Positions 1-64,000 of a stretch of DNA of 64,000 bases are shown here, piece after piece; the first letter of the stretch is position 1; each line of letters opens with the position of its first letter. Made by a program: the position numbers and the translations under genes. Location: the NCBI GenBank assembly GCA_038831005.1, contig JAWBKZ010000004.1, positions 1-64,000 on the forward strand. Reading direction: 5' to 3'. Origin of the DNA: Ignisphaera sp. (GTDB lineage Archaea; Thermoproteota; Thermoprotei_A; Sulfolobales; Ignisphaeraceae). The notes beneath the pieces were generated by a model, which saw only the letters and a list, made by a program, of their open reading frames with translations, ran no database searches and had not been told where the DNA came from.

Positions 1-608
1 ACAACTTCACTACTAAACAGTATCTCTATCTCAGAATCTGATAAAGGTTCCTTACGGTAGGGCACAGAGTATAGAGGCAACCTCTTAATCTTTGGGTAGT
101 GAACAATTTCAGTAGAGCTCAAGTAGATTCCCTACATCTATTAATACTAGCCAAAGCTTAATAATTTTTAAAGAAACTCAAAAGATGTCTTATTAATCGA
201 TCTTTATCGGAATAGCCTTTATCGAGGGCACTACCCTCTTAGTGTAGAGATGAGATGCTTACCTGTAGTAATAGCTTCAGAATATTTAATGGATAGACAT
301 TCTATATCTGTATATCTGAGAGTATCTAGAGAAATACTCTTTACTGTGATGTAAAATTAGAATACCTAAAACTTTGAAAACCTTTTAATAATACAAGCGG
401 TAGTTAATAAGATTATCTTGACGATAAACTACCTCATATAGTAATTCTCTTGCTAAGATTTTAGGCAAAAGTGTTTATTGTTTTCGGTAACCTGATCTTG
501 TCTCTTATTTTAAACAATCTAGGTTTCTGCTTGTCGCTTCTCTAAATCTTAGTAATGTAATTTTCTACCATGTGAACTACTAAAACCTTGTAGCTTGTTA
601 ACGATAAC
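1..608. other. gene-poor stretch, nothing recognised
   Basis: No convincing gene. Stop codons are frequent on both strands. One short open frame of 34 codons on the plus strand (about 248-352) begins with ATG, but it has no ribosome binding site or family motif, so I do not call it. The stretch has the look of old, decayed intergenic DNA, like the next 2 kb. Confidence 0.4.
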
Positions 609-905
609 CTATTCTCTTTTTGGATGCGAAAGAAGATATTTTGTTACATTCTTTATCCATACCCAGTTTAGTGCTAAGTGTATTACTATCAATGCTAGGA
701 ATAGAAGGCTTGTTGTTATGTGGATATATTCCCACGAACTTCTGTTAAGACCTAGAAAGGCATTATCAACTGAAAATCTGCTACGTACTTGTCCACGAGG
801 TATAGCTAGCCAAAGCACAAACCCAGAGATATAAGTTAGTGTTCCGATGATAAGCAGTAGAATAAAGTTTATATAGCATACTTTTACCTTAAACAATAAA
901 CTCAT
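609..905 (-). CDS. small two-helix membrane protein, DUF4405/cytochrome b-like
   Basis: This is a 98-residue protein with two hydrophobic segments, at about residues 10-34 and 58-84. Between and within them are the features I associate with the DUF4405 family (heme-binding, cytochrome b561-like): an R-x-x-W-x-x-I-H block (RSSWEYIHITTSLLF) and a second His in HLALNWVWI. In that family the two His residues are thought to ligate heme in the membrane. The Arg-rich linker RGQVRSRFS precedes the His motif. The gene stands alone in a decayed region with no redox partner nearby. It may be intact or the survivor of a lost operon. The family call is by motif only. Confidence 0.55.
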   Translation of the reverse strand: MSLLFKVKVCYINFILLLIIGTLTYISGFVLWLAIPRGQVRSRFSVDNAFLGLNRSSWEYIHITTSLLFLALIVIHLALNWVWIKNVTKYLLSHPKRE

Positions 906-1831
906 ACTATAAAAACACCAACATAATCAAGCGCCGTAGTATCCTATAAACGTATATGTATTTTAATTCATGTTGCAACAATATCGCCTTTTAATAAGTA
1001 TCTAACTTCGACATATATGCATACAATTCATCTGTTTAAATGTAGATACCTAGTTACTTATTCTCTACGTACTACCTATACTAGCCCTTTACCTAGCTCT
1101 AAAAATGCATAAACTATTCCTATACACAGCACCTAGTCTATGGATGGCTGTAACACAACTATCACTAGATATAACTAGAAGCTGTATCAACCCTTATAGG
1201 TATGTAGCTATATTCTCTATAGCTCTAACCATATCCTTAAATGCTATGTATATACTGCATACACTTAACTCAACAGAGGTATCTATATTAATCAATAAAA
1301 CAAGAAACATTATTGGAATATATTCGTAGCTATTCATAAAGATTATATCTTTTCTTATAAAAGAATGTGTTGAAATCTTAAACACCCATGCATTGAAAGG
1401 AGAAAGTATATGGAAATCACTTGCAATCCTAATACTGGGGGAAGATCTAGTTAAAGGTTTTAGCGAAGGTCTTATACCGAAGTATCGAAGATATAGAGCT
1501 GTGATAATCTACGATTCAAAGGTAATAGCCGTACAGCTCATGATGATAGTATACGATACTGATGTAGCATTATTTTCTATAATATCTAAGTAGGATTTAA
1601 TTCTATTGCTCTTACCCGAGTTAATATCGATAGAGTTAGTTACATGTATAGAGTTAGAGTCTACATGATTTCTATTCTGTAAAGGTTTTCGTATTTCTCG
1701 CTATGTGTGTAGCAATAAATACAGGATACCGAAGCCCTTTCAACTAGGTCTAAGATTTTTAGGTGTTCTGCCCTCGGTAGTAGGATGTACAGCTTTTGCT
1801 AGGTGTTTACGGCTTTAGTATAGAGGGTGAG
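906..1831. other. gene-poor stretch, no supported gene
   Basis: Open frames of 63-74 codons exist here on both strands (around 1105-1385 and 1393-1593), but they overlap one another. They lack recognisable motifs and ribosome binding sites, and read like chance frames in AT-rich DNA. I see no promoter or repeat that I would defend. Confidence 0.4.
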
Positions 1832-2510
1832 GTGCTAAGGAAGTTGTTGATGAGTAGAGACTAATATGTCTTGGGCAAAACTTACGTAACAGTTAGGGGT
1901 ATCAGGATCAACAATTAGTAGAGTTGTGAAGAGCTTATAACAAGAGGATTTATAATCGATATACATCCAAGACTTGGCTACAGACTTGCAGATCTTGATA
2001 AATTGCAGTAAATCCACAAGTATTAGATTACCTAGACACTAGAGTTAAATGACCTAACGATGTTCTTGATAACGAGAAGAAAGTTGCAGGAATATTTATA
2101 GAGGGTAGTGTTGAGGGAGACATAATACAATATATTATTATCGTAGGTATAGAAGTAGATGTAAATAGTACGCTTCCTCAAGAACTGCTAGAGATAGCTA
2201 CAACATTAAAGGATTCTATAGGAGCAGATATTCCGAGGATACAGCTACTACTAGATATCCTCAAAAGCATTGACTATGTCTATAAACTACTTAAGCAGGA
2301 TCTAGTAGCAGAGATCGTGAGAATGTGGAGGAGATATTCATCAACATTAAACAGATACATAAAGCCATCACAGTAGACGAGAAGCTCGAAGGTATGGCAG
2401 AAAATGTAGAGAACAGAGGGTTCTAAAAATTAGAACAACAAGTAGCAACATAGTTAAAGTCTACATAGGGGATATAGTTTATCTACGAGAACAAAAACCG
2501 TTACAACCTC
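1832..2510 (+). pseudogene. birA: decayed biotin--protein ligase (BirA type, with HTH domain)
   Basis: Joining all three plus frames recovers a BirA-like protein. An N-terminal winged helix lies at 1832-2010 (AKLT*QLGVSGSTISRVVKSL, then RGFIIDIHPRLGYRLADLD after a frame change). At 2044-2230 is the core of the ligase domain: PNDVLDNEKKVAGIFIEG, where the expected Trp of the WPNDV motif is a TGA stop (2050-2052), then VGIEVDVNSTLPQELLEIATTL. The C-terminal SH3-like part (RTTSSNIVKVYIGDIVYL) is at about 2430-2490. The catalytic GRGRxxR segment that should lie between the two domains is missing. At least three frameshifts, several stops and one internal deletion make it non-functional. The family assignment is strong. 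An intact copy should exist elsewhere if the biotin carboxylase at 24475 is used. Confidence 0.82.
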
Positions 2511-2937
2511 TAGTAATACTCCATTCTACACCTAAATCACAGAAAAACTATAATCTATACCTAGACGCCGAAAAATTTCCACAAAAAATCAAGAGAACAA
2601 GCAGAAGCCTGGAACAATAGATGCTTTAAGATTTTTATCAAGTTTTTTAAGGGTTATATTATTAGACTTTGATATTACACTAGTTAAATTACCTATTGAC
2701 TGGGCTAGCTTAAGGAGATTGCTGATCAATGAGAATATTTTGTATCCATGAGTTAGAGCACTTAATAGATGTCTATAGACTAGGCTATATACCAATACTT
2801 GTTACATCGAATCTGTATCTAATATGTAGAGGCTATAGACTTGGTGTTCTAGCAAGAGCTAACGAGAAAATAATGATTATGCTTTTTAGACACCATTGCA
2901 AATAAACCGCAGTGAAGCATAATATCATAGTGATAGC
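2511..2937. other. no gene recognised
   Basis: This lies between the birA relic and the glycosyltransferase promoter. A stretch at about 2757-2870 reads as protein-like (HLIDVYRLGYIPILV) but carries stops. It may be another fragment, and I could not identify it. Confidence 0.35.
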
Positions 2938-2945
2938 TATATAAG
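2938..2945 (+). promoter_or_regulatory. TATA box for the glycosyltransferase at 3005
   Basis: TATATAAG lies about 60 bases ahead of the TTG start. This places a start of transcription near 2968 by the usual archaeal spacing. A GGGGT ribosome binding site follows at 2993-2997. Confidence 0.4.
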
Positions 2946-3004
2946 TCTTATATTACTCATAACTGCTAGTAGAAGAACAGCAAAGATTTAAGTGGGGTAA
3001 CTAA

Positions 3005-4258
3005 TTGTCCAAATATGCTGTAGTAGGACATCACTACTGGAATAGACCTGGAGGTAGCCAGTTTGTATGTGCTGCAGCTACATATGCTTTGCAAACAATT
3101 GGCTATACACCTATTCTAACATCCGTTGGTCCTATTGATTCTGGTAACTATTATGATTGGTTTGGAATTGATTTAAGTAAATATACGAGTATCTCGTTAA
3201 CATCATTAAAGCTTAGGGCTTTCGGAATATATTTAAGATTACTTATTTGGAGAGCTATTAAGAAAGCCATAGACAAGTATAGTGCTCAGCTTATTTTCAC
3301 CGATGAATGTACGTATAAGCCTCTTATAGAATACATAAAGAATAGGGAAATAATGTTAGTAGAGTATATACACTTCCCTATGGAGATATACATAGATAAG
3401 AGATTTAAGGGAACAGGTCTATATTATAATGAAGACCCATACATTACCGAGAGATACAGTAAGTTCCCTATGAACATCTATTGGCAGATATACGTAAAAT
3501 CTCTCCCCAGATATATGCGTGAAAATCCATTCGAAATTTCATCACTTGTTTTGGCAAATTCAAAGTGGACAGCTGAATTAGTTAAACAGATACATGGAGA
3601 ACCCCCAGAAATTCTAAATCCGCCTATTCCCCCGAATATTGAAGTAGTTAACAAAACTAAAGATTGGATATCTAGAAATAATTCAGTGGTTATGCTTGGA
3701 AGATTCTCAGAAGAAAAAAGATATCACTGGGTAATAGATAGAGTATTGCCAAAACTTAAGAAAGAAATCGATGACGTGAAGCTGTATATACTAGGTGATG
3801 CTAAAACTAAAACAAGTTTAAACTACTTAAACAGAATAGAATATTTAGCAAAGAAAAATAACTTTAAGACCTCAAGATCGCTTAACTTAGAGGCTAATGT
3901 ATATCTTATTGCAAATGCTTCAAGATCAACAATAAAAAACATTATGGATTCATCTAAAATATTCCTCCATGCAACAATAAATGAACATTGGGGTATAGCA
4001 GTAACAGAAGCAATGGCTAGAGGTCTGCCTACTGTAGTACATAAATCGGGAGGTTTATGGAGCGATCTTATAGAATATGGAACACATGGTTTAGGATACA
4101 GTGATCCAGAAGAAGCAGTGAAAGCTGTAACAAAGCTATTAACAGATGAAAAGACATGGAATTACTATTCAAGTAAATCGATTGAAAAAGCTCGCAGCCT
4201 TACTATAGAGGAATTTGTAGCTAAGTTGGCAGTACTTATGAGCACTAAGATGCATTAG
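3005..4258 (+). CDS. glycosyltransferase family 4 (GT-B fold)
   Basis: The 417-residue protein has GT-B architecture. Residues 1-210 form an N-terminal acceptor domain beginning with the glycine-rich RPGGSQ loop after a first strand. The C-terminal nucleotide-sugar domain begins at the typical strand NSVVMLGRFSEEKR. It includes ILGDAK and the hallmark E-x7-E region HWGIAVTEAMARGLPTVV, followed by GLGYSDPEEA. It probably transfers a sugar from a nucleotide sugar to a lipid-linked or surface glycan. Start: TTG at 3005 with GGGGT at 2993-2997. It heads a glycan locus (two GT2 genes and the rhamnose genes follow on the same strand), so a role in rhamnose-containing cell-surface glycan is the natural inference. 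The exact donor and acceptor cannot be read. Confidence 0.85.
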   Translation: MSKYAVVGHHYWNRPGGSQFVCAAATYALQTIGYTPILTSVGPIDSGNYYDWFGIDLSKYTSISLTSLKLRAFGIYLRLLIWRAIKKAIDKYSAQLIFTDECTYKPLIEYIKNREIMLVEYIHFPMEIYIDKRFKGTGLYYNEDPYITERYSKFPMNIYWQIYVKSLPRYMRENPFEISSLVLANSKWTAELVKQIHGEPPEILNPPIPPNIEVVNKTKDWISRNNSVVMLGRFSEEKRYHWVIDRVLPKLKKEIDDVKLYILGDAKTKTSLNYLNRIEYLAKKNNFKTSRSLNLEANVYLIANASRSTIKNIMDSSKIFLHATINEHWGIAVTEAMARGLPTVVHKSGGLWSDLIEYGTHGLGYSDPEEAVKAVTKLLTDEKTWNYYSSKSIEKARSLTIEEFVAKLAVLMSTKMH

Positions 4259-4609
4259 AAAACCAGAATAGATCAATGATCTATAGAAGTCAACGCAATA
4301 GTTAAACAAAATGAAGCCGCCATATACATCAATCTAGTTCATTAAGCAACCTCATAATTTTGGTGACAATCTGTTTATGTACATCAAAATAGAAGAATGG
4401 TCAAAAATATAGCAGATAACGCTATGTCAATGCTTGTTACATAGTATTTGATCTTAATTTAATTCAATTAAGCTAATCATACCAATATTTTTGATTCACG
4501 TTTAAACATATACTGTAGTTATCGACAATAAAAATGAATAAATTAGTAATTTGAAATATTAACAACAAATTTTAGTTAGAGAGGAGATAGCTAGGTGAGG
4601 TGATGGTTC
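4259..4609. other. intergenic, nothing coding
   Basis: AT-rich spacer without an open frame. Only the end carries a clear signal: a strong GAGGTGATG ribosome binding site directly ahead of the ATG at 4610. Confidence 0.5.
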
Positions 4610-5455
4610 ATGAATATTGCTGCTATAATTGTTACGTATAATCCAAAGTTAAGCAGATTTATAAAAGTATTTAATTCTGTCAGTAATCAAGTCAATGGCA
4701 TTGTTATTGTAGACAATAATTCGCAGAATAAGGAGGTAATTAAGAGTATTTGCAATGATGTTGATGTGTGCGTATTTATAGAAATAGGGTTTAATTCTGG
4801 AATAGCTTATGCATTAAAGGTGGGCATTAATCATGCTGTTAATCACTTTAATTGTAAATGGATTCTATTGTTAGATGATGATACCATATTATTGGAAGGT
4901 GCTATAGATAAAGCATTCAAAATATTTGAAAATCTACCTAGTTTATTAAAGAATAGAATAGGGTTAATAGCTCTTACCTCGGTTAATGGAGACTGCAAAA
5001 TCCAGAGAGTGGTCTACGGTATTTTTTCAGGATCTATAGTTAAAAGCGATGTTGCTATAAAAGCTTGTTGTAGAGACAACTTCTTTTTAGATCAAGCTGA
5101 TTTTGATTTCTATGCTAAAATTAGAGAATTAGGATATTTAACATTATTAATAAAATGCAAACTCATAGACCATAAACTTGGAACTCTATTATGGATCCCC
5201 GTGATATCTAATATTGCGGGGAGGCCTCTACCCTATGAACTACCATGGCGTTTCTATTACTTAGTGAGGAATTCATCAATTCTCTTAAAAGAGGGTAAAA
5301 TGGATTTTCGTTTTTACATTACTCAAATCTTTGGTTGGGGCATAAAGATTTTATTTAAAGATGGCTTTCGAAAATTCATTAAACCTTTAAGTTTAGGAAT
5401 ACTTCATGCGTTACTTAACCGCGAAGGATTTTTAGCTCCTATCATATTTGAATGA
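4610..5455 (+). CDS. glycosyltransferase family 2, rhamnosyl-/galactofuranosyl-type
   Basis: The 281-residue GT-A enzyme opens with the nucleotide-binding strand AAIIVTYNP. It carries VIVDNNSQN (the first Asp of the family), NSGIAYALKVG, and the metal-binding LLLDDDTILL. The C-terminal part PWRFYYLVRNSSILLKEG resembles rhamnosyltransferases of the RhlC/WbbL type. It shows no strong transmembrane anchor beyond hydrophobic stretches near the C-terminus. It starts at an ATG with a GAGGTGATG site just upstream, and ends 22 bases before the next GT2 gene, so the two are likely cotranscribed. With the rhamnose synthesis genes downstream, transfer of L-rhamnose is plausible but unproven. Confidence 0.82.
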   Translation: MNIAAIIVTYNPKLSRFIKVFNSVSNQVNGIVIVDNNSQNKEVIKSICNDVDVCVFIEIGFNSGIAYALKVGINHAVNHFNCKWILLLDDDTILLEGAIDKAFKIFENLPSLLKNRIGLIALTSVNGDCKIQRVVYGIFSGSIVKSDVAIKACCRDNFFLDQADFDFYAKIRELGYLTLLIKCKLIDHKLGTLLWIPVISNIAGRPLPYELPWRFYYLVRNSSILLKEGKMDFRFYITQIFGWGIKILFKDGFRKFIKPLSLGILHALLNREGFLAPIIFE

Positions 5456-5477
5456 CGTATGAGTAAGGTGATTAAGT

Positions 5478-6611
5478 ATGATTCCGAAAGTTTCAATTAT
5501 TTGGCTTAACTATAATTCTTCTAAGATACTGGATATTGTTTTAAAATCTCTTGAAGGAATATCAAATCTAGATTATCCTAACAATAGATACGAACTTATA
5601 GTAGTAGATAACGGTTCAAATGATGGAAGTTTTGAAGCTATAAAAAGTTTCCTCGAGAAGAAGACATGGTTAAAGAAGAAGATAATTAAATTAAATAGAA
5701 ATACTGGATTCACAGGAGGATGCAATATTGGTTTCCAAGCCCGAGATCCAGAATCCAAATACATTGCTTTATTGAACAATGACGCAGTACCATACAAAGA
5801 TAGTATTAGAAATTTAGTTGAATATGCTGAACAGATAAATGGTGTAGGAGCTATTCAAGGAATAATATTAGATCTTGATACCAAGAAGGTGGATACTGCA
5901 GGTAACATGCTTACAGAGTTATTAATAGGTGGACAGCTCTACCAGGGCGAAGACATTGGTAAAGTTAAGAAGAGGCTTTTTTATGTTACATATGCAGATG
6001 GAGCTTATGCTCTTCTAAATGTAGAAGCTGTTAAGAAGGCCACGGGATTCAAAAATAGATTATTTTATGATAAAATGTTTGCATATTTCGATGATAGTAT
6101 ATTAGGGTTACAGCTTTGGAATGCAGGATTCAAGGTTGTGAATTGTCCAATTCCTGTAGCATATCATAGAAGGTCCTCTACTTTTGGTATGATTTCTCCT
6201 AAAAAACTCTATTACTCTACTAGAGGATTTTATGCTACAAATGAGATATGTAATAGTAGGTTCAAGGAGTTTATACGAGGACCTTATTTCATATATCTAA
6301 TTTTTGGTAGGGTAATACTAGGTTTATATATTACAGTTTTATCTAAGGTTAAGAGAAGTCAATCTTATCCATATAGGGAATTAATTTGGGCTATTTACAA
6401 AGGTTATGCACATGGAATTAAAATGGGTATAGAGATAATTAAAAACATGGGAAAGCCCATAGATATCTATAAAACACCTTTGTTACCGATATCTACACGA
6501 ATTATCTTTCCTTATACTTTAGGTGTAGGGTCTATCGCCGCTAGGAGGTTTTTCGTAAAAATTGTGACAAAAGAATTCGAGAAACAAATCTCTAACTATA
6601 TTGTAGAGTAA
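5478..6611 (+). CDS. glycosyltransferase family 2, rhamnosyltransferase-like
   Basis: This 377-residue protein begins with a classical GT2 domain: VSIIWLNYNSS, ELIVVDNGSNDGS, RNTGFTGGCNIGF and ALLNNDAVP. A C-terminal extension of about 120 residues follows, with a hydrophobic segment near residue 275 (FIYLIFGRVILGLYITVL) that may anchor it to the membrane. The second half of the GT domain has YADGAYALLNVEAV and YFDDSILGLQLW, matching the acceptor-side ED motif region. It is the third transferase of the glycan locus. Its start ATG follows AAGGTGATTAAGT, a good GGTGA site. Confidence 0.82.
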   Translation: MIPKVSIIWLNYNSSKILDIVLKSLEGISNLDYPNNRYELIVVDNGSNDGSFEAIKSFLEKKTWLKKKIIKLNRNTGFTGGCNIGFQARDPESKYIALLNNDAVPYKDSIRNLVEYAEQINGVGAIQGIILDLDTKKVDTAGNMLTELLIGGQLYQGEDIGKVKKRLFYVTYADGAYALLNVEAVKKATGFKNRLFYDKMFAYFDDSILGLQLWNAGFKVVNCPIPVAYHRRSSTFGMISPKKLYYSTRGFYATNEICNSRFKEFIRGPYFIYLIFGRVILGLYITVLSKVKRSQSYPYRELIWAIYKGYAHGIKMGIEIIKNMGKPIDIYKTPLLPISTRIIFPYTLGVGSIAARRFFVKIVTKEFEKQISNYIVE

Positions 6612-6927
6612 TTATATTTCGTGTCCTCCTCATTGGTTCATGTAAAGCTTAATAAAACCTAGCCTATTTGATGATGAAATGGATTACCTCTATAACCTGA
6701 GAACTTCCCTATATTAACATAAATACCTAGGATTGTAATTCAATAAGTTTAGCTAAAATTAACATAAGTTGTTTTAAATGCATATTATCCTGATATACTT
6801 GTCTATTTTTGTTCTAAGATTTTATTAAACTAGATCCTAAATCAATTTTATCATTCAGATGTTATTAAAATTTAAATAAATTTAGGTGATTTTTGATAAG
6901 ATGTAACTAAAATAAGAGGCGACCATC
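6612..6927. other. intergenic spacer before the rhamnose genes
   Basis: AT-rich, without coding signal. It separates the transferase genes from rmlA and probably contains the promoter of the rml operon. AGAGGCGA lies just ahead of the rmlA start. I could not pick one TATA box with confidence. Confidence 0.4.
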
Positions 6928-7992
6928 ATGAAGGGTATGATTCTTGCTGCAGGTGAAGGTTCAAGGTTAAGACCTTTTACGTTTTCTAGACCTAAACATC
7001 TTATACCATTGCTTGGTAAACCTATGGTTCAGTATCCTATAGAAGATCTTGTCTCGATAAACATACGGGATATAGGTTTAGTTGTAGGTTATTTTGGTGA
7101 TATGATTAAAGATGTTTTAAGTGATGGCTCAAAACTTGGTGTAAGGATAACGTATATTATTCAAGAGAAAAGACTTGGGATTGCACACGCAATTTATAGA
7201 GGTATTGAGGATAATTTTCTTAATTGTGGGTTCATAGTATATCTAGGAGATAATATTTTAAGCGATGGAATAGCTAAATATGTTACACTATGGCGTGAAG
7301 AAGGTAGCGATGTTCATATTCTTCTAACAAAGGTTAAGAACCCTAGTCATTTTGGTGTAGCTGTTCTAAGAGATAATAAAATTGTTAAACTTATAGAGAA
7401 GCCGAGGGAACCAATATCTAATATGGCTGTTGTAGGTGTTTATATGTTTAGAGATCCAGACCTTGTTGAAAAAGCTTTTAAGACTTTGAAACCTTCTTGG
7501 CGTGGTGAATACGAGATAACAGAGCTTATACAATGGTTTATTGATAGAGGATACAAAGTTACATATTCTATAGTCTCAGGTTGGTGGAAAGATGTTGGAA
7601 CATACGAAGGTCTCCTTGATGCAGTATACCTATTATTAGATAAAGCAAAGCCTGGAATTAAAGGCGAAGTCGAGGGTGAAATAAAAGGTAGAGTTGTTGT
7701 CGATAAAAATGCTGTTGTAAGAGGTACAGTCTATGGTCCGGCTTATATAGGTAGTAATGTAGTTATAGAGAAAAACGCTACAGTAGAACACTATACATCT
7801 ATAGAACAAGCTTCTAAAATTACCTCTGGTTCTGTAATGAGATCCTTAATAATGGATTTTAGCGAAATAGATATTAATAGAGCTAGGCTTATAGATAGTG
7901 TTGTTGGTAGCTATAGCAGTATTTTATGTTCAAAAGAAATCCGTGGAGATATAAAGCTAGTGATTTCAGATTACAGCAAAGTATATTTGTAG
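6928..7992 (+). CDS. rmlA: glucose-1-phosphate thymidylyltransferase, long archaeal form
   Basis: It makes dTDP-glucose from dTTP and glucose-1-phosphate, the first step to dTDP-L-rhamnose. The 354-residue protein starts with the nucleotidyltransferase signature MKGMILAAGEGSRLRPFT and has RPKHLIPLLGKPM, VYLGDNIL and EKPREPISN. The substrate-binding GEYEITELIQWFID and WWKDVGTYEGLLDA follow. About 110 residues beyond the catalytic domain form a left-handed beta-helix with hexapeptide-like repeats (VVDKNAVVRGTVYGPAYIG), which marks the long RmlA form rather than the short bacterial RfbA. First gene of an apparent rml operon; the SDR gene follows 35 bases downstream. Confidence 0.9.
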   Translation: MKGMILAAGEGSRLRPFTFSRPKHLIPLLGKPMVQYPIEDLVSINIRDIGLVVGYFGDMIKDVLSDGSKLGVRITYIIQEKRLGIAHAIYRGIEDNFLNCGFIVYLGDNILSDGIAKYVTLWREEGSDVHILLTKVKNPSHFGVAVLRDNKIVKLIEKPREPISNMAVVGVYMFRDPDLVEKAFKTLKPSWRGEYEITELIQWFIDRGYKVTYSIVSGWWKDVGTYEGLLDAVYLLLDKAKPGIKGEVEGEIKGRVVVDKNAVVRGTVYGPAYIGSNVVIEKNATVEHYTSIEQASKITSGSVMRSLIMDFSEIDINRARLIDSVVGSYSSILCSKEIRGDIKLVISDYSKVYL

Positions 7993-8027
7993 AAGAAATA
8001 GAAGAAATAAACAGAGAGGATATCTAT

Positions 8028-9041
8028 ATGCGTATATTTGTAACAGGTGGCGCTGGATATATAGGTTCCATTTTAGTGAGAGAATTACTGCAAAAAGGCT
8101 ATGAAGTAACAGTATTAGACTTAATGTTATTTGGCGATAAAGGTCTTGAAGACATCATAGGGGAAAAAAGGTTAAAAATTATTGAAGCTGATGTTAGAAC
8201 CTATAGCCCTGACTTAATGATAGGTCACGATGTTGTTATCGATTTAGCCGCTATTTCCCAACCTGATCCTCTTAACAAAATCGATGAAAATATATTCTAT
8301 GAGATAAACTATTTAGCTGCTACAAGAACAGCAAAGCTAGCTACAAAGAAAGGTGCTAAGAGATACATTTTTACATCTACATGTAGTGTATATGGCTTTC
8401 AAGACAATGTAGTTAATGAAACATCTTCACCAAATCCTCTAGAGAATTACGCTAAGACTAAGTATATGGCAGAGCAAGAGATGCAAAAAATAAACGGATT
8501 ATGTAAAACCATTTTAAGATTGGCTACAGTTTATGGTTATTCCCCTAAAATGAGATTTGATTTAGTTGTAAACGCTATGACTTTGACGTTATACAAATAC
8601 GGCAAGATAAGAGTTGGTAGACCTGGTACTCAGAAAAGACCTGTTGTGCATGTTAAAGATGTCGTCAATGCTATTATAGGTGTTCTAGAAGCTCCACACG
8701 ATATTGTGTGCAACGAGATTTTCAATGTTGGTAGTAATGAACAAAATTACCGTGTTCTAGATATTGCTTACGAAATATTCAGAGCATTAAATAAAGAACC
8801 TAATATAGAGTTTTACGGAGAACTTGATACTCGTTCATATGTAGTTGATTTCTCTAAAATTAAAAGAGTTCTCGGCTTTACTTGTAGATATACTGTAGCT
8901 GATGGTGCTAGAGAAATATGTAAAGCTCTTCATGAGGGGATATTGAGCTACGAACCGTGGACTCGTGTAATTGATTGGTGGTACGAGCTTATTAGTAAAG
9001 GGCTTATTAAATCTATAGGTGCAAAGGTGGATCTTATATGA
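8028..9041 (+). CDS. NAD-dependent epimerase/dehydratase (extended SDR) in the rml operon
   Basis: The 337-residue extended SDR has the Rossmann motif VTGGAGYIGS, the active-site strand FTSTCSVYG and the catalytic ENYAKTKY (YxxxK). I chose ATG 8028 because it follows AGAGAGGA at about 8013-8020 and begins exactly at the Rossmann strand; the open frame itself extends upstream to 7926 inside rmlA. Its position is where RmlB (dTDP-glucose 4,6-dehydratase) would be expected. However, it lacks the Asp-Glu pair (STDEVYG) that RmlB uses for dehydration and instead resembles UDP-sugar 4-epimerases. It ends by overlapping the next start by four bases. The substrate is therefore open: a dTDP- or UDP-sugar. 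Confidence 0.8.
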   Translation: MRIFVTGGAGYIGSILVRELLQKGYEVTVLDLMLFGDKGLEDIIGEKRLKIIEADVRTYSPDLMIGHDVVIDLAAISQPDPLNKIDENIFYEINYLAATRTAKLATKKGAKRYIFTSTCSVYGFQDNVVNETSSPNPLENYAKTKYMAEQEMQKINGLCKTILRLATVYGYSPKMRFDLVVNAMTLTLYKYGKIRVGRPGTQKRPVVHVKDVVNAIIGVLEAPHDIVCNEIFNVGSNEQNYRVLDIAYEIFRALNKEPNIEFYGELDTRSYVVDFSKIKRVLGFTCRYTVADGAREICKALHEGILSYEPWTRVIDWWYELISKGLIKSIGAKVDLI

Positions 9042-9940
9042 AGGTCTTTGTTACGGGTGCTTCTAGCACACCAGGATGCAAAATTATGCTAGAACTTGCT
9101 AGAGCTGGGTACAAAGTATATGCGCAATTCTATTCACATGAAATTCCTCCAACAGAAAACGTCTTAAGAATTAAACTTGATTTTGTCAATGACTTAGACA
9201 AAATAGCAGAAATATTCAATGAAGTAAAACCTGATGTAGTTATTCATACAGCTGCTTTAGGTGATGTAGATAAATGTGAAACTGATAAAAGATTAGCTTG
9301 GAGGATAAATGTTGAAGCTACTCATGCAATAGCTAAAAAGGTGGGGAAGTTTGGAAGCTATATTCTATATTTGTCCACAGATTATGTATTTGATGGAGAG
9401 AAGGGTATGTATAGAGAAGAAGATGTGCCAAATCCGATCAACTTCTATGGGTTGACAAAACTTGTAGCAGAAAATATAGTTAACTCAGCTACGCACAACT
9501 ATTCAATCATTAGAACTAGCCACATATATGGCTTCGGTATGGGAAGAAAGAACTTCGCTAGACATGTAATTGAGTCTCTTAGTCAAGGAATTAGGGTTAA
9601 AGCCCTAATTGATCAATGGTTATCACCAACATTAAACACCTTATTAGCTAAAGCTATTAGAGAAATCATTGAAAAGAGATACATAGGTGTTTTTCATGTA
9701 GCTGGGGAAAAAATCAATAGATACGACTTTGCTATAGCTATAGCAAATAAATTTAATTTCGACATATCTTTGATAGAGCCAATATATATGAGAGAGATAA
9801 AATTCTTAGCTAGAAGACCAAGAGATTCAAGCCTTGAGACCTCAAAAGCTAGAACATTAATAAAAATAGATTTTTATACTCTCAGCCATTCCCTAGATGT
9901 AGTGTACAATGAATGGCTAGAACTACAAAAAGGTAAATAA
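9038..9940 (+). CDS. rmlD: dTDP-4-dehydrorhamnose reductase
   Basis: It catalyses the last step to dTDP-L-rhamnose, NAD(P)H reduction at C4. The 300-residue SDR carries FVTGASSTPG at the N-terminus, VVIHTAALGDVDKCE, the RmlD hallmark STDYVFDG, and the catalytic YGLTKLVAE. It then has RTSHIYG and LIDQWLSPTLNTLLA. The Gly motif GASSTPG is slightly altered from the common GAxGQLG. ATGA overlap with the upstream SDR gene and a one-base gap to rmlC show tight operon packing. Confidence 0.88.
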   Translation: MKVFVTGASSTPGCKIMLELARAGYKVYAQFYSHEIPPTENVLRIKLDFVNDLDKIAEIFNEVKPDVVIHTAALGDVDKCETDKRLAWRINVEATHAIAKKVGKFGSYILYLSTDYVFDGEKGMYREEDVPNPINFYGLTKLVAENIVNSATHNYSIIRTSHIYGFGMGRKNFARHVIESLSQGIRVKALIDQWLSPTLNTLLAKAIREIIEKRYIGVFHVAGEKINRYDFAIAIANKFNFDISLIEPIYMREIKFLARRPRDSSLETSKARTLIKIDFYTLSHSLDVVYNEWLELQKGK

Positions 9941-9941
9941 C

Positions 9942-10499
9942 ATGCCCTTTAAGTTATTTAAACATCTTGAGATACCAAATATAGTATTAATTGAATATAT
10001 AAGGTTCTTGGATATAAGAGGGTTCTTTGCTGAACTGTATAAGAGAACTGATTTTCTAGCTAATGATGTTCCCTATGATTTTGTCCAAGTTAATCTAAGT
10101 TTTTCGAAGAAAGGGGTTGTAAGAGGCCTTCATTATCAGCTTAAGCCTATGGAGCAAGGAAAACTCGTATATGTTATTACTGGAAAAGTATATGATGTTG
10201 CCGTTGATATTAGAAGAGGATCTCCTTGGTTTGGAAAATATGTAGGTGTAATACTAGAGCCAGGGAACGCACTTTGGATACCACCAGGATTTGCGCATGG
10301 TTTTCAAGCACTTGAAGAAACATATTTCCTCTACCTTGTAACAAAGGAATATAGTCCACAACACGAGAGATGCATATACTGGAATGATCCAGAAATAGGA
10401 ATAAACTGGCCAATTAAAGAAAACATTACTATAAGTGAAAAAGATTCTAAATGTCCATCACTTAAAGAAGCTGAGACCAATTTCTATTACTTATCTTAG
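9942..10499 (+). CDS. rmlC: dTDP-4-dehydrorhamnose 3,5-epimerase
   Basis: This 185-residue cupin epimerase acts between the dehydratase and RmlD. Recognisable blocks are DIRGFFAELYKR, the catalytic-His motif VVRGLHYQL, KLVYVITGKVYDVAVDIRRGSP, and WIPPGFAHGFQALEE. The Tyr/Glu-containing tail is YSPQHERCIYWNDPEIGINWP. The length matches the family (about 180). Last gene of the rml run. It fits with RmlA and RmlD to make dTDP-rhamnose, presumably for the three glycosyltransferases upstream. Confidence 0.92.
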   Translation: MPFKLFKHLEIPNIVLIEYIRFLDIRGFFAELYKRTDFLANDVPYDFVQVNLSFSKKGVVRGLHYQLKPMEQGKLVYVITGKVYDVAVDIRRGSPWFGKYVGVILEPGNALWIPPGFAHGFQALEETYFLYLVTKEYSPQHERCIYWNDPEIGINWPIKENITISEKDSKCPSLKEAETNFYYLS

Positions 10500-10596
10500 T
10501 AATAATATGATTGTTAAAACACATAGATAGAATATATTGAATTTATTTCATTGAAAACTTCTACTTTCATCTTTGTAAAGAGTGTGTTAAAAAATC

Positions 10597-12209
10597 CTAG
10601 GCTATATAGAGAATTCTACATGTTTTTGTTATCTGTTTAGCAAGGATATACACATCCTCTAGATCTATAACACCGTTTAGATTGATATCGGCTATAGCCG
10701 TGTTTTCGTTAAAACGTAATGACCAGCAAAGTTTATTGCCAAAACTACGTCGCTTACATCGCAAATACCATTGCCATTTATATCACCTTTTGTTGGAGCT
10801 CTAGCTGGTGTATATAGTGCAGATACCTTTTCTCCTAGGACTAGCAATTTTGTTATTGTTTTTGCTATATATGTTTGGTGGTATACCCCTTGGAAAAGCT
10901 CTGCGCTAGACCCATATGCAAAGACCGGTACAGGTTCTTCTGTATGATCTGTTGAAGACCATAGTATACCGAAGTATCTACTTACAACTCTACCTACGAC
11001 TCTTGGGTTGGTTAGGATTTCTGATGCCTCTGAATCTGATATATTTACACCTGATATATCTATAGATAATGGTTTTAACCTCTTGGGCCGATCTACCCCT
11101 AACCTCGTTGGCTATTTTCTCTACACTAGCTTTAACCGATAACACGTACCTTATATTTGTTGGTATCTCGACCCCTAGGCCTATGGTTAGCCCACCTGTT
11201 TCATGATCTGATGTCACGATCACTAAGGTATCTCCTCTAGATCTTGCATAGAGTGTGACAAACCCAACTACATCGTCAAATTCTTTTGTTTCAGCAATAA
11301 CAGATGCTATATCGTTTGCATGTGCTGCATGATCAATTCTACCACCTTCAATCATTAGGAAGAATCCACAAGGATTTTTATCTAGTATCTCTATAGCTTT
11401 AGCTGTCATCTCAACTAGGCTTGGGGTTTCGCTATCCCTATCAAGGACATAAGGTATGTGACTATCTGCAAAAAGTCCTAGCAACCTCCTAGTTTTAGCT
11501 GAGTCAACTCTTAAAGGTGATGATCTGTTGAATACTACGGTATACCCTCTACGTCTAGCCTCTGATACTAATTCGGATGTATAGAATCTCCTACCTCCAC
11601 CAAGTATTGCATCAACCTCTAGAGCTATCTGCTGTAGAACTATCTCTTGCTCCATATCCCTATGAGGTGCATGAGCTGTAAAAACAGCTGGTGTAGCATG
11701 AGTAACTCTTGTTGTTGTAACAACACCTACAGACATGCCTAGCTTTTTGCAAGCTCTAGAACAGTCATAACAGGGATTTCTCTACTGTCTACCTCGATCA
11801 TTAATATTATGCGGTTTAAGGTCTTAAACCCTGTTGCAAGAGCTGTTCCTGCTCCAGCTGAATCAGGTACTGTGTTGTCTTGGGCATTCGTAAAGGCAAT
11901 ACCAATAGTGTTGAATTGAGTAGTAATGTTTAGAGCTCTATAGACGAGATGTGTAGCATAGATATGGCTATACCCCATTCCATCTCCTATTAGCAAGATT
12001 ATATTCCTAGCTATGAAGCCTAGGCGTATACAGCTAAGGCTAGAGCTACTACCCAGTCCCTTGGTAGAGGTATCTGTAACAACATAGTATCTCTGGCTAT
12101 AGGTATAGGTTACACCATAAGCAGATATCAGTATTATCACCAAGGTCAACAACAAAACCATTTTTGATCTTGCTCTAATAGATCTAAACATCATACCTAT
12201 TTTCACCAT
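10597..12209 (-). pseudogene. phoA: frameshifted secreted alkaline phosphatase with C-terminal dockerin
   Basis: Read on the minus strand, this is one alkaline phosphatase gene broken at three places. The first frame (12209-11739) has an N-terminal hydrophobic signal segment, the metal motif NIILLIGDGMG and the nucleophile region TVPDSAGAGTALATG. It ends at a T5 run (plus 11744-11748). Putting back one base continues directly into VTTTRVTHATPA in the second frame (11736-10990), with MIEGGRIDHAAHAND and VTSDHETGGL as further metal sites. That frame breaks at a T4 run (11073-11076), beyond which SGVNISDSEASEILTNP and STDHTEEPVPVFAYGS follow. The tail has two dockerin-type calcium repeats, KGDINGNGICDVSDVVLAIN (about 10793-10735) and ADINLNGVIDLEDVYILAK (about 10692-10635), separated by the third break. 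Probably an exported phosphatase, now inactive unless frameshifting or sequence errors are involved. Confidence 0.85.
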
Positions 12210-12799
12210 CTAAGTTATACTACAAAGTATGTCAATTATATGGCTTGTCTACAATAAAGCCAGACCCTGGTATAGAGTACTATAGAGCACCTCGAATAAC
12301 TAATACTACGCAATCTAGCTAGCATATACAGCTATAGAATATGTATACACTATAACCAACAGATAACTACGACAAGAATATAACACAGTAAAATCTTCTA
12401 TAACTACACTATAGTGCTATAAGCTAACATCTTACAATCATAGGTATAAAGATATCGGCTACAAGTAATATCTGTTACAAGAAAAGGTACTATTCCTATG
12501 TATGTCTTTCAGAAGAAGCCCAGGTTATAACAAAATCTCAACGATGCTAAACATAGTTAAATCCTAGGTCATAAGGATTTAGAGTAGACTGGGTACTAGC
12601 ACTAACAGCAGGTTTAAACGCTATAATCATGTGGATACTAATAGCCTTTTCAGAAATCATCGACAGAACAGCTTCGTATATATGGATCCATTTGAATAGC
12701 ATAAACCTGACTTCAAGACTAAGAATACAGTATATAAATAAAGATATGCGCTCTCTGTGCAGATACCCTAGGGTATAGAGCTAGCATTGGAGATATGAT
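12210..12799. other. decayed spacer, possible membrane-protein fragment
   Basis: No intact gene. A plus-strand frame of about 70 codons (about 12570-12778) begins with the hydrophobic VDWVLALTAGLNAIIMWIL, which looks like one membrane helix of a transporter. It has a stop just upstream and no start at the right place. I treat it as a fragment of unknown origin. Confidence 0.35.
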
Positions 12800-13140
12800 T
12801 GAGCTCTACTAATGATATTATTCATTACCCAAAAATTAAGGGATTACCTTTATATCTTGTATCTTATCGTAAAGAAGTTTTATTGTATTCTGAGATAGAA
12901 TTATTATTTAGTGATAATGTTGTTATTGAGGAGAAAATCAATGGCAAGTTAGATTCCGTATAATACGACAACTACGTTATTTTCTACGAGTTTTTAGAGA
13001 TAAGCCATGAGATCTTCTACACCAAACTCCCATAGTATAATATAGAACATTCGATGTACACGATAAAACTTCTAGGAAATTTCTCGACATTCCAGAGAAA
13101 CATATCAATTATTATGAATAGAAATCTTTACAGAGTATTG
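12800..13140 (+). pseudogene. relic of an RNA-ligase-like nucleotidyltransferase
   Basis: Three frames joined give the order of an RNA ligase adenylylation domain. IIHYPKIKGLPLYLVSYR comes first. Next is EEKINGKLDSV, with the would-be nucleotidyl-acceptor Lys at 12934-12936 (KxxG motif as K-I-N-G). Then come YVIFYEFLEISHEIFYTKLP and, after a frame change, DVHDKTSRKFLDIPEKH. The pattern FxExL...HxIxYxKLP...FDVxDKxxxxFLD is what I know from Rnl2/DRB0094-like RNA ligases. In-frame stops (for instance TAA at 12961-12963 and TAG after TKLP) and frameshifts show it is dead. The length is only part of a normal ligase of 250-400 residues. Confidence 0.55.
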
Positions 13141-13148
13141 TGTTGAAC

Positions 13149-13194
13149 TTATAAATAATTTTTGATATAGGATATGGTTAGTTTGTTTAGGTGG
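13149..13194 (+). promoter_or_regulatory. TATA box and ribosome binding site for the oxidoreductase at 13200
   Basis: TTATAAAT at 13149-13156 is followed, about 25 bases beyond the predicted transcription start, by AGGTGG at 13189-13194, immediately ahead of ATG 13200. The promoter lies at the end of the RNA-ligase relic, so the oxidoreductase has its own signals. Confidence 0.5.
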
Positions 13195-13199
13195 CTTAG

Positions 13200-14009
13200 A
13201 TGAGGGTTTTAGTTATTGGTTGTGGGTATATGGGTAGAATACATTCTGCAAATCTCAGAAAATTGGGTGTTGATGTAATTCAGTATGATATAGTTAAGGA
13301 GAAATGTGATAATTATGTGGATAATGTTCTTGGTCACACTATTGATATGATTGTGATAGCGACACCGATAAAAACTCATTACCAAATCTTTTTAGAGACT
13401 TATGAGTATTATGGGAAAAAAGTTGGTTATTTTATTGAGAAGCCTATTACCGAGACTTTAGAGCAATTTCAAAAGATTATCGAAATTAGTGGAGATATTT
13501 TTGTAGGTCATCAGTTAAGGTACTCAAACTTCTATGCTTTGATAAAGAAGGAAATCGAGTCAAGTTCTAATTTCGAGATAGATATGAAGATATACTCTCC
13601 TTCAGATCCAGATGTTGGATTAATACTAGATACAGGGATTCACTTCATAGATTTACCTATATATTATCTAGGACCTCCTAGAGATTTTAATGTTAGAGGG
13701 AATAGAAACTCGTTTAACCTAATTCTATACTATAATAAAGGTGTATGGAGTATTGAAGGAGAACTTAGAGATTATTATAGAATAGAGTTTTTGGTAAATA
13801 AAAAACAAGGTATTAGTGATGGGGTATCGTTAAAATTCAATGAAAACTTTTTCCAAGATGTAGATGTTTACTATGAGGAGATAAAGGATGTTGTAAGCTA
13901 TATAGAGACTAGAAATAGAGATAATAAACTAGAGAAACCAAGGATAAGTCTACAAAACCTAGTTGAAACATATGAACTAGTATTTAAAATTGTTTCTAAA
14001 CTATCTTAA
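13200..14009 (+). CDS. Gfo/Idh/MocA-family oxidoreductase
   Basis: The 269-residue NAD(P)-binding protein has the N-terminal Rossmann motif VLVIGCGYMGRIHSANL. The family EKP motif is present as YFIEKPITETLEQF, and GHQLRYSNFY and DTGIHFIDLPIYYLG form the substrate domain with the catalytic His region. It is shorter than the usual 320-360 residues. Members oxidise or isomerise sugars and nucleotide sugars. With the glycan genes 3 kb upstream a sugar-nucleotide role is possible, but decayed DNA separates them and no operon link exists. Intact, with good start signals. Confidence 0.82.
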   Translation: MRVLVIGCGYMGRIHSANLRKLGVDVIQYDIVKEKCDNYVDNVLGHTIDMIVIATPIKTHYQIFLETYEYYGKKVGYFIEKPITETLEQFQKIIEISGDIFVGHQLRYSNFYALIKKEIESSSNFEIDMKIYSPSDPDVGLILDTGIHFIDLPIYYLGPPRDFNVRGNRNSFNLILYYNKGVWSIEGELRDYYRIEFLVNKKQGISDGVSLKFNENFFQDVDVYYEEIKDVVSYIETRNRDNKLEKPRISLQNLVETYELVFKIVSKLS

Positions 14010-14394
14010 AAATCAATAAGTACAAGAAACAGTACAAGTTCCTCAGTACCCGCAAGCCAAAAAAGCTTTAACGACGCAGTCAATTAGGTGCTATCTAGGC
14101 TCAAGCACAAATCATTGCCCCACTCTGTTCTTTCACGGTGGACAAGAGCTTTAAGAGCTTAGAGCCATCTAAGAGCGTGATGTAGTTTTTGCTATGCCTC
14201 CATGCACCGTGTTGCAACAGTTTTTCTGTGGAGCAAGTTGTACAACACTTGCTGACAGATGTTCATAGCAGAGTCTCCATCTTAGTCATGGTTTTAGAGA
14301 GTTTCACGGTTTCAGCCATTTCCTTTGGTAATTCAAGTATCCTTGTAATCACTTCATCAATTTCCTTGATTACGGTATTCTAGGGCTTCTCGAT
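14010..14394. other. decayed DNA with a short minus-strand coding-like remnant
   Basis: No intact gene. A minus-strand open stretch at about 14380-14262 reads as a charged helix (VIKEIDEVITRILELPKEMA) and ends in a stop. The plus-strand frame that overlaps it (14189-14383) has no motif or start signal. I could not identify the parent gene. Confidence 0.35.
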
Positions 14395-15318
14395 ATTCTC
14401 ATGCTTATCGGCGCCACTAAAAACAAACACGAGAACATATAAATCAGCTATACTTGAAGAGATAGTCAAAGTCCTAGGAGCTGTTACTAGAGAAAAGATG
14501 TACATCCTTGTAAAGGATATGCCTAGAAGATAGCACTTCTTTAGAAATAAGTTGATGGATACTGTTCTTCCCATGTTTTTGAATGGTGCGATGTATTGTA
14601 AAGACTCTCTAAACCACACTTCTAGACCTATAGAACTTGTGCTTGTTCCTGAAACAATACATACATTAACTTAAAGAAAGTTATTATGTACACAAGATTT
14701 ATTATTAGGTAAACTAGATCAACAACAAACATAGCTTATGACATCTGGCTAACTAGAGAGCCATAGTACATTGGTGGACCTAAATCAGAATGTATTGAAC
14801 TAATGATAGATCTATAGAGCATTAAGCCCTGGATTACTTCGCTCCTCAAACCGGAAACAAGATGTGTGAGGTTATAATACCTACATTAATAGATGATGAA
14901 GTAAAAGATGATATATAGGGTATAGGGTATCATCCAAGTGTTTCCTGGGTAACTGGAGCTATATAACTTATGTTTTTAACTGAACCTTCAACAGATGTAG
15001 CTGTCGATTTAACAGAGATACTTAAACAAACAAAAAGATTATTTGGAGAAATAGACCCCGATTAAACACAGAATTATTGGTTAAGCAAATGAAAATATGT
15101 ATGTTAATGATATTGAGGTTAAAAATAGAAGTATTTGCACATGATCCAGGTTATGCAAGTATCAAATAGATTCTTAAAGAATTTCACATAGCGGCCTATA
15201 GACCCGATATAGAAAGCACATATGCATTTGAACATTTAAAGAATGAAAATACTCAGATAATTGGATACTATATAGATAAAATATACAATAAATGTTTTAG
15301 AATACGGGTATTAAGCTT
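14395..15318 (+). pseudogene. unidentified decayed coding region(s)
   Basis: Plus-strand protein-like segments alternate with stops and frame changes. VKVLGAVTREKMYILVKDMP and NKLMDTVLPMFLNGAMYC lie in 14440-14600. YFAPQTGNKMCEVIIPTLID and LMFLTEPSTDVAVDLTEILK lie in 14840-15040. YAFEHLKNENTQIIGYYIDK is at about 15220-15280. They keep the composition of real proteins, so these are probably one or two dead genes. I do not recognise the families. Confidence 0.4.
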
Positions 15319-15705
15319 ATGAGGTATGCAACAATAGACATAATAATATGCCCTAACTGTAGATTTTATCCATTAGAGGTAATTTCGTTTGAAACTCAAA
15401 CAGTGAGCAAAAAGACTATAGAAATTTCGATACCTTTTTGCAGAACTTACTGTGGATTAAAGAAAGCTTTTCTAACGAATGTCGAAGCAAAAACAATGGT
15501 TGACTGTAAATTATGTCTTACAATAGACATAATATGGGGTCTCGTACTATGCCCTCATTGCTGTAGCTGGTATCCTATAATTTCAGGGTTACCTCTATTG
15601 TATCCCAATTACTTAAAAAACAATAGGAGAATAAAGGCACTATATAACCTATTTGAAAAAAGATTCTCTGACGCTCTAACGAAATTTTTGCATAGATGCA
15701 AATAG
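15319..15705 (+). CDS. Trm112-like zinc-binding protein
   Basis: The 128-residue protein has two Cys pairs: ICPNCRFYPLEV near the N-terminus, and CKLC plus VLCPHCCSWYPIISGLPLLYP. The last block is the conserved end of Trm112/UPF0434 proteins (cysteine pair, then a wYPI-x-x-G-I-P-x-L-x-P pattern). Trm112 activates methyltransferases by forming a small zinc-containing partner subunit. This one is longer than the 60-70 residue classical form, with an insertion between the Cys pairs. It is intact but sits inside a decayed region, directly after relic coding sequence, so it could be a surviving domain of a larger lost gene. Confidence 0.55.
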   Translation: MRYATIDIIICPNCRFYPLEVISFETQTVSKKTIEISIPFCRTYCGLKKAFLTNVEAKTMVDCKLCLTIDIIWGLVLCPHCCSWYPIISGLPLLYPNYLKNNRRIKALYNLFEKRFSDALTKFLHRCK

Positions 15706-16259
15706 TGTTACGACCTTAAGTATCAAGAACTTTGATTAGAGATAATATGGATATGACGGTACCACTTCATTAATGAAATAATGTAAATACATATTCAATG
15801 CTACACGACGTTAAGAAACTATGACAAAACTAAGAAGTTAAAAGAACTAACTTCATGTCGTTAAGTTCATATAGGCCTAACAAAACCTGTTGTCAATTTA
15901 AAATTAATAAGTATGCTTAAAATTAGTCTTAAATAACTATATCTTTTTCTATAAACCATGTATCTATGAAGCCTGCTATAAGGGTTCAGGAATGTACTAC
16001 ACGTGAATTCAGTGGGTGCCGACCACATCACAAGATGCTCAGTGCGAGCTACATATCATCATACTGTTTTTATCGACTAGTTATTAGCCTAACGCAGTAA
16101 ACCTCATACTGAATAAATATTTTTCTCCTATATAGCTTGATATTAGTATCGATATTTGTTACACGGATAATGCTTCTATTGGCACCATTTTTTCGGTATG
16201 GAGGCTCTAGCGTCTTTGTCCAAACCATTAACTTGGTTGATATTTTATTTAGATCTGGC
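15706..16259. other. no gene recognised
   Basis: AT-rich with stops in all frames. I see no repeat, RNA-like GC island or promoter I would defend. Confidence 0.4.
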
Positions 16260-16720
16260 TACTTGTTGAACAAGACTTTATTTTCTCCGTAATATCTTTG
16301 TAACTGAAGATATCTTCTTCCTCGATAGAATATACACATCCTCTATACATTAGTACAGCTTTATCATACACTATATGCGTATTTCCTGACTTTTGTCTTC
16401 TGTTAGAAATAGAACTGTTTTCCTGATTATCGGGAATTCCTCTTTCCAATCACTCTCTATAATACATAATACACATTCATCTGCTATCACAGCTAGTAGA
16501 TATTACGAATAATTTACATTTGCCTACCCTCTTTCTACAGCTACTTCATCAAGAAGTAACCACCCCATCGCATGGAGAGAAGACAATAGTTCTCTCAATC
16601 CAACTAGTAAGATCATTGCTTTTAACTGATGTCTCAGCCCGTACTGGCATGACATATATAGCTCGATAACAACATGATACATTTCTCTAACAAGTACCAT
16701 AAACGAAACCACTCTAGATT
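16260..16720 (-). pseudogene. possible relic of an ABC transporter ATPase
   Basis: On the minus strand the order of an ABC ATPase C-terminal half can be followed through frame changes. SCQYGLRHQLKAMILLVG sits where the signature and its following helix belong. WLLLDEVAVERG (about 16560-16528) is like Walker B. Then RKTVLFLTEDKSQ and DKAVLMYRGCVYSIEEEDI correspond to the H-loop strand and the DRxxVMxxG segment. The signature LSGG, the D-loop and the H-loop His are degraded, and Walker A is not seen. Stops interrupt the reading. The call rests on the order of weak motifs. Confidence 0.35.
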
Positions 16721-17618
16721 ATTGGATATCTCTATGATTAAGATCCTTGGAAATATATATATAGAAATATAGAAAATTGTAGTAGAACCTCTGTTCACCA
16801 TCAACATAACCGTAGAGTTCCTCTATTACACTGTGCACTACATCACTAGCTAAATTGTTCATGTATGAAGTACTGCAGAAGTCAGAGGCACATAATAGAC
16901 ATTTACGGCTCTACCGAGACCACTATCAATAACTACAAGGAGATAAAGGAGTGATTATTAAGGTGAGCTCAATAGAGCTTACCAGTACCAAGGAAGTTAC
17001 AGTGGTAACCTCATACAATTGGTAACCAATACAGGTCAAACCTATGCATATAACACATAACTGGCCGCTACCCGTATCTCTTAATCAATTTCTCCTAATA
17101 TACGATATAGAGAATTTGTAGTTTTTCATTTGCATATAGGTGTGGAACTAAATAGCTTTAGTTGACTAGATACCCTAATAGATAGACATATGACAATGTC
17201 TTATACAACAACATTTACTAGATGTAGAGTTTTAATTATTAAATGTATATAGTTATGTAAAATGAAACTATAATCGCCAATATATAACGAGTTAAGTTAT
17301 ATGGGTAGAAAGCTACTGTATGCTCCAGATATTTGTAAGGTGGTAGCCATAGACATAGCTATAGTAATTTGTGATAATAGAGCCTACAGTTATCATACAT
17401 GTATAGATTTAATTATTGACAGTCTTTATGAGGTTATATTTGTTTATGGTATCCATAGTTTAAGCGAACTCTTTATCAAACATACATGTAGACGTAGGCT
17501 TTAGCTAATCATCTAGGTTACACAAAGTATGATATAGATATCAATTTTACAGCTATAGTTATACCTTATCTTCGATATTATCCAGTTAGGGTGTTAATAT
17601 TGTTAACATACATATGAC
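16721..17618. other. no supported gene
   Basis: This contains a 67-codon plus-strand frame (17301-17504) without start signals or motifs, probably chance. Upstream, minus-strand text such as VVIDSGLGRAVNVYYVP (about 16950-16890) may be more of the ABC relic. Nothing else stands out. Confidence 0.4.
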
Positions 17619-18080
17619 TTAATGTACAACTCGATCTAAGTATTTAGCTATATCATCAATTATTTCGTTAATACTCTTTATTATTGTATTGATGTACGGA
17701 GATGCTGCTATAACTGAAAACTCCTTCAACAACTTAATGTTTTGAACAAGACTTCTTAGAGATATAGATACCTCTACAGGTAGCTTAGTCATGATTTCAT
17801 TAATTTCATTGCTACTCAGTTTATCATATTTGGCATAGAGGTCTTCATTAAGTACTCTCCTTAAGAACTGTATTGTCTTATCTAATTTTATCATCATAAG
17901 TGCAAAACCATCGTAAAGTTCCCTAAGCCTTCTATTCTTGATATTGTAGAAACACTCAACTAAATCTAGCCTCATATCGTAAAGCATCTTGTAAATGTAT
18001 AACAAAATCTCTCTATCAACACTTATTTCTGTAGGCTTCTTGTTCCTAAACCTCGTCAATACATTCTTAAACATCATCAT
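17619..18080 (-). CDS. hypothetical helical protein
   Basis: The 153-residue protein is predicted all-helical, rich in Leu, Ile, Lys and Glu, with no Cys cluster or membrane segment. I recognise no domain. It begins with three consecutive ATG codons after GGTAA, so the exact start could be any of them. It is divergent from the 328-residue gene at 18220 with 139 bases between, so the two probably share a control region. Codon use and composition look like a real gene, unlike the decayed DNA to its left. Confidence 0.6.
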   Translation of the reverse strand: MMMFKNVLTRFRNKKPTEISVDREILLYIYKMLYDMRLDLVECFYNIKNRRLRELYDGFALMMIKLDKTIQFLRRVLNEDLYAKYDKLSSNEINEIMTKLPVEVSISLRSLVQNIKLLKEFSVIAASPYINTIIKSINEIIDDIAKYLDRVVH

Positions 18081-18219
18081 TTACCTGTCGACAAGTCTTG
18101 CATATGAATTCATACTTTAAATTAAAAGAGATTATAAAAATTTATGCTTTACTAACACATCATTAAACTACAGTTAGTGTCTGTAGTAATAGTTTTATAT
18201 AAGCATAGAAATCAATAAG

Positions 18220-19206
18220 ATGAGAAAAATGTTAAAGTACTTAGAACCCATCACGAGACTGTTTCACAATCCTAAAATGAGTATAAAGAAACATTATATG
18301 CCAAAAATAGTGTCACAAAAAGATATAGTAGAGGATCTAACCGAATTAAAGGTAATACCATTTGAAGCTTATTCAGCTCTTTCAAAAGTTATCAATGGTG
18401 ATATTAAGAGCTTTATTGAAGTACATATCGATTCACATGTATGTACACAAATATCGTCTATGTGTAGAGAATATCCATATAGGATTAAGTACCTTATACA
18501 TATGGATCCCGAATATGTGTTATTCTATTCTGAATGTATAGATGTTGAGATAGCCTATTCTATTATTTTTGGTGATATGGTTAAGTATTTTGAGTTTATA
18601 GAAGGATCTAGAAATAATGTTATGTTCCAGTGCGCAGTAATCCCTTCAAACATATTAATGACAGAAGCACTTAGATATACAAACTCTCTAAGAACCTCCA
18701 AAGGTTTAACCATAAAATCTAAACGCTTTCGTGAAATCGTTAAAGAATTGTCAGAAGCTGTAGAGGAGATTACTGAACTTATACTGGTTTTACCATGTAT
18801 TAACGAATTTTCTATATCTGTTATTAACCAATTAATTGATAAAGCACATCATAACGATAACTTTAGAATGTTCATCGCAACTTCAGCACCATCTATATAT
18901 GATGCAAGAAAATGTGGCATAAGCTATAGAAGCTTCTTTATTTCTTACTTGGAGATCATGAATAATGCAAGAGAATTTGATCATATATATCTGTGTAATT
19001 CAGAGGCAAGCAATATCGAAATAGTCATAAATAGAGCTACATATCTATCATCATATGATATAAATCTCAGACCTGAATCAGAATTCATATCAGTACAGAA
19101 TACTTCATTCATTGAAAACTTTATACTCAAGTACTTAAGAGACTGTCTATGTTCATCTAGTTTAGCAAGATATAGAAGAACCGTTTCCCGCTCTAGGTTT
19201 TTGTAG
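18220..19206 (+). CDS. hypothetical protein, divergent partner of 17619-18080
   Basis: The 328-residue protein is soluble, with mixed helix and strand. Residues 165-195 (SKRFREIVKELSEAVEEITE) form a charged helix, after which VINQLIDKAHHNDNFRMFIATSAPSIYDARKCGI resembles a nucleotide-fold strand-loop, but I cannot name a family. Six or more scattered cysteines do not form a CxxC pair. The last 20 codons run into the strong GC-rich hairpin at 19181-19231, so the C-terminus (YRRTVSRSRFL) is encoded by the hairpin. Its true end or expression may be shaped by that structure. Confidence 0.6.
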   Translation: MRKMLKYLEPITRLFHNPKMSIKKHYMPKIVSQKDIVEDLTELKVIPFEAYSALSKVINGDIKSFIEVHIDSHVCTQISSMCREYPYRIKYLIHMDPEYVLFYSECIDVEIAYSIIFGDMVKYFEFIEGSRNNVMFQCAVIPSNILMTEALRYTNSLRTSKGLTIKSKRFREIVKELSEAVEEITELILVLPCINEFSISVINQLIDKAHHNDNFRMFIATSAPSIYDARKCGISYRSFFISYLEIMNNAREFDHIYLCNSEASNIEIVINRATYLSSYDINLRPESEFISVQNTSFIENFILKYLRDCLCSSSLARYRRTVSRSRFL

Positions 19207-19379
19207 GTTTTCCTAGGGCGGGTCATCACGGTTTCCCTGAGCCCCCTCCCCACGGTCTGCCATGGGTCTCGGAAACCCAGGGTCACCAAAACCTTTTAAG
19301 CACCTAGGGTTTATAAACCTTGTCCAATCTGATCGCATCAAGAGCTCTAGGCATCCTAGAGAGACCTACAAAAACCTAG
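19181..19379 (-). ncRNA. candidate structured RNA in a GC-rich island
   Basis: In an AT-rich genome, 51 of the 80 bases at 19211-19290 are G or C, the usual sign of a structured RNA in a hyperthermophile. Two adjacent stems can be drawn. One is 19187-19197 with 19212-19222 (11 pairs, one G-T), extended by 19181-19184 with 19228-19231. The other is 19231-19236 with 19271-19276, extended by 19239-19244 with 19264-19270. On the minus strand the first stem has an asymmetric GATGA/AA internal loop resembling a kink-turn. A TATA-like GTTTATAAAC (19309-19318) sits about 25 bases ahead of the island for minus-strand transcription. A perfect 16-bp inverted repeat (19193-19208 and 19364-19379) flanks everything. 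I could not match RNase P RNA, SRP RNA or tRNA. Strand and ends are inferred. Confidence 0.45.
19193..19379. repeat. perfect 16-bp inverted repeat flanking the GC island
   Basis: CTAGGTTTTTGTAGGT at 19193-19208 is the exact reverse complement of ACCTACAAAAACCTAG at 19364-19379, 155 bases apart. Next to the right arm, 19345-19351 and 19355-19361 form another perfect 7-bp hairpin with a 3-base loop. The arms could be a long-range RNA closing stem or the ends of a small mobile element. Confidence 0.8.
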
Positions 19380-19414
19380 CACACTAAAACAGTTGCACAC
19401 CCTAAAATCAGATT

Positions 19415-20548
19415 CTAATTCATAGGGACCATTTTAACCATTGTCCTTGATGTATAGGATATTGTTAGCTTAGCAATAGCAAATACCTTTGTTGATCCTC
19501 TAAGCCCTTCTACAATTATGTGATCATTTCTAATATCTATACACTTGTACTTCAATCCTATAAAATCTAAGTATTCAGCAATATCGTTATGGTTAACATC
19601 ATATCTCTTTCTACTATTTCCACAAGGACCTAGAGAACACATGAAACAATAATCGTTATGCGAATCTACGTTAGCCATACACGCCGTCCTAAAGAATTTT
19701 GCACCATAATCTCGAGCTTTTTTCTCGATAATGCTAACAATATCGTCTACCTTTATAGAGATCTGCTGAGACATGGTTTTAGGTGTTTTAGGAAGCCTCA
19801 TAGTTATCTCGCTTATATCTATACCCTTATTCTTCAATCTATGGAGGATCTGTTGCGTTACTCTTAATGAACCACAAACTACTCCTCGAATTCTGTGTTC
19901 TACACCTAGTTCTATTATTTTATCTATTTCTTTGTCTGTAACCCCTGGTATGATAGGTCTAATAAACAGATAAACAGATAACCCTGCTCGCGAGGCTACT
20001 GCTACACCGTTGAGTCTATTCATAGGTTCTGGAGCACGAGTCTCTAAGATCTTTGACTTACCTATGGTAGTTAATGTAACCAATATACTTATACAAGGTT
20101 CAGCATGTTTTAATCCCCTAGCTAGAGCTTCATCTATAACACACTTAGTTGATACTTGTGATGGCAGTGAGAGCCATTTATACACGTTCTCTATATAAGC
20201 TAGCGCGAGATTTTTTGTTTTAGGTAAAAATGGTTCTGTTACCGATCCATATGCAACAAACGTTTTTTGAGGTATAACGTAGGGATTTATAGATAGAGAA
20301 TATACCATCTCCAGGGGTTCTAGGGGGTATGGTTCAACCTTTACCGGTAAACCCATGTCATATATATAGCAATAGGAGCAAACATAACTACAACCAATAC
20401 CTGTATGAATTGTTATTCCACAAGGTCTAGGCATCCTCTTGCTATGATGATCTCTTTCAGCTCTCTCTATAGACTCCCTACTTAATAGTTCACTTAATTT
20501 GGCAGATATTCGTTTCTTCTCCTCTATGAGTCTGAGTATTTTTCCCAT
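19415..20548 (-). CDS. radical SAM protein, SplB (spore photoproduct lyase)-like
   Basis: The 377-residue protein has the radical SAM cluster CSYVCSYC (CxxxCxxC) within GIGCSYVCSYCYIYDMG at about residue 50. YGSVTEPFLPKTKN and RPIIPGVTDKEIDKII, typical of the SplB/COG1533 group, follow. A second cysteine-rich region near the C-terminus (CMANVDSHNDYCFMCSLGPC) suggests an additional Fe-S cluster. Archaeal members are not photoproduct lyases for spores; the substrate is unknown. Divergent from the aminopeptidase at 20617, with 68 bases between the starts. Confidence 0.8.
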   Translation of the reverse strand: MGKILRLIEEKKRISAKLSELLSRESIERAERDHHSKRMPRPCGITIHTGIGCSYVCSYCYIYDMGLPVKVEPYPLEPLEMVYSLSINPYVIPQKTFVAYGSVTEPFLPKTKNLALAYIENVYKWLSLPSQVSTKCVIDEALARGLKHAEPCISILVTLTTIGKSKILETRAPEPMNRLNGVAVASRAGLSVYLFIRPIIPGVTDKEIDKIIELGVEHRIRGVVCGSLRVTQQILHRLKNKGIDISEITMRLPKTPKTMSQQISIKVDDIVSIIEKKARDYGAKFFRTACMANVDSHNDYCFMCSLGPCGNSRKRYDVNHNDIAEYLDFIGLKYKCIDIRNDHIIVEGLRGSTKVFAIAKLTISYTSRTMVKMVPMN

Positions 20549-20616
20549 GTCTATTATCCTACGTATTCATTAAATGAGGATCTACTTCATTTATATTTCT
20601 CCAAGAAACTAAAAAT

Positions 20617-21735
20617 ATGTTGAACGTGATCGATATGTGGAATAAATATGCGAAACTTATAGTTGATTATTGTGTGAATATCGGGAAACTGGACGAGGTT
20701 GTGATAATATCGTCTGTAGAGGCTTATCCCCTAGTTATTGAGTTGTATAAAGAGGCAATTAAACGTGGAGCCCATCCTAGGTTTTTACTTAGCGATGATA
20801 CAATGTCTGAGATATTCTATAAGTATGCACCTACGGAACTTCTAGAATATTCATCACCTATAGATAAGTTCATTATGGAAAATATCGATGTAAGAATATC
20901 AATACTTTCACCAACACATACTAAGCCTTTAATGAACATCGATCCTGAGAGAAGGAAGATTAGAGAAAAAGCACTTAAAGAACTTAAACAGATATTTATG
21001 AATAGAGAAGCTAGTGGAGAACTTAGATGGGTTGTAGCGGCTTATCCAACAAAAGCTATGGCTCAAGAAGCAGGCATGGGTATCATAGAATTTGAGGAAT
21101 TTGTTATTAAAGCTGTTAAACTTTATGAAGAAGACCCGGTTAAAGCATGGATTGAACAAGCAAATAATCAAAATAAGGTGATAAAGCTTCTCTCTAGAGT
21201 TGATGAACTTAGATTCGTATCTAAAGATACTGATCTAGTTGTTAAAGTTGGAGGTAGAACGTGGATTAACGACGACGGTAAAAACAATATGCCTGGAGGA
21301 GAGGTATTCACAGCTCCTCATGAAGATAGTGCCGAAGGATATATAACCTTCACGTATCCTGCTATTTATGGTGGCGTAGAAGTTGAAGGAATAAGACTAA
21401 GGTTTAGGAATGGTAATGTTATTGATGCTTATGCTGTGAAGGGAGATGAATTCTTAAAGAAGATTCTAGAAGTAGATGAGGGTGCAAAGAAAATAGGGGA
21501 ACTAGCATTTGGTTTAAATTATAGTATAGATAGATTCACCAAACAGATACTGTTTGATGAAAAAATTGGTGGAACAATTCACATCGCACTAGGTTCTGCT
21601 TACTTAAGAACTGGTGGAAGAAATGTATCTGCCATACATTGGGACATGATAAAGGATATGAAGGATGGCCTAGTTTATGTTGATGGAGATCTGGTATACA
21701 AGAACGGTAAATTTATTATAGATGATGTAGTGTAA
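20617..21735 (+). CDS. M29-family leucyl aminopeptidase (thermophilic AmpS/AmpT type)
   Basis: The 372-residue metallopeptidase belongs to family M29. Family blocks are visible: the N-terminal substrate-entrance domain (YPLVIELYKEAIKRGAHP), MPGGEVFTAPHEDSAEGYITF with the metal-binding Glu and His, ELAFGLNYSID, and GTIHIALGSAYLRTGGRN. The final HWDMIKDMKDG carries the last metal ligands. It cleaves N-terminal residues from peptides in the cytosol. Length is normal for the family (370-410). The alkyltransferase gene begins four bases after its stop, so the two are probably cotranscribed. Confidence 0.92.
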   Translation: MLNVIDMWNKYAKLIVDYCVNIGKLDEVVIISSVEAYPLVIELYKEAIKRGAHPRFLLSDDTMSEIFYKYAPTELLEYSSPIDKFIMENIDVRISILSPTHTKPLMNIDPERRKIREKALKELKQIFMNREASGELRWVVAAYPTKAMAQEAGMGIIEFEEFVIKAVKLYEEDPVKAWIEQANNQNKVIKLLSRVDELRFVSKDTDLVVKVGGRTWINDDGKNNMPGGEVFTAPHEDSAEGYITFTYPAIYGGVEVEGIRLRFRNGNVIDAYAVKGDEFLKKILEVDEGAKKIGELAFGLNYSIDRFTKQILFDEKIGGTIHIALGSAYLRTGGRNVSAIHWDMIKDMKDGLVYVDGDLVYKNGKFIIDDVV

Positions 21736-21739
21736 CCTT

Positions 21740-22096
21740 ATGTCTTTTCACGTAATAGAGCTCAAAAAAGGAAGTATTCATATCCGTAAAGCAGACTATA
21801 GTGATTTAAAGGAACTGGTATACATATTGGTTCAGCTTATTCCTATAGGTTATGGTATAACCTATGGCGATATAGCTAAAGCGCTTAAAATATCTCCTAG
21901 ACTTGTTGGCAAGATATTGATGGAAAATACTAAGCCTATTATCATACCATGTCATAGGGTAATCGGTATAAGAAGTATTGGTGGCTATACTGTTATGGGA
22001 AAGAGAGCTGACGGACTGAAGAAGAAGTTGTTGAGTTTAGAATCTAAAGGAGATCTGAAAAGATTTAATCTAACTGGTTATCTAGGTATCAAGTGA
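21740..22096 (+). CDS. ogt: O6-methylguanine-DNA methyltransferase (short form)
   Basis: It repairs O6-alkylguanine by transferring the alkyl group to its own Cys. The 118-residue protein contains YGITYGDIAKALKISPRLVG (DNA-binding helix-turn-helix with the Arg finger region) and the active-site PCHRVIG, then GGYTVMGKRADGL. The usual N-terminal ribonuclease-H-like domain is nearly absent; most archaeal Ogt proteins have 150-175 residues. It keeps the catalytic Cys, so it should not be an alkyltransferase-like (ATL) protein. Starts four bases after the aminopeptidase stop. Confidence 0.88.
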   Translation: MSFHVIELKKGSIHIRKADYSDLKELVYILVQLIPIGYGITYGDIAKALKISPRLVGKILMENTKPIIIPCHRVIGIRSIGGYTVMGKRADGLKKKLLSLESKGDLKRFNLTGYLGIK

Positions 22097-22215
22097 GTAA
22101 GTTGCATTAAAGGAGTCATCAGTTATCCTGTATACTAAGAAAGAATGCATAGATTATCTATATAAGAACATCTGCAGAGATTTTTTGCCTCACTAAATTC
22201 ATTTTAGTTAAACCA

Positions 22216-22246
22216 TTTATAAGATTTCCTACTCAGTATCAAGAGG
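22216..22246 (+). promoter_or_regulatory. TATA box and ribosome binding site for 22258
   Basis: TTTATAAG at 22216-22223 and GAGGG at about 22243-22246 precede ATG 22258. This gives the threonine-synthase-like gene its own promoter after a 161-base gap from ogt. Confidence 0.5.
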
Positions 22247-22257
22247 GTATCAACAGT

Positions 22258-23661
22258 ATGCTTAACCTTGTTTGCTCTATATGCGGAAAAGAATATGATA
22301 ATATTATATTGAAGTTATGTAGAGGCTGTGGTTCTCCTTTATTTTTCGTATACGATATCGGTAGAGAGAAATTCAGGGAATACCTTGATAGTGCTCTCAA
22401 TCTGTTTGTAGAAGGTGTATGGAGTTATCGTCGCTTATTACCAACAAGAGATGCTGGTGTAAGTCTAGGAGAGGGATGGACTCCTTTAATAGAAGCCAAG
22501 AACATGTGTGAGAAACTAGGCATTAAGATTTACATAAAGAATGAATCGCTTAACCCAAATAATACGTTTATTGATCGCGGAGCTGCCGTTGATGTACAAT
22601 TTGCATATGAAAATAAATTCAAATCATTAGTTACAGCCTCGCCTGGCGACTACTCTATCTCTATAGCCTCATATGCATGTGTACGAGGCATAGAAACATC
22701 ACATTTCATACCTAGAAACATTGAATCTTGGAAAGTATATAGACTTGCCCTAACAAATACATCAATAGTCTTTACCGAGAACTATGGTAAAGCCCTAGAT
22801 AAGGCTATAAAACAGTCTACTCAGAAAAATCATTATCTATCCATACCACTTTCACCAACAGTTATCGATGGCTATAGAACCATTGTGTTTGAAATTCTAT
22901 CTATACTTAAAGATGATGTTGATTGGATTTCAATACCTGTAGGCGATGGTGTTCTAGCATCAGCCATATACAAAGGTGTTAATGAAGTTAGCGAGAATTT
23001 ATGTATTGAATCGCCAAAGATACTCCTAACCAAAGTAAGATACATTAATGAAGAAAGCTTGCTTGATGAGATGTCGAAGACTATGTTATCTGAACTAGCT
23101 ATTGAAAAACCGTTAGCTTCAAAACTTATTCAAAGGATCTTGAATATGGGTATTATGGTGGAAGTTGACGAGAACGATATACTTAGAGCCTTATACATGC
23201 TTATTACTGAAGAAGGGGTATTTGTAGATCCTGTAGGTGTAGCTAGTTTAGCAGGTGTGGTTAAGGCAATTGAGAACGGCGTTATTAGTGTCAATGAGAG
23301 AGTCGTTACGGTACTTAGTGGTAGTCCATCGAAAGATCCTTACGTACTGTATAGAATTCTTTCAAATAATACAAACATAAAGAATGATATTAGATACCTA
23401 ATAAAGAGAGAAGATATTTATATAAATGAAATCCGAAGAGAAATCCTTAGGATTCTCTATGAATTAGGCGAAATCCATATGTATGGTATATGGAGAGAAC
23501 TTAGGAAAAGAGGATACGTACTAACTCTTCAAACACTATATCATCATGTAAAATACCTAGAGAATCTGGGTTTAGTAAAGGTTATTGGTAAAGACGGTAG
23601 AAGAATCTTATACATGATAACTGAAATTGGTTTAGAAATATTATCTAAGGTTTCATCATAG
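22258..23661 (+). CDS. threonine synthase homologue lacking the PLP lysine, fused to a winged helix
   Basis: The 467-residue protein has three parts. Residues 1-35 form a zinc ribbon with two Cys pairs (CSICG and CRGCG), as in archaeal threonine synthase. Residues 60-370 form a fold-type II PLP-enzyme domain with GEGWTPLIEAKNM and the phosphate-loop strand IPVGDGVLASAIYKG. Residues 385-465 form a winged helix (ILRILYELGEIHMYGIWREL, then TLYHHVKYLENLGLVKVIG). In threonine synthase the PLP Schiff-base Lys lies in NPTGSFKDRG; here the segment is NPNNTFIDRG with an Ile codon (ATT). The SSGN loop that contacts the PLP hydroxyl is SPGD. So it probably does not bind PLP covalently. I infer a ligand-sensing transcription regulator or pseudoenzyme rather than an enzyme. 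Confidence 0.8.
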   Translation: MLNLVCSICGKEYDNIILKLCRGCGSPLFFVYDIGREKFREYLDSALNLFVEGVWSYRRLLPTRDAGVSLGEGWTPLIEAKNMCEKLGIKIYIKNESLNPNNTFIDRGAAVDVQFAYENKFKSLVTASPGDYSISIASYACVRGIETSHFIPRNIESWKVYRLALTNTSIVFTENYGKALDKAIKQSTQKNHYLSIPLSPTVIDGYRTIVFEILSILKDDVDWISIPVGDGVLASAIYKGVNEVSENLCIESPKILLTKVRYINEESLLDEMSKTMLSELAIEKPLASKLIQRILNMGIMVEVDENDILRALYMLITEEGVFVDPVGVASLAGVVKAIENGVISVNERVVTVLSGSPSKDPYVLYRILSNNTNIKNDIRYLIKREDIYINEIRREILRILYELGEIHMYGIWRELRKRGYVLTLQTLYHHVKYLENLGLVKVIGKDGRRILYMITEIGLEILSKVSS

Positions 23662-23671
23662 GTGGTGATAA

Positions 23672-24412
23672 GTGGTACATGTAGTGTTTTTAGGTGTAGG
23701 TGGATGGATTTCAGAGCCGTTCCTAGGATACACTTCATTAATTATTGAATCCGGAGATAAAAGAATTCTCATCGAGGCTGGTGAAGGTACTTACAGATCT
23801 TTAAGACAATGCGGCTATGACATCACAGACATAGATTTAATTGCTATCACACATAAACATGGTGACCATATCCTAGGTATACCCACATTAGTCTTGATGG
23901 CTCTTCATAAAGGTAGAAAGAATATAGAAATAATATCTATATATGATGTTATAGAGTCTCTAAAGATGCTCTTCAACAGTGTTGGTATGGGGTATCTTGT
24001 TGATTATGTAAAGTTTACGGAAATTCGACCAGGAGATAGTGTACATCGTTACCAGTTTGTACTGAACTCTATAGAAGCTCTGCATACTGTTCAAGCTATT
24101 TCCATTAAAGTAAATGTTGACAATAAATGCATAGCTTTTAGTGGTGATACCATCTATAACCCGCTATTGATAGATTTTGTTAAGAACTGTGATGTCCTTA
24201 TACATGAGGTCTCTAGTTATAGTGATGTTGTGCATAATTATGGGCATAGTAGCTATAGAGATGCCATACATTTAGCTTCCAAAGCCGGTATCAAGATCCT
24301 TGTTCCTATACACTTTTACAGATTGCCATTACCTATAGATCTAAGTCTTTTTGAAAATATCGAAGAGATGCAGATTTTCGTACCATCGCCTTGTACTGTA
24401 CTAGAGCTGTAG
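23672..24412 (+). CDS. metallo-beta-lactamase-fold hydrolase, RNase Z-like
   Basis: The 246-residue protein contains the metal motif THKHGDHILG (HxHxDH), the preceding TSLIIESGDKRILIEAGEGT, the Asp strand IAFSGDTIYNP, and the later His HNYGHSSYRDAI and VPIHFYR. These are arranged as in the tRNase Z/ElaC branch, but it is shorter than tRNase Z (about 300 residues) and lacks an obvious exosite arm. It might process RNA or hydrolyse a small substrate. It starts at GTG 23672, ten bases after the threonine-synthase-like stop and behind GGTGGTGAT, so the two are probably one transcript. Confidence 0.78.
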   Translation: MVHVVFLGVGGWISEPFLGYTSLIIESGDKRILIEAGEGTYRSLRQCGYDITDIDLIAITHKHGDHILGIPTLVLMALHKGRKNIEIISIYDVIESLKMLFNSVGMGYLVDYVKFTEIRPGDSVHRYQFVLNSIEALHTVQAISIKVNVDNKCIAFSGDTIYNPLLIDFVKNCDVLIHEVSSYSDVVHNYGHSSYRDAIHLASKAGIKILVPIHFYRLPLPIDLSLFENIEEMQIFVPSPCTVLEL

Positions 24413-24474
24413 AAGTTATAATGTAGATAGCTTTATTTATTCGGCTCAACGCATATGTGTATAGGGTAATTTTA

Positions 24475-25812
24475 ATGAATAGAATAGAAAAACTGTTGAT
24501 AGCTAATAGAGGAGAAATAGCTATCAGAATTATAAGAACGTGTCGAAAACTTGGAATAAAAACGGTGGCTATTTACACAAAACCAGATTCAAATGCTATG
24601 CACACTAAATTAGCTGATGAAGTTTATTTTCTTGGCTCTGATCCTTACTCATATCTTGATGTAGATAAGATTATCTCAATAGCTAAAAAGAGTAATGCTT
24701 CAGCTATCCACCCTGGCTATGGATTTCTTTCAGAGACCTCTATATTTGCTAAAGCGGTTGAAGATAGCGGCATAGTCTGGATAGGACCACCATCTAAAGT
24801 TATAGAGCTGTTGGAATCAAAATCCATGGTTAGAGCAATTGCTTATAAACTCAATATACCAGTGGTTCCTGGATCATTAGAACCTGTAGATATGGCCCAA
24901 GCAAAAAGAATAGCTGAAGAGATAGGTTATCCCATATTCATAAAAGCCGATAGAGGAGGTGGTGGTAGAGGTATAAGACTAGTTAATAGTCTAGAACAAT
25001 TAGAGAAGTTATTCGATATAGCTGTTGAAGAAATGAAATCGTCATTCAGATCTAACAAAGTGTATGTGGAGAAATATATTCCGTATGCACGTCATATAGA
25101 GCTACAGATTTTAGCCGACATCCACGGGAATATCGTTGCTCTAGGAGAGAGAGAATGTAGTATTCAACGAAGATACCAGAAGGTTGTTGAAGAAGCTCCA
25201 TCACCTATCGTCACCCACGAAGATCGCGAGAGACTTTATGAATATGCTATTAAATTTATGAAGCATATTGGTTATGTAAATGCTGGAACCATGGAATTCC
25301 TTAGAGATTGTAATGGAAACTTCTATCTTATTGAGGTTAATAAGAGAATACAGGTAGAGCACCCCGTTACGGAAATGGTTACAGGTATTGATATAGTTGA
25401 ACAGCAGATAAGGATAGCTGAAGGAAGAGAGCTCGAAATAAAGAGTAACGTATATAAATTCAATGGCCATGCGATAGAGGTTAGAATATATGCTGAAGAT
25501 TTTGAGAAAGGAATGCCATCGCCAGGTACAGTAAGTTATGTTGAGTTTCCAAATATTGAAGGCATAAGGATTGACCATATGCTTGAGCCTGGGACTTTCA
25601 TACCACCTTTCTATGACCCCATGATAGCTAAGGTTATAGCAATAAGTTCCGATAGATATGGAGCTATTACGAAACTTGTTGAAGCTCTTAAAATGTTTAG
25701 AATAGAAGGAGTTAAAACCTCTATCCCTATAGCTTTAAAGATATTGACATCAAGAGAATTTGTTGAAGGCAATATCCATGTCGAAATCTATGATAAACTT
25801 GTTTACACGTAA
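24475..25812 (+). CDS. biotin carboxylase subunit (acyl-CoA or pyruvate carboxylase)
   Basis: It carboxylates biotin on a carrier protein with ATP and bicarbonate. The protein is about 445 residues, a normal length. It starts with KLLIANRGEIAIRIIRTCR and has AIHPGYGFLSE, the ATP-grasp glycine loop RGGGGRGIRLV, ECSIQRRYQKVVEEAP, and the catalytic block EVNKRIQVEHPVTEMVTG. The C-terminal domain with HAIEVRIYAED is complete. The frame extends to 24457; I prefer ATG 24475 (MNRIEKLLIANRG) because it fits the family start. No biotin carrier or carboxyltransferase gene is adjacent, and the only biotin ligase trace in this window is the dead copy at 1832. Confidence 0.93.
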   Translation: MNRIEKLLIANRGEIAIRIIRTCRKLGIKTVAIYTKPDSNAMHTKLADEVYFLGSDPYSYLDVDKIISIAKKSNASAIHPGYGFLSETSIFAKAVEDSGIVWIGPPSKVIELLESKSMVRAIAYKLNIPVVPGSLEPVDMAQAKRIAEEIGYPIFIKADRGGGGRGIRLVNSLEQLEKLFDIAVEEMKSSFRSNKVYVEKYIPYARHIELQILADIHGNIVALGERECSIQRRYQKVVEEAPSPIVTHEDRERLYEYAIKFMKHIGYVNAGTMEFLRDCNGNFYLIEVNKRIQVEHPVTEMVTGIDIVEQQIRIAEGRELEIKSNVYKFNGHAIEVRIYAEDFEKGMPSPGTVSYVEFPNIEGIRIDHMLEPGTFIPPFYDPMIAKVIAISSDRYGAITKLVEALKMFRIEGVKTSIPIALKILTSREFVEGNIHVEIYDKLVYT

Positions 25813-25839
25813 AATCAGTTCTTTAGCACCTCATACAAA

Positions 25840-26799
25840 TCACACAAATATATGTAATTTCTTATTGGAATCTATATAACCCCAGGGCATAGCCTTAGTA
25901 TTGTGATTGCCATAGATATTTCCATCCTTATCCATAGCTATAACACCTACTGTACCCATTCCATAATTATTTGATATAAGTGCTATAGCATGGTCTACAG
26001 CTTCTTTAACTACAATACCGCTGCAAATGTCATTAACCACCTTAAACGATAAAAATGACATTATTATGTATTCTCCTATACCTGTTGCTGCAGCAGCTCC
26101 ACACCTCTTTGCATAGAATCCCGCTCCTGGTATAGGAGAATCGCCGACCCTTCCAGGTAGTTTTAGAAAAACACCACCAGTACTTGTAGCCGCGGCAAAT
26201 TCATTCGACTTGTCTTTAGCTATAGCTCCTACAGTATCTAGAAATCCTAACTTTATCCACAACTTAATTGAGTTTTCATAGAACCTCCTCTCGATAACTC
26301 CTTTCCTTATCTTTTCAACAATTTCGCTGTACCTTTTCATAGCCCTCTCTAGCGGACCTGGATGTTTTTCTAAACCTAACTTCATTGCAAGAGTGTCTGC
26401 AGCATCACCAACTATTAACACATGATCAGTATTCTCTAGAACATATCTTGCTAACCTAATGGGGTTGCGCGGATATTTGACATAAGCAACAGCACCAGCT
26501 TTACTGTTACCGCTATACATTATACCTGCATCCATAGATATGTTTCCTGAAATATCTACTGTACTACCTAAACCTGCATTAACTAGACCTGAATCCTCAA
26601 GTACACTTATCGCATTAACGACCATATCTATACCAGAGCCCGTTAATCCAGCTCTATATCCTTCCTCTAGAGCGTCTCGAACGAGTTTCTCAAGTCTGTT
26701 TTTCAGACCATTGTCTATACTCCAATCACCAGCACCTAAGTGAACAGCTAATATCGGTGCTCCTATATTTCTCACCAATCTACAGAAACAAACCATCAA
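25840..26799 (-). CDS. isoaspartyl peptidase/L-asparaginase (Ntn hydrolase)
   Basis: The 319-residue precursor of plant-type asparaginase (family T2) opens with LAVHLGAGDWS, and has EDSGLVNAGLGSTVDISGN and DAGIMYSGNSKAGAV. The autoprocessing site is DTVGAIAKD: cleavage before the Thr of TVG gives alpha and beta subunits with that Thr as nucleophile. GGVFLKLPGRVGDSPIPGAG and AAAATGIGEYI in the beta subunit fit substrate binding. It hydrolyses L-asparagine or beta-aspartyl peptides. The first codon may be TTG 26799 or the ATG right after it. Confidence 0.92.
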   Translation of the reverse strand: MMVCFCRLVRNIGAPILAVHLGAGDWSIDNGLKNRLEKLVRDALEEGYRAGLTGSGIDMVVNAISVLEDSGLVNAGLGSTVDISGNISMDAGIMYSGNSKAGAVAYVKYPRNPIRLARYVLENTDHVLIVGDAADTLAMKLGLEKHPGPLERAMKRYSEIVEKIRKGVIERRFYENSIKLWIKLGFLDTVGAIAKDKSNEFAAATSTGGVFLKLPGRVGDSPIPGAGFYAKRCGAAAATGIGEYIIMSFLSFKVVNDICSGIVVKEAVDHAIALISNNYGMGTVGVIAMDKDGNIYGNHNTKAMPWGYIDSNKKLHIFV

Positions 26800-26858
26800 C
26801 TATAAATATTCAGCTTAATTAACTTGCTACTTCTGTGCCTTATAATCATTATTTAGAA

Positions 26859-27227
26859 TCATGATAAAGTTTGATCAAAGAAGACAGATCTTCTATAAGG
26901 ATTAATATCATATCCCTTTGTGATCTCATTTAACCAAGATCTATACCATAGATGGTTGTTACCCTGTTTGCCATTACCATTTCTAGTACTATAACCATTC
27001 CGATCTTTTCCATTAGATTTAGAACTCATATACATTTTAATAGCTACTATAGCTGCAGCAATTTCATCGAGAATGTCTTCAGTTATTCTGTTCCCATTTT
27101 TAGAAAAGCCATTGATTGACACAGTTATACCGTTATCGAATACGAGAACAAAACCCTTACTCTCATTAGAGATAAGGTGTTTACGTGATATATATTCATT
27201 CTCGTCAATAAGATCCATAAACTTCAC
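26859..27227 (-). CDS. hypothetical small protein, faint OadG/decarboxylase small-subunit resemblance
   Basis: The 122-residue protein is divergent from the GPN GTPase gene. The central helix ITEDILDEIAAAIVAIKMYM, the Gly/Asn-rich linker (RNGYSTRNGNGKQGNNH) and a final WYRSWLNEITKGYDINPYRR give an arrangement seen in small subunits of biotin-dependent decarboxylases and carboxylases: an Ala-rich helix, a flexible linker, and a Trp/Arg tail. There is no membrane helix, unlike true OadG. The biotin carboxylase lies 1 kb away on the other strand. The resemblance is by eye and weak; hypothetical protein is the safe name. Confidence 0.5.
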   Translation of the reverse strand: MKFMDLIDENEYISRKHLISNESKGFVLVFDNGITVSINGFSKNGNRITEDILDEIAAAIVAIKMYMSSKSNGKDRNGYSTRNGNGKQGNNHLWYRSWLNEITKGYDINPYRRSVFFDQTLS

Positions 27228-27394
27228 TCATGTGTCGGCTACTATTATACTTTCCCTACTTTTCTTTTAACAGATACAAAAAGCTTTCGCTCTCTGATAT
27301 ACATAAGTTATAGACTTTCAACATGCTAGAGCATTATGTTCCTCATATGCAAACGAAATAAGCTGAGCAAGTAATAAGAGTTACTGTGATATAG

Positions 27395-28159
27395 ATGACA
27401 ACAAAAACTATAGCTGTATTTATTGGACCTGCAGGTTCAGGCAAATCTACTACTGTCTACGCTTACTCTAAATGGCTCTATAGAGAATTTGGCTACAAGA
27501 CATATAAAGTTAATCTTGATCCCGCAGCAATCTTTATTCCCTACGAGCATGATTATGATATACGGATCATAATTAATATAGATAGAATCTCAAAAGAATA
27601 CCGTCTAGGACCCAATGGTGCTCTTGTTAAGTCCATGGACATCATATCTAGTAAAATAGACGATATAATACATGTATTTAAAGATATTGATAATCAATTT
27701 ATACTCATTGATACACCTGGCCAAATGGAAATATTCCTCTTTAGAGATATAGCTTACAAACTTATGAATAGCTTGAAGAAATACTTTAGACATGTTGTGG
27801 CAATATTTGTTACTGATGCAGAGGTTATGAAACGCTACGAAGATTATGCATTCCTAGCAATAATGACAGTAGCAATACAGACCCGACTTGGTGTGGATGT
27901 TATTCCGGTTATAAATAAAATCGATATAGCTAATGTGGATAAAATAGTTGGAGATATAATTAGCGATGTAGATACTATTACTAAACATTTGATGGGCCAA
28001 GGTGTATATGGAGAGATGATGAGCAATATACTGAACACTATAGCTATGTACACTAAAGTCACCAGAATACCAAAAATATCTGCAAAAAATCTTCTAGGAT
28101 TAGAAGAGCTACATAGACTTATCCATGAAATTACTTGTGTTTGTGGTGATCTTACGTAA
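27395..28159 (+). CDS. GPN-loop GTPase
   Basis: The 254-residue P-loop GTPase has Walker A IGPAGSGKSTTVYAYS, NLDPAA (the switch-region Asp), and the diagnostic GPN tripeptide in RLGPNGALVKSMD. IDTPGQMEIFLF (Walker B/G3), VINKIDIA (NKxD, G4) and KISAKNLLGLEEL (G5-like) follow. Archaeal homologues form dimers in which the GPN loop stabilises hydrolysis. Eukaryotic relatives assist RNA polymerase assembly, but the archaeal role is not settled. Normal length. Confidence 0.92.
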   Translation: MTTKTIAVFIGPAGSGKSTTVYAYSKWLYREFGYKTYKVNLDPAAIFIPYEHDYDIRIIINIDRISKEYRLGPNGALVKSMDIISSKIDDIIHVFKDIDNQFILIDTPGQMEIFLFRDIAYKLMNSLKKYFRHVVAIFVTDAEVMKRYEDYAFLAIMTVAIQTRLGVDVIPVINKIDIANVDKIVGDIISDVDTITKHLMGQGVYGEMMSNILNTIAMYTKVTRIPKISAKNLLGLEELHRLIHEITCVCGDLT

Positions 28160-28221
28160 ACTACTTACTAATGCAATACAGTATTCATTATATCGAAAAT
28201 GAGCAGATTAGCAACTTATTG

Positions 28222-29217
28222 CTAGCTGTAACCTAGAAGAATACACATCATAAAACTTAAGAATGATGTAAATAGATATATCGAATACATTATGGTAATA
28301 AGCTCTTTTTCGTTAAACGAGCTTTTCGCAAATATCAATAAAATCTTGACAAATGTTAATTGATGTACCCCTAACTTTGGATAGATACAACCATTTCTAT
28401 CTACATATGTGGGCCTATCTATCTTTTCTTTCTGTATGAATCCTCTGACAGATGAAACATAGTAGAAACCGTTTAAGAACATAGGTATCGAGGCTAATAC
28501 CACAAAGAACTCTAATCTAAGGAGTACGGTAATAAGGAATAGTAATGAGCCTAAGAGATGTGAGCCTGTATTCCCATTGAATAGTTTTGCTGGATATATA
28601 TTGAACACTAGATATGATATTATAACAACTACTATAAGTAGAGCAATGTATATGTCCTGGAATTCCGCACGTATAAACAATTTTAATAGAAATGCAAATA
28701 AGCTAACTGTAAGTACGAACATAGGTAAGGTTCCGTTATGAGTATCTATCATATTTGCGCCATTAACATATATGGTAGAAGATAAAAGAATCAGTAACGG
28801 GTATACAATATGTATTCGTGTGTAACCTATGAAAGGTAGCCAAGGTCTTGGCACATAACAGCCTAACATTAGTATTGGTACCGCGGGTAGTAAACCTAGA
28901 ATTATCTTCCACCTAGACCTCAAACCAATAATGTCATCTAGAAAACCTAAAAGTGTTGCAATAGATAAAGAAAGCATTGATACAATAAACAGTTTAGAGT
29001 CAATCATGTTCAAAAAGAGCATCAAATACAGACCAATACAAAATCCTAGATAGAGCGCGAATCCCCCTATACATGGAACAAAATGTTCGTAAGGTTTATG
29101 TACATCTCTACACAAGAATCCGAACTTTTTTTCAATAGCTATAGATGAGACTGCTGATACCATTGTTACTATAGATGAAACTATAGAGACAAGTATTATT
29201 GGTACATAATTCATCAA
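28222..29217 (-). CDS. MraY/Alg7-type sugar-phosphate transferase (polyprenyl-P GlcNAc-1-P transferase)
   Basis: The 331-residue integral membrane protein has roughly ten hydrophobic helices. Family motifs are the Asp-Asp loop ATLLGFLDDIIGLRSRWK and VNGANMIDTHNGTLP (the NxxNxxDG-like loop, here with His before Asn-Gly). FNGNTGSHLLGSLLF corresponds to the GDxGS-like motif. It transfers a sugar phosphate, probably GlcNAc-1-P, from a UDP-sugar to a dolichyl phosphate at the membrane, the first step of protein N-glycosylation in archaea. TTG 29217 or ATG 29214 could be the start. A small regulator gene lies 63 bases upstream on the same strand. Confidence 0.85.
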   Translation of the reverse strand: MMNYVPIILVSIVSSIVTMVSAVSSIAIEKKFGFLCRDVHKPYEHFVPCIGGFALYLGFCIGLYLMLFLNMIDSKLFIVSMLSLSIATLLGFLDDIIGLRSRWKIILGLLPAVPILMLGCYVPRPWLPFIGYTRIHIVYPLLILLSSTIYVNGANMIDTHNGTLPMFVLTVSLFAFLLKLFIRAEFQDIYIALLIVVVIISYLVFNIYPAKLFNGNTGSHLLGSLLFLITVLLRLEFFVVLASIPMFLNGFYYVSSVRGFIQKEKIDRPTYVDRNGCIYPKLGVHQLTFVKILLIFAKSSFNEKELITIMYSIYLFTSFLSFMMCILLGYS

Positions 29218-29280
29218 TATTTCTCACCAGAACTAAAGTAACTTTTTAGCATCTAGATAGATTTAAGGTAATTAAAAAGC

Positions 29281-29793
29281 TTATTCCTGATGCCGTCGCG
29301 AATAATTTAATCCTTCAATAAATAAAAGTACAAAAGCTATAGATGAGATCAGTAACGTTATTACCCTATCAATATTGATCCCATGAATTATACATGATAT
29401 TACTATACCTATATCTATTCCCAAGAAGAAGAATGAATATATAGTTAGTCTGTGTACAAGTGCTCTACCTATAATCACAAATTCTTCAGGATTTACTATC
29501 TCTTTAACTCTATAGCCATCACCTTCTTTCTGTATAAGACTCAATTCTTCTAATCTCTTCAAATGATAGTGAACAGTACTTGGTGAAAGATGTAGTGCTC
29601 TAGCTATTTCTCTGACACCTAATGGTTCTTTGCTTCTTACTAAATGCATATATATCCTCATGGCTATTCTAGTGAGCTTAATCTTCTTATTCAAAATGCT
29701 GAACACCCTAAACTTTACCCTGTACTCAAAATATAATTCTGATTCTGGAACACATACTGTACAGATAGCTGAACTGTTATTGTCTAAACACAA
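29281..29793 (-). CDS. winged-helix regulator with two membrane helices
   Basis: The 170-residue protein has an ArsR-type winged helix, RIYMHLVRSKEPLGVREIARAL then LSPSTVHYHLKRLEELSLI, at about residues 43-85. Two C-terminal hydrophobic segments follow (FFFLGIDIGIVISCIIHG and VITLLISSIAFVLLFIEGL). This makes it a membrane-tethered transcription factor, a layout common in crenarchaea. Upstream of the MraY-type gene on the same strand, so it may control it. Its signal is unknown. Confidence 0.75.
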   Translation of the reverse strand: MCLDNNSSAICTVCVPESELYFEYRVKFRVFSILNKKIKLTRIAMRIYMHLVRSKEPLGVREIARALHLSPSTVHYHLKRLEELSLIQKEGDGYRVKEIVNPEEFVIIGRALVHRLTIYSFFFLGIDIGIVISCIIHGINIDRVITLLISSIAFVLLFIEGLNYSRRHQE

Positions 29794-29824
29794 TCTGATA
29801 ATTCATGAATTGTATAACTATTGA

Positions 29825-30125
29825 TAGAACGAATAAAATAGATACGATAGAAAAAGTAAAATTAGATGTAACAATATCTTACACTTGGAATAACTATAAC
29901 ATTAGTACCATATACATCGAACATATGTAAAGAACATATAGTCACATCTTTATCTATTAAAGAAAATTAAAAAGCGTAACTACAGAATAACAGTTATCAT
30001 GCCATTAAATAGAGAGGAAATTAACCGCTCGACCCATAGCATCATCACCAGATACCCATTAAGAACTCTTAATAACACTATACGTTACAAAACATGCTAG
30101 AGTTAAGTTTGATAATTTTGGCCGG
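29825..30125. other. intergenic spacer, nothing recognised
   Basis: AT-rich, no open frame and no repeat. This region and the decayed coding region to its right separate the regulator at 29281-29793 from the phosphodiesterase gene. Confidence 0.4.
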
Positions 30126-30610
30126 TTGTTCATTAAGATCTACTGCTATAACTACTCCCGCTTCCGAAATTATGTCTTTATCGATATCAATAGAATGGAG
30201 ACATCAATATCAAAAATCTCTGAAACAAATATAAATAAAGTATCTAAAATATCCATCAGACATTGTTATGGTGAGACACTATGTGATCATCATGCTGTAG
30301 CCTTTGATAATGAGTATGAAAGGATATATGAACCAATATCAATCTACGAACATGGCTGTTACGACCACACTAAAGATGGAATCCTTGTCTTAAAGACAAA
30401 ACAATTCTATAGACGTTCTCTCTATACTTCAACAAACGAACATTAGAAGAGCTATAGTAGATGATTTATTTACGATATCCTTCAAAGTAATTAAGGCATA
30501 TAATTATTAGCCTCCAGAGGAACTTGACGAGATACCTTTAGCTAGAGGAAAGTAGTATGGTACTTTTGGCGCTCTTGCAGAGTCTAAGGATTATCTAAAA
30601 TATTTTAAAA
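30126..30610 (+). pseudogene. unidentified decayed coding region
   Basis: A plus-strand frame of 106 codons (30126-30446) continues after a frame change into RRAIVDDLFTISFKVIKAYNY, a stop, PPEELDEIPLARGK, another stop, and YGTFGALAESKDYLKYFK. The second half has the composition of a conserved protein C-terminus, but I cannot name it. Two in-frame stops indicate a dead gene. Confidence 0.35.
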
Positions 30611-30741
30611 TATTTTAAATTAACATAAAATAAAGATTATGAAATTAAGCATTTATACCTAGATGGATGTATATATTCTCTGCATATAGTATTTTTATGG
30701 TCAATTATGTCCCGTCATCTCTCATAGCTTATAACCTTACG

Positions 30742-31311
30742 TTACGTGAATCTGTAGTTCTCAATTCTTTTTAGTTCAATCTTGTCACCTATAAGTTCGT
30801 AGAGCTTTACCGTTACTGTACCATCACTATATACCTCTAATTCTATAAATGATGGAAGCATTGTACCTCCACCACCTCCCCATACTCCAGTTACAGAACC
30901 TGGATTAATATGTAGAATGCCTGCAGAATCAAGTGATATGAATGGATAATGTGTATGTCCTGATATTAATATCGATGTTCCAAGTCTTCTAGCTACTGTT
31001 GAAAGAGCCTCTATATTTCCTCTAGGTCTAACTTGATCACCATGAACAACTCCAAACCTTATACTATATATATCGAAAACCTCTTCCTCAGGTAAATCTA
31101 GGTAATCCATATTGCCTTGAACTACATACATATATTTTCCAAAATGTTTTATCTGGTCTAGGACATACTCTTCTGTTAAATCACCTGCATGAACAACAAT
31201 ATCGTACCTACTTAGTTTAATATGATTGATGATTTTGACATCGATTTCTGAGGCTCTTTCTGGTATATGGGTGTCGCTAATCAATAATAAAACTGTTTTC
31301 TCTTTCTTCAC
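30742..31311 (-). CDS. YfcE/MJ0936-type metallophosphoesterase
   Basis: The 189-residue calcineurin-like phosphodiesterase has the five metal-binding blocks in order: LLISDTHIPE (D-x-H), VVHAGDLTEE (GD), VVQGNMDYLD (GNxD), FGVVHGDQ (GH-like) and LISGHTHYPF (GHTH), followed by HINPGSVTG. Homologues hydrolyse phosphodiesters such as cyclic nucleotides or model substrates; the natural substrate is not known. GTG start at 31311 behind a GGGGT site. Confidence 0.9.
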   Translation of the reverse strand: MKKEKTVLLLISDTHIPERASEIDVKIINHIKLSRYDIVVHAGDLTEEYVLDQIKHFGKYMYVVQGNMDYLDLPEEEVFDIYSIRFGVVHGDQVRPRGNIEALSTVARRLGTSILISGHTHYPFISLDSAGILHINPGSVTGVWGGGGGTMLPSFIELEVYSDGTVTVKLYELIGDKIELKRIENYRFT

Positions 31312-31411
31312 TAATATCTACCCCATAGGTTTAATGAAACTTACTAACTTATTAAGGGGTTAGATTGGCTATAAGGTTAATGAACTTCTAGAGAATATGT
31401 TATTGAGAACT

Positions 31412-32464
31412 TCAAAGCTTGTAGAAATCCTTAATAATGTTTCGCATACTCTTTACTGTATATATTGTTGTTCTAGATGCTTCAGCTGTTTCAATATTTA
31501 TATCTATTGGCTCAACGAATCCTTTCAGTAGTGCCGGTAATCCTCTCTCCAAACCTATACTATATCCGCCTTCCAGAACAGCTATAGCACTTATCCCTAA
31601 CTCTTTAACAAACTGACTGATTACTGATCCAAAGAATTTGTAGAAGTTCTCCGTTAACTCCATGGATGCTAATCCATCATCTTTATAAGCATCAAATCCT
31701 GCTGAAATAGCCAATACCTTGGGCTTTATGTTGTAGATTAGTTGAGAAACTATCTCTTTAAATACATAGATATAATCATTATCACCACTAAACGAAGACA
31801 TAGGTATATTTATCTTGGTCCCATAACCTTCTCCACCACCAAGATCATTACTATAGCCAGTCCCAGGATATATACCATGTTCATGAACATCTATATGTAC
31901 TACGTTTGGGTCCTCCCAGAATATTTCTTGAGTACCATTTCCATGATGAACATCTATATCAATTATGGCTACAGGTTTGTAACCTTTATCTAGAGCATAC
32001 GTTGTTGCAATAGCAATATTATTGAATACACAGAACCCTTGTGTAGGTGCGCCCATAGCTCTACCATTCAGACCTACATGATGACCTGGAGGTCTAGCAA
32101 GAACAAAAATTAATGTTCCTTTAGTGTCTAAAGCTATCTCCATTGCGTGTGCAGAAAGATATGAAGCGTAATTAGCTACAGCACAGGTGTCTCTACATAC
32201 ATAAGTATCACTGTCAATAAAACCCTCGTTTCCGCTACTACAGAAATTATCAATTAGAGCTATATAGTCTTCACTATGTATCCTCAACTTGTAATTACGA
32301 TACCTATCCTCAACAACATTAACATTCTTTATATGTTCCCAAAGATCGTTAGCTCTAATTCCATTCAATGCTATATCTAAACGTTTGGGATTCTCAGGAT
32401 GGTAAATACCCTGAGGTGGTTTATGTCTATAAAATATACTATTGTAGAAAATAATCATATTCAT
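31412..32464 (-). CDS. histone deacetylase/acetoin-utilisation family amidohydrolase
   Basis: The 350-residue zinc deacetylase shows the class II HDAC-like order. It has YHPENPKR and HSEDYI near the N-terminus, then RPPGHHVGLNGRAMGAPTQGFC with the paired catalytic His. VAIIDIDVHHGNGTQ provides zinc-binding Asp and His, ISAGFDAYKDDGLA the second zinc Asp, and VLEGGYSIG the final Gly-Gly-Tyr. It could deacetylate proteins, polyamines or small acetylated metabolites. A chromatin role is attractive in an organism with Cren7 but not shown. It is separated by 100 bases from the phosphoesterase gene on the same strand. Confidence 0.92.
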   Translation of the reverse strand: MNMIIFYNSIFYRHKPPQGIYHPENPKRLDIALNGIRANDLWEHIKNVNVVEDRYRNYKLRIHSEDYIALIDNFCSSGNEGFIDSDTYVCRDTCAVANYASYLSAHAMEIALDTKGTLIFVLARPPGHHVGLNGRAMGAPTQGFCVFNNIAIATTYALDKGYKPVAIIDIDVHHGNGTQEIFWEDPNVVHIDVHEHGIYPGTGYSNDLGGGEGYGTKINIPMSSFSGDNDYIYVFKEIVSQLIYNIKPKVLAISAGFDAYKDDGLASMELTENFYKFFGSVISQFVKELGISAIAVLEGGYSIGLERGLPALLKGFVEPIDINIETAEASRTTIYTVKSMRNIIKDFYKL

Positions 32465-32838
32465 GTTTCAAAATCCTCTAACTCGCTATGTGTATCAATA
32501 AACATAGTATGTATATCACTAAATAAATCTAGCGATACCGTACCTTGTAAATGGATTAGTGTACTGGATACCAATAAAGTCGTTTCTTAGATACTCTGCG
32601 ATGTACATAATTTAATAAACAGTATCATTGTTTTTATCAAATCTCGTAAAGTGTGTATCGCCAATTACAAGAAATTAAAAGATGAGGTACATCGTTAATT
32701 CCCATAGTCTATATTCAATCTCCTTCCAAGAGTTAGAGATATAAAACGTCATTATTACAGCATCATATGTTAACTCTTATGTACTTATGTATTAGAACAA
32801 TATATAGGTACTAATAAATATATTATTGAACTACAGGT
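32465..32838. other. intergenic spacer, nothing recognised
   Basis: AT-rich gap upstream of the deacetylase gene and downstream of the DUF47 gene. No convincing open frame or repeat. The deacetylase promoter should lie here. Confidence 0.4.
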
Positions 32839-33501
32839 TTATATTGATAGAAGTGCTATTCTTCTGAACAGATCTCCTACATCTTCACACTTATCTGCTG
32901 CACTCTCTATAGAGTCCATGACTTCTTTAATCAATATGCACTGTGAGGGCTGTGTATTATTGCAGAAACTAAGTACAGATTTGAATAGATCATGTCTAAT
33001 ATCGTCAACCTCTTCTTCTAGAGATTCTATAGAGTTAGCTATTTCTAGAACTTTCTTAGGATCCTTAGCTAAAGTATCTACAGCCTGTTTGATTAAGTCT
33101 ACAGCATCTAGAACTTTTCTAGACATTGATATAAGTTTCTTACCTATATCGTTTGGTATTCTGTTTGGTGCATATAGTGCTGCTCTTCTACTCCATGCCT
33201 TAGCATAATCAGCTATATCATCAGTCATTATTATTAATCTCACGAGCTCTTCTCTATCTATTGGATGAAATATCTCTCTAGACAATTCTGCTAAAATACT
33301 CCTTTTGGATTCATCAGCTCTTCTTTCTGATTCAAAAACATTTTGCCATTCCCTTAAAACTCCCTCTTCACTTCCTTCAACTAGAGCTTCTATAAGCTTT
33401 TCTGCATGTTTTACCACATCTATAACCTTATCAACGTGTCTTACATACATTTCGAGTATCTCTTTTCTTCTTCTCATAGATATCCAGCTCCAAAACGTCA
33501 C
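32839..33501 (-). CDS. PhoU-like DUF47 protein paired with the phosphate transporter
   Basis: The 220-residue all-helical protein of the DUF47/TIGR00153 group has EVDDIRHDLFKSV (the EExDxxRxxL metal-binding motif) and repeats of the PhoU type, with IIMTDDIADYAKAWSRRA in the first half. It sits ten bases after the PiT transporter stop on the same strand, the standard Pit-DUF47 pair, and presumably gates or regulates phosphate uptake. It starts at GTG 33501, inside a GGTG-preceded context. Confidence 0.88.
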   Translation of the reverse strand: MTFWSWISMRRRKEILEMYVRHVDKVIDVVKHAEKLIEALVEGSEEGVLREWQNVFESERRADESKRSILAELSREIFHPIDREELVRLIIMTDDIADYAKAWSRRAALYAPNRIPNDIGKKLISMSRKVLDAVDLIKQAVDTLAKDPKKVLEIANSIESLEEEVDDIRHDLFKSVLSFCNNTQPSQCILIKEVMDSIESAADKCEDVGDLFRRIALLSI

Positions 33502-33511
33502 ATTACGGCAC

Positions 33512-34522
33512 CTATATAAAGGTTTTAATAAGAAAGTATATAGCTATACTTGCCGAAGCTACTAAAGGCAATGTTAAGATCCAGGCACTCATTATGAATA
33601 CTATGGTTTTCACGTTTACTCCCCTAAGGCCTCTATTCTTGGCTATGCCTACGCCTATTATGGATCCTGCTGTTGCGTATGTCGTTGATATAGGTAATCC
33701 ATAGCCAAACAGTATATACGGTAGTGTTGTGAAAATCCATACAACTAAAGCATTAGAGGCTTCAGAAGCCAGAGCCATAGGTATATCGAGTCTCGTAATC
33801 TTGAAAGCCAGAGTCTCTACAACTTTTTTACCGACAGTAAACCCCCCTAATGCTATAAAGAATGATGCAAATATCGCGAGAAGTCTCATAGTCTCAGTAT
33901 CAGGTATTCCGAGGTACCTGCTTGTAATAGTTACATAAACACCTGTTGCATTACCAACATCGTTTGCACCAAAGGAGTATGCAGAAAAAGTTGTAACAAA
34001 TATGAGAATGACCTTAGCTATACTGTTGTCTATAGACCATCGACTAAATATCCGGCTAAAGAGATTGTAGAGAGGTATTGCTAAAGCTATTGATGCTAAA
34101 GGAGATGAAATCCAGCTAATTATAATCTTTAAAACGGCATCAATCTTTATGGACATAAGACCGCCTTGTAACCATTTGGCTATACCTATACCTATGACAG
34201 CACTAGTAACACTATGTGTCGTAGATATTGGTACCCCCTTGAGAGTTGCTATAGTTATCCATATAAAGGTTGCTAAAGTTGCTGCTACAGCCTCAACAAC
34301 ATCTATATCTGGAACAACACCTCTACCAATAGTCTTCATAACCATATAGCCCTGAACAATAGCTCCAACAGCTTGAGATACAGCAAACAAAGCCATAGCC
34401 TTCTTTACATCAAGAGCCCCTCCACCAACAATAGCATCTATAGAGTTTGCTGTATCATTACCACCGATAGACCAAGCTATTGCTGCTGACAGAGCTAATC
34501 CAACCATTAAGAGTGAAAACAA
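33512..34522 (-). CDS. pit: PiT-family inorganic phosphate transporter
   Basis: The 336-residue membrane protein has about ten helices. The two inverted family signatures are visible: IGGNDTANSIDAIVGGGAL at the N-terminus and FGANDVGNATGVYVT in the second half. TTHSVTSAVIGIG and STTYATAGSIIGVG (paired re-entrant loops) are also present. It imports phosphate with sodium or protons. TTG 34522 is preceded by GGTGA at good spacing. It is cotranscribed with the DUF47 gene. Its upstream region contains the duplicated palindrome at 34600-34652. Confidence 0.92.
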   Translation of the reverse strand: MFSLLMVGLALSAAIAWSIGGNDTANSIDAIVGGGALDVKKAMALFAVSQAVGAIVQGYMVMKTIGRGVVPDIDVVEAVAATLATFIWITIATLKGVPISTTHSVTSAVIGIGIAKWLQGGLMSIKIDAVLKIIISWISSPLASIALAIPLYNLFSRIFSRWSIDNSIAKVILIFVTTFSAYSFGANDVGNATGVYVTITSRYLGIPDTETMRLLAIFASFFIALGGFTVGKKVVETLAFKITRLDIPMALASEASNALVVWIFTTLPYILFGYGLPISTTYATAGSIIGVGIAKNRGLRGVNVKTIVFIMSAWILTLPLVASASIAIYFLIKTFI

Positions 34523-34599
34523 TTATGTCACCATATTTATGCAAAAGGTCTTTAGAACAAAAGCGATTTCTATAAGAATAATATAGATCAATAGGTAAG

Positions 34600-34652
34600 G
34601 TTTATATAGATCTATATATATGACGTTTACATGTATATAGATCTATATAAAC
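34600..34652. promoter_or_regulatory. duplicated 16-bp palindrome, probable operator
   Basis: TATATAGATCTATATA occurs twice, at 34603-34618 and 34634-34649, with centres 31 bp apart (about three helical turns). The flanks also mirror, giving a 19-bp inverted repeat (34600-34618 with 34634-34652). It lies in the 244-bp region between the divergent pit (minus) and cation-efflux (plus) genes, so a dimeric regulator bound to both copies could control both. The AT-rich palindromes may also contribute TATA-like sequence. Confidence 0.6.
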
Positions 34653-34766
34653 AATAAGGTCTACGATTGTTTGTATGTTTTGTTGATAAGCAATTAGCTT
34701 AAAAACTAGGTGCACTAAGTATTAATAACCTTACTTGATCTTGTGTATCTGAGGTACTCTACTAAT

Positions 34767-35660
34767 ATGCATGTTGTATACATATCATTTTCAGTAAATC
34801 TCGCCACATTAACATTCAAGATCCTGGGCTTTATTGATACACACTCAATTTCACTTTTTGCAGATGTTCTTAACGATTTAGGTGACTGTATAGGTCTAGG
34901 TTTCCTAATATTTGGCTTAATACTCTCAAAAAAGAAGAGAAGTAGTATAGCGTATCCGTTCGGTATGAGTAGGGCTCTCTACGTGTTTAGTTTGATATCC
35001 ATATCTATTATAGGTGGCTTCCTTTTCTCCATATCGTTTATAAAGTCTATAGAAGTCTTACTTCATGATGGAATCCTTAGTTCGAGTAGCAAGGCTATAG
35101 TATTTGCTCTGATAGCTTTAATCCTCAACAGCTTTAACATGATGATCTCAATAGCTTCCAAAAATGATTTTGACCCTGTAACAACAGGTACCTTTGTAGA
35201 TAGTATGGTAGATTTCTTTGGAAGCATTATAGCATTTACATCTGTTGTGACTGCGAATAACTTTGTTGATGGTATAGGTGGCGTTATTGTTTCTATAATA
35301 CTCTTGATCTCGTCCATAGTACTTGGTTATAGATACTTCTTAGTTCTCATAGGTAGAGCTCCACCTAAAGAAGAACTCTTAAAAATACTTAACACAGTTT
35401 TATTCATACCTAATGTAGCTGACGTTAATGAGCTTAAAGCTATCATGCTAACCGAGAATGAATACCTTGTTGTACTTGAGGTCGAAATTAATGAAAACAT
35501 AGAGGTAGAGGATTTGGAAACAGTTAGCAAGATTGTAGAGAACGAAATCAGAAAGGCTATACATAAGGTTAAACATGTAGTTGTAGAATTTGTTTCTAGA
35601 AAAAGAGAGCCCCCAACGTATAGAAGAATAATTGAGGAAATAAACAAATTAAAAGAGTAG
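34767..35660 (+). CDS. cation diffusion facilitator, likely Mn/Fe type
   Basis: The protein is about 297 residues, with six predicted membrane helices and a C-terminal cytosolic domain of about 90 residues. The metal site in helix 2 is DVLND (D-x-x-x-D, in LFADVLNDLGD), and in helix 5 DSMVD (D-x-x-x-D, in GTFVDSMVDFFGS). Zinc CDFs usually have a His at these positions, and Asp-only sites are typical of manganese or iron exporters, so I infer Mn or Fe efflux. The frame opens at GTG 34743; ATG 34767 is preferred because GAGGT precedes it. Divergent from pit across the palindrome. Confidence 0.85.
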   Translation: MHVVYISFSVNLATLTFKILGFIDTHSISLFADVLNDLGDCIGLGFLIFGLILSKKKRSSIAYPFGMSRALYVFSLISISIIGGFLFSISFIKSIEVLLHDGILSSSSKAIVFALIALILNSFNMMISIASKNDFDPVTTGTFVDSMVDFFGSIIAFTSVVTANNFVDGIGGVIVSIILLISSIVLGYRYFLVLIGRAPPKEELLKILNTVLFIPNVADVNELKAIMLTENEYLVVLEVEINENIEVEDLETVSKIVENEIRKAIHKVKHVVVEFVSRKREPPTYRRIIEEINKLKE

Positions 35661-35691
35661 TAGAGATATAGATCAGGCATAAGGGGTATCT

Positions 35692-36738
35692 ATGAAGGCT
35701 GCAGTACTCAGAAATAACGTAGAGATTAAAGCTGAAGGATGCAGCAGAAGATATCCAGAGCTTCCATGGATTGAAGAACCTCTGTCTATAGACGATGTAG
35801 ATGATCCCATCATAAACTTTGATCAAGCTTTAGTTAAGGTATCTGTATGTGGTATGTGTTATACGGATATAGATATTATTGAGGGAAGAATTAAATGTAA
35901 ACTGCCTGATATACCCGGGCATCAAATTGTTGGCAAAGTTGTTGATGATGGTAAAAATGTGAATGAATTCAGTATAGGTGATAGAGTTGGTATAGCATGG
36001 ATAGGACACACATGTAATCAATGTCTCTACTGCAGATCTGGGCAAGAAAATTTATGTGAAGAATTCAAAGCTATTGGATGTCATATAGATGGGGGGTATG
36101 CAGAATATGTAGCTGTATATAGCAACTATATGTACCGTGTACCAAAGAATTTAGATGATGAATATGTCGCTCCACTTATGTGTGCAGGTGCTGTTGGTTA
36201 TAGAGCTTTGAAACTTGTCCAAATGATTGACGGGCTTAGACTAGGATTGTTTGGCTTTGGATCATCAGCACACATAGTTATACAGATAGCTAGAAAACTG
36301 TATCCCTCTTCAGAAATCTATGTATTTACGAGAAGTGATCACCATAAGGATCTGGCTAAAAAACTTGGAGCAGACTGGGTAGGAAATCCTCAAGAAGATC
36401 CTCCAAAGAAAATAAATAGAGCAATAGATTTTACACCAGTAGGAGAAACAGTTGCTAGAGCTCTAGAGGTTCTAGATAGAGGGGGAAAACTTGTTATAAA
36501 TGTTATAAGAAAGCAAACTGATGTAAACCTAGACTATTTAAAACATATTTGGCAAGAAAAAGAATTGAAAAGCGTTGCAAACGTTACTAGAGCAGATGTA
36601 AAAGAGCTTCTAGAAATAGTGAAATTACATCCAATAGATATACATATCCAAAGCTATACATTAAATAATGTAAATAAAGCCTTGAGAGACCTAAAAATGG
36701 CAAAAACAAAAGGCTCACCAGTACTAAGAATATCTTAA
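35692..36738 (+). CDS. zinc-dependent alcohol dehydrogenase (MDR family)
   Basis: The 348-residue medium-chain dehydrogenase has catalytic zinc ligands in VSVCGMCYTDIDIIEG (Cys) and DIPGHQIVG, where the usual Glu of GHE is Gln. The structural zinc lobe is CNQCLYCRSGQENLC (four Cys). The NAD(P) Rossmann part is RLGLFGFGSSAHIV (GxGxxxH rather than GxGGxG), with KLGADWVGN. The Gly-to-Ser change in the nucleotide loop fits the adh_fam_2 branch. It oxidises an alcohol or reduces an aldehyde; the substrate is unknown. Starts 31 bases after the CDF stop, so it may be cotranscribed. Confidence 0.88.
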   Translation: MKAAVLRNNVEIKAEGCSRRYPELPWIEEPLSIDDVDDPIINFDQALVKVSVCGMCYTDIDIIEGRIKCKLPDIPGHQIVGKVVDDGKNVNEFSIGDRVGIAWIGHTCNQCLYCRSGQENLCEEFKAIGCHIDGGYAEYVAVYSNYMYRVPKNLDDEYVAPLMCAGAVGYRALKLVQMIDGLRLGLFGFGSSAHIVIQIARKLYPSSEIYVFTRSDHHKDLAKKLGADWVGNPQEDPPKKINRAIDFTPVGETVARALEVLDRGGKLVINVIRKQTDVNLDYLKHIWQEKELKSVANVTRADVKELLEIVKLHPIDIHIQSYTLNNVNKALRDLKMAKTKGSPVLRIS

Positions 36739-36912
36739 TGAGATCTATACGGATTATCGTATTATTAATTACATATTTATTTCAATTAATCTTGAATTGA
36801 ATAATATATGTAATACAGAGATTATAAATTTTGTGATCTAATCATGAAATAACCCACTATCTTCACATATATCAGATACCGTACTACATAATTCATTGAG
36901 GTAGATATATTT

Positions 36913-37266
36913 ATGAAGAAGAAACTGATTAAGGATATAGAAAGAGAGACATCAGAAACTGCACCAGGTTTTCTACATGTTTTGAACTCATTATGTCTAA
37001 AAAGTTATGGTAAAAAATGTATAGATCTCTTACTACTAGATCCAGAAAAACTCATAAACATTGTTTCCAATTATACAAATAATATCATGGAGACCAAAAC
37101 CATAATCAAGCTGCTATTCATTAAGCCACTTTTATCCGCTATTAATGAAGAGTGTGATCTTGATCAATGGACGGAGCTATTTATCTGTGATCCAAATACA
37201 TTTAAAGAAGAGATCTCAGGACTGATGAAAAATAAGCTAGATCTCAATACACTCAGAACTTCTTAA
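36913..37266 (+). CDS. hypothetical helical protein
   Basis: The 117-residue protein is mostly helical, with several Cys and Leu-rich segments (KKCIDLLLLDPEKLINIV and TKTIIKLLFIKPLLSAI). No family recognised. It overlaps the 3' end of the convergent gene 37237-38385 by 30 bases. The start ATG lacks a strong ribosome binding site and may be leaderless. Its composition suggests a real crenarchaeal protein. Confidence 0.55.
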   Translation: MKKKLIKDIERETSETAPGFLHVLNSLCLKSYGKKCIDLLLLDPEKLINIVSNYTNNIMETKTIIKLLFIKPLLSAINEECDLDQWTELFICDPNTFKEEISGLMKNKLDLNTLRTS

Positions 37267-38385
37267 ATGATTTAAAATTATAGGTATAGGATCTTCAACA
37301 TACTTCCAGGACTTTATCGAAGGAACCCACTCCGTATAAGGAATATTAACAACACTTGTGTAGCCTTTTACAAATATATATTCAAAAGAATCAACAATGT
37401 ATCCCTTTAATTGATCAAGAAACCAAAGCAAATTATTCTTAAATTCTGAAATCCCGCCCTCAGGTAGAGATAGATAAAGTATAACCTTTTTACTATTGTT
37501 GCACCAGCTACAAGCAATCATGAGTGGATGCCTAGCTATAGATAAGCATAGAGCTTGTGGATCAATTACACCATCAATAACGATGCCCATCTTTAGATTC
37601 GATATGTAGGCAGTTTTTGTTATAGCTACCCTGTATCCAAAAATAAATTTTGAGGCTCTATTAACAGCTTTCCTAGTTTTCTGTAGTGCAAACTTTTTAC
37701 TGAACTTGTTACCAAGAATTTCAGATAATTCTTTAAGTGTAAGTGTAGGATTTATCAGAAGTGCGTCTAGTACACTTAGCGCAAGACCATCTATCTTTGG
37801 TTTTCCATCCCAGTCACTTGGTAGAAATAGCGGTTTACTAAAACATGATTCAAATGACTTACTATTGACGATATCTTCTATAGGTCCTTCAATAGCTCTA
37901 AGTAAATACTCTGGCAATGGTTTAGATCTGATAACATACTCATAAAGATATGTACTTACATCAATACCTCTAACACCTTCATAATTCCTATAGATATTAA
38001 CCATATTCTCGGGAACATACAAGGATATCATGACTATGTTAGGAATAGATAGGACAACGGATCTAACAAAAGGTATTGATGTAGTCACATTGGCGAGACC
38101 GTTGCATTTTCTTACTTTCTTGACTTTAGTAATAATAGCAATACCCTTTAACCTAAGTTTGTGAATAAGAAGATCGGGTATGAGAGAGACACCCATGTTA
38201 TCAATGAATTTAAAGAAACTCTTGACATATTTTGTCTTTCTGTATCTAACTATTCCTTCATCTCTCAATTCTCTGAGAATCTCTGAAGACGTTAAAACAC
38301 TTGATACATAAAGATGCTCTAGAATTTTCGAGAGCTTCTTTTCAGCTACCTTGCTGAGTCTAACTATGGTCAAAATATCACACAT
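37237..38385 (-). CDS. putative DNA-binding protein with two winged-helix/Lrp-like halves
   Basis: The 382-residue protein appears to be a tandem duplication. Each half begins with a helix-turn-helix-like segment (KILEHLYVSSVLTSSEILREL near residue 20, and VLDALLINPTLTLKELSEIL near residue 208). Each continues into alternating strands and helices of the Lrp/AsnC kind (SVVLSIPNIVMISLYVP, and MIACSWCNNSKKVILYLSLP). I infer a transcription regulator. No catalytic motif. Convergent with, and overlapping, 36913-37266. Confidence 0.6.
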   Translation of the reverse strand: MCDILTIVRLSKVAEKKLSKILEHLYVSSVLTSSEILRELRDEGIVRYRKTKYVKSFFKFIDNMGVSLIPDLLIHKLRLKGIAIITKVKKVRKCNGLANVTTSIPFVRSVVLSIPNIVMISLYVPENMVNIYRNYEGVRGIDVSTYLYEYVIRSKPLPEYLLRAIEGPIEDIVNSKSFESCFSKPLFLPSDWDGKPKIDGLALSVLDALLINPTLTLKELSEILGNKFSKKFALQKTRKAVNRASKFIFGYRVAITKTAYISNLKMGIVIDGVIDPQALCLSIARHPLMIACSWCNNSKKVILYLSLPEGGISEFKNNLLWFLDQLKGYIVDSFEYIFVKGYTSVVNIPYTEWVPSIKSWKYVEDPIPIILNHLRSSECIEI

Positions 38386-38573
38386 CCAAACTCTTCAATA
38401 TATAACTACACTACTACTTAAAAATATCTGTTAGAACTCCTTTATAAGTGCTTCAAAATTACGAGATCATGGAGCATCAAGATAATTAAGTTTCTAGATC
38501 AAGCACCTAAAGAATCTTTGTACTTTAACACATAATACTCCATTTAGATAATACAGAGATTTGGTGCCAGCAG

Positions 38574-38723
38574 ATGCAAAAAAGAGAAATCAGCATACTA
38601 ATTAAATCAACCAGATATCTCCCAATAATAATCATGATTATAGCATTATTGATGTCGATCATAAGAGTGAGTATAGTTCATACCGGTGGTACCGAGAACC
38701 CCAAGGATCCATCTCCTATCTAA
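38574..38723 (+). CDS. possible 49-residue single-span membrane protein
   Basis: A short plus-strand frame has a charged start (MQKREISILIKSTRY), one hydrophobic helix (LPIIIMIIALLMSIIRVSIV) and a polar Pro/Gly-rich tail (HTGGTENPKDPSPI). The tail does not look like random AT-rich translation, and the local DNA becomes GC-richer over it (about 38680-38720). GGTG lies about ten bases ahead of ATG. No homologue known to me. It could be a small membrane peptide or a remnant. Confidence 0.4.
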   Translation: MQKREISILIKSTRYLPIIIMIIALLMSIIRVSIVHTGGTENPKDPSPI

Positions 38724-38836
38724 GTTCAATACAAATATTAAGTCTTTTTACTATTGTAGATAGATCTTCAACTAACGATTTACTCATTCTCTTAATTCTT
38801 GATATGCTTTAGTCTCTGTTTAGGTTCTTAAATTCA

Positions 38837-39820
38837 TCATAAACTGATTTTTTGTGCTCTACCTCTTTCTAGTGCTTCTACATAGATGTAGTGTGCCACT
38901 ATTACGTCTTGTATTGCTAATCCTGTGGAATCGAATATTGTTATCTCTTTATCTGTTTCTCGACCTTTCTTTATTCCTGCAACTATCTCCCCTAGTTCAG
39001 CATATACGTCTTTTACAGATATTATCTTCTGTGATATAGGCACATTTATTTCTCCACTATGTACTGCTTGTTCTATATCATCCACAACTATTTTTGCTCT
39101 TTTTAGTATTTCTGGATCTAGCTCTTGTTTTCCTGGTGCATCTGCTCCCATAGCGTTTATATGTATTCCTTCATGAACCCATTCATTTTTTACTATTGGT
39201 TTTCTACTTGGTGTTAGTGTAGCTAATACATCTACAGGTTCAATAGCCTCTCTAGGAGTGTCAACAGCTATTGTTTTTATTCCTAGCTTTTCTTCTGTTT
39301 CTTTAGCCAATTTTTCTGCTTTTGATTTAACTACATCATATATGTACACCTTTTCCATATCTACAATCTTTGAAAAGGCCTCTATATGGAATTTTGCTAA
39401 GAATCCTGCACCAATTATCCCTATAGAGGTTGCATTAGGATTAGCTAGATATTTCGTTGCTACCGTAGCTGTCGCACCTGTTCTCGCACCTGTTATCCAT
39501 GTTCCATTCATTATACATAGAATTTTACCTGACTTTGGGTCGAAGAGCAGTATTGTTGCCATAACCGTTGGAAGTTTATAGACATCGGGGTTCATTGGAT
39601 GTGAATTCACAAGCTTCACCCCAGCTATATCTAGCGATTCTAGGTAGGCAGGCATAGCCCTTAAGTCTCCTTGATATTTATCAAAGAATAGATATACTTT
39701 TGGTGGCATTTGAACTCTTTTTAATCCTTTTTCACGAAAAACTATCTCCATAAGTTCTATGACTCTACTCATATCCATTATGTCTGATACATCTTTATCG
39801 CTTAGAATCAGCACCTTCAT
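38837..39820 (-). CDS. ornithine cyclodeaminase/mu-crystallin family (alanine dehydrogenase-like)
   Basis: The NAD-dependent enzyme is about 327 residues. The family blocks are visible: VQMPPKVYLFFDKYQGDLRA, the substrate Lys region AGVKLVNSHP and ARTGATATVATKYLA. The Rossmann motif SIGIIGAGFLAKFHIEA follows, then INAMGADAPGKQELD. It might deaminate ornithine to proline or work as archaeal alanine dehydrogenase (as in Archaeoglobus); the sequence alone does not decide. The frame extends to GTG 39832, but ATG 39820 sits right after GGTGA. A TATA box lies at 39851-39861. Confidence 0.88.
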   Translation of the reverse strand: MKVLILSDKDVSDIMDMSRVIELMEIVFREKGLKRVQMPPKVYLFFDKYQGDLRAMPAYLESLDIAGVKLVNSHPMNPDVYKLPTVMATILLFDPKSGKILCIMNGTWITGARTGATATVATKYLANPNATSIGIIGAGFLAKFHIEAFSKIVDMEKVYIYDVVKSKAEKLAKETEEKLGIKTIAVDTPREAIEPVDVLATLTPSRKPIVKNEWVHEGIHINAMGADAPGKQELDPEILKRAKIVVDDIEQAVHSGEINVPISQKIISVKDVYAELGEIVAGIKKGRETDKEITIFDSTGLAIQDVIVAHYIYVEALERGRAQKISL

Positions 39821-39850
39821 TTTTATCACCAAATAAATAGTATTGGATCC

Positions 39851-39861
39851 GCATATATAAG
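39851..39861 (-). promoter_or_regulatory. TATA box for the ornithine cyclodeaminase family gene
   Basis: On the minus strand CTTATATATGC lies about 35 bases ahead of ATG 39820, with GGTGAT between them as ribosome binding site. Confidence 0.5.
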
Positions 39862-39964
39862 TTTTATGTAATGATGTTTAAAGATGTTTAAACTACTTAC
39901 ACTAAGAAATATAAATGTTTTAAGTACTACGTCAAGTGTAACAACATGTTATATCTCTTACACA

Positions 39965-40237
39965 TTAATCTACATCTGAGATACATATCTTTGAACCACT
40001 GTATTTCTTTTTAAATGCTTTCGAAACATCTACATTAAGTAAATTAGCTATACTTAAGGTCCATGCAATAACATCTGCTATCTCTTCTTCAATACCCTCT
40101 TTATCGCCATTTAGAATTGCTTCAGCTAATTCACCTACCTCTTCAATAAGCCACGTAAATGTAGCATAAAGACCTCTTGCGCTGTCTCTCTCAAGGTATT
40201 CTTTTTTTATATACTCTTGAATACACTTCAGATCCAT
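39965..40237 (-). CDS. MazG-like nucleotide pyrophosphohydrolase
   Basis: The protein is 90 residues when started at ATG 40237 (MDLKCIQEYIKKEY), which fits the family. The longer open frame to 40369 would add 44 residues of unrelated sequence and overlap the divergent htpX gene. The metal-binding pattern of MazG is clear: WLIEEVGELAEAI (ExxE) followed by EEEIADVIAWTLSIAN (ExxD). It probably cleaves non-canonical nucleoside triphosphates to monophosphates. Confidence 0.85.
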   Translation of the reverse strand: MDLKCIQEYIKKEYLERDSARGLYATFTWLIEEVGELAEAILNGDKEGIEEEIADVIAWTLSIANLLNVDVSKAFKKKYSGSKICISDVD

Positions 40238-40346
40238 GTTTATAACCAGTATATAGTGTATATCGACAAAATTTATACTGATATTCCAGATAAACAACGT
40301 TAAGCTTAATTTCTCACCAATCTGTAGACCATATTCCGGGAACCTT

Positions 40347-41489
40347 ATGATAGTTCGTGGAAAAATCATGTTAATCCTTAGTATGTTGTTGCTGGTAGTA
40401 TTTACTTTAGTTGTTATACAGATAATTCTATCGCTACTAGCTCCGGGAGTTGCTGAAACTATAGGTCTCTATCCGTTTAGATTCTGGTGGATGTGGTGGA
40501 TTATCGATATAGTTGTTTACGGTCTCTCGATAACTGTACTTATATTGATCGGCCTAGGTATAGGTAGATTTATTGAAAAGAGAATTCCCATAGATCTGGA
40601 TCATCTTAAAGCGTCTATGATTTCGACATCTCTTGCTGTTATAAGTGGAGCTATATTCGTATTTATGTTTGTAACATACTTACTTGATTACCAACTAGCT
40701 ACCACATTGTTTATCATAGCGATTCTTTTCGCTTTAATACCGTCTCTTATTTCATGGCTTGTAGCTCCAGCTATAATCAATGTCATGTATAGATGCAGAT
40801 ACGATCCTCAGCTTCAGAAGATTGTTGATAGAGTTGCTACTAGAGCTGGTATGAAACCTCCTAAGGCTGTTGTTGCTGAAATGCCTATTCCTAACGCCTT
40901 TGCCTATTCATCGCCTCTAATGGGTAGATATGTAGCTATCACAACAGGTCTTTTTAAAACCGTTAGTAGAGATGGACTTGAAGCTGTAATTGGTCACGAA
41001 CTTGGACACCACAAGCATAGAGATAATGCTGTTATAATGTTATTTGGTTTAATTCCATCAACGATATACTTTGTAGGTCGATTCCTCCTATATATTGGGT
41101 TCGTGGATAGGTATAGTGATGGTGGTGAAAGAAGAAGATCTGGAGGAGGAATGCTGTTTATGATAGTGGGTGTGGTACTTATTGTTGTAAGCATTTTGCT
41201 GCAGGTAGCTGTCTTATCTCTATCGAGATTAAGGGAGCACTATGCTGATGCGCATGGGGCTAAGGTTACCTCGCCTTTTGCCATGATAGGTGCTTTGAAA
41301 TCTCTTGATCAATTCTATAGATCTACTGGTGCTAGAAAACTTATAGCCGATAGCAAGATCAAACCATTATTCATATATTCTTTAGCTGAATCGTTAGTAG
41401 GTTTTGAGGAGATGCTTTCAACACATCCGCCAATATATAAGAGGATTGCATTTCTAGAATCATTGATAGGAAAAGAGATAGAAGCTTAA
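40347..41489 (+). CDS. htpX: HtpX-type M48 membrane metalloprotease
   Basis: This 380-residue protein has four hydrophobic helices before the catalytic domain (first three at about residues 8-32, 45-70 and 85-135). The zinc motif VIGHELGHHKHRDN (HExxH) follows. A hydrophobic stretch (MLFMIVGVVLIVVSILLQ) and LREHYADAHGAKVT with the third zinc ligand Glu complete the site, then STHPPIYKRI at the end. It degrades misfolded membrane proteins. The start may be ATG 40347 or ATG 40368. It is divergent from the MazG gene. Confidence 0.9.
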   Translation: MIVRGKIMLILSMLLLVVFTLVVIQIILSLLAPGVAETIGLYPFRFWWMWWIIDIVVYGLSITVLILIGLGIGRFIEKRIPIDLDHLKASMISTSLAVISGAIFVFMFVTYLLDYQLATTLFIIAILFALIPSLISWLVAPAIINVMYRCRYDPQLQKIVDRVATRAGMKPPKAVVAEMPIPNAFAYSSPLMGRYVAITTGLFKTVSRDGLEAVIGHELGHHKHRDNAVIMLFGLIPSTIYFVGRFLLYIGFVDRYSDGGERRRSGGGMLFMIVGVVLIVVSILLQVAVLSLSRLREHYADAHGAKVTSPFAMIGALKSLDQFYRSTGARKLIADSKIKPLFIYSLAESLVGFEEMLSTHPPIYKRIAFLESLIGKEIEA

Positions 41490-41591
41490 AGGATGCTAAA
41501 GTCACATATAGATGTAATCCTTATACACTTCATGTTTTATGATAGCCTAATATAGGCTGGGCTACATGATTTTGTGTGAATGGTGTAGTCT

Positions 41592-41975
41592 ATGGATATT
41601 AGAATCTATAGAATCTCATTAGAGAGCTCTGGTTATGGTGCTCAGGATGTAACTGCCTATATAGCGGAACTCGTTTATAAAAATAATCTCCGTAAAGGTT
41701 TAGCTGTAGTTTATACAAATGAAAAAGGTTGTAGTGTAGTAGAGATAGAATATGAACCTGAATTACTGGCAGATCTTGAAGAATTTTTGAAAAAAATTGG
41801 CTGCATGGATGGTGGTTTCTGCAGTATATTGTTGGGTAAAAGCGTTGTTGTGCCTATAGTCAATAACTCTCTTTTCCTTGGTCAATTTAAGAAGATAGTA
41901 TTTATTGATGTTTCTAGAATTAGTGGAGAAAAGTCTCTGGTGATTGTTCTTGAAGGTTTATTCAAAGATAGTTGA
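41592..41975 (+). CDS. UPF0047/YjbQ family protein, first of a tandem pair
   Basis: The 127-residue protein keeps the C-terminal half of the YjbQ fold (LLGKSVVVPIVNNSLFLGQFKKIVFIDVSR, where the family has vPi-x-x-G-x-L-x-L-G-x-W-Q). However, the conserved His of the hTTAa segment is replaced (VVYTNEKGCSVVEIEYEP), and the NadaHl motif is absent. So this copy has lost both His sites that I know from the family. The ATG at 41592 follows GGTG. The second copy overlaps its end. Enzymatic activity (weak thiamine-phosphate synthase in E. coli YjbQ) is unlikely. Confidence 0.65.
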   Translation: MDIRIYRISLESSGYGAQDVTAYIAELVYKNNLRKGLAVVYTNEKGCSVVEIEYEPELLADLEEFLKKIGCMDGGFCSILLGKSVVVPIVNNSLFLGQFKKIVFIDVSRISGEKSLVIVLEGLFKDS

Positions 41976-42345
41976 GGTTAGAACCTACGGGCCAATGGTT
42001 CTACATCCTATAACATATGCAGTCAAAGAGGTTATTCGTGAATGTAAAGCTAGTATAGGATTGGTTTGGTTATCTGTTGAAGGAGCTACACCAGCCCTTG
42101 TAGTACTTAGTAGAGGAATGTATAAAGATTTTCTAAATTTCATCTGTAGACTTATTCCATTCAATGGCTGGAGACACGGTAATGCATATGCACATCTGAT
42201 ATCAACATTGATTTCAACAAATATCGCAGTTCCTATTATGGATGGTTCTCTAGTTTTATCACCTGATGACGATATATATCTTCTTGAAACAAGATCTGTT
42301 CATAACCATGTGAGGAGAATATCCATACAGATACATACTGTTTAA
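41950..42345 (+). CDS. UPF0047/YjbQ family protein, second of a tandem pair
   Basis: About 131 residues. It retains the NxxxH block as HGNAYAHLISTLISTNIAVPIMDGSLVLSP, but the hTTA segment is altered (VWLSVEGATPALVVLSR). Thus the two copies are degenerate in different places and could form a mixed trimer. The frame opens at TTG 41944; TTG 41950 fits better because GGTGA at 41939-41943 then has normal spacing. It overlaps the first copy by 26 bases and the convergent gene at 42342 by four. Confidence 0.65.
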   Translation: MKVYSKIVEVRTYGPMVLHPITYAVKEVIRECKASIGLVWLSVEGATPALVVLSRGMYKDFLNFICRLIPFNGWRHGNAYAHLISTLISTNIAVPIMDGSLVLSPDDDIYLLETRSVHNHVRRISIQIHTV

Positions 42346-42590
42346 GTATCAGCTAGAAGCTTTTTAGATACTAGCTCACGTGTAAGTAGTTCTACAATTT
42401 TTCTAGTTTTACTTCTAATTATGGTGATACCTCCAATATCTTCAACAATAATATCTCCATATTTATATCTGTTTAGTATCTCTTTCAATTCAGTACTATT
42501 GATCGCTACAACTACATAATATCCAGCAGGATCTTTTCTGGATAGAATTTCCCTAACAATTCTGTTAGTACTTACTTCTTTCTTATTCAT
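42342..42590 (-). CDS. hypothetical protein downstream of PfkB kinase
   Basis: The 82-residue protein has a Lys-rich N-terminus, strands and helices (YYVVVAINSTELKEILNRY, and DIIVEDIGGITIIRSKTRKI). It resembles a small alpha/beta domain, possibly regulatory. It overlaps the kinase stop by four bases (ATGA), so the two are translationally coupled. No family recognised. Confidence 0.6.
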   Translation of the reverse strand: MNKKEVSTNRIVREILSRKDPAGYYVVVAINSTELKEILNRYKYGDIIVEDIGGITIIRSKTRKIVELLTRELVSKKLLADT

Positions 42591-43483
42591 ATACTGATAA
42601 CCTTAATCATTTTTTCATGACTTTGTGCTATAGACTCTATAGTCTCTCTATCAAACCAATCTCTATAAGCATTTTCAACCTTAAGTGAAGCCGCGATGAT
42701 CCCCTTTATAGATGAACTCAATATATTTTCGTTTCTAGCTCTATAATACGATGTCACTGCTAGAAGAACATCACCAGCACCTACCTCATCTACAGTATTC
42801 ACGGATAATGAAGGTATGTAAAGTACTTCTCCTGAATAGACTAGATATGTTCCTCTAACATCGAGACTAACTAGAAATGCTGTATCTAATGTGGTACTAA
42901 GCTCTTTGATACTCTTAATAACCATCTGTTCTTCTTTAGCAAAACAAAACTCCTTAATATTGCCGTGAACTATATCGATATACGGCAGCATAAGTTCTAA
43001 ACCTTCTATCCATTCACAAGTAATTCTATTGTCTCTAATATTTCTAACAAATCCCTGAATATCGAGAGCTACCACATTAATTGTAGATCGACTAAAATCC
43101 TCAATAATCAAGTATATGGAATCTATATCGGTTTCTCTCATTATTGGCGCAATAATTACTATATTGAATTCTCCCATTTTTAAATAACTCTCTATAACTT
43201 CTTTAGAGATTTTACTTGATGTTCCTTGAAACTCTACAGCTTTTCCACTATTTATAATGAATATAGGCATACTATTGGACTTTATCTCAAATACCTTTAT
43301 ACCATAGCTATTGAGTAAACCTAGAACAAGTCCTCTATAATTTTCGTCAACATTAGTAAGAATGTATGTTTCTACATCTAGATATGCCGCTAAAGCTCTT
43401 CCACCATAGTAACCTGACCCACCTACTCTAAGTCTTTCACCTATTTTGTCTAGAGTTAAATTTCCTATGTAGAGTACTCTCAA
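42587..43483 (-). CDS. PfkB-family carbohydrate/nucleoside kinase
   Basis: The 298-residue protein has ribokinase-like motifs. The glycine-rich start is RVGGSGYYGGRALAAYLD, and the catalytic block is VNTVDEVGAGDVLLAVTSYY (the GAGD anion hole with catalytic Asp). A DIQGFVR segment in the middle is also seen. It phosphorylates a sugar or nucleoside. Starts at TTG 43483, 16 bases after the dehydrogenase stop, and runs into the hypothetical gene 42342-42590. Confidence 0.85.
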   Translation of the reverse strand: MRVLYIGNLTLDKIGERLRVGGSGYYGGRALAAYLDVETYILTNVDENYRGLVLGLLNSYGIKVFEIKSNSMPIFIINSGKAVEFQGTSSKISKEVIESYLKMGEFNIVIIAPIMRETDIDSIYLIIEDFSRSTINVVALDIQGFVRNIRDNRITCEWIEGLELMLPYIDIVHGNIKEFCFAKEEQMVIKSIKELSTTLDTAFLVSLDVRGTYLVYSGEVLYIPSLSVNTVDEVGAGDVLLAVTSYYRARNENILSSSIKGIIAASLKVENAYRDWFDRETIESIAQSHEKMIKVISI

Positions 43484-43499
43484 TCTATTTTATCCCTAG

Positions 43500-44660
43500 C
43501 TATATAGATTTAAGATATATATCTCTAATATCATCTTCTCTTACATTAAAGGGTACAAGCCTTAAGCTATAGCCTAGTGCTTTAAAAACAGCATCTACAA
43601 CAGTATCAGCATCTTCTTCTTTGAAACCATAATCACTTAGCTTTTCTTTAAGGCCTAACATTTGTTGAAACTCTGTTATAGCTTTGCCAACTTTTTCTGC
43701 ATCATCTCTTGAAGGTCTTATACCGGAATCTATGTATCTCAGAACTCTATATGAGTATTCTGGTACAGCTCTATGTATATAGATAGTCGCTTGAGGACCT
43801 AGAATGGCTAGACCAGCACCATGTGGAAGGTTTACGTTGATCCCACTCAACACATTCTCTATAGCGTGTATTATGTGGGCACGACTATTATCTATAGCTA
43901 TACCTGCTAACATGGATGAATAGAGAAGCCAGTATCTAGCCTCAATATTATTAGGATCTTTAATGGCTATGGGTAGCCAATTGACTACATGTTTTGTTAT
44001 CTCTTCAGCCAGAGTAAGTACAAAAGGTGATGTATCTTTACCTGTAGCGGCTTCATAAGCATGGTAGAAGGCATCTAGAGCTGTATATACTATCTGTTTT
44101 TGAGGTAACGAAAGAGTGTAACGTGGATCATCAATACTTGCTAATGGATATAGATATTCAGATGCTATTCCAAATTTTGTTCTTGGAGCATCAATAGTTA
44201 CAACAGCATATCTATTGATCTCAGAACCTGTGCCATGCGTTAGATTGACAGCTATAATAGGTCGAGCTCCATGGATCTGTCTAACTCCATACACATAGTC
44301 TTTAATATTTCCGCCACAAATAGATAGAACTGAAGCAATCTTTGCCGAATCTATAACGCTTCCTCCACCTATACCGATAACAGCTTCCGCACTAAACTCA
44401 ATTAGTTCATCTGCTAATTGCTCTATAATGTATTGCATGGGATTTGGTTCAATCTTATCAAAAATTTCGTATTCAATATTATAGCTACTTAAAATAGATA
44501 GAATATCTCCAAGTGCTCCACTCACTTTTGCCGCGCTCCTACTCGTAACCACATAGACACGCTTGTATCTATTTATAACATTCTCTAGGTTCTTAAAAGA
44601 CTCTGGACCAAAATATACAACAGTTCTCCCATATCTTACGTTAAATCTCTGAAGCTTCAT
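43500..44660 (-). CDS. iron-containing alcohol dehydrogenase
   Basis: The protein is about 386 residues. NAD binding is by IGIGGGSVIDSAKIASV (GGGSxxDxAK), with LTHGTGSEINRYAVV. Metal ligands lie in DAFYHAYEAATG and in the IDNSRAHIIHAIEN to NLPHGAGLAILGP region, giving the Asp and three His of the family. It oxidises an alcohol or reduces an aldehyde with NAD(P). The frame starts at 44681, but ATG 44660 (MKLQRFNVRYG) is preceded by GGGTG. It heads an operon with the PfkB kinase, so a sugar-alcohol pathway is imaginable. Confidence 0.9.
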   Translation of the reverse strand: MKLQRFNVRYGRTVVYFGPESFKNLENVINRYKRVYVVTSRSAAKVSGALGDILSILSSYNIEYEIFDKIEPNPMQYIIEQLADELIEFSAEAVIGIGGGSVIDSAKIASVLSICGGNIKDYVYGVRQIHGARPIIAVNLTHGTGSEINRYAVVTIDAPRTKFGIASEYLYPLASIDDPRYTLSLPQKQIVYTALDAFYHAYEAATGKDTSPFVLTLAEEITKHVVNWLPIAIKDPNNIEARYWLLYSSMLAGIAIDNSRAHIIHAIENVLSGINVNLPHGAGLAILGPQATIYIHRAVPEYSYRVLRYIDSGIRPSRDDAEKVGKAITEFQQMLGLKEKLSDYGFKEEDADTVVDAVFKALGYSLRLVPFNVREDDIRDIYLKSI

Positions 44661-44738
44661 AATATACACCCAACACATCATCTTTATGATAAAAATTAAA
44701 TATTTTAATACATCCTATAGAGATAGAGGTATGTTAAT

Positions 44739-45011
44739 GTGGATCCCAAAAATAGACGAAAGTTGTTGATGATTAAAGAAGTAGATATATTGATTGATGA
44801 ACTCGTAAATAACAAAGAGAAATACTTTGACAAAAACCTAGTTCTTAACTCAGAGGGTAGGAAACTTTTCTCGAGAATAGCCAAAATACTGATGGTACTT
44901 TACCCAGAACTTAGACGTACTTTAAGTAACTACAGAAGTACACCTACATTTGAAGGTATAAATAAACTGGTTGAGCGCCTCAATGAAATGAAAATGAGTC
45001 GGATTGAATAG
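44739..45011 (+). CDS. hypothetical protein, 90 residues
   Basis: A small, charged helical protein (KLLMIKEVDILIDELVNN, then SRIAKILMVLYPELRRTL). GTG 44739 has GAGGT eight bases upstream. No family recognised. It is divergent from the alcohol dehydrogenase and converges on the PhoU-type regulator. Confidence 0.55.
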   Translation: MDPKNRRKLLMIKEVDILIDELVNNKEKYFDKNLVLNSEGRKLFSRIAKILMVLYPELRRTLSNYRSTPTFEGINKLVERLNEMKMSRIE

Positions 45012-45031
45012 TATTCCTGGCTTGATGCATA

Positions 45032-46033
45032 TCATGTTTTCAGCAACTTTATAGAACTTATGTCTATAACTATTTCTTCTGTATCTATTGTTCTAGCCAC
45101 AATTCTTGAAATAGTGTCTAATAATCTTGTTAAGTAGGGATCTAATGATTTATCCATAACTATTTTCTTTCTTATCTCCTCATCTGTTACCTTAAGTTTC
45201 TCTACACGTTTAACCAGTTCTATGGCTTTTAGTTTATCCATAGCTATAAATGCATCAGACATCAGGTCAAAGACTTCAATAGTCTCTTTATAAAGTTCTA
45301 CAATATCTTTAGGAATTGAATTAACTAACTTGACAGTCTTAGCAATATTTACAGCATGATCCGCCACCCTTTCTAGACTCTTTATAAACATAACTCTATG
45401 CACAGCTTCGATATGATCTATACCTCTTTTACTCATTTCATGGGGATCTCTAAGAATTTGCGTTAACTGACGAAGAGCTAAAAGATACAGTTTATCGGCA
45501 AGATTGTCTCTAGAAATAACTGATTCAAGAATTGATGAATCAATATCCTTCATCATATAGAGAATGATATCTCTATGCATAGATATAGCTATCCTCTTAA
45601 GTCTCTTTACAACACTTTCAATATCGCTTAGATTAGGATCTACAACAATTTGTAGGGTAATAGTATCAACATCTTCATCTATAACCTCAAGCCCTATAAG
45701 TCTATCCCTAGCAATGTCTATTCCTCTATCTACTATAGATCTACTAACCCCACTATACAATAACTTTATCATAGAAGTCCCAGCAATATAATAAGCAATT
45801 ATTTCACGAGCAACATCATGCTCGTTGTACCTTTCATCTATAGTAATCAGAGTTTCAATATCTCTATCCGTTCTTCTAACCGATGTATATACTCGTAAAG
45901 ACATGTCAGGCAAAACTTCAAGAAATACCTCAGATCTTGGCTCAAGCCCTACCTCTCTTGCCCATGAAACTGGTAGAGTTATTATAAATGTTGCTTTTCC
46001 TATTTTCTGAACTCTTCGCCTATATAGAGCCAC
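45032..46033 (-). CDS. phosphate uptake regulator: AbrB/SpoVT domain plus PhoU-like domains
   Basis: The 333-residue protein has an N-terminal AbrB/SpoVT swapped-hairpin DNA-binding domain (RRRVQKIGKATFIITLPVSW, EVGLEPRSEVFLEV). Helical PhoU repeats follow, with MFIKSLERVADHAVNIAKTV (the E-R-x-x-D-H metal motif). This is the archaeal AbrB-PhoU architecture linked to phosphate control. It starts at GTG 46033 behind AGGTGAG. The pit/DUF47 pair is 11 kb away, and the protein could bind the palindrome there, but that is a guess. Confidence 0.85.
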   Translation of the reverse strand: MALYRRRVQKIGKATFIITLPVSWAREVGLEPRSEVFLEVLPDMSLRVYTSVRRTDRDIETLITIDERYNEHDVAREIIAYYIAGTSMIKLLYSGVSRSIVDRGIDIARDRLIGLEVIDEDVDTITLQIVVDPNLSDIESVVKRLKRIAISMHRDIILYMMKDIDSSILESVISRDNLADKLYLLALRQLTQILRDPHEMSKRGIDHIEAVHRVMFIKSLERVADHAVNIAKTVKLVNSIPKDIVELYKETIEVFDLMSDAFIAMDKLKAIELVKRVEKLKVTDEEIRKKIVMDKSLDPYLTRLLDTISRIVARTIDTEEIVIDISSIKLLKT

Positions 46034-46236
46034 AAAAATCTCACCTAAACAACAATCCCACTGTATAAGTACTCTTATTACAGTTTATAAATGCATCTCA
46101 GAGCTTTTACAACATGTATTAAGGGACCTATAGTTAAATTTAAATGAGACACAATAACTGAAATATAAATAGTTTAGATTCATACGTCATAGATGATATT
46201 ATCTGGCAATGAATTCGTTACATTCTTAACGTCATG

Positions 46237-46244
46237 TTTATATA
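46237..46244 (+). promoter_or_regulatory. TATA box of cren7
   Basis: TTTATATA lies about 40 bases ahead of the cren7 ATG at 46280. This gives a leader of only about 14 bases and supports the short start. Confidence 0.5.
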
Positions 46245-46279
46245 TTTTGTTTGCTCTATTTCTGATTTGGGTATATGTT

Positions 46280-46468
46280 ATGGCTGCATGTAGTAAATCT
46301 GTAAGTGTTAAAACACCTGAAGGAGCTGAAAAAAGTCTTGTGCCTAAGAAGGTTTGGAGTTTAGCACCTAGAGGTAGAAAAGGAGTAAAAATAGGTTTGT
46401 TCCAAGATCCAGCATCAGGAAAATACTTTAGAGCAAAAGTACCAGACGACTATCCAGAATGCGGATAA
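46280..46468 (+). CDS. cren7: chromatin protein Cren7
   Basis: This 62-residue protein is nearly identical in pattern to Sulfolobus Cren7: [19 protein letters not shown], then [20 protein letters not shown] and [11 protein letters not shown]. It binds the minor groove, bends and compacts DNA with its SH3-like beta-barrel. The frame is open upstream to 46193, but those 29 residues are hydrophobic and unlike the family. ATG 46280 ([13 protein letters not shown]) gives the correct length, and the TATA box lies inside the spurious extension. The C-terminus ends with an extra Cys-Gly. It is diagnostic for Crenarchaeota. Confidence 0.95.
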
Positions 46469-47292
46469 CCAAACACAAATAAAACATTTTTATATAATTC
46501 CTTAACCAGATTGTCCTGATAAAGCACATTACCTACTCTAGTCTAGAGAGTTAGTTAATGACCAGATTAGGTCTACAGAAGATTCTCTGGTAGGTGTTCT
46601 ATCTATCTTAATTTGCATCAGCTTCAACATTACCCTAGGAAATCACTACAACGCAATTTAATTTCGTGTTAACCATAAGTGTGTCGCAACATTGATAGTT
46701 ACAGCATTTACAGCAATATTATCAAGGACTACCTCTGAGTGTTTTTGTCGTACATAAAGTTCATTAGCTACTTTATCTACACATTAAGATTTGGAATAGC
46801 GAAAAACATCAAACTTTAAGGCCAAATAATTTAAAATTAAAAGTTCGGTGCATTTGCTACTTACAATAGTTAAAAGACTTGATAGAAAGCCATTCAAAGA
46901 ATAAAACATAAAGATCTTCTCTAGTTACAATTGATTAGAAAAGCAGCTATACAGAGGTGTTTGAATTCTCTATATATCTACGATACATTTATAAGGAACT
47001 TATTTACTCAAAGCTCAAAACAACCAGACCATGCTATAGTTACTAGTACACATTAAAATTGATACAATATGATAGAAAGTGGTTAAGTACCATAGGAGCC
47101 TGTAAATCTAGGTGATGCTACCATATTATATTCACAATAATGTTAAAATTAAATACTAACGCCAGATCTATAAAAATATTGCCATAAAATGATAAGAGAT
47201 TTCAGTGAAGTCTGATTAGATTAATTAGATGTTATGTAATTATTAGATGAGCTTAACTATTTATGTTTAATGGTTTATAAGTAGGTGATTGG
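46469..47292. other. 824-bp gap with no supported feature
   Basis: AT-rich with stops throughout. No GC-rich island, tRNA-like block, repeat or relic that I can identify. GGTGAT near the end (47283-47288) belongs to the dUTPase-family start. Confidence 0.45.
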
Positions 47293-47781
47293 GTGCCTAA
47301 TTTGGTAGTTTTATCGCCAGAGACATTAATATCCGTACTAGGTCTGTTGAAAGAGAACATTGATTGTAGTGGTATGAAGTTACACCTAGATGAAGTGTTC
47401 AGTTTTGTAGATAGAGGTGGTCTGTACAGCAACTCGAAAAAACTTTCTAATGTTTATGAGATTAAGCCTAATGAAGAAGGCATTTACGTACTTGCGCCAG
47501 GTGGATACAGAATCAGGTATAGGGAGATCGTAAAAGTTCCTGAGAACACTATTGCAATAGCTATACCTAGGTCTACACTCCTTAGAATAGGCGCTACAAT
47601 ACATACCGCTGTATGGGACCCCGGGTACGAAGGACGAGGTGAGGGCCTTCTGGTAGTCTTCAATAACCATGGCATAGAGATAGAGCACGGAGCACAAATA
47701 GCTCAACTGGTATTCATATCACTAGACAGAATTACAAGGTACATCTATAGGGGGAGTTACTTTAGAGAAAACATCACATAG
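47293..47781 (+). CDS. dUTPase/dCTP deaminase superfamily protein
   Basis: The 162-residue protein has the superfamily motifs in order: VKVPENTIAIAIPRSTLLRIG (the PRSSxxR-like motif 2), AVWDPGYEGRGEGLLV (motif 3 region), and IEHGAQIAQLVFI (motif 4, GxxxxQxxF). It probably hydrolyses dUTP to dUMP, keeping uracil out of DNA. The catalytic dCTP-deaminase Glu is not obvious, so dUTPase is preferred. GTG start at 47293 behind GGTGAT. Confidence 0.8.
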   Translation: MPNLVVLSPETLISVLGLLKENIDCSGMKLHLDEVFSFVDRGGLYSNSKKLSNVYEIKPNEEGIYVLAPGGYRIRYREIVKVPENTIAIAIPRSTLLRIGATIHTAVWDPGYEGRGEGLLVVFNNHGIEIEHGAQIAQLVFISLDRITRYIYRGSYFRENIT

Positions 47782-47899
47782 AGTATACAAAACTCTGAGC
47801 AACTTAAAACGACCTACACCATTATATGAACTTGGGCTTGGGTTAAGAGATATTAGGAAGTGTTTACAGGATATCTGTAAAGATCTCAGGATATGTTAT

Positions 47900-48409
47900 A
47901 TGTACTTTCCTAGAGAAACATCCATAGATAGATGCTCCTTAAGCAAACCATATTTATATCGAGGATTAAACAAATCTTTAGTTGTTTATCATGAACAGAG
48001 CTATGACGAGGTTAAATCTATTCTAGTAAGATCTATCATGAATTATATTTCGATCTATAATCCTACATCCCAAACTTTACAAGCTATTATAGAGATTAAA
48101 TCGCAACGAACTACGTATAGATACGTTATGATATACATAGGGCATGAGACCTTTGCTCTAATAACACCATCAACGATATTAAGAGGTGTAACTAATTTTG
48201 AAGATGTTGTGAGAACCATAATTATCGAAGTTTCTAATGATATCAAAAACTATTCCTTTATAGATCAGATAAAATTCATTACATATGTGGATAATGAAAG
48301 AATCAGTATTAAGTATGTATGTGCATTTAGCCACATTACTATCTATCTAATACTGCTTAACGCTATAATGCTCCTATTCTATATAAACAAATACCTTTAC
48401 TGTATGTAA
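47900..48409 (+). CDS. hypothetical protein with C-terminal membrane helix, start uncertain
   Basis: 169 residues from ATG 47900, ending in a hydrophobic segment (ITIYLILLNAIMLLFYINKY), so it is probably a tail-anchored membrane protein. The same frame stays open upstream to about 47740. It reads as protein there too (TLSNLKRPTPLYELGLGLRD, RKCLQDICKDLRICYMYFP) but offers no ATG, GTG or TTG. Either the gene begins at 47900, or it uses an unusual start, or its true start was lost. It overlaps the convergent tldD-like gene by 13 bases. Confidence 0.5.
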   Translation: MYFPRETSIDRCSLSKPYLYRGLNKSLVVYHEQSYDEVKSILVRSIMNYISIYNPTSQTLQAIIEIKSQRTTYRYVMIYIGHETFALITPSTILRGVTNFEDVVRTIIIEVSNDIKNYSFIDQIKFITYVDNERISIKYVCAFSHITIYLILLNAIMLLFYINKYLYCM

Positions 48410-49662
48410 GCCACAAGACTAATTATAGGTGCTACTTCTGAAACTATCCATGATTTTTCTATCGATGCCCTAACTTTAGTGTCTTTCGATATAGCGTTAA
48501 TGGTTTTTATGCTTTGGAGTGGTATTTTAACTTCTATAATCTTTACGGGTTCTCTAAATTCGCCATTTTCAATAGTATAGCTGAATTCTGGTATAAATTT
48601 TATGTATCCCTCCTCTAGAGTTGCCATGGCTACACCTTCTACGTAGAACCCTCTTTTTGTATCTTCAAGAATTTCATTAAATCTCCAGTCACCTGGCTTA
48701 ATTGTAAGAACTGTATGAAATGGCACTGGTTTGTGGAATAAACCATATGCAGAACCAGGCTCAGAACCCATAGTTCTGGCAGTACTTCTAGTATGATGGA
48801 GATCTCTGACAACACCATTTTCAATTAGTGTTCTTTTCTTAGTGATAACCCCTTCATCATCAAAGAACCTCATAGAAGGAGTACTATAGCTATAAGGTTC
48901 ATCGTAGACCTCTAGTTCATCTGGACCCAATTTGTATCCTAAAAGTTTTTGTGAATAAAGATAAGTAGAATCAAGCATATGTGAAATTTCATGGAATAAA
49001 GCTGCAGTAGCTTTATGATCCAAAACTACTGTAGCTTTTCCATACAGATAAGGCTTCAAAGATTTCATTCCATACGATTTTGTTAATCGATCTACCGCTA
49101 ATTTAAAAGAATTCTCTATACTTTTCAGAACTTCTTTAGAGTTCCATGAGATGAGGGCATTATATGTTGACGAAAAGATCGGTAACCCAAGTGATGATTT
49201 ACCAAGCAACCCTATCTCTATCTCTACAAATCTTCTTAGTTCTTGCACTCTATCATTATAATCCCTTTCAATAGCTTTGATTACGTTCTTCAATATTACG
49301 ATAATTTCGCACCTAATTACATTAAGTCCTCTAATTTCTTCACATAGATTATGAATGAGCCTGGCTACGTCTTCTGCTTCAGGAAGTTCCTTACCTATCT
49401 CTACATATCCTTTATAGAGTTCTGCTTCTGCAAGACCTTCGCATTCTTTCGACATCATGATATTTAAAGACGTTTGCTTGAATTTATTCAACAACTCCGG
49501 ATTATTTTTGTTTGTGGAAACAATACTCCAGCAACCGTCGATATTGATTCTGAAACCATATGATGCATTAGTGTAAGCGTTTATATCTATTGATCCGTTT
49601 CTTATGGCTATCTGGACCACATCTTCATTGAGTGAAACAGTATCATTATATATGATATTCAT
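48397..49662 (-). CDS. tldD: TldD/PmbA-family metalloprotease
   Basis: The 421-residue protein has the zinc motif in ATAALFHEISHMLDSTY (HExxxH type), then MRFFDDEGVITKKRTLIENGVV and HHTRSTARTMGSEPGSAYG. GVAMATLEEGYIKF and a C-terminal domain complete the fold. TldD and PmbA usually act as a heterodimer; only this member is in the window. In other organisms they process small modified peptides. Length is near normal (about 450). Confidence 0.85.
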   Translation of the reverse strand: MNIIYNDTVSLNEDVVQIAIRNGSIDINAYTNASYGFRINIDGCWSIVSTNKNNPELLNKFKQTSLNIMMSKECEGLAEAELYKGYVEIGKELPEAEDVARLIHNLCEEIRGLNVIRCEIIVILKNVIKAIERDYNDRVQELRRFVEIEIGLLGKSSLGLPIFSSTYNALISWNSKEVLKSIENSFKLAVDRLTKSYGMKSLKPYLYGKATVVLDHKATAALFHEISHMLDSTYLYSQKLLGYKLGPDELEVYDEPYSYSTPSMRFFDDEGVITKKRTLIENGVVRDLHHTRSTARTMGSEPGSAYGLFHKPVPFHTVLTIKPGDWRFNEILEDTKRGFYVEGVAMATLEEGYIKFIPEFSYTIENGEFREPVKIIEVKIPLQSIKTINAISKDTKVRASIEKSWIVSEVAPIISLVAYIQ

Positions 49663-49789
49663 GGCTCGAACCTATTGCTATATGATATAAGATGCTGCAA
49701 AGTATACAAGTAGGTAAAAGTAGGTAAAAGCTTTTAACATGGATATAACTAGTGCTATAAATATTATTGCAATACTATTTGATGCAAGT

Positions 49790-50725
49790 TTAAGTTAAGT
49801 TTGTGCTCCAAAAAGGTTTCCTAACATTATTGATATATATCATCATCATCTCTATACATTCTTCATCTATTTTAGGCTCTAAGCATCTCCGTAGATCTAT
49901 GTAGTCGTTTAATCCTACACATGGTTTTAATGTTCTATTGCTATATAATCTAATTCTATCACAATAGAGACAAAACTTATGGTTTCTATACCATCTAACT
50001 ATTTCAACCTCAATACCGTTATCCAGCACATAAACGGGTCTCAAGTTCACATCTCTTATGTATTTTTTGATACTTATACCTTCAAGAAATTCAACTATTT
50101 TGTCTAGAGAAGTATACAGCTCATTGAAATCTTTCTTGCCTTCACCTATGGGTTCAAGTTCTATAAATCGTAGTCTAGCATTAAATCTTGATGCAAACCC
50201 TATAAAGTCCAGATACTCATGTTCATTTATATTTTTCAGCACAACAACGTTTATCGTCATAGGTTTGGGGAATGCATCTTTAGCTATATCTATTCCCTTG
50301 ATCACTATATTTAGAGCATCAATGCCTGTCACATACCTAAACTTATTTCTATTCAGAGATGGAAGACCTATATTCACTCTCTGTAGTCCAGCTTCAGCTA
50401 ACCGAGTTGCAAATGTAGCTAAGTGAAATCCATTGGTAGTCATAGATATATCGCTAGGTTTCAATTCAGTTAACCATTTCACTATATCAACTATATCATC
50501 ATGTAACAGAGGTTCGCCTCCCGTTATCTTGAATCTGTCTATCCCTAATTTAGATGCTATCTTTGTTATAGCCTTCAATTCCTCTAACGATAGTGCCCTT
50601 TCATCTTTATTTCTATACATTCCTTCTTTGTGACAGTAAATACACCTGTAGTTACACTCATTATTTATGACTATTCTTAGTGTCCTTAATGGTCTTCCAT
50701 ATCTATCGAATAACATTGTCTGCAT
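49790..50725 (-). CDS. moaA: GTP 3',8-cyclase, molybdenum cofactor synthesis (MoaA)
   Basis: The 311-residue radical SAM enzyme converts GTP to the cyclic precursor of pyranopterin. The N-terminal cluster is in NECNYRCIYCHKEG (CxxxCxxC), with FKITGGEPLLHDDIVDIV and SMTTNGFHL. The C-terminal cluster Cys are in FCLYCDRIRLYSNRTLKPC (CxxC-x13-C). PVYVLDNGIEVEIVRWY lies between. ATG 50725 or ATG 50716 may be the start. No other Mo-cofactor gene is adjacent. Confidence 0.92.
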   Translation of the reverse strand: MQTMLFDRYGRPLRTLRIVINNECNYRCIYCHKEGMYRNKDERALSLEELKAITKIASKLGIDRFKITGGEPLLHDDIVDIVKWLTELKPSDISMTTNGFHLATFATRLAEAGLQRVNIGLPSLNRNKFRYVTGIDALNIVIKGIDIAKDAFPKPMTINVVVLKNINEHEYLDFIGFASRFNARLRFIELEPIGEGKKDFNELYTSLDKIVEFLEGISIKKYIRDVNLRPVYVLDNGIEVEIVRWYRNHKFCLYCDRIRLYSNRTLKPCVGLNDYIDLRRCLEPKIDEECIEMMMIYINNVRKPFWSTNLT

Positions 50726-50846
50726 CCAATTAACTACATAGCTATGTTATTCCTCTAGTCTTTCTAGGTTCAACTTTAAGTATATAAAGCTGCTCATCAT
50801 AACTAAAGTTTACCGTAAGGATTCAGTAGGGTTCATAATAAAGTAG

Positions 50847-52166
50847 ATGTATATGTATGAAGTATGTTTAGCTATATTATATGGAAAGAGTAACAAATAT
50901 ACTGTTAATGTATTGACAGCCGCTGTAGAAACTTACTATAGTTCAGTTAAGGTATACCTATTGAGATTCGATAATGGTTATAGTGTTCTAGAAGATGTTT
51001 TAGATATGAAGAGAAAATGTCGTAAAATTGTTATTGGATTTACATTCATGACTCATCAGATAGATGATATTCTTCAGGTCTTAACAGCTATAAAACAGAT
51101 TTTACCTGATGCACTATACATTGCCGGAGGACCCCATGCCTCCGGAGATCCCCTAGGTACCTTAACTAAGCTTGGATTCGATTTAGTTGTTTATGGTGAA
51201 GGAGAAGCAACATTAATCGATATTCTTGAAGCTATAGATAGTAATGAAGATCCAAAAGTATGTGGAACAGCCTACATGGAGGGCGATAGATTGGTAATAA
51301 GAAGACGATCTCTCATAAATCTTGATACTTATCCTCCATTCCCATACTGGCGTAATCTATTTAATCCTATAGAGATAATGCGTGGATGTAGTGCTTCCTG
51401 TTACTTTTGTCAAGTTAGCTATATGTTTGGGCCACCCAGATATCGAAGCATAGAAAATATTGTATACTATTCAAAAATAATGATGGAAAAAGGTTTGAAG
51501 GACTTGAGGTTTATTGCTCCTAATTCATTTGGTTATGGAAGTAGTGATGGAATAGAACCAGCTCCAGATAAATTGTTAGAACTATTGCAGAAACTAAGGG
51601 AGCAAACTAATTCGTATGGCGGCAGAATATTTTTTGGAACATTTCCTAGCGAGGTAAGACCTGATTCCGTTGAAGAGAATATAGTAAAAGATATTAGAAA
51701 ACTTGTAGACAATAAGAGAATAATTATTGGAGGACAAAGTGGCTCTAAAAAAATTTTGCACAAAATTCATAGAGGACATGATGTTGACACCATAGTTAAT
51801 GCTGTTGATATTCTCACGAGAAATGGTTTTGAAGTTGATGTTGATCTTATTCTGGGCCTTGAATTCGAAGATGATAACGACATCATCGAGACAATCAATC
51901 TGATAAACAGGTTAAAGAAATATAAAGCGCGTATACATCTACATACATTCATTCCTTTACCTGGCACACCTCTCTCTTCAGTGAGGTTTAGATCTATTGA
52001 CAATAATATGAAACGTTATTTATTTAAGTTAGTTGGTGAAGGAAGAGCTTATGGGAATTGGATTGATCAAGAAAAGATAGCTCAATACATTATTTCGCTT
52101 AAGGAGAGAGAAATTATTTATGATATTGATAAGTATGCGGGTAGAATAAAAATTATTGACTGTTGA
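50847..52166 (+). CDS. B12-binding-domain radical SAM protein
   Basis: The 439-residue protein has an N-terminal cobalamin-binding-like Rossmann domain (IVIGFTFMTHQIDDILQVL, then ALYIAGGPHASGDPLGTL and VVYGEGEATLIDIL). A radical SAM domain with IMRGCSASCYFCQ (CxxxCxxC) and RFIAPNSFGYGSS follows. The His of the DxHxxG cobalamin motif is absent, so B12 may bind base-off or not at all. The arrangement matches the archaeal TIGR04013-like group of unknown substrate. It is divergent from moaA. Confidence 0.8.
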   Translation: MYMYEVCLAILYGKSNKYTVNVLTAAVETYYSSVKVYLLRFDNGYSVLEDVLDMKRKCRKIVIGFTFMTHQIDDILQVLTAIKQILPDALYIAGGPHASGDPLGTLTKLGFDLVVYGEGEATLIDILEAIDSNEDPKVCGTAYMEGDRLVIRRRSLINLDTYPPFPYWRNLFNPIEIMRGCSASCYFCQVSYMFGPPRYRSIENIVYYSKIMMEKGLKDLRFIAPNSFGYGSSDGIEPAPDKLLELLQKLREQTNSYGGRIFFGTFPSEVRPDSVEENIVKDIRKLVDNKRIIIGGQSGSKKILHKIHRGHDVDTIVNAVDILTRNGFEVDVDLILGLEFEDDNDIIETINLINRLKKYKARIHLHTFIPLPGTPLSSVRFRSIDNNMKRYLFKLVGEGRAYGNWIDQEKIAQYIISLKEREIIYDIDKYAGRIKIIDC

Positions 52167-52205
52167 GTACTACTACGTGTAGCATACAGATAGATAATCC
52201 GTATT

Positions 52206-53721
<1,516 letters not shown>

Positions 53722-53957
53722 AACTTATCACTATATCACTATACAGTGTTGATGAAAGGAATATAAAACGTTAAATGATAATTCCAAAAATATTCTGTAA
53801 CAAGTTTGTAATTATGTTGAGTCTTGAATATCATGATCTAATACCGGACCCCAATTATGATAGGGCTCAAAAGACTTATTAAGTAGATTTTCAGTGAGTT
53901 TTATCGCATACTAAATAGTGATGCTCATAATAGGATAATACCTGGTGATATAATTAA

Positions 53958-54443
53958 ATGCCCGTATGGCGATATCCACGAATAATCAGTATAGTAGATG
54001 AAAATAAGGTAGCTAAAGCTGTCATTAGAGATGCTCCGATATCGTTTAAGGAGGCATATGAAGTATGTAAGATTATTCGTGGTATGATGTTAAATGAGGC
54101 TAAAGATCTACTTAGGAAAGTTATTGAATTAAAGGAGCCTATACCATACGTGAGGTACAAACTAAGTATTGCACATAAACGAGGACTAGCTAATCGTTGG
54201 AGGAAGTGGGGATCTCCTATAGGTAGATACCCTGTAAAAGTATGTAAATACCTACTGAAACTTTTAGATAATGTAGAGAATAATGCTAACGTAAAAGGAC
54301 TTGATACATCAAAACTAAAGATAGTTCATATAGCTGCTCATAAAGGTTACTATTTGAAGAGGTGGACACCTCGTGCATTCGGTAGAGCAACACCTCGGTT
54401 CAAAACACATACATCCATAGAAGTTATTGTAGCAGAGGTGTAA
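53958..54443 (+). CDS. rpl22: 50S ribosomal protein uL22
   Basis: The 161-residue archaeal L22 has ISFKEAYEVCKIIRGMML at the start of its core, YKLSIAHKRGLANRWRKWG and GRYPVKVCKYLLKLLDNVE. It ends with HKGYYLKRWTPRAFGRATPR, the loop that lines the exit tunnel. GGTGAT lies eight bases before ATG 53958. It opens the ribosomal run here, although in most archaea S19 and L2 come before it. Confidence 0.95.
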   Translation: MPVWRYPRIISIVDENKVAKAVIRDAPISFKEAYEVCKIIRGMMLNEAKDLLRKVIELKEPIPYVRYKLSIAHKRGLANRWRKWGSPIGRYPVKVCKYLLKLLDNVENNANVKGLDTSKLKIVHIAAHKGYYLKRWTPRAFGRATPRFKTHTSIEVIVAEV

Positions 54444-54449
54444 ACCTGT

Positions 54450-55085
54450 ATGGTTAACGTCAAAAGGTACTTTATTGAACAAGGGCTTAAGAAAGTTGGT
54501 GTAGATGAATATCTCGCTAGCAAGTTTTGGCGTGCAGGATACGCTGGTGTTGATCTTATTAGAACCCCTTTAGGCACACGTGTGATAATATATGCTGCGC
54601 GACCTGGACTAATAATAGGTAGACGTGGACAGAATCTAAGAGTTATTCAAGCAATTCTTGAACAGATATTCCATATAGAGAGTCCCCAGATAACAGTTGT
54701 TGAAGTAAGTGATCCTGATCTGAATGCACGTGTAGTTGCATTTAATATCGCGTTAGCTTTGGAGAGAGGAATACACTTCCGAAGAGCGGCTTTTGTTGCT
54801 GTTAGGAGGATTATGGGAGCTGGTGCACTTGGTTGTGAAATAGTTATTAGTGGTAAACTTGTAGCCGAAAGAGCAAGATACGAAAAGATCAAAGCTGGTA
54901 AAGTCTATAAGTCTGGCGAACAAAGCCTATTCCTTGTTGATAGGGCTATAGCACATGTTCTTCTAAAACCCGGAATATTCGGTGTTGAGGTTCTAATAAC
55001 AAGGCCTGGTACGACAATTGATTATGTAGAGATTGTTTCACCAGAACAAGCAAGCAAAATTGTTAACAATGGTGGAAGAGGATGA
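54450..55085 (+). CDS. rps3: 30S ribosomal protein uS3
   Basis: The 211-residue S3 shows the KH domain: GLIIGRRGQNLRVIQAILEQ with the GxxG loop. The C-terminal domain has GIHFRRAAFVAVRRIMGAG, GCEIVISGKLVAERARYEK and KPGIFGVEVLITRPG. It binds mRNA at the entry channel. The stop overlaps the next start by four bases (ATGA). Confidence 0.95.
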   Translation: MVNVKRYFIEQGLKKVGVDEYLASKFWRAGYAGVDLIRTPLGTRVIIYAARPGLIIGRRGQNLRVIQAILEQIFHIESPQITVVEVSDPDLNARVVAFNIALALERGIHFRRAAFVAVRRIMGAGALGCEIVISGKLVAERARYEKIKAGKVYKSGEQSLFLVDRAIAHVLLKPGIFGVEVLITRPGTTIDYVEIVSPEQASKIVNNGGRG

Positions 55086-55315
55086 GCGATAAACCTTTGA
55101 AAGCTAAAGAGATACGTTCAATGAATGCCGAGGAGAAAATAAACTTATTAAATGAATTAAGAAAGGAATTGATAAGGTTATACTCACAAGCTCGTGCAGG
55201 AATATTAACGAATACTGCTAGAATTAAAATCGTTAGAAAGAATATAGCTAGAATATTAACAGTACTGAATGAAGAGAAAAATCTAGGGAAAGCCGTTGAG
55301 GCACAACAAAAATAA
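55082..55315 (+). CDS. rpl29: 50S ribosomal protein uL29
   Basis: The 77-residue helical-hairpin protein has ALKAKEIRSMNAEEKINLL-like opening text (here KPLKAKEIRSMNAEEKINLL), then NELRKELIRLYSQARAG and RIKIVRKNIARILTVLNE, the standard L29 pattern. It overlaps rps3 by four bases, and the Rpp29 gene by 20 bases at its end. Confidence 0.92.
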   Translation: MSDKPLKAKEIRSMNAEEKINLLNELRKELIRLYSQARAGILTNTARIKIVRKNIARILTVLNEEKNLGKAVEAQQK

Positions 55316-55577
55316 CGTAGTTTATCACGAATTAATAGGATTAACTATTAAGGTGTTATCCCATTCAGATCCTATGCTTGTAGGTAGAAGAGGCTTGGTG
55401 GTAGATGAAACACTAAATACTATAGTCATTGTGGATATGAAATCTAGAAAATTAGTAAGGATACCAAAGCATTATGGAGTATTTCAGTTCCTCCTACCTA
55501 CTAATGAATGGGTAACAGTTGATGGTACGCTTTTATATGGTAGACCAGAGGATAGGCTTAAAAAGATAGGAAAATAA
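55296..55577 (+). CDS. rnp1: ribonuclease P protein component 1 (Rpp29)
   Basis: The 93-residue RNase P subunit, an SH3-like barrel, helps 5' maturation of tRNAs. HELIGLTIKVLSHSDPMLVG, then RRGLVVDETLNTIVIVDM and GVFQFLLPTNEWVTVDGTLL, are typical. It is normally located between L29 and S17 in archaeal ribosomal operons, as here. Uses TTG 55296 inside the end of rpl29. Confidence 0.92.
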   Translation: MRHNKNNVVYHELIGLTIKVLSHSDPMLVGRRGLVVDETLNTIVIVDMKSRKLVRIPKHYGVFQFLLPTNEWVTVDGTLLYGRPEDRLKKIGK

Positions 55578-55605
55578 GATGCTATAAGTCAAAGGTGCTG
55601 TAATC

Positions 55606-55974
55606 ATGAGCCACTCAGCAAAAGCTAGAAACATAGGTATTGTGTATCCAGGGTTAAAACTGCCTGAAAAGTCTTGTGATGACTTGAAATGTCCTTGGCA
55701 TGGCCATATAAAAGTTAGAGGGATGCTTATAGTTGGAAAGATCGTTAAAGCTAGAATGAAAAATACCGTAACTGTTGAGCGAGAATATACTGTATGGATT
55801 AGAAAATATAGACGTTATGAAAAAAGAAGAAGTAAAATACATGCTCATTGTCCGCCCTGCATTTCTGTAAAAGAGGGAGATATAGTTCTTATTGGGGAAA
55901 CACGTCCTTTAGCCAAAAGTACCGCATTTGTTGTTTTAGGTATTCTTAAACACTCATTTGGAATTGCTCAATAG
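55606..55974 (+). CDS. rps17: 30S ribosomal protein uS17
   Basis: The 122-residue protein has the OB-fold core GMLIVGKIVKARMKNTVTVE and VRRYEKRRSK-like text (here RKYRRYEKRRSKIHAHCPPC). VKEGDIVLIGETRPLAKST is diagnostic of S17. The extra N-terminal CDDLKCPWHG belongs to the archaeal/eukaryal form. ATG 55606 follows AAGGTG. Confidence 0.95.
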   Translation: MSHSAKARNIGIVYPGLKLPEKSCDDLKCPWHGHIKVRGMLIVGKIVKARMKNTVTVEREYTVWIRKYRRYEKRRSKIHAHCPPCISVKEGDIVLIGETRPLAKSTAFVVLGILKHSFGIAQ

Positions 55975-55983
55975 GTGTGGTTT

Positions 55984-56409
55984 ATGGCTGTAAAAAGAGC
56001 TAAACTAGGTGCAGCAACACCCAGACGGAGGAGAGTTGCAGGTATAACCATAGGCACTAGACTTAATGTTGCCGATAATAGTGGAGCTAAAGAGGTCATG
56101 GTCATAGGCATTATAGATGTTAAAACAAGATTAAGAAGAGTGCCCTTTGCAACAGTAGGTGACATGGTTACAGTAACTGTTAAAAAAGGAAAACCCGATA
56201 TGGTTGGACAGATATTCAGAGGTATAATTGTCAGACAGAAGAAGCCGTTTAGAAGACCTGATGGTACATGGCTCACATTTGAAGATAATGCATGTGTTAT
56301 AGTGACACCTGATGGACAACCCAAAGGTAAGGAAGTAAGAGGTCCTGTAGCAAAAGAAGCTGTGGAACGCTGGACGCAAATAGCGAACTTAGTGTCCATG
56401 GTTATTTGA
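55984..56409 (+). CDS. rpl14: 50S ribosomal protein uL14
   Basis: The 141-residue protein has [19 protein letters not shown] (the L14 signature), [20 protein letters not shown] and [18 protein letters not shown]. The frame opens at GTG 55975, but ATG 55984 follows GGTGTGG and matches archaeal L14 starts. It overlaps nothing upstream; rps17 ends just before. Confidence 0.95.
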
Positions 56410-56423
56410 ATAAGGTGATTTTA

Positions 56424-56846
56424 ATGGTTTTTTCCTCAAGTAAACAACCTAGAAAACAAAGAAAAGCACTATATAGCTCATCATTACATCTGAGATGGCA
56501 TCTGTTAAATGCGCCACTATCACCCGAACTTCGGAAAGAATTGGGAATAAAGCGTCTAATTGTGCGCAAAGGTGACACTGTAAGAATCATGCGTGGCGAT
56601 TGGAAAGGACATGAAGGCAAAGTCGTTAAGGTAGACTTAAAGAGAGCTAAGGTACATGTTGAAGGAGTGACAATAAAGAAATCAGATGGCACTGATGTTT
56701 TCTATCCGATAAGTTCATCAAAAGTTATGATAGTAAAACTTGGTGAAGTAGATGATGTTCGCAGAAGAATCGTTGAGAGAAGATATGAGACACGGAATAA
56801 ACTTATTGAACTAGGTAAGGCAAAGCCTCTATCTGAGAGTAAGTAA
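56424..56846 (+). CDS. rpl24: 50S ribosomal protein uL24
   Basis: The 140-residue protein has [39 protein letters not shown] and the KOW motif [23 protein letters not shown] 56424 is chosen ([11 protein letters not shown]) after GGTGAT, instead of the TTG at 56406. Starts shortly after rpl14. Confidence 0.95.
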
Positions 56847-56871
56847 AGTAGTAGGTGTAGGTGAAAAATAT

Positions 56872-57621
56872 ATGGCAAAGAAAGGAATGTCACAACACCT
56901 CAAAAGTCTAACCGCACCCACGTTTTGGCCTATCCTAAGAAAGGAATATGTATGGGTTATCAAGCCAAATCCTGGTCCTCATCCGCTAAATAGATGCATA
57001 CCGTTATTGATACTAATTAGAGATGTTCTTAAAATAGCTGAAAACGCTAGAGAAGCCAAGCGAGTAATATTTGATGGGAATGTTTATGTAGATGGTATTG
57101 TAAGAAGAGATTATAAGTTTCCTGTAGGTCTTATGGATATTGTTAAAATTTCTAAAGCCGATAAAAGTATAAGAATTGTACCATATCCAGTAAAATACTT
57201 ATGGTATGTGAATATACCAGAAGAAGAGGCAAGATTAAAACTTGTACGTATAGAAAATAAAACTCTTGTTAAGGACGGTAACATACAGCTCAATCTACAC
57301 GATGGCAGAAACATCGTCATTAAGCGATTCCAAAGCGAACCAATTAATTATAAAACATATGATACGTTACTTATAGAAATACCTTCACAAACAATAATCA
57401 AGCACATACCTTTAGAAGTTAATAAACTCGCCATAGTTATAGATGGAAGAAATGTTGGACGAATTGGTAAGATAATAAACATAAATGAAAGGACCGGAAT
57501 GAAACGAAAACATGCCCTAATAACTCTTGAAGATTTATCAGGACATAGATTTCAAACAATTCTAGATTACGTAATGGTTATAGGTGAAGAGAAGCCCTTA
57601 ATAAAGCTTTATGAAGGGTGA
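56872..57621 (+). CDS. rps4e: 30S ribosomal protein eS4
   Basis: The 249-residue protein has the N-terminal LKSLTAPTFWPILRKEYVWV and an S4-type RNA-binding segment (REAKRVIFDGNVYVDGIVRR). The central beta domain and a C-terminal KOW segment (GRNVGRIGKIININERTGMK) follow. Found only in archaea and eukaryotes. Full length. Translation of rpl5 follows right at its stop. Confidence 0.95.
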   Translation: MAKKGMSQHLKSLTAPTFWPILRKEYVWVIKPNPGPHPLNRCIPLLILIRDVLKIAENAREAKRVIFDGNVYVDGIVRRDYKFPVGLMDIVKISKADKSIRIVPYPVKYLWYVNIPEEEARLKLVRIENKTLVKDGNIQLNLHDGRNIVIKRFQSEPINYKTYDTLLIEIPSQTIIKHIPLEVNKLAIVIDGRNVGRIGKIININERTGMKRKHALITLEDLSGHRFQTILDYVMVIGEEKPLIKLYEG

Positions 57622-57626
57622 AATCC

Positions 57627-58256
57627 ATGTCTACAGAAGTCGGTATAGGCAGTAGTTCCATATATCCTAGGATATTACCACAATCATTCAAAAGTACAAT
57701 TCTGTCAGACGAAATGGTTGAAAGCATGCTCAAGAAATGGCAAAGGAATCCTATGCTGATTCCTTTCATATCTAAAGTCACTATAAATATATCGGTAGGA
57801 GCGGCTCAAGAGAGATTAGATAAAGCTACTATACTATTAGAACGGTTAACCAATAGAAAACCAAGCATAAGGAGAGCAAAGAAAACAATAAAGAGTTTTG
57901 GTATAAGTAAGAAACAGCCTATAGCTGCAGTAGTAACTCTACGAGGGACTGAGGCCTATAGATTCTTACGTGATGCACTTATAGCAATAAATAATACTCT
58001 TAGCGAGAAAAGTTTTGATCCTTATGGAAATGTTGCATTTGGAATAAAAGAACATTTATTGTTTCCTGGTTCAAGATATGATCCAAACATAGGTATATTT
58101 GGTATGGATGTAGCAGTCACAATTGAACGAAAAGGTTACAGAGTTGCCCGAAGAAGGTTGAAAAGAGGAATTATGCCTAGAAGGCATAGGGTAACAAAAG
58201 AAGAAGGAATGCTTCTTATGGAACTTTTATTTGGTGTAAAGATAACTAGAGCTTAG
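57627..58256 (+). CDS. rpl5: 50S ribosomal protein uL5
   Basis: The 209-residue protein has ISKVTINISVGAAQERLDKA, RKPSIRRAKKTIKSFGISKK and PIAAVVTLRGTEAYRFLRDA. GIKEHLLFPGSRYDPNIGIFGMDV follows in the core. It contacts 5S rRNA. ATG 57627 after GGGTGA is preferred to the GTG at 57618 that overlaps the eS4 stop. The N-terminus is longer than in most bacteria, as usual in Crenarchaeota. Confidence 0.95.
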   Translation: MSTEVGIGSSSIYPRILPQSFKSTILSDEMVESMLKKWQRNPMLIPFISKVTINISVGAAQERLDKATILLERLTNRKPSIRRAKKTIKSFGISKKQPIAAVVTLRGTEAYRFLRDALIAINNTLSEKSFDPYGNVAFGIKEHLLFPGSRYDPNIGIFGMDVAVTIERKGYRVARRRLKRGIMPRRHRVTKEEGMLLMELLFGVKITRA

Positions 58257-58265
58257 GTGATGCTC

Positions 58266-58430
58266 ATGAGTAAGTTTAGACCTAAAGCTGAAAGAAGACA
58301 TGGTAGAGGTACTCAAGTATGTAAGCGTTGTGGTAATAGTGATGCAGTTATACAAAAGTACAACATGTATCTATGTCGGCAATGCTTTAGAGAAGTAGCT
58401 CTAGCTATAGGATTTAGGAAATATAACTAA
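58266..58430 (+). CDS. rps14: 30S ribosomal protein uS14 (zinc form)
   Basis: The 54-residue protein has the zinc pairs [19 protein letters not shown] and RQCF, ending with [13 protein letters not shown] 58266 follows AGGTGAT. It fills the gap between rpl5 and rps8 in the standard order, so the call is secure. Confidence 0.95.
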
Positions 58431-58447
58431 TGTTTAGGCGAGACAAC

Positions 58448-58849
58448 ATGGTTGTACTTGATACTCTTGCAAATGCCCTTACAACACTAGTAAATGCTGA
58501 AATGAGAAGAAAAAGTGAGGCTATCATATGGCCCACATCAAAACTCATAATACGTGTATTAAGGGTTATGCAGAAATACGGCTATATCGGTGAATTCGAA
58601 TACGTCGATGATGGTAGATGGGGCAAAATAGTCGTCCAGCTACTAGGTAGAATAAATAAAGCTGGTGCAATTAAGCCTAGATGGTCTGTTAGATATAGAG
58701 AATTGATGGAGATGCCGCAATGGTTGCAGAAATATCTACCTTCAAGAGACATTGGTATACTTATAATCTCGACATCACAAGGGGTTATATCTCATAGAGA
58801 AGCAATAGAACAGAAAATAGGAGGAGTATTACTTGCATATGTATACTAA
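58448..58849 (+). CDS. rps8: 30S ribosomal protein uS8
   Basis: The 133-residue protein has [60 protein letters not shown] and the C-terminal [22 protein letters not shown] 58448 ([11 protein letters not shown]) matches family starts; the frame extends to an ATG at 58430 overlapping the uS14 stop. It binds 16S rRNA helix 21 in assembly. Confidence 0.94.
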
Positions 58850-58884
58850 ATAAGATATTGGAGTAGAATACTGAGGTGAATGAT

Positions 58885-59433
58885 ATGAATAAAGTTGTAC
58901 ATCTTTGTGAGAAAATAACTATCCCCGATAATGTAAAGATCGAGATAAATGATAAAAAAGTGAGGATATCCGGACCTAAAGGTTCTATTGAGCGTGACTT
59001 CAGATATGCACACGGTATTATTATGAGAATTGAAGAAAATAAGATTGTTCTTGAGACCTTTTTTGCCAATAGTAGGAGAAAAGCTCTTCTATACTCTATA
59101 GCATCTCATATAGAGAACATGATCGTAGGTGTTACGAAGGGTTGGCGCTATAAATTAAAGATCGTTACATCTCACTTTCCAGCTACAGTTAAAGTCTCTA
59201 GTAATGAAGTTATAGTTGAAAACTTTCTCGGTGAGAGAAGCCCTAGAAAAGCCAAAATACTAGAAGGTGTTAAAGTCAAAGTTGATGGTAAAGATATTGT
59301 AGTTGAAGGATTAGATATCGAGAAGGTTTCACAAACAGCTGCAAACATAGAACTTGCCACACGTATTAAGGATAAGGATAGAAGAATTTTTGTCGACGGT
59401 ATCTACATATATGAAAAAGGTGTTGCAGAATGA
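58885..59433 (+). CDS. rpl6: 50S ribosomal protein uL6
   Basis: The 182-residue protein has the two related L6 halves: KITIPDNVKIEINDKKVRIS with GPKGSIERDF, and KLKIVTSHFPATVKVSSNEV with NFLGERSPRKAKI. ATG 58885 (MNKVVHLCEK) follows GAGGTGA. The stop overlaps rpl32e by four bases (ATGA). Confidence 0.95.
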   Translation: MNKVVHLCEKITIPDNVKIEINDKKVRISGPKGSIERDFRYAHGIIMRIEENKIVLETFFANSRRKALLYSIASHIENMIVGVTKGWRYKLKIVTSHFPATVKVSSNEVIVENFLGERSPRKAKILEGVKVKVDGKDIVVEGLDIEKVSQTAANIELATRIKDKDRRIFVDGIYIYEKGVAE

Positions 59434-59870
59434 GTGCTGAAACAAGTCTGAAAGATATTCTCGATAAAAGAAAAAATATATTGAAGCAGTTGAGAGCTAG
59501 AAGAAAGAGTATTAAAAAAGCTGTAAGCATTAGAGTTGATAGACCTAAATTTCTACGAAACATATGGTGGAAGTTTAAGAAATTTGAGAATAACTTAAAG
59601 TGGAGGAAACCACGTGGCAAAGATAACCCAATGAGACTTTCATTAAAGGGGTACCCACCAGTAGTTAAATCTGGATATGGTACGCCACTAAGTTTTAGAT
59701 ACCTTCATCCATCAGGACTGGAACCTGTAGTAATAAGTAATTCTAAAGTCCTTCTTAATCTAGATCCAAAAAAGCATATAGTGTACATAGCATCATCTGT
59801 AAGCTTAAAAAAGAGACTGGAAATTATCTCGGTAGCTAAATCTAGAGGGTTTAAAATAGCAAATGCCTAG
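59430..59870 (+). CDS. rpl32e: 50S ribosomal protein eL32
   Basis: The 146-residue protein has RPKFLRNIWWKFKKFENNLK and WRKPRGKDNPMRLSLKGYPP, then VKSGYGTPLSFRYLHPSGLE, all classic L32e text. Its N-terminus is a basic helix of about 40 residues. It overlaps rpl6 by four bases and is followed by rpl19e. Confidence 0.95.
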   Translation: MSAETSLKDILDKRKNILKQLRARRKSIKKAVSIRVDRPKFLRNIWWKFKKFENNLKWRKPRGKDNPMRLSLKGYPPVVKSGYGTPLSFRYLHPSGLEPVVISNSKVLLNLDPKKHIVYIASSVSLKKRLEIISVAKSRGFKIANA

Positions 59871-59879
59871 GTGAGTATC

Positions 59880-60338
59880 ATGGATCTGAGCTATCAACGA
59901 AGATTAGCCGCAGAAATTCTAGGTGTTGGCGAGTCTCGAATAGCCTTCAACATGGAGCAAATAGATAAAATAGTGAACGCTACAACAAAGGATGATATAA
60001 GAAGCCTTATTAAGGACGGTATTATATATGCTGAACTCTCTAGGAGGAATAGCAGGGGTAGATGGAAAATCTTTCATGAGGCTAGAAAAGAAGGAAGACA
60101 TAGAGGAGCAGGTAGAAGAAAAGGAAAGGCTGGGGCTAGAACCGATCATAAGTATAAATGGGTTTACAGAATCAGGAAGATAAGAGCTTTCCTAAAATGG
60201 TTAAGAGACAATAATATTATAGACAGTAGAACTTATAGAATACTTTATAGAAAGGCCAAAGGTGGTACATTCGATAGCTTATCTTCTCTTAAGAGGTATA
60301 TGAAAGATCATGGTCTCCTTCCACAGAACTTTAAGTAA
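59880..60338 (+). CDS. rpl19e: 50S ribosomal protein eL19
   Basis: The 152-residue protein has SYQRRLAAEILGVGESRIAF, then the basic GRHRGAGRRKGKAGART (here EGRHRGAGRRKGKAGARTDH) and the helical C-terminus LKWLRDNNIIDSRTYRILYR. ATG 59880 (MDLSYQRRLA) after AGGTGAG is preferred to GTG 59871. It makes the inter-subunit contact. Confidence 0.95.
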   Translation: MDLSYQRRLAAEILGVGESRIAFNMEQIDKIVNATTKDDIRSLIKDGIIYAELSRRNSRGRWKIFHEARKEGRHRGAGRRKGKAGARTDHKYKWVYRIRKIRAFLKWLRDNNIIDSRTYRILYRKAKGGTFDSLSSLKRYMKDHGLLPQNFK

Positions 60339-60357
60339 TAATTTAGGTGTATAGACT

Positions 60358-61014
60358 ATGGCTATAGGAGCTAATTACAAAGTTCCAAAGAGGAGGAGAA
60401 GAGAAGGTAAAACTGATTATTATAGACGCTACGAAATAATTAAAAGTAGAAAGATTAGAGCAGTTGTAAGGAAAACGAATAAATACATAATTGTACAGTT
60501 TGTTTATCCTACACCTATAGGTGATTACACTATCGCTTCAGCTCATAGCTATGAACTTGTTGAATTGTTTGGATGGAAAGCTGGAACAAAGAATACGCCA
60601 GCCGCATATCTAACAGGACTTTTAGCGGGACTTAGAGCCAAAAAACTTGGTATAGATTATGCTATACCTGACATAGGTCTTCATAGACCTGTAAAAGGCT
60701 CTAAAATATTTGCTGCAATAAAAGGTATAGAAGATGCGGACATTATGATAGATTGCTCGGAAGAGGTACTTCCATCAGAGGATAGAATTACTGGTAAAGT
60801 TATAGCGGACTATGCTAAGATGCTTAGTGAATCATCGCCAGAAAAGTTTCAGAGACAGTTCAGTGCTATCTTGAGAAATGGTTTGGATCCAAGAGAGTTG
60901 CCAATACATTTTGAAGCTCTTCGTAACAAAATTATGTCCATTTATGACCATATACAAGAATCAAGTATAGCAAAAGATTTGATTAAACAACTTACAATAG
61001 GTGTTGGATTATGA
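60358..61014 (+). CDS. rpl18: 50S ribosomal protein uL18
   Basis: The 218-residue protein has [40 protein letters not shown] and [20 protein letters not shown]. It is the archaeal/eukaryal length, much longer than the bacterial form. It binds 5S rRNA. Its stop overlaps rps5 by four bases (ATGA). Confidence 0.95.
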
Positions 61015-61640
61015 GTCTTGAGTCATGGATGCCTCGAACCTATATAGGAAGACTTGTGAAAGAGGGTAAGATAACATCCATAGATCAAATATTCGCTATG
61101 AATGCAATAATTATGGAGCCTGAAATAATTGATATGTTACTTCCTAACTTGAAGCAAGAGATACTTGATGTTGTGCTTGTACAGAAGATGACAGATGCTG
61201 GAAGAATTTCTAGGTTCAGAGTTGTCGTAGCTGTTGGTAATGAAAATGGGTATCTAGGGCTTGGCATAGGCAAGGCACGACAACTTAGAGCAGCAATAGA
61301 GAAAGCTATCATAGATGCTAAACTCAATATAGTGCCTGTTAGAAGAGGTTGCGGAAGCTGGGAATGTAGATGCAGTATACCTCATTCAGTTCCCTATAAA
61401 GTTGCAGGAAAGGCTGGCAGTGTTGAGATAGAATTCATACCAGCACCTTTAGGCACGGGTCTTGTTGCAGGTGAAATAGCTAAAAAACTTCTATCGTTAG
61501 CAGGTATAAAAGATGTATGGTGTTTTACTAGTGGTGAAACAAGAACTACATTAAACTTTGCTAAAGCAACCTATATAGCTCTCAGAAATACGAATGGATT
61601 TGTTACACCTCTCGACTGGGGTAAGAAGGTATGGGAGTAA
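61011..61640 (+). CDS. rps5: 30S ribosomal protein uS5
   Basis: The 209-residue protein has the signature [20 protein letters not shown] and [20 protein letters not shown]. Then come [20 protein letters not shown] and [20 protein letters not shown], ending in the archaeal extension. It overlaps rpl18 by four bases and rpl30 by ten. Confidence 0.95.
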
Positions 61641-62128
61641 ATGTAGAGCCCTACAAGGTATATGCAATTATAAGAATTCGTGGTACAGTTGGAATACCCT
61701 ATGATGTAGAATACACGCTAATGCTACTACGACTGATAAGGAAGTATAGCTGTGTCATATATCCGAAGACACCATCTATAGAAGGTATGCTTAATGTGGT
61801 TAAGGACTGGATAACATGGGGAGAAATAGATGAAAAAATCTTGATAGAACTTCTTAGGAAACGAGGTAGAGTTATAGGAAATAAGCCTTTGACAGATGAA
61901 TACGTAAAACAAAATATAGGTTTAGAATCAATAGATACCTTAGCAAAAGCTATAATTGGGGGACAAATATTGTATCACCAACTTGAAGATAAAGGTATTA
62001 AACCAGTATTCAGGTTGCATCCCCCCAAGAAAGGTTTTAAAAGAAGTATAAGGAGACCCTACAAAGATGGCGGTGAGTTAGGGTATAGGGGAAAAGAAAT
62101 AAACGAACTTCTTCTGAGGATGATATAA
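61631..62128 (+). CDS. rpl30: 50S ribosomal protein uL30
   Basis: This 165-residue archaeal L30 begins with [20 protein letters not shown] and has [20 protein letters not shown]. The extended C-terminus contains [20 protein letters not shown]. It is about 100 residues longer than bacterial L30. It overlaps the end of rps5, and its stop directly adjoins the rpl15 start. Confidence 0.95.
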
Positions 62129-62584
62129 ATGGTTGTTAGAAGTAAAAAAAAGAGTAGAAAGATGCATGGATACAGAAACCGTGGATGGGGTAGCATAGGA
62201 CAGCATAGAAAATCTGGATCTAGAGGTGGAAGAGGCGCTGTTGGTATGCATAAACATAAATGGTCATGGACTATTAAATACTTTAGAGATTGGTATGGTA
62301 AAGAGGGATTTACACCCAGAAGCCCTGAACATATTGTGGAAACAAACATAATAAATCTAAAACAGCTCGATGAACTTGCAACAAAACTTATTACAAGTAA
62401 TAAAGCCGTATACGAGAATGGGCAAATAATTGTTGATTTAAGTAGTATGGGTATTACAAAAATTGTTGGTACAGGCAAAATAAATCATCCAGTAAAGGTA
62501 ATAGTCTACAAATCTTCAGAAAATGCTAAGAAAAAAATAATAAAGGCTGGAGGAACAGTAGTACAACTTTATGGAGATTCCTAG
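62129..62584 (+). CDS. rpl15: 50S ribosomal protein uL15
   Basis: The 151-residue protein has KKSRKMHGYRNRGWGSIGQH and RKSGSRGGRGAVGMHKHKW, then FTPRSPEHIVETNIINLKQL. It is the last gene of the run; in most archaea secY follows, but here decayed DNA does. Confidence 0.95.
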   Translation: MVVRSKKKSRKMHGYRNRGWGSIGQHRKSGSRGGRGAVGMHKHKWSWTIKYFRDWYGKEGFTPRSPEHIVETNIINLKQLDELATKLITSNKAVYENGQIIVDLSSMGITKIVGTGKINHPVKVIVYKSSENAKKKIIKAGGTVVQLYGDS

Positions 62585-62872
62585 ATTTATTGATATACTG
62601 ATATATAATTAAATATATGTTAACCTAAGTCCATAATTCTTAACCAGTATAGAGTTCATTAAGTATGGTATTTATTATTATAAATATACCGGAATTAAGA
62701 ATTCGTATTGCATAAACTTGCAATTTTGCACGAACTAGAAGAACGTGTTAGATAAAGGTTTTTGGACTCAGATTTGATGCTAAATATGGTGTAGCTAGAT
62801 CTGGATAAACTAGATGTATAAGGGTAAGTTCAAGAGAATCTTTATCTAAGCACATATAATATCTATACACCT
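62585..62872. other. downstream of the ribosomal run, no gene
   Basis: AT-rich, no secY or adk, which usually follow rpl15. No coding frame. Transcription of the ribosomal run should end here. I see several T-rich tracts but no single clear terminator. Confidence 0.5.
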
Positions 62873-63584
62873 TCACAACGCACCCGGATGCATAATACCA
62901 TCTGAGTCGAGTACTTGTTTAAGTTTTTAATCAAGCTCCCTATATTTTGGTATTATGCCAATTTCACCAGTTCTTCTATGGTTGTGTATGAAAATATTAC
63001 AGAGAATTGCTAAGAGGAAATACTCGAAGGAAACTATATTGGCATAGGAGAATGAGTATAGAGATAGAGTAAGGAAGATGTTTAAAGAAATAAAGTCATA
63101 TAGTGATACAAACAAGCTAAAAAACTTAAGTTAAGCCTAACCAACGCTTCTCACAACCTCGGCGTCTATCTAGGGTTTGTCTCTTTAATTATTCTAGGAT
63201 CCGTTGGATGACCAGCTATCATTAATTCGAACATTGTGTAATGTCGGCTCTGTATTGGATAAACAATAGCCCCCTCTTGTATTTTGGATCAGCTTCGTCA
63301 GGATCTCCAAGCACAGGATCCGTTAGAATATAGTAGTGAAACTAGCTTATAATATCTCAGATATTCATATAATTGAGCTACAATCATTCCTGGAGTTATA
63401 TGTCAACTAAATTGATTGAGATCTCAACTTACATCCAAATTTAAGATATGTAGCATCATCTCTAGAATAGGCTACAAGAAGTGCTGAATCTCCGCAACCA
63501 ATTCTGGTCCCGAATCTTTGTTAAAATCTTTTTAACCATTTCAATTGCATCATAATCAATTAACTGTATATTTCGTATACTCAT
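62873..63584 (-). pseudogene. decayed FAD-linked oxidase (GlcD/lactate dehydrogenase type)
   Basis: The minus strand starts at ATG 63584 with AIEMVKKILTKI, then (frame change) GCGDSALLVAYSRDDATYLKF, resembling the start of the FAD-binding domain (sRDxTxxxxxxP). GAIVYPIQSRHYTMFELMIAG (about 63270-63200) lies further on. The C-terminal signature is HRRTGEIGIIPKYRELD, a stop, then KLKQVLDSDGIMHPGAL (about 62935-62876), which is the well-known end of the FAD-linked oxidase family. Only about 240 codons remain of 450 or more, so large deletions and several frameshifts occurred. It begins four bases after the CCG-protein stop. Confidence 0.7.
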
Positions 63585-63588
63585 ACTA

Positions 63589-64000
63589 TCACAATCGTTC
63601 AAGAGCTGTATCCAGAAACTCGATAATATCTATGATCTATGATCTCTAGATTATACTCTGAAGCTACTTTACAAAATACTCCTACACAATATGGACCGAT
63701 ATAATAAGCTTCTTTACTCCTATACTAGTCGCTTCCTCGAGACGTCTTCTAGAGTTAAGAGCTAACTGTGGAAATGTAAATATAATACCTCCTCCTGAAC
63801 CACAACAATATGTATTAAGCTTATTTCTAGGCATTTCTACTATTTCTGTTCCAACAGCCTCAAATAACTCACGAGGCTGATTCTGAATGTGAAAAGACAT
63901 TAATGCATCGTGTAATGTTGCAAGGATCATTATATGAGACCTTAACCCTTAACTTCTTTAACCTGCCCTTTTAATCCTCTCGATAATAGGTTCTATGAAC
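63589..64000 (-). pseudogene. decayed CCG-domain Fe-S protein (GlcF/HdrD-type), cut by the window end
   Basis: The CCG-domain pattern can be followed through frame changes: KVSYNDPCNITR (about 63950), PRELFEAVGTEIVEMPRNKL, then NTYCCGSGGGIIFTFPQLAL with the Cys-Cys-Gly motif. GPYCVGVFCKVASEYNLEII and FLDTALERL follow at the end. Such domains bind noncubane [4Fe-4S] clusters in heterodisulfide reductase and glycolate oxidase subunits. Together with the FAD-oxidase relic immediately downstream it was a two-gene oxidase operon. Its 5' part lies beyond the window; at least two frame breaks are inside it. Confidence 0.75.

Follow-up and report, generated by a model that had tools for sequence, protein, structure and literature searches.

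A gene-deleted crenarchaeal transposon in Ignisphaera probably retains a divergent guide RNA gene of a TnpB/Cas12f-like nuclease

The omegaRNA of IscB/HEARO elements lies upstream of the nuclease gene, is co-directional with iscB and carries its guide at the 5′ end. The known reRNAs of TnpB systems, such as that of ISDra2, share the direction of tnpB and overlap its 3′ end (PMC8612924), and the TnpB papers found describe a guide at this 3′ site, one of them in Sulfolobus acidocaldarius (PMC12817955). Transposons can also leave RNAs behind, and the RNA-257 group of S. solfataricus consists of orphan RNAs with their own promoters that stem from the distal (3′) transposase coding region of ISC1904, the classical reRNA position (PMC3674436). 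Staphylothermus marinus carries MITEs of ~260 nt with inverted ends that resemble the sequence preceding its single-ORF transposase genes (PMC2678158); these were described as DNA repeats only, and no RNA was recognised. A divergent 5′ TnpB guide was not described in the open-access literature searched.

The locus reported here resembles the reRNA/omegaRNA systems of IS200/IS605 and IS607 elements in that a structured RNA scaffold ends at one transposon edge and is followed by a variable 3′ flank (here the putative guide), in that the partner protein of full copies has a TnpB/Cas12f fold, and in that insertion takes place next to a short motif with no target duplication. It differs in that the RNA forms a transcription unit of its own, divergent from the gene and located 5′ of it at the opposite element end, instead of sharing the strand and the 3′ end of tnpB, and in that this 3′ position is unstructured. 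A place upstream of the nuclease gene is shared with the IscB/HEARO omegaRNA, which is however co-directional, has a 5′ guide and serves another nuclease. Like the RNA-257 group, the present copy is an orphan, transposon-left RNA with its own putative promoter, but RNA-257 was ruled out as the same RNA because it is of the classical 3′ type (PMC3674436). The S. marinus MITEs are probably of the same kind as this element.

The DNA analysed (the window) is a 64 kb stretch of an Ignisphaera genome with a mean GC content of 34.6 %. Its GC maximum was located at 19211–19290, where 51 of 80 bases are G or C, and all 80-base windows with 51 G/C cluster in this one place. An earlier note, made from the letters of the sequence, had singled out a GC-rich island at 19181–19379; the island was borne out, but as a mobile element it reaches to ~19399, and its mobile nature had been missed. 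DNA matches to the element were found in 47 of 214 genomes of the order, which contains hundreds of its relatives. The aligned copies have sharp edges (left tip (A)ACCGTTT, right tip ..ACCC) and flanks that are unrelated from copy to copy. The element of ~218 bp was placed at 19182–19399 from the abrupt change of flank in all copies, from L041, a full-length copy with a gene, and from the L071/L185 empty site; its target was a run of C (CC at 19181–19182, CCC at 19400–19402). The 16-bp inverted repeat that had been reported between 19193–19208 (CTAGGTTTTTGTAGGT, plus strand) and 19364–19379 (minus strand) is perfect, with an estimated chance occurrence of ~5e-6 per 200-bp stretch, and forms the inner portion of an imperfect terminal inverted repeat of ~30 bp.

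Complete relatives in other crenarchaea are ~1.4 kb long with one gene each. The match in genome G151, which holds the closest full-length relative, was split, with query positions 1–138 and 150–211 lying ~1.1 kb apart and a single gene (~375 aa) as the insert. Positions 19329–19378 (plus strand) of the window match the last codons (..LIASRALNILERPTKT*) of the G151 gene and represent a tnpB 3′-end remnant, the remaining gene having been deleted. The split match with its gene insert, together with the sharp edges and unrelated flanks, identifies the window copy as a gene-deleted element, and its terminal inverted repeats, lack of a gene, ends homologous to those of a gene-bearing element and occurrence at multiple sites are those of a MITE. 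The island is thus the left end of a gene-deleted, non-autonomous crenarchaeal transposon. Insertion replaced the final codons of a host ORF (18220–19206, plus strand, 328 aa), whose last codons are now supplied by the element; joining the flanks restores ..RYRRTPKIRF*. A second copy in the same genome (G000:C4:192624-192814; L002:1501-1691) is degenerate, with 71 % identity and loss of the RNA fold (z about 0). By eye, this second copy adjoins, upstream, a HEPN/nucleotidyltransferase-like gene pair.

Folding of both strands, as the earlier note had proposed, gave −99.2 kcal/mol (z=−6.9) for the minus strand of 19175–19395 and z=−4.0 for the plus strand. The predicted minus-strand scaffold comprises 108 nt (19180–19287, 88 bits with covariance model R1), beginning with GGUGAC at 19287 and ending with ACGGU at 19180. 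Domain 1 (19235–19282) is a hairpin with a 12-bp helix, H1 (19271–19282/19235–19246), an internal GAGA/GA loop and a second helix, H2 (19260–19266/19249–19255). A stem had previously been drawn at 19231–19276; it is real, but the hairpin is the longer one of domain 1 and belongs to the minus strand. Domain 2 (19180–19232, minus strand) consists of a C-stem (ACCGU/ACGGU, 19228–19232/19180–19184), a kink-turn-like GAUGA/AA loop (19223–19227, 19185–19186) and an NC-stem (19212–19222/19187–19197) with one wobble pair; both this stem and the loop had been recognised before. Compared copies share one architecture: in domain 1 the 12-bp helix, the GAGA/GA loop and the second helix, and in domain 2 a short stem of 5 bp that leads through a GAUGA/(n)GA or AA loop into a long stem. 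The kink-turn consensus (3-nt bulge, tandem G.A) is matched in many relatives by GAU-GA/GA; the group of the window copy departs from it with GA/AA, having A.A at the second pair, and one group has other loops. Rfam searches at the gathering threshold and at E≤10 gave nothing meaningful for the window and a tRNA search was negative, in keeping with the earlier failure to fit the island to a known RNA class.

Covariation in homologues, named beforehand as a check, was found. Among 29 sequences, 94.7 % of cells in H1 and the C-stem were paired and 55 double changes were counted; shuffles gave 82.0±1.0 % and 14.1±3.0, respectively, and pairing fell to 36–56 % when the register was slid. A second alignment of domain 1 had 96.2 % of cells paired and 60 double changes (20.5±3.0 shuffled). 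The C-stem covaries from CG to GC in five sequences, and the NC-stem differs in type between groups. With GU and AC scored neutrally while H1 was being located, the strand opposite the gene showed 109 GU and 13 AC pairs, and 19 gene-less copies showed 64 GU and 10 AC. This asymmetry indicates that the RNA sense is opposite to tnpB, which is the minus strand in the window. The island therefore encodes a structured minus-strand RNA, as the fold, the covariation in both domains and the wobble asymmetry show. A plus-strand tnpB leader was ruled out by the same asymmetry and by the TATA box, which sits between the RNA and the gene.

This palindromic box, GTTTATAAAC at 19309–19318, had already been picked out as a TATA-like element of the island; it is present, is centred ~26 nt upstream of 19287, where the RNA is predicted to begin, and is a putative promoter. 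In the listed copies, read by eye, the box precedes the conserved GGUGAC start by 22–27 nt. Full copies have one box in common for both units, which also precedes the tnpB ATG, and RNA and tnpB are thus apparently transcribed in a back-to-back arrangement.

To determine the distribution of the RNA, a covariance model built on domain 1 was run on the 214 genomes of the order and detected 325 copies in 80 genomes. A GC-rich region lies directly upstream of the gene in the gene-bearing copies examined, and in 50 of 66 named loci RNA and gene are arranged head-to-head, 49–124 nt apart (median 60); the remaining loci are mostly partial genes or are cut by contig ends. For 18 intact loci, the divergent RNA had a mean z of −5.2, whereas the gene's 3′ end, where an omegaRNA classically lies, had a mean z of +0.1, and folding of these loci revealed no structure at this usual guide position. 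Some genomes contain numerous RNA copies (G002, 22; G133, 12; G152, 12) and no matching nuclease gene at E≤1e-5, so copies lacking the gene either spread or persist. Those read from G002 and G133 still pair in H1, partly via compensatory changes.

The element protein (~360–375 aa) was found in 67 of the 214 genomes. Pfam and NCBIfam gave weak matches (TnpB-related, Cas12f2), and 25 of 41 members matched TIGR01766 (TnpB-related) at E≤0.1, with a best value of 6.7e-5. An AlphaFold2 model from 41 homologues reached a pLDDT of 89.3; its best Foldseek matches were Cas12f (E=1.1e-11) and the ISFba1 TnpB–reRNA–DNA complex (E=1.6e-5), while a sequence-profile search of the PDB returned no match. RuvC residues D215 and E279 are invariant in an alignment of 18 proteins, and the third catalytic D is present in most members and replaced by N in two of the 18, including G151. 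The relatives' protein thus combines a Cas12f/TnpB fold with the RuvC D-E-D residues, the window copy itself having no nuclease. The alignment contains no CxxC motifs of a C4 zinc finger, the target nucleic-acid-binding domain, between E279 and the third D, marking a compact variant. From the Foldseek match, the RuvC residues and the weak family profiles, and so mainly from its predicted fold, the gene product is a compact, divergent TnpB/Cas12f-like nuclease. A protein search of phages and plasmids gave no match.

More distant proteins related to the nuclease occur in Sulfolobaceae (hhalign E=1.7e-34). At these loci a structured region lies upstream on the opposite strand and ends in ..GUCCGACCCC where the flanks diverge. 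Rfam family RF02814 (Sulfolobus sRNA133, Sso133) matched the divergent RNA in six of eight loci, so the RNA in the divergent position is a described sRNA in Sulfolobus. Like the RNA of this study, Sso133 is divergent upstream of a related nuclease and its structured part extends as far as the element edge, but its sequence is different, its scaffold is larger and the two do not cross-match at the Rfam threshold, the window RNA and its near relatives falling below the RF02814 gathering cut-off. Sso133 and the window RNA correspond in position and orientation. The searchable papers contained no link between Sso133 and TnpB.

Insertion was examined where an empty site was available. The L071 element interrupts a MutY-type glycosylase gene, which is uninterrupted in relative G080 (97 % identity, no indel over the junction), giving the empty site CAGTGTAGGGGCCGACC (L071/L185). 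On the RNA strand, the empty site reads CAGTGTAGGGG-CCGACC and the filled ends read ..GTAGGG[CTGTAAC.. and ..GAGC]GGCCGACC. Insertion was clean within GGGG, with four G in the empty site and GGG and (G)G at the filled ends. Under the same GGGG rule, the interrupted HEPN gene of L130 remains open over the junction; L102, L115, L122 and L126 were left out of the junction analysis (genes deleted, intergenic or ambiguous), and no empty site for the window copy was found within its genus. Because insertion is clean within GGGG and the RNA strand reads GGG followed by the flank that comes after the scaffold, this suggests GGG as a candidate target-adjacent motif (TAM). The scaffold of IS607 TnpBs takes in a fixed flanking base (PMC10711439), which resembles the fixed G of this element. 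The junction data would fit either IS200/IS605 or IS607 movement, and the element has no transposase gene.

A clean insertion after a short motif with no target duplication is also what an ordinary IS200/IS605-like MITE would show, its hairpins being ssDNA ends read by a Y1-type transposase, with no RNA involved. Because the hairpins recognised by single-strand transposases lie on one strand, the GU/AC asymmetry would fit as well, and so would the fold kept in orphan copies. This reading is nevertheless unlikely, since the fold spans two domains and ~108 nt, a conserved TATA box stands at the distance expected for transcription, no comparable structure exists at the other element end, the corresponding segment in Sulfolobus has been described as an sRNA and the genome of the window contains no Y1 transposase.

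The 3′ end of the scaffold (19180/19181) coincides with the transposon edge, and the flanking DNA would therefore become a 3′ guide. By analogy with reRNA/omegaRNA (PMC8612924), the predicted guide is the host DNA right after the scaffold, at 19161–19180 on the minus strand. This segment occurs once in the window and is antisense to the 3′ end of ORF 18220–19206. An RNA running on into the flank would thus also be suited to cis-antisense control of the neighbouring host gene or, given the shared bidirectional promoter region, to regulation of the nuclease gene, and there is precedent in the transposon-derived RNA-257 group, which represses a phosphate transporter mRNA in S. solfataricus (PMC3674436). 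A regulator of this kind in place of a guide is quite improbable: flanks differ among copies, so one host gene cannot explain conservation of the scaffold, the RNA does not overlap tnpB, and the scaffold end is the transposon edge. An L7Ae-bound modification guide (C/D or H/ACA-like) or other housekeeping RNA, to which the box C-like GUGAUGA and the kink-turn-like loop might point, is exceedingly improbable and largely refuted by the transposon context, since Rfam gives no match, copies bounded by transposon ends occupy many unrelated sites and full copies link the RNA to a nuclease gene.

Taken together, the island is probably a gene-deleted copy of a TnpB/Cas12f-like transposon that keeps its minus-strand guide-RNA gene. 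By analogy with reRNAs, the RNA is most likely the guide of a TnpB-type nuclease, at the opposite element end from usual guides. It would be transcribed from the TATA box that it shared back to back with the now deleted nuclease gene, fold into the two-domain scaffold, pass the transposon edge where the scaffold stops and read on into host DNA as its 3′ guide. In a full system, nuclease and RNA would cut the vacated site beside GGG and repair would copy the element back, as proposed for ISDra2 (PMC8612924). Of the earlier idea of an unusual L7Ae-binding guide RNA, the guide part thus probably stands, as a transposon-end guide for a TnpB/Cas12f-like nuclease, and the modification guide does not.

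Neither single-sequence nor profile searches detected a cognate nuclease in the genome of the window, and searches for Y1 transposase and serine recombinase there were negative, making the window copy an orphan guide locus; two pieces of ordinary TnpB are present. Such an orphan may possibly be idle or usable in trans. The window copy scores among the best in the order, while the degenerate copy in the same genome scores 56 bits, which indicates that the window copy is either young or has been retained. A more far-reaching proposal, which we hold to be rather doubtful, is an ancient crenarchaeal TnpB branch of inverted layout, in which guides with an L7Ae-type kink-turn have their own promoter and orphan loci persist by acting in trans, with nucleases of other elements or as host regulators.

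On the preferred reading of a transposon-end guide, a widespread archaeal lineage appears to encode its guide in a divergent gene of its own, at the transposon end away from the usual one, an arrangement that would uncouple expression of guide and nuclease. It also offers a likely meaning for Sso133, a described but unexplained sRNA, and suggests that guide RNA genes are able to spread as gene-less MITEs. The lineage is a source of compact (~360 aa), probably thermostable nucleases that lack a zinc finger and come with a candidate GGG motif.

In gene-bearing copies L055–L084, the stretch from the TATA box to the tnpB ATG contains a short palindrome where the mRNA presumably starts. The palindrome reads GGGTATATCCC, GGGGATTCCCC or GGCTATAGCC according to subgroup, is absent in the window copy and may be an operator or autoregulatory site. 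In Sulfolobaceae loci L212 and L214–L219, a small ORF (..EVIVIVILPxD..) is located between tnpB and its divergent RNA, with an overlap at the start of the gene; by eye, its product is AbrB-like.
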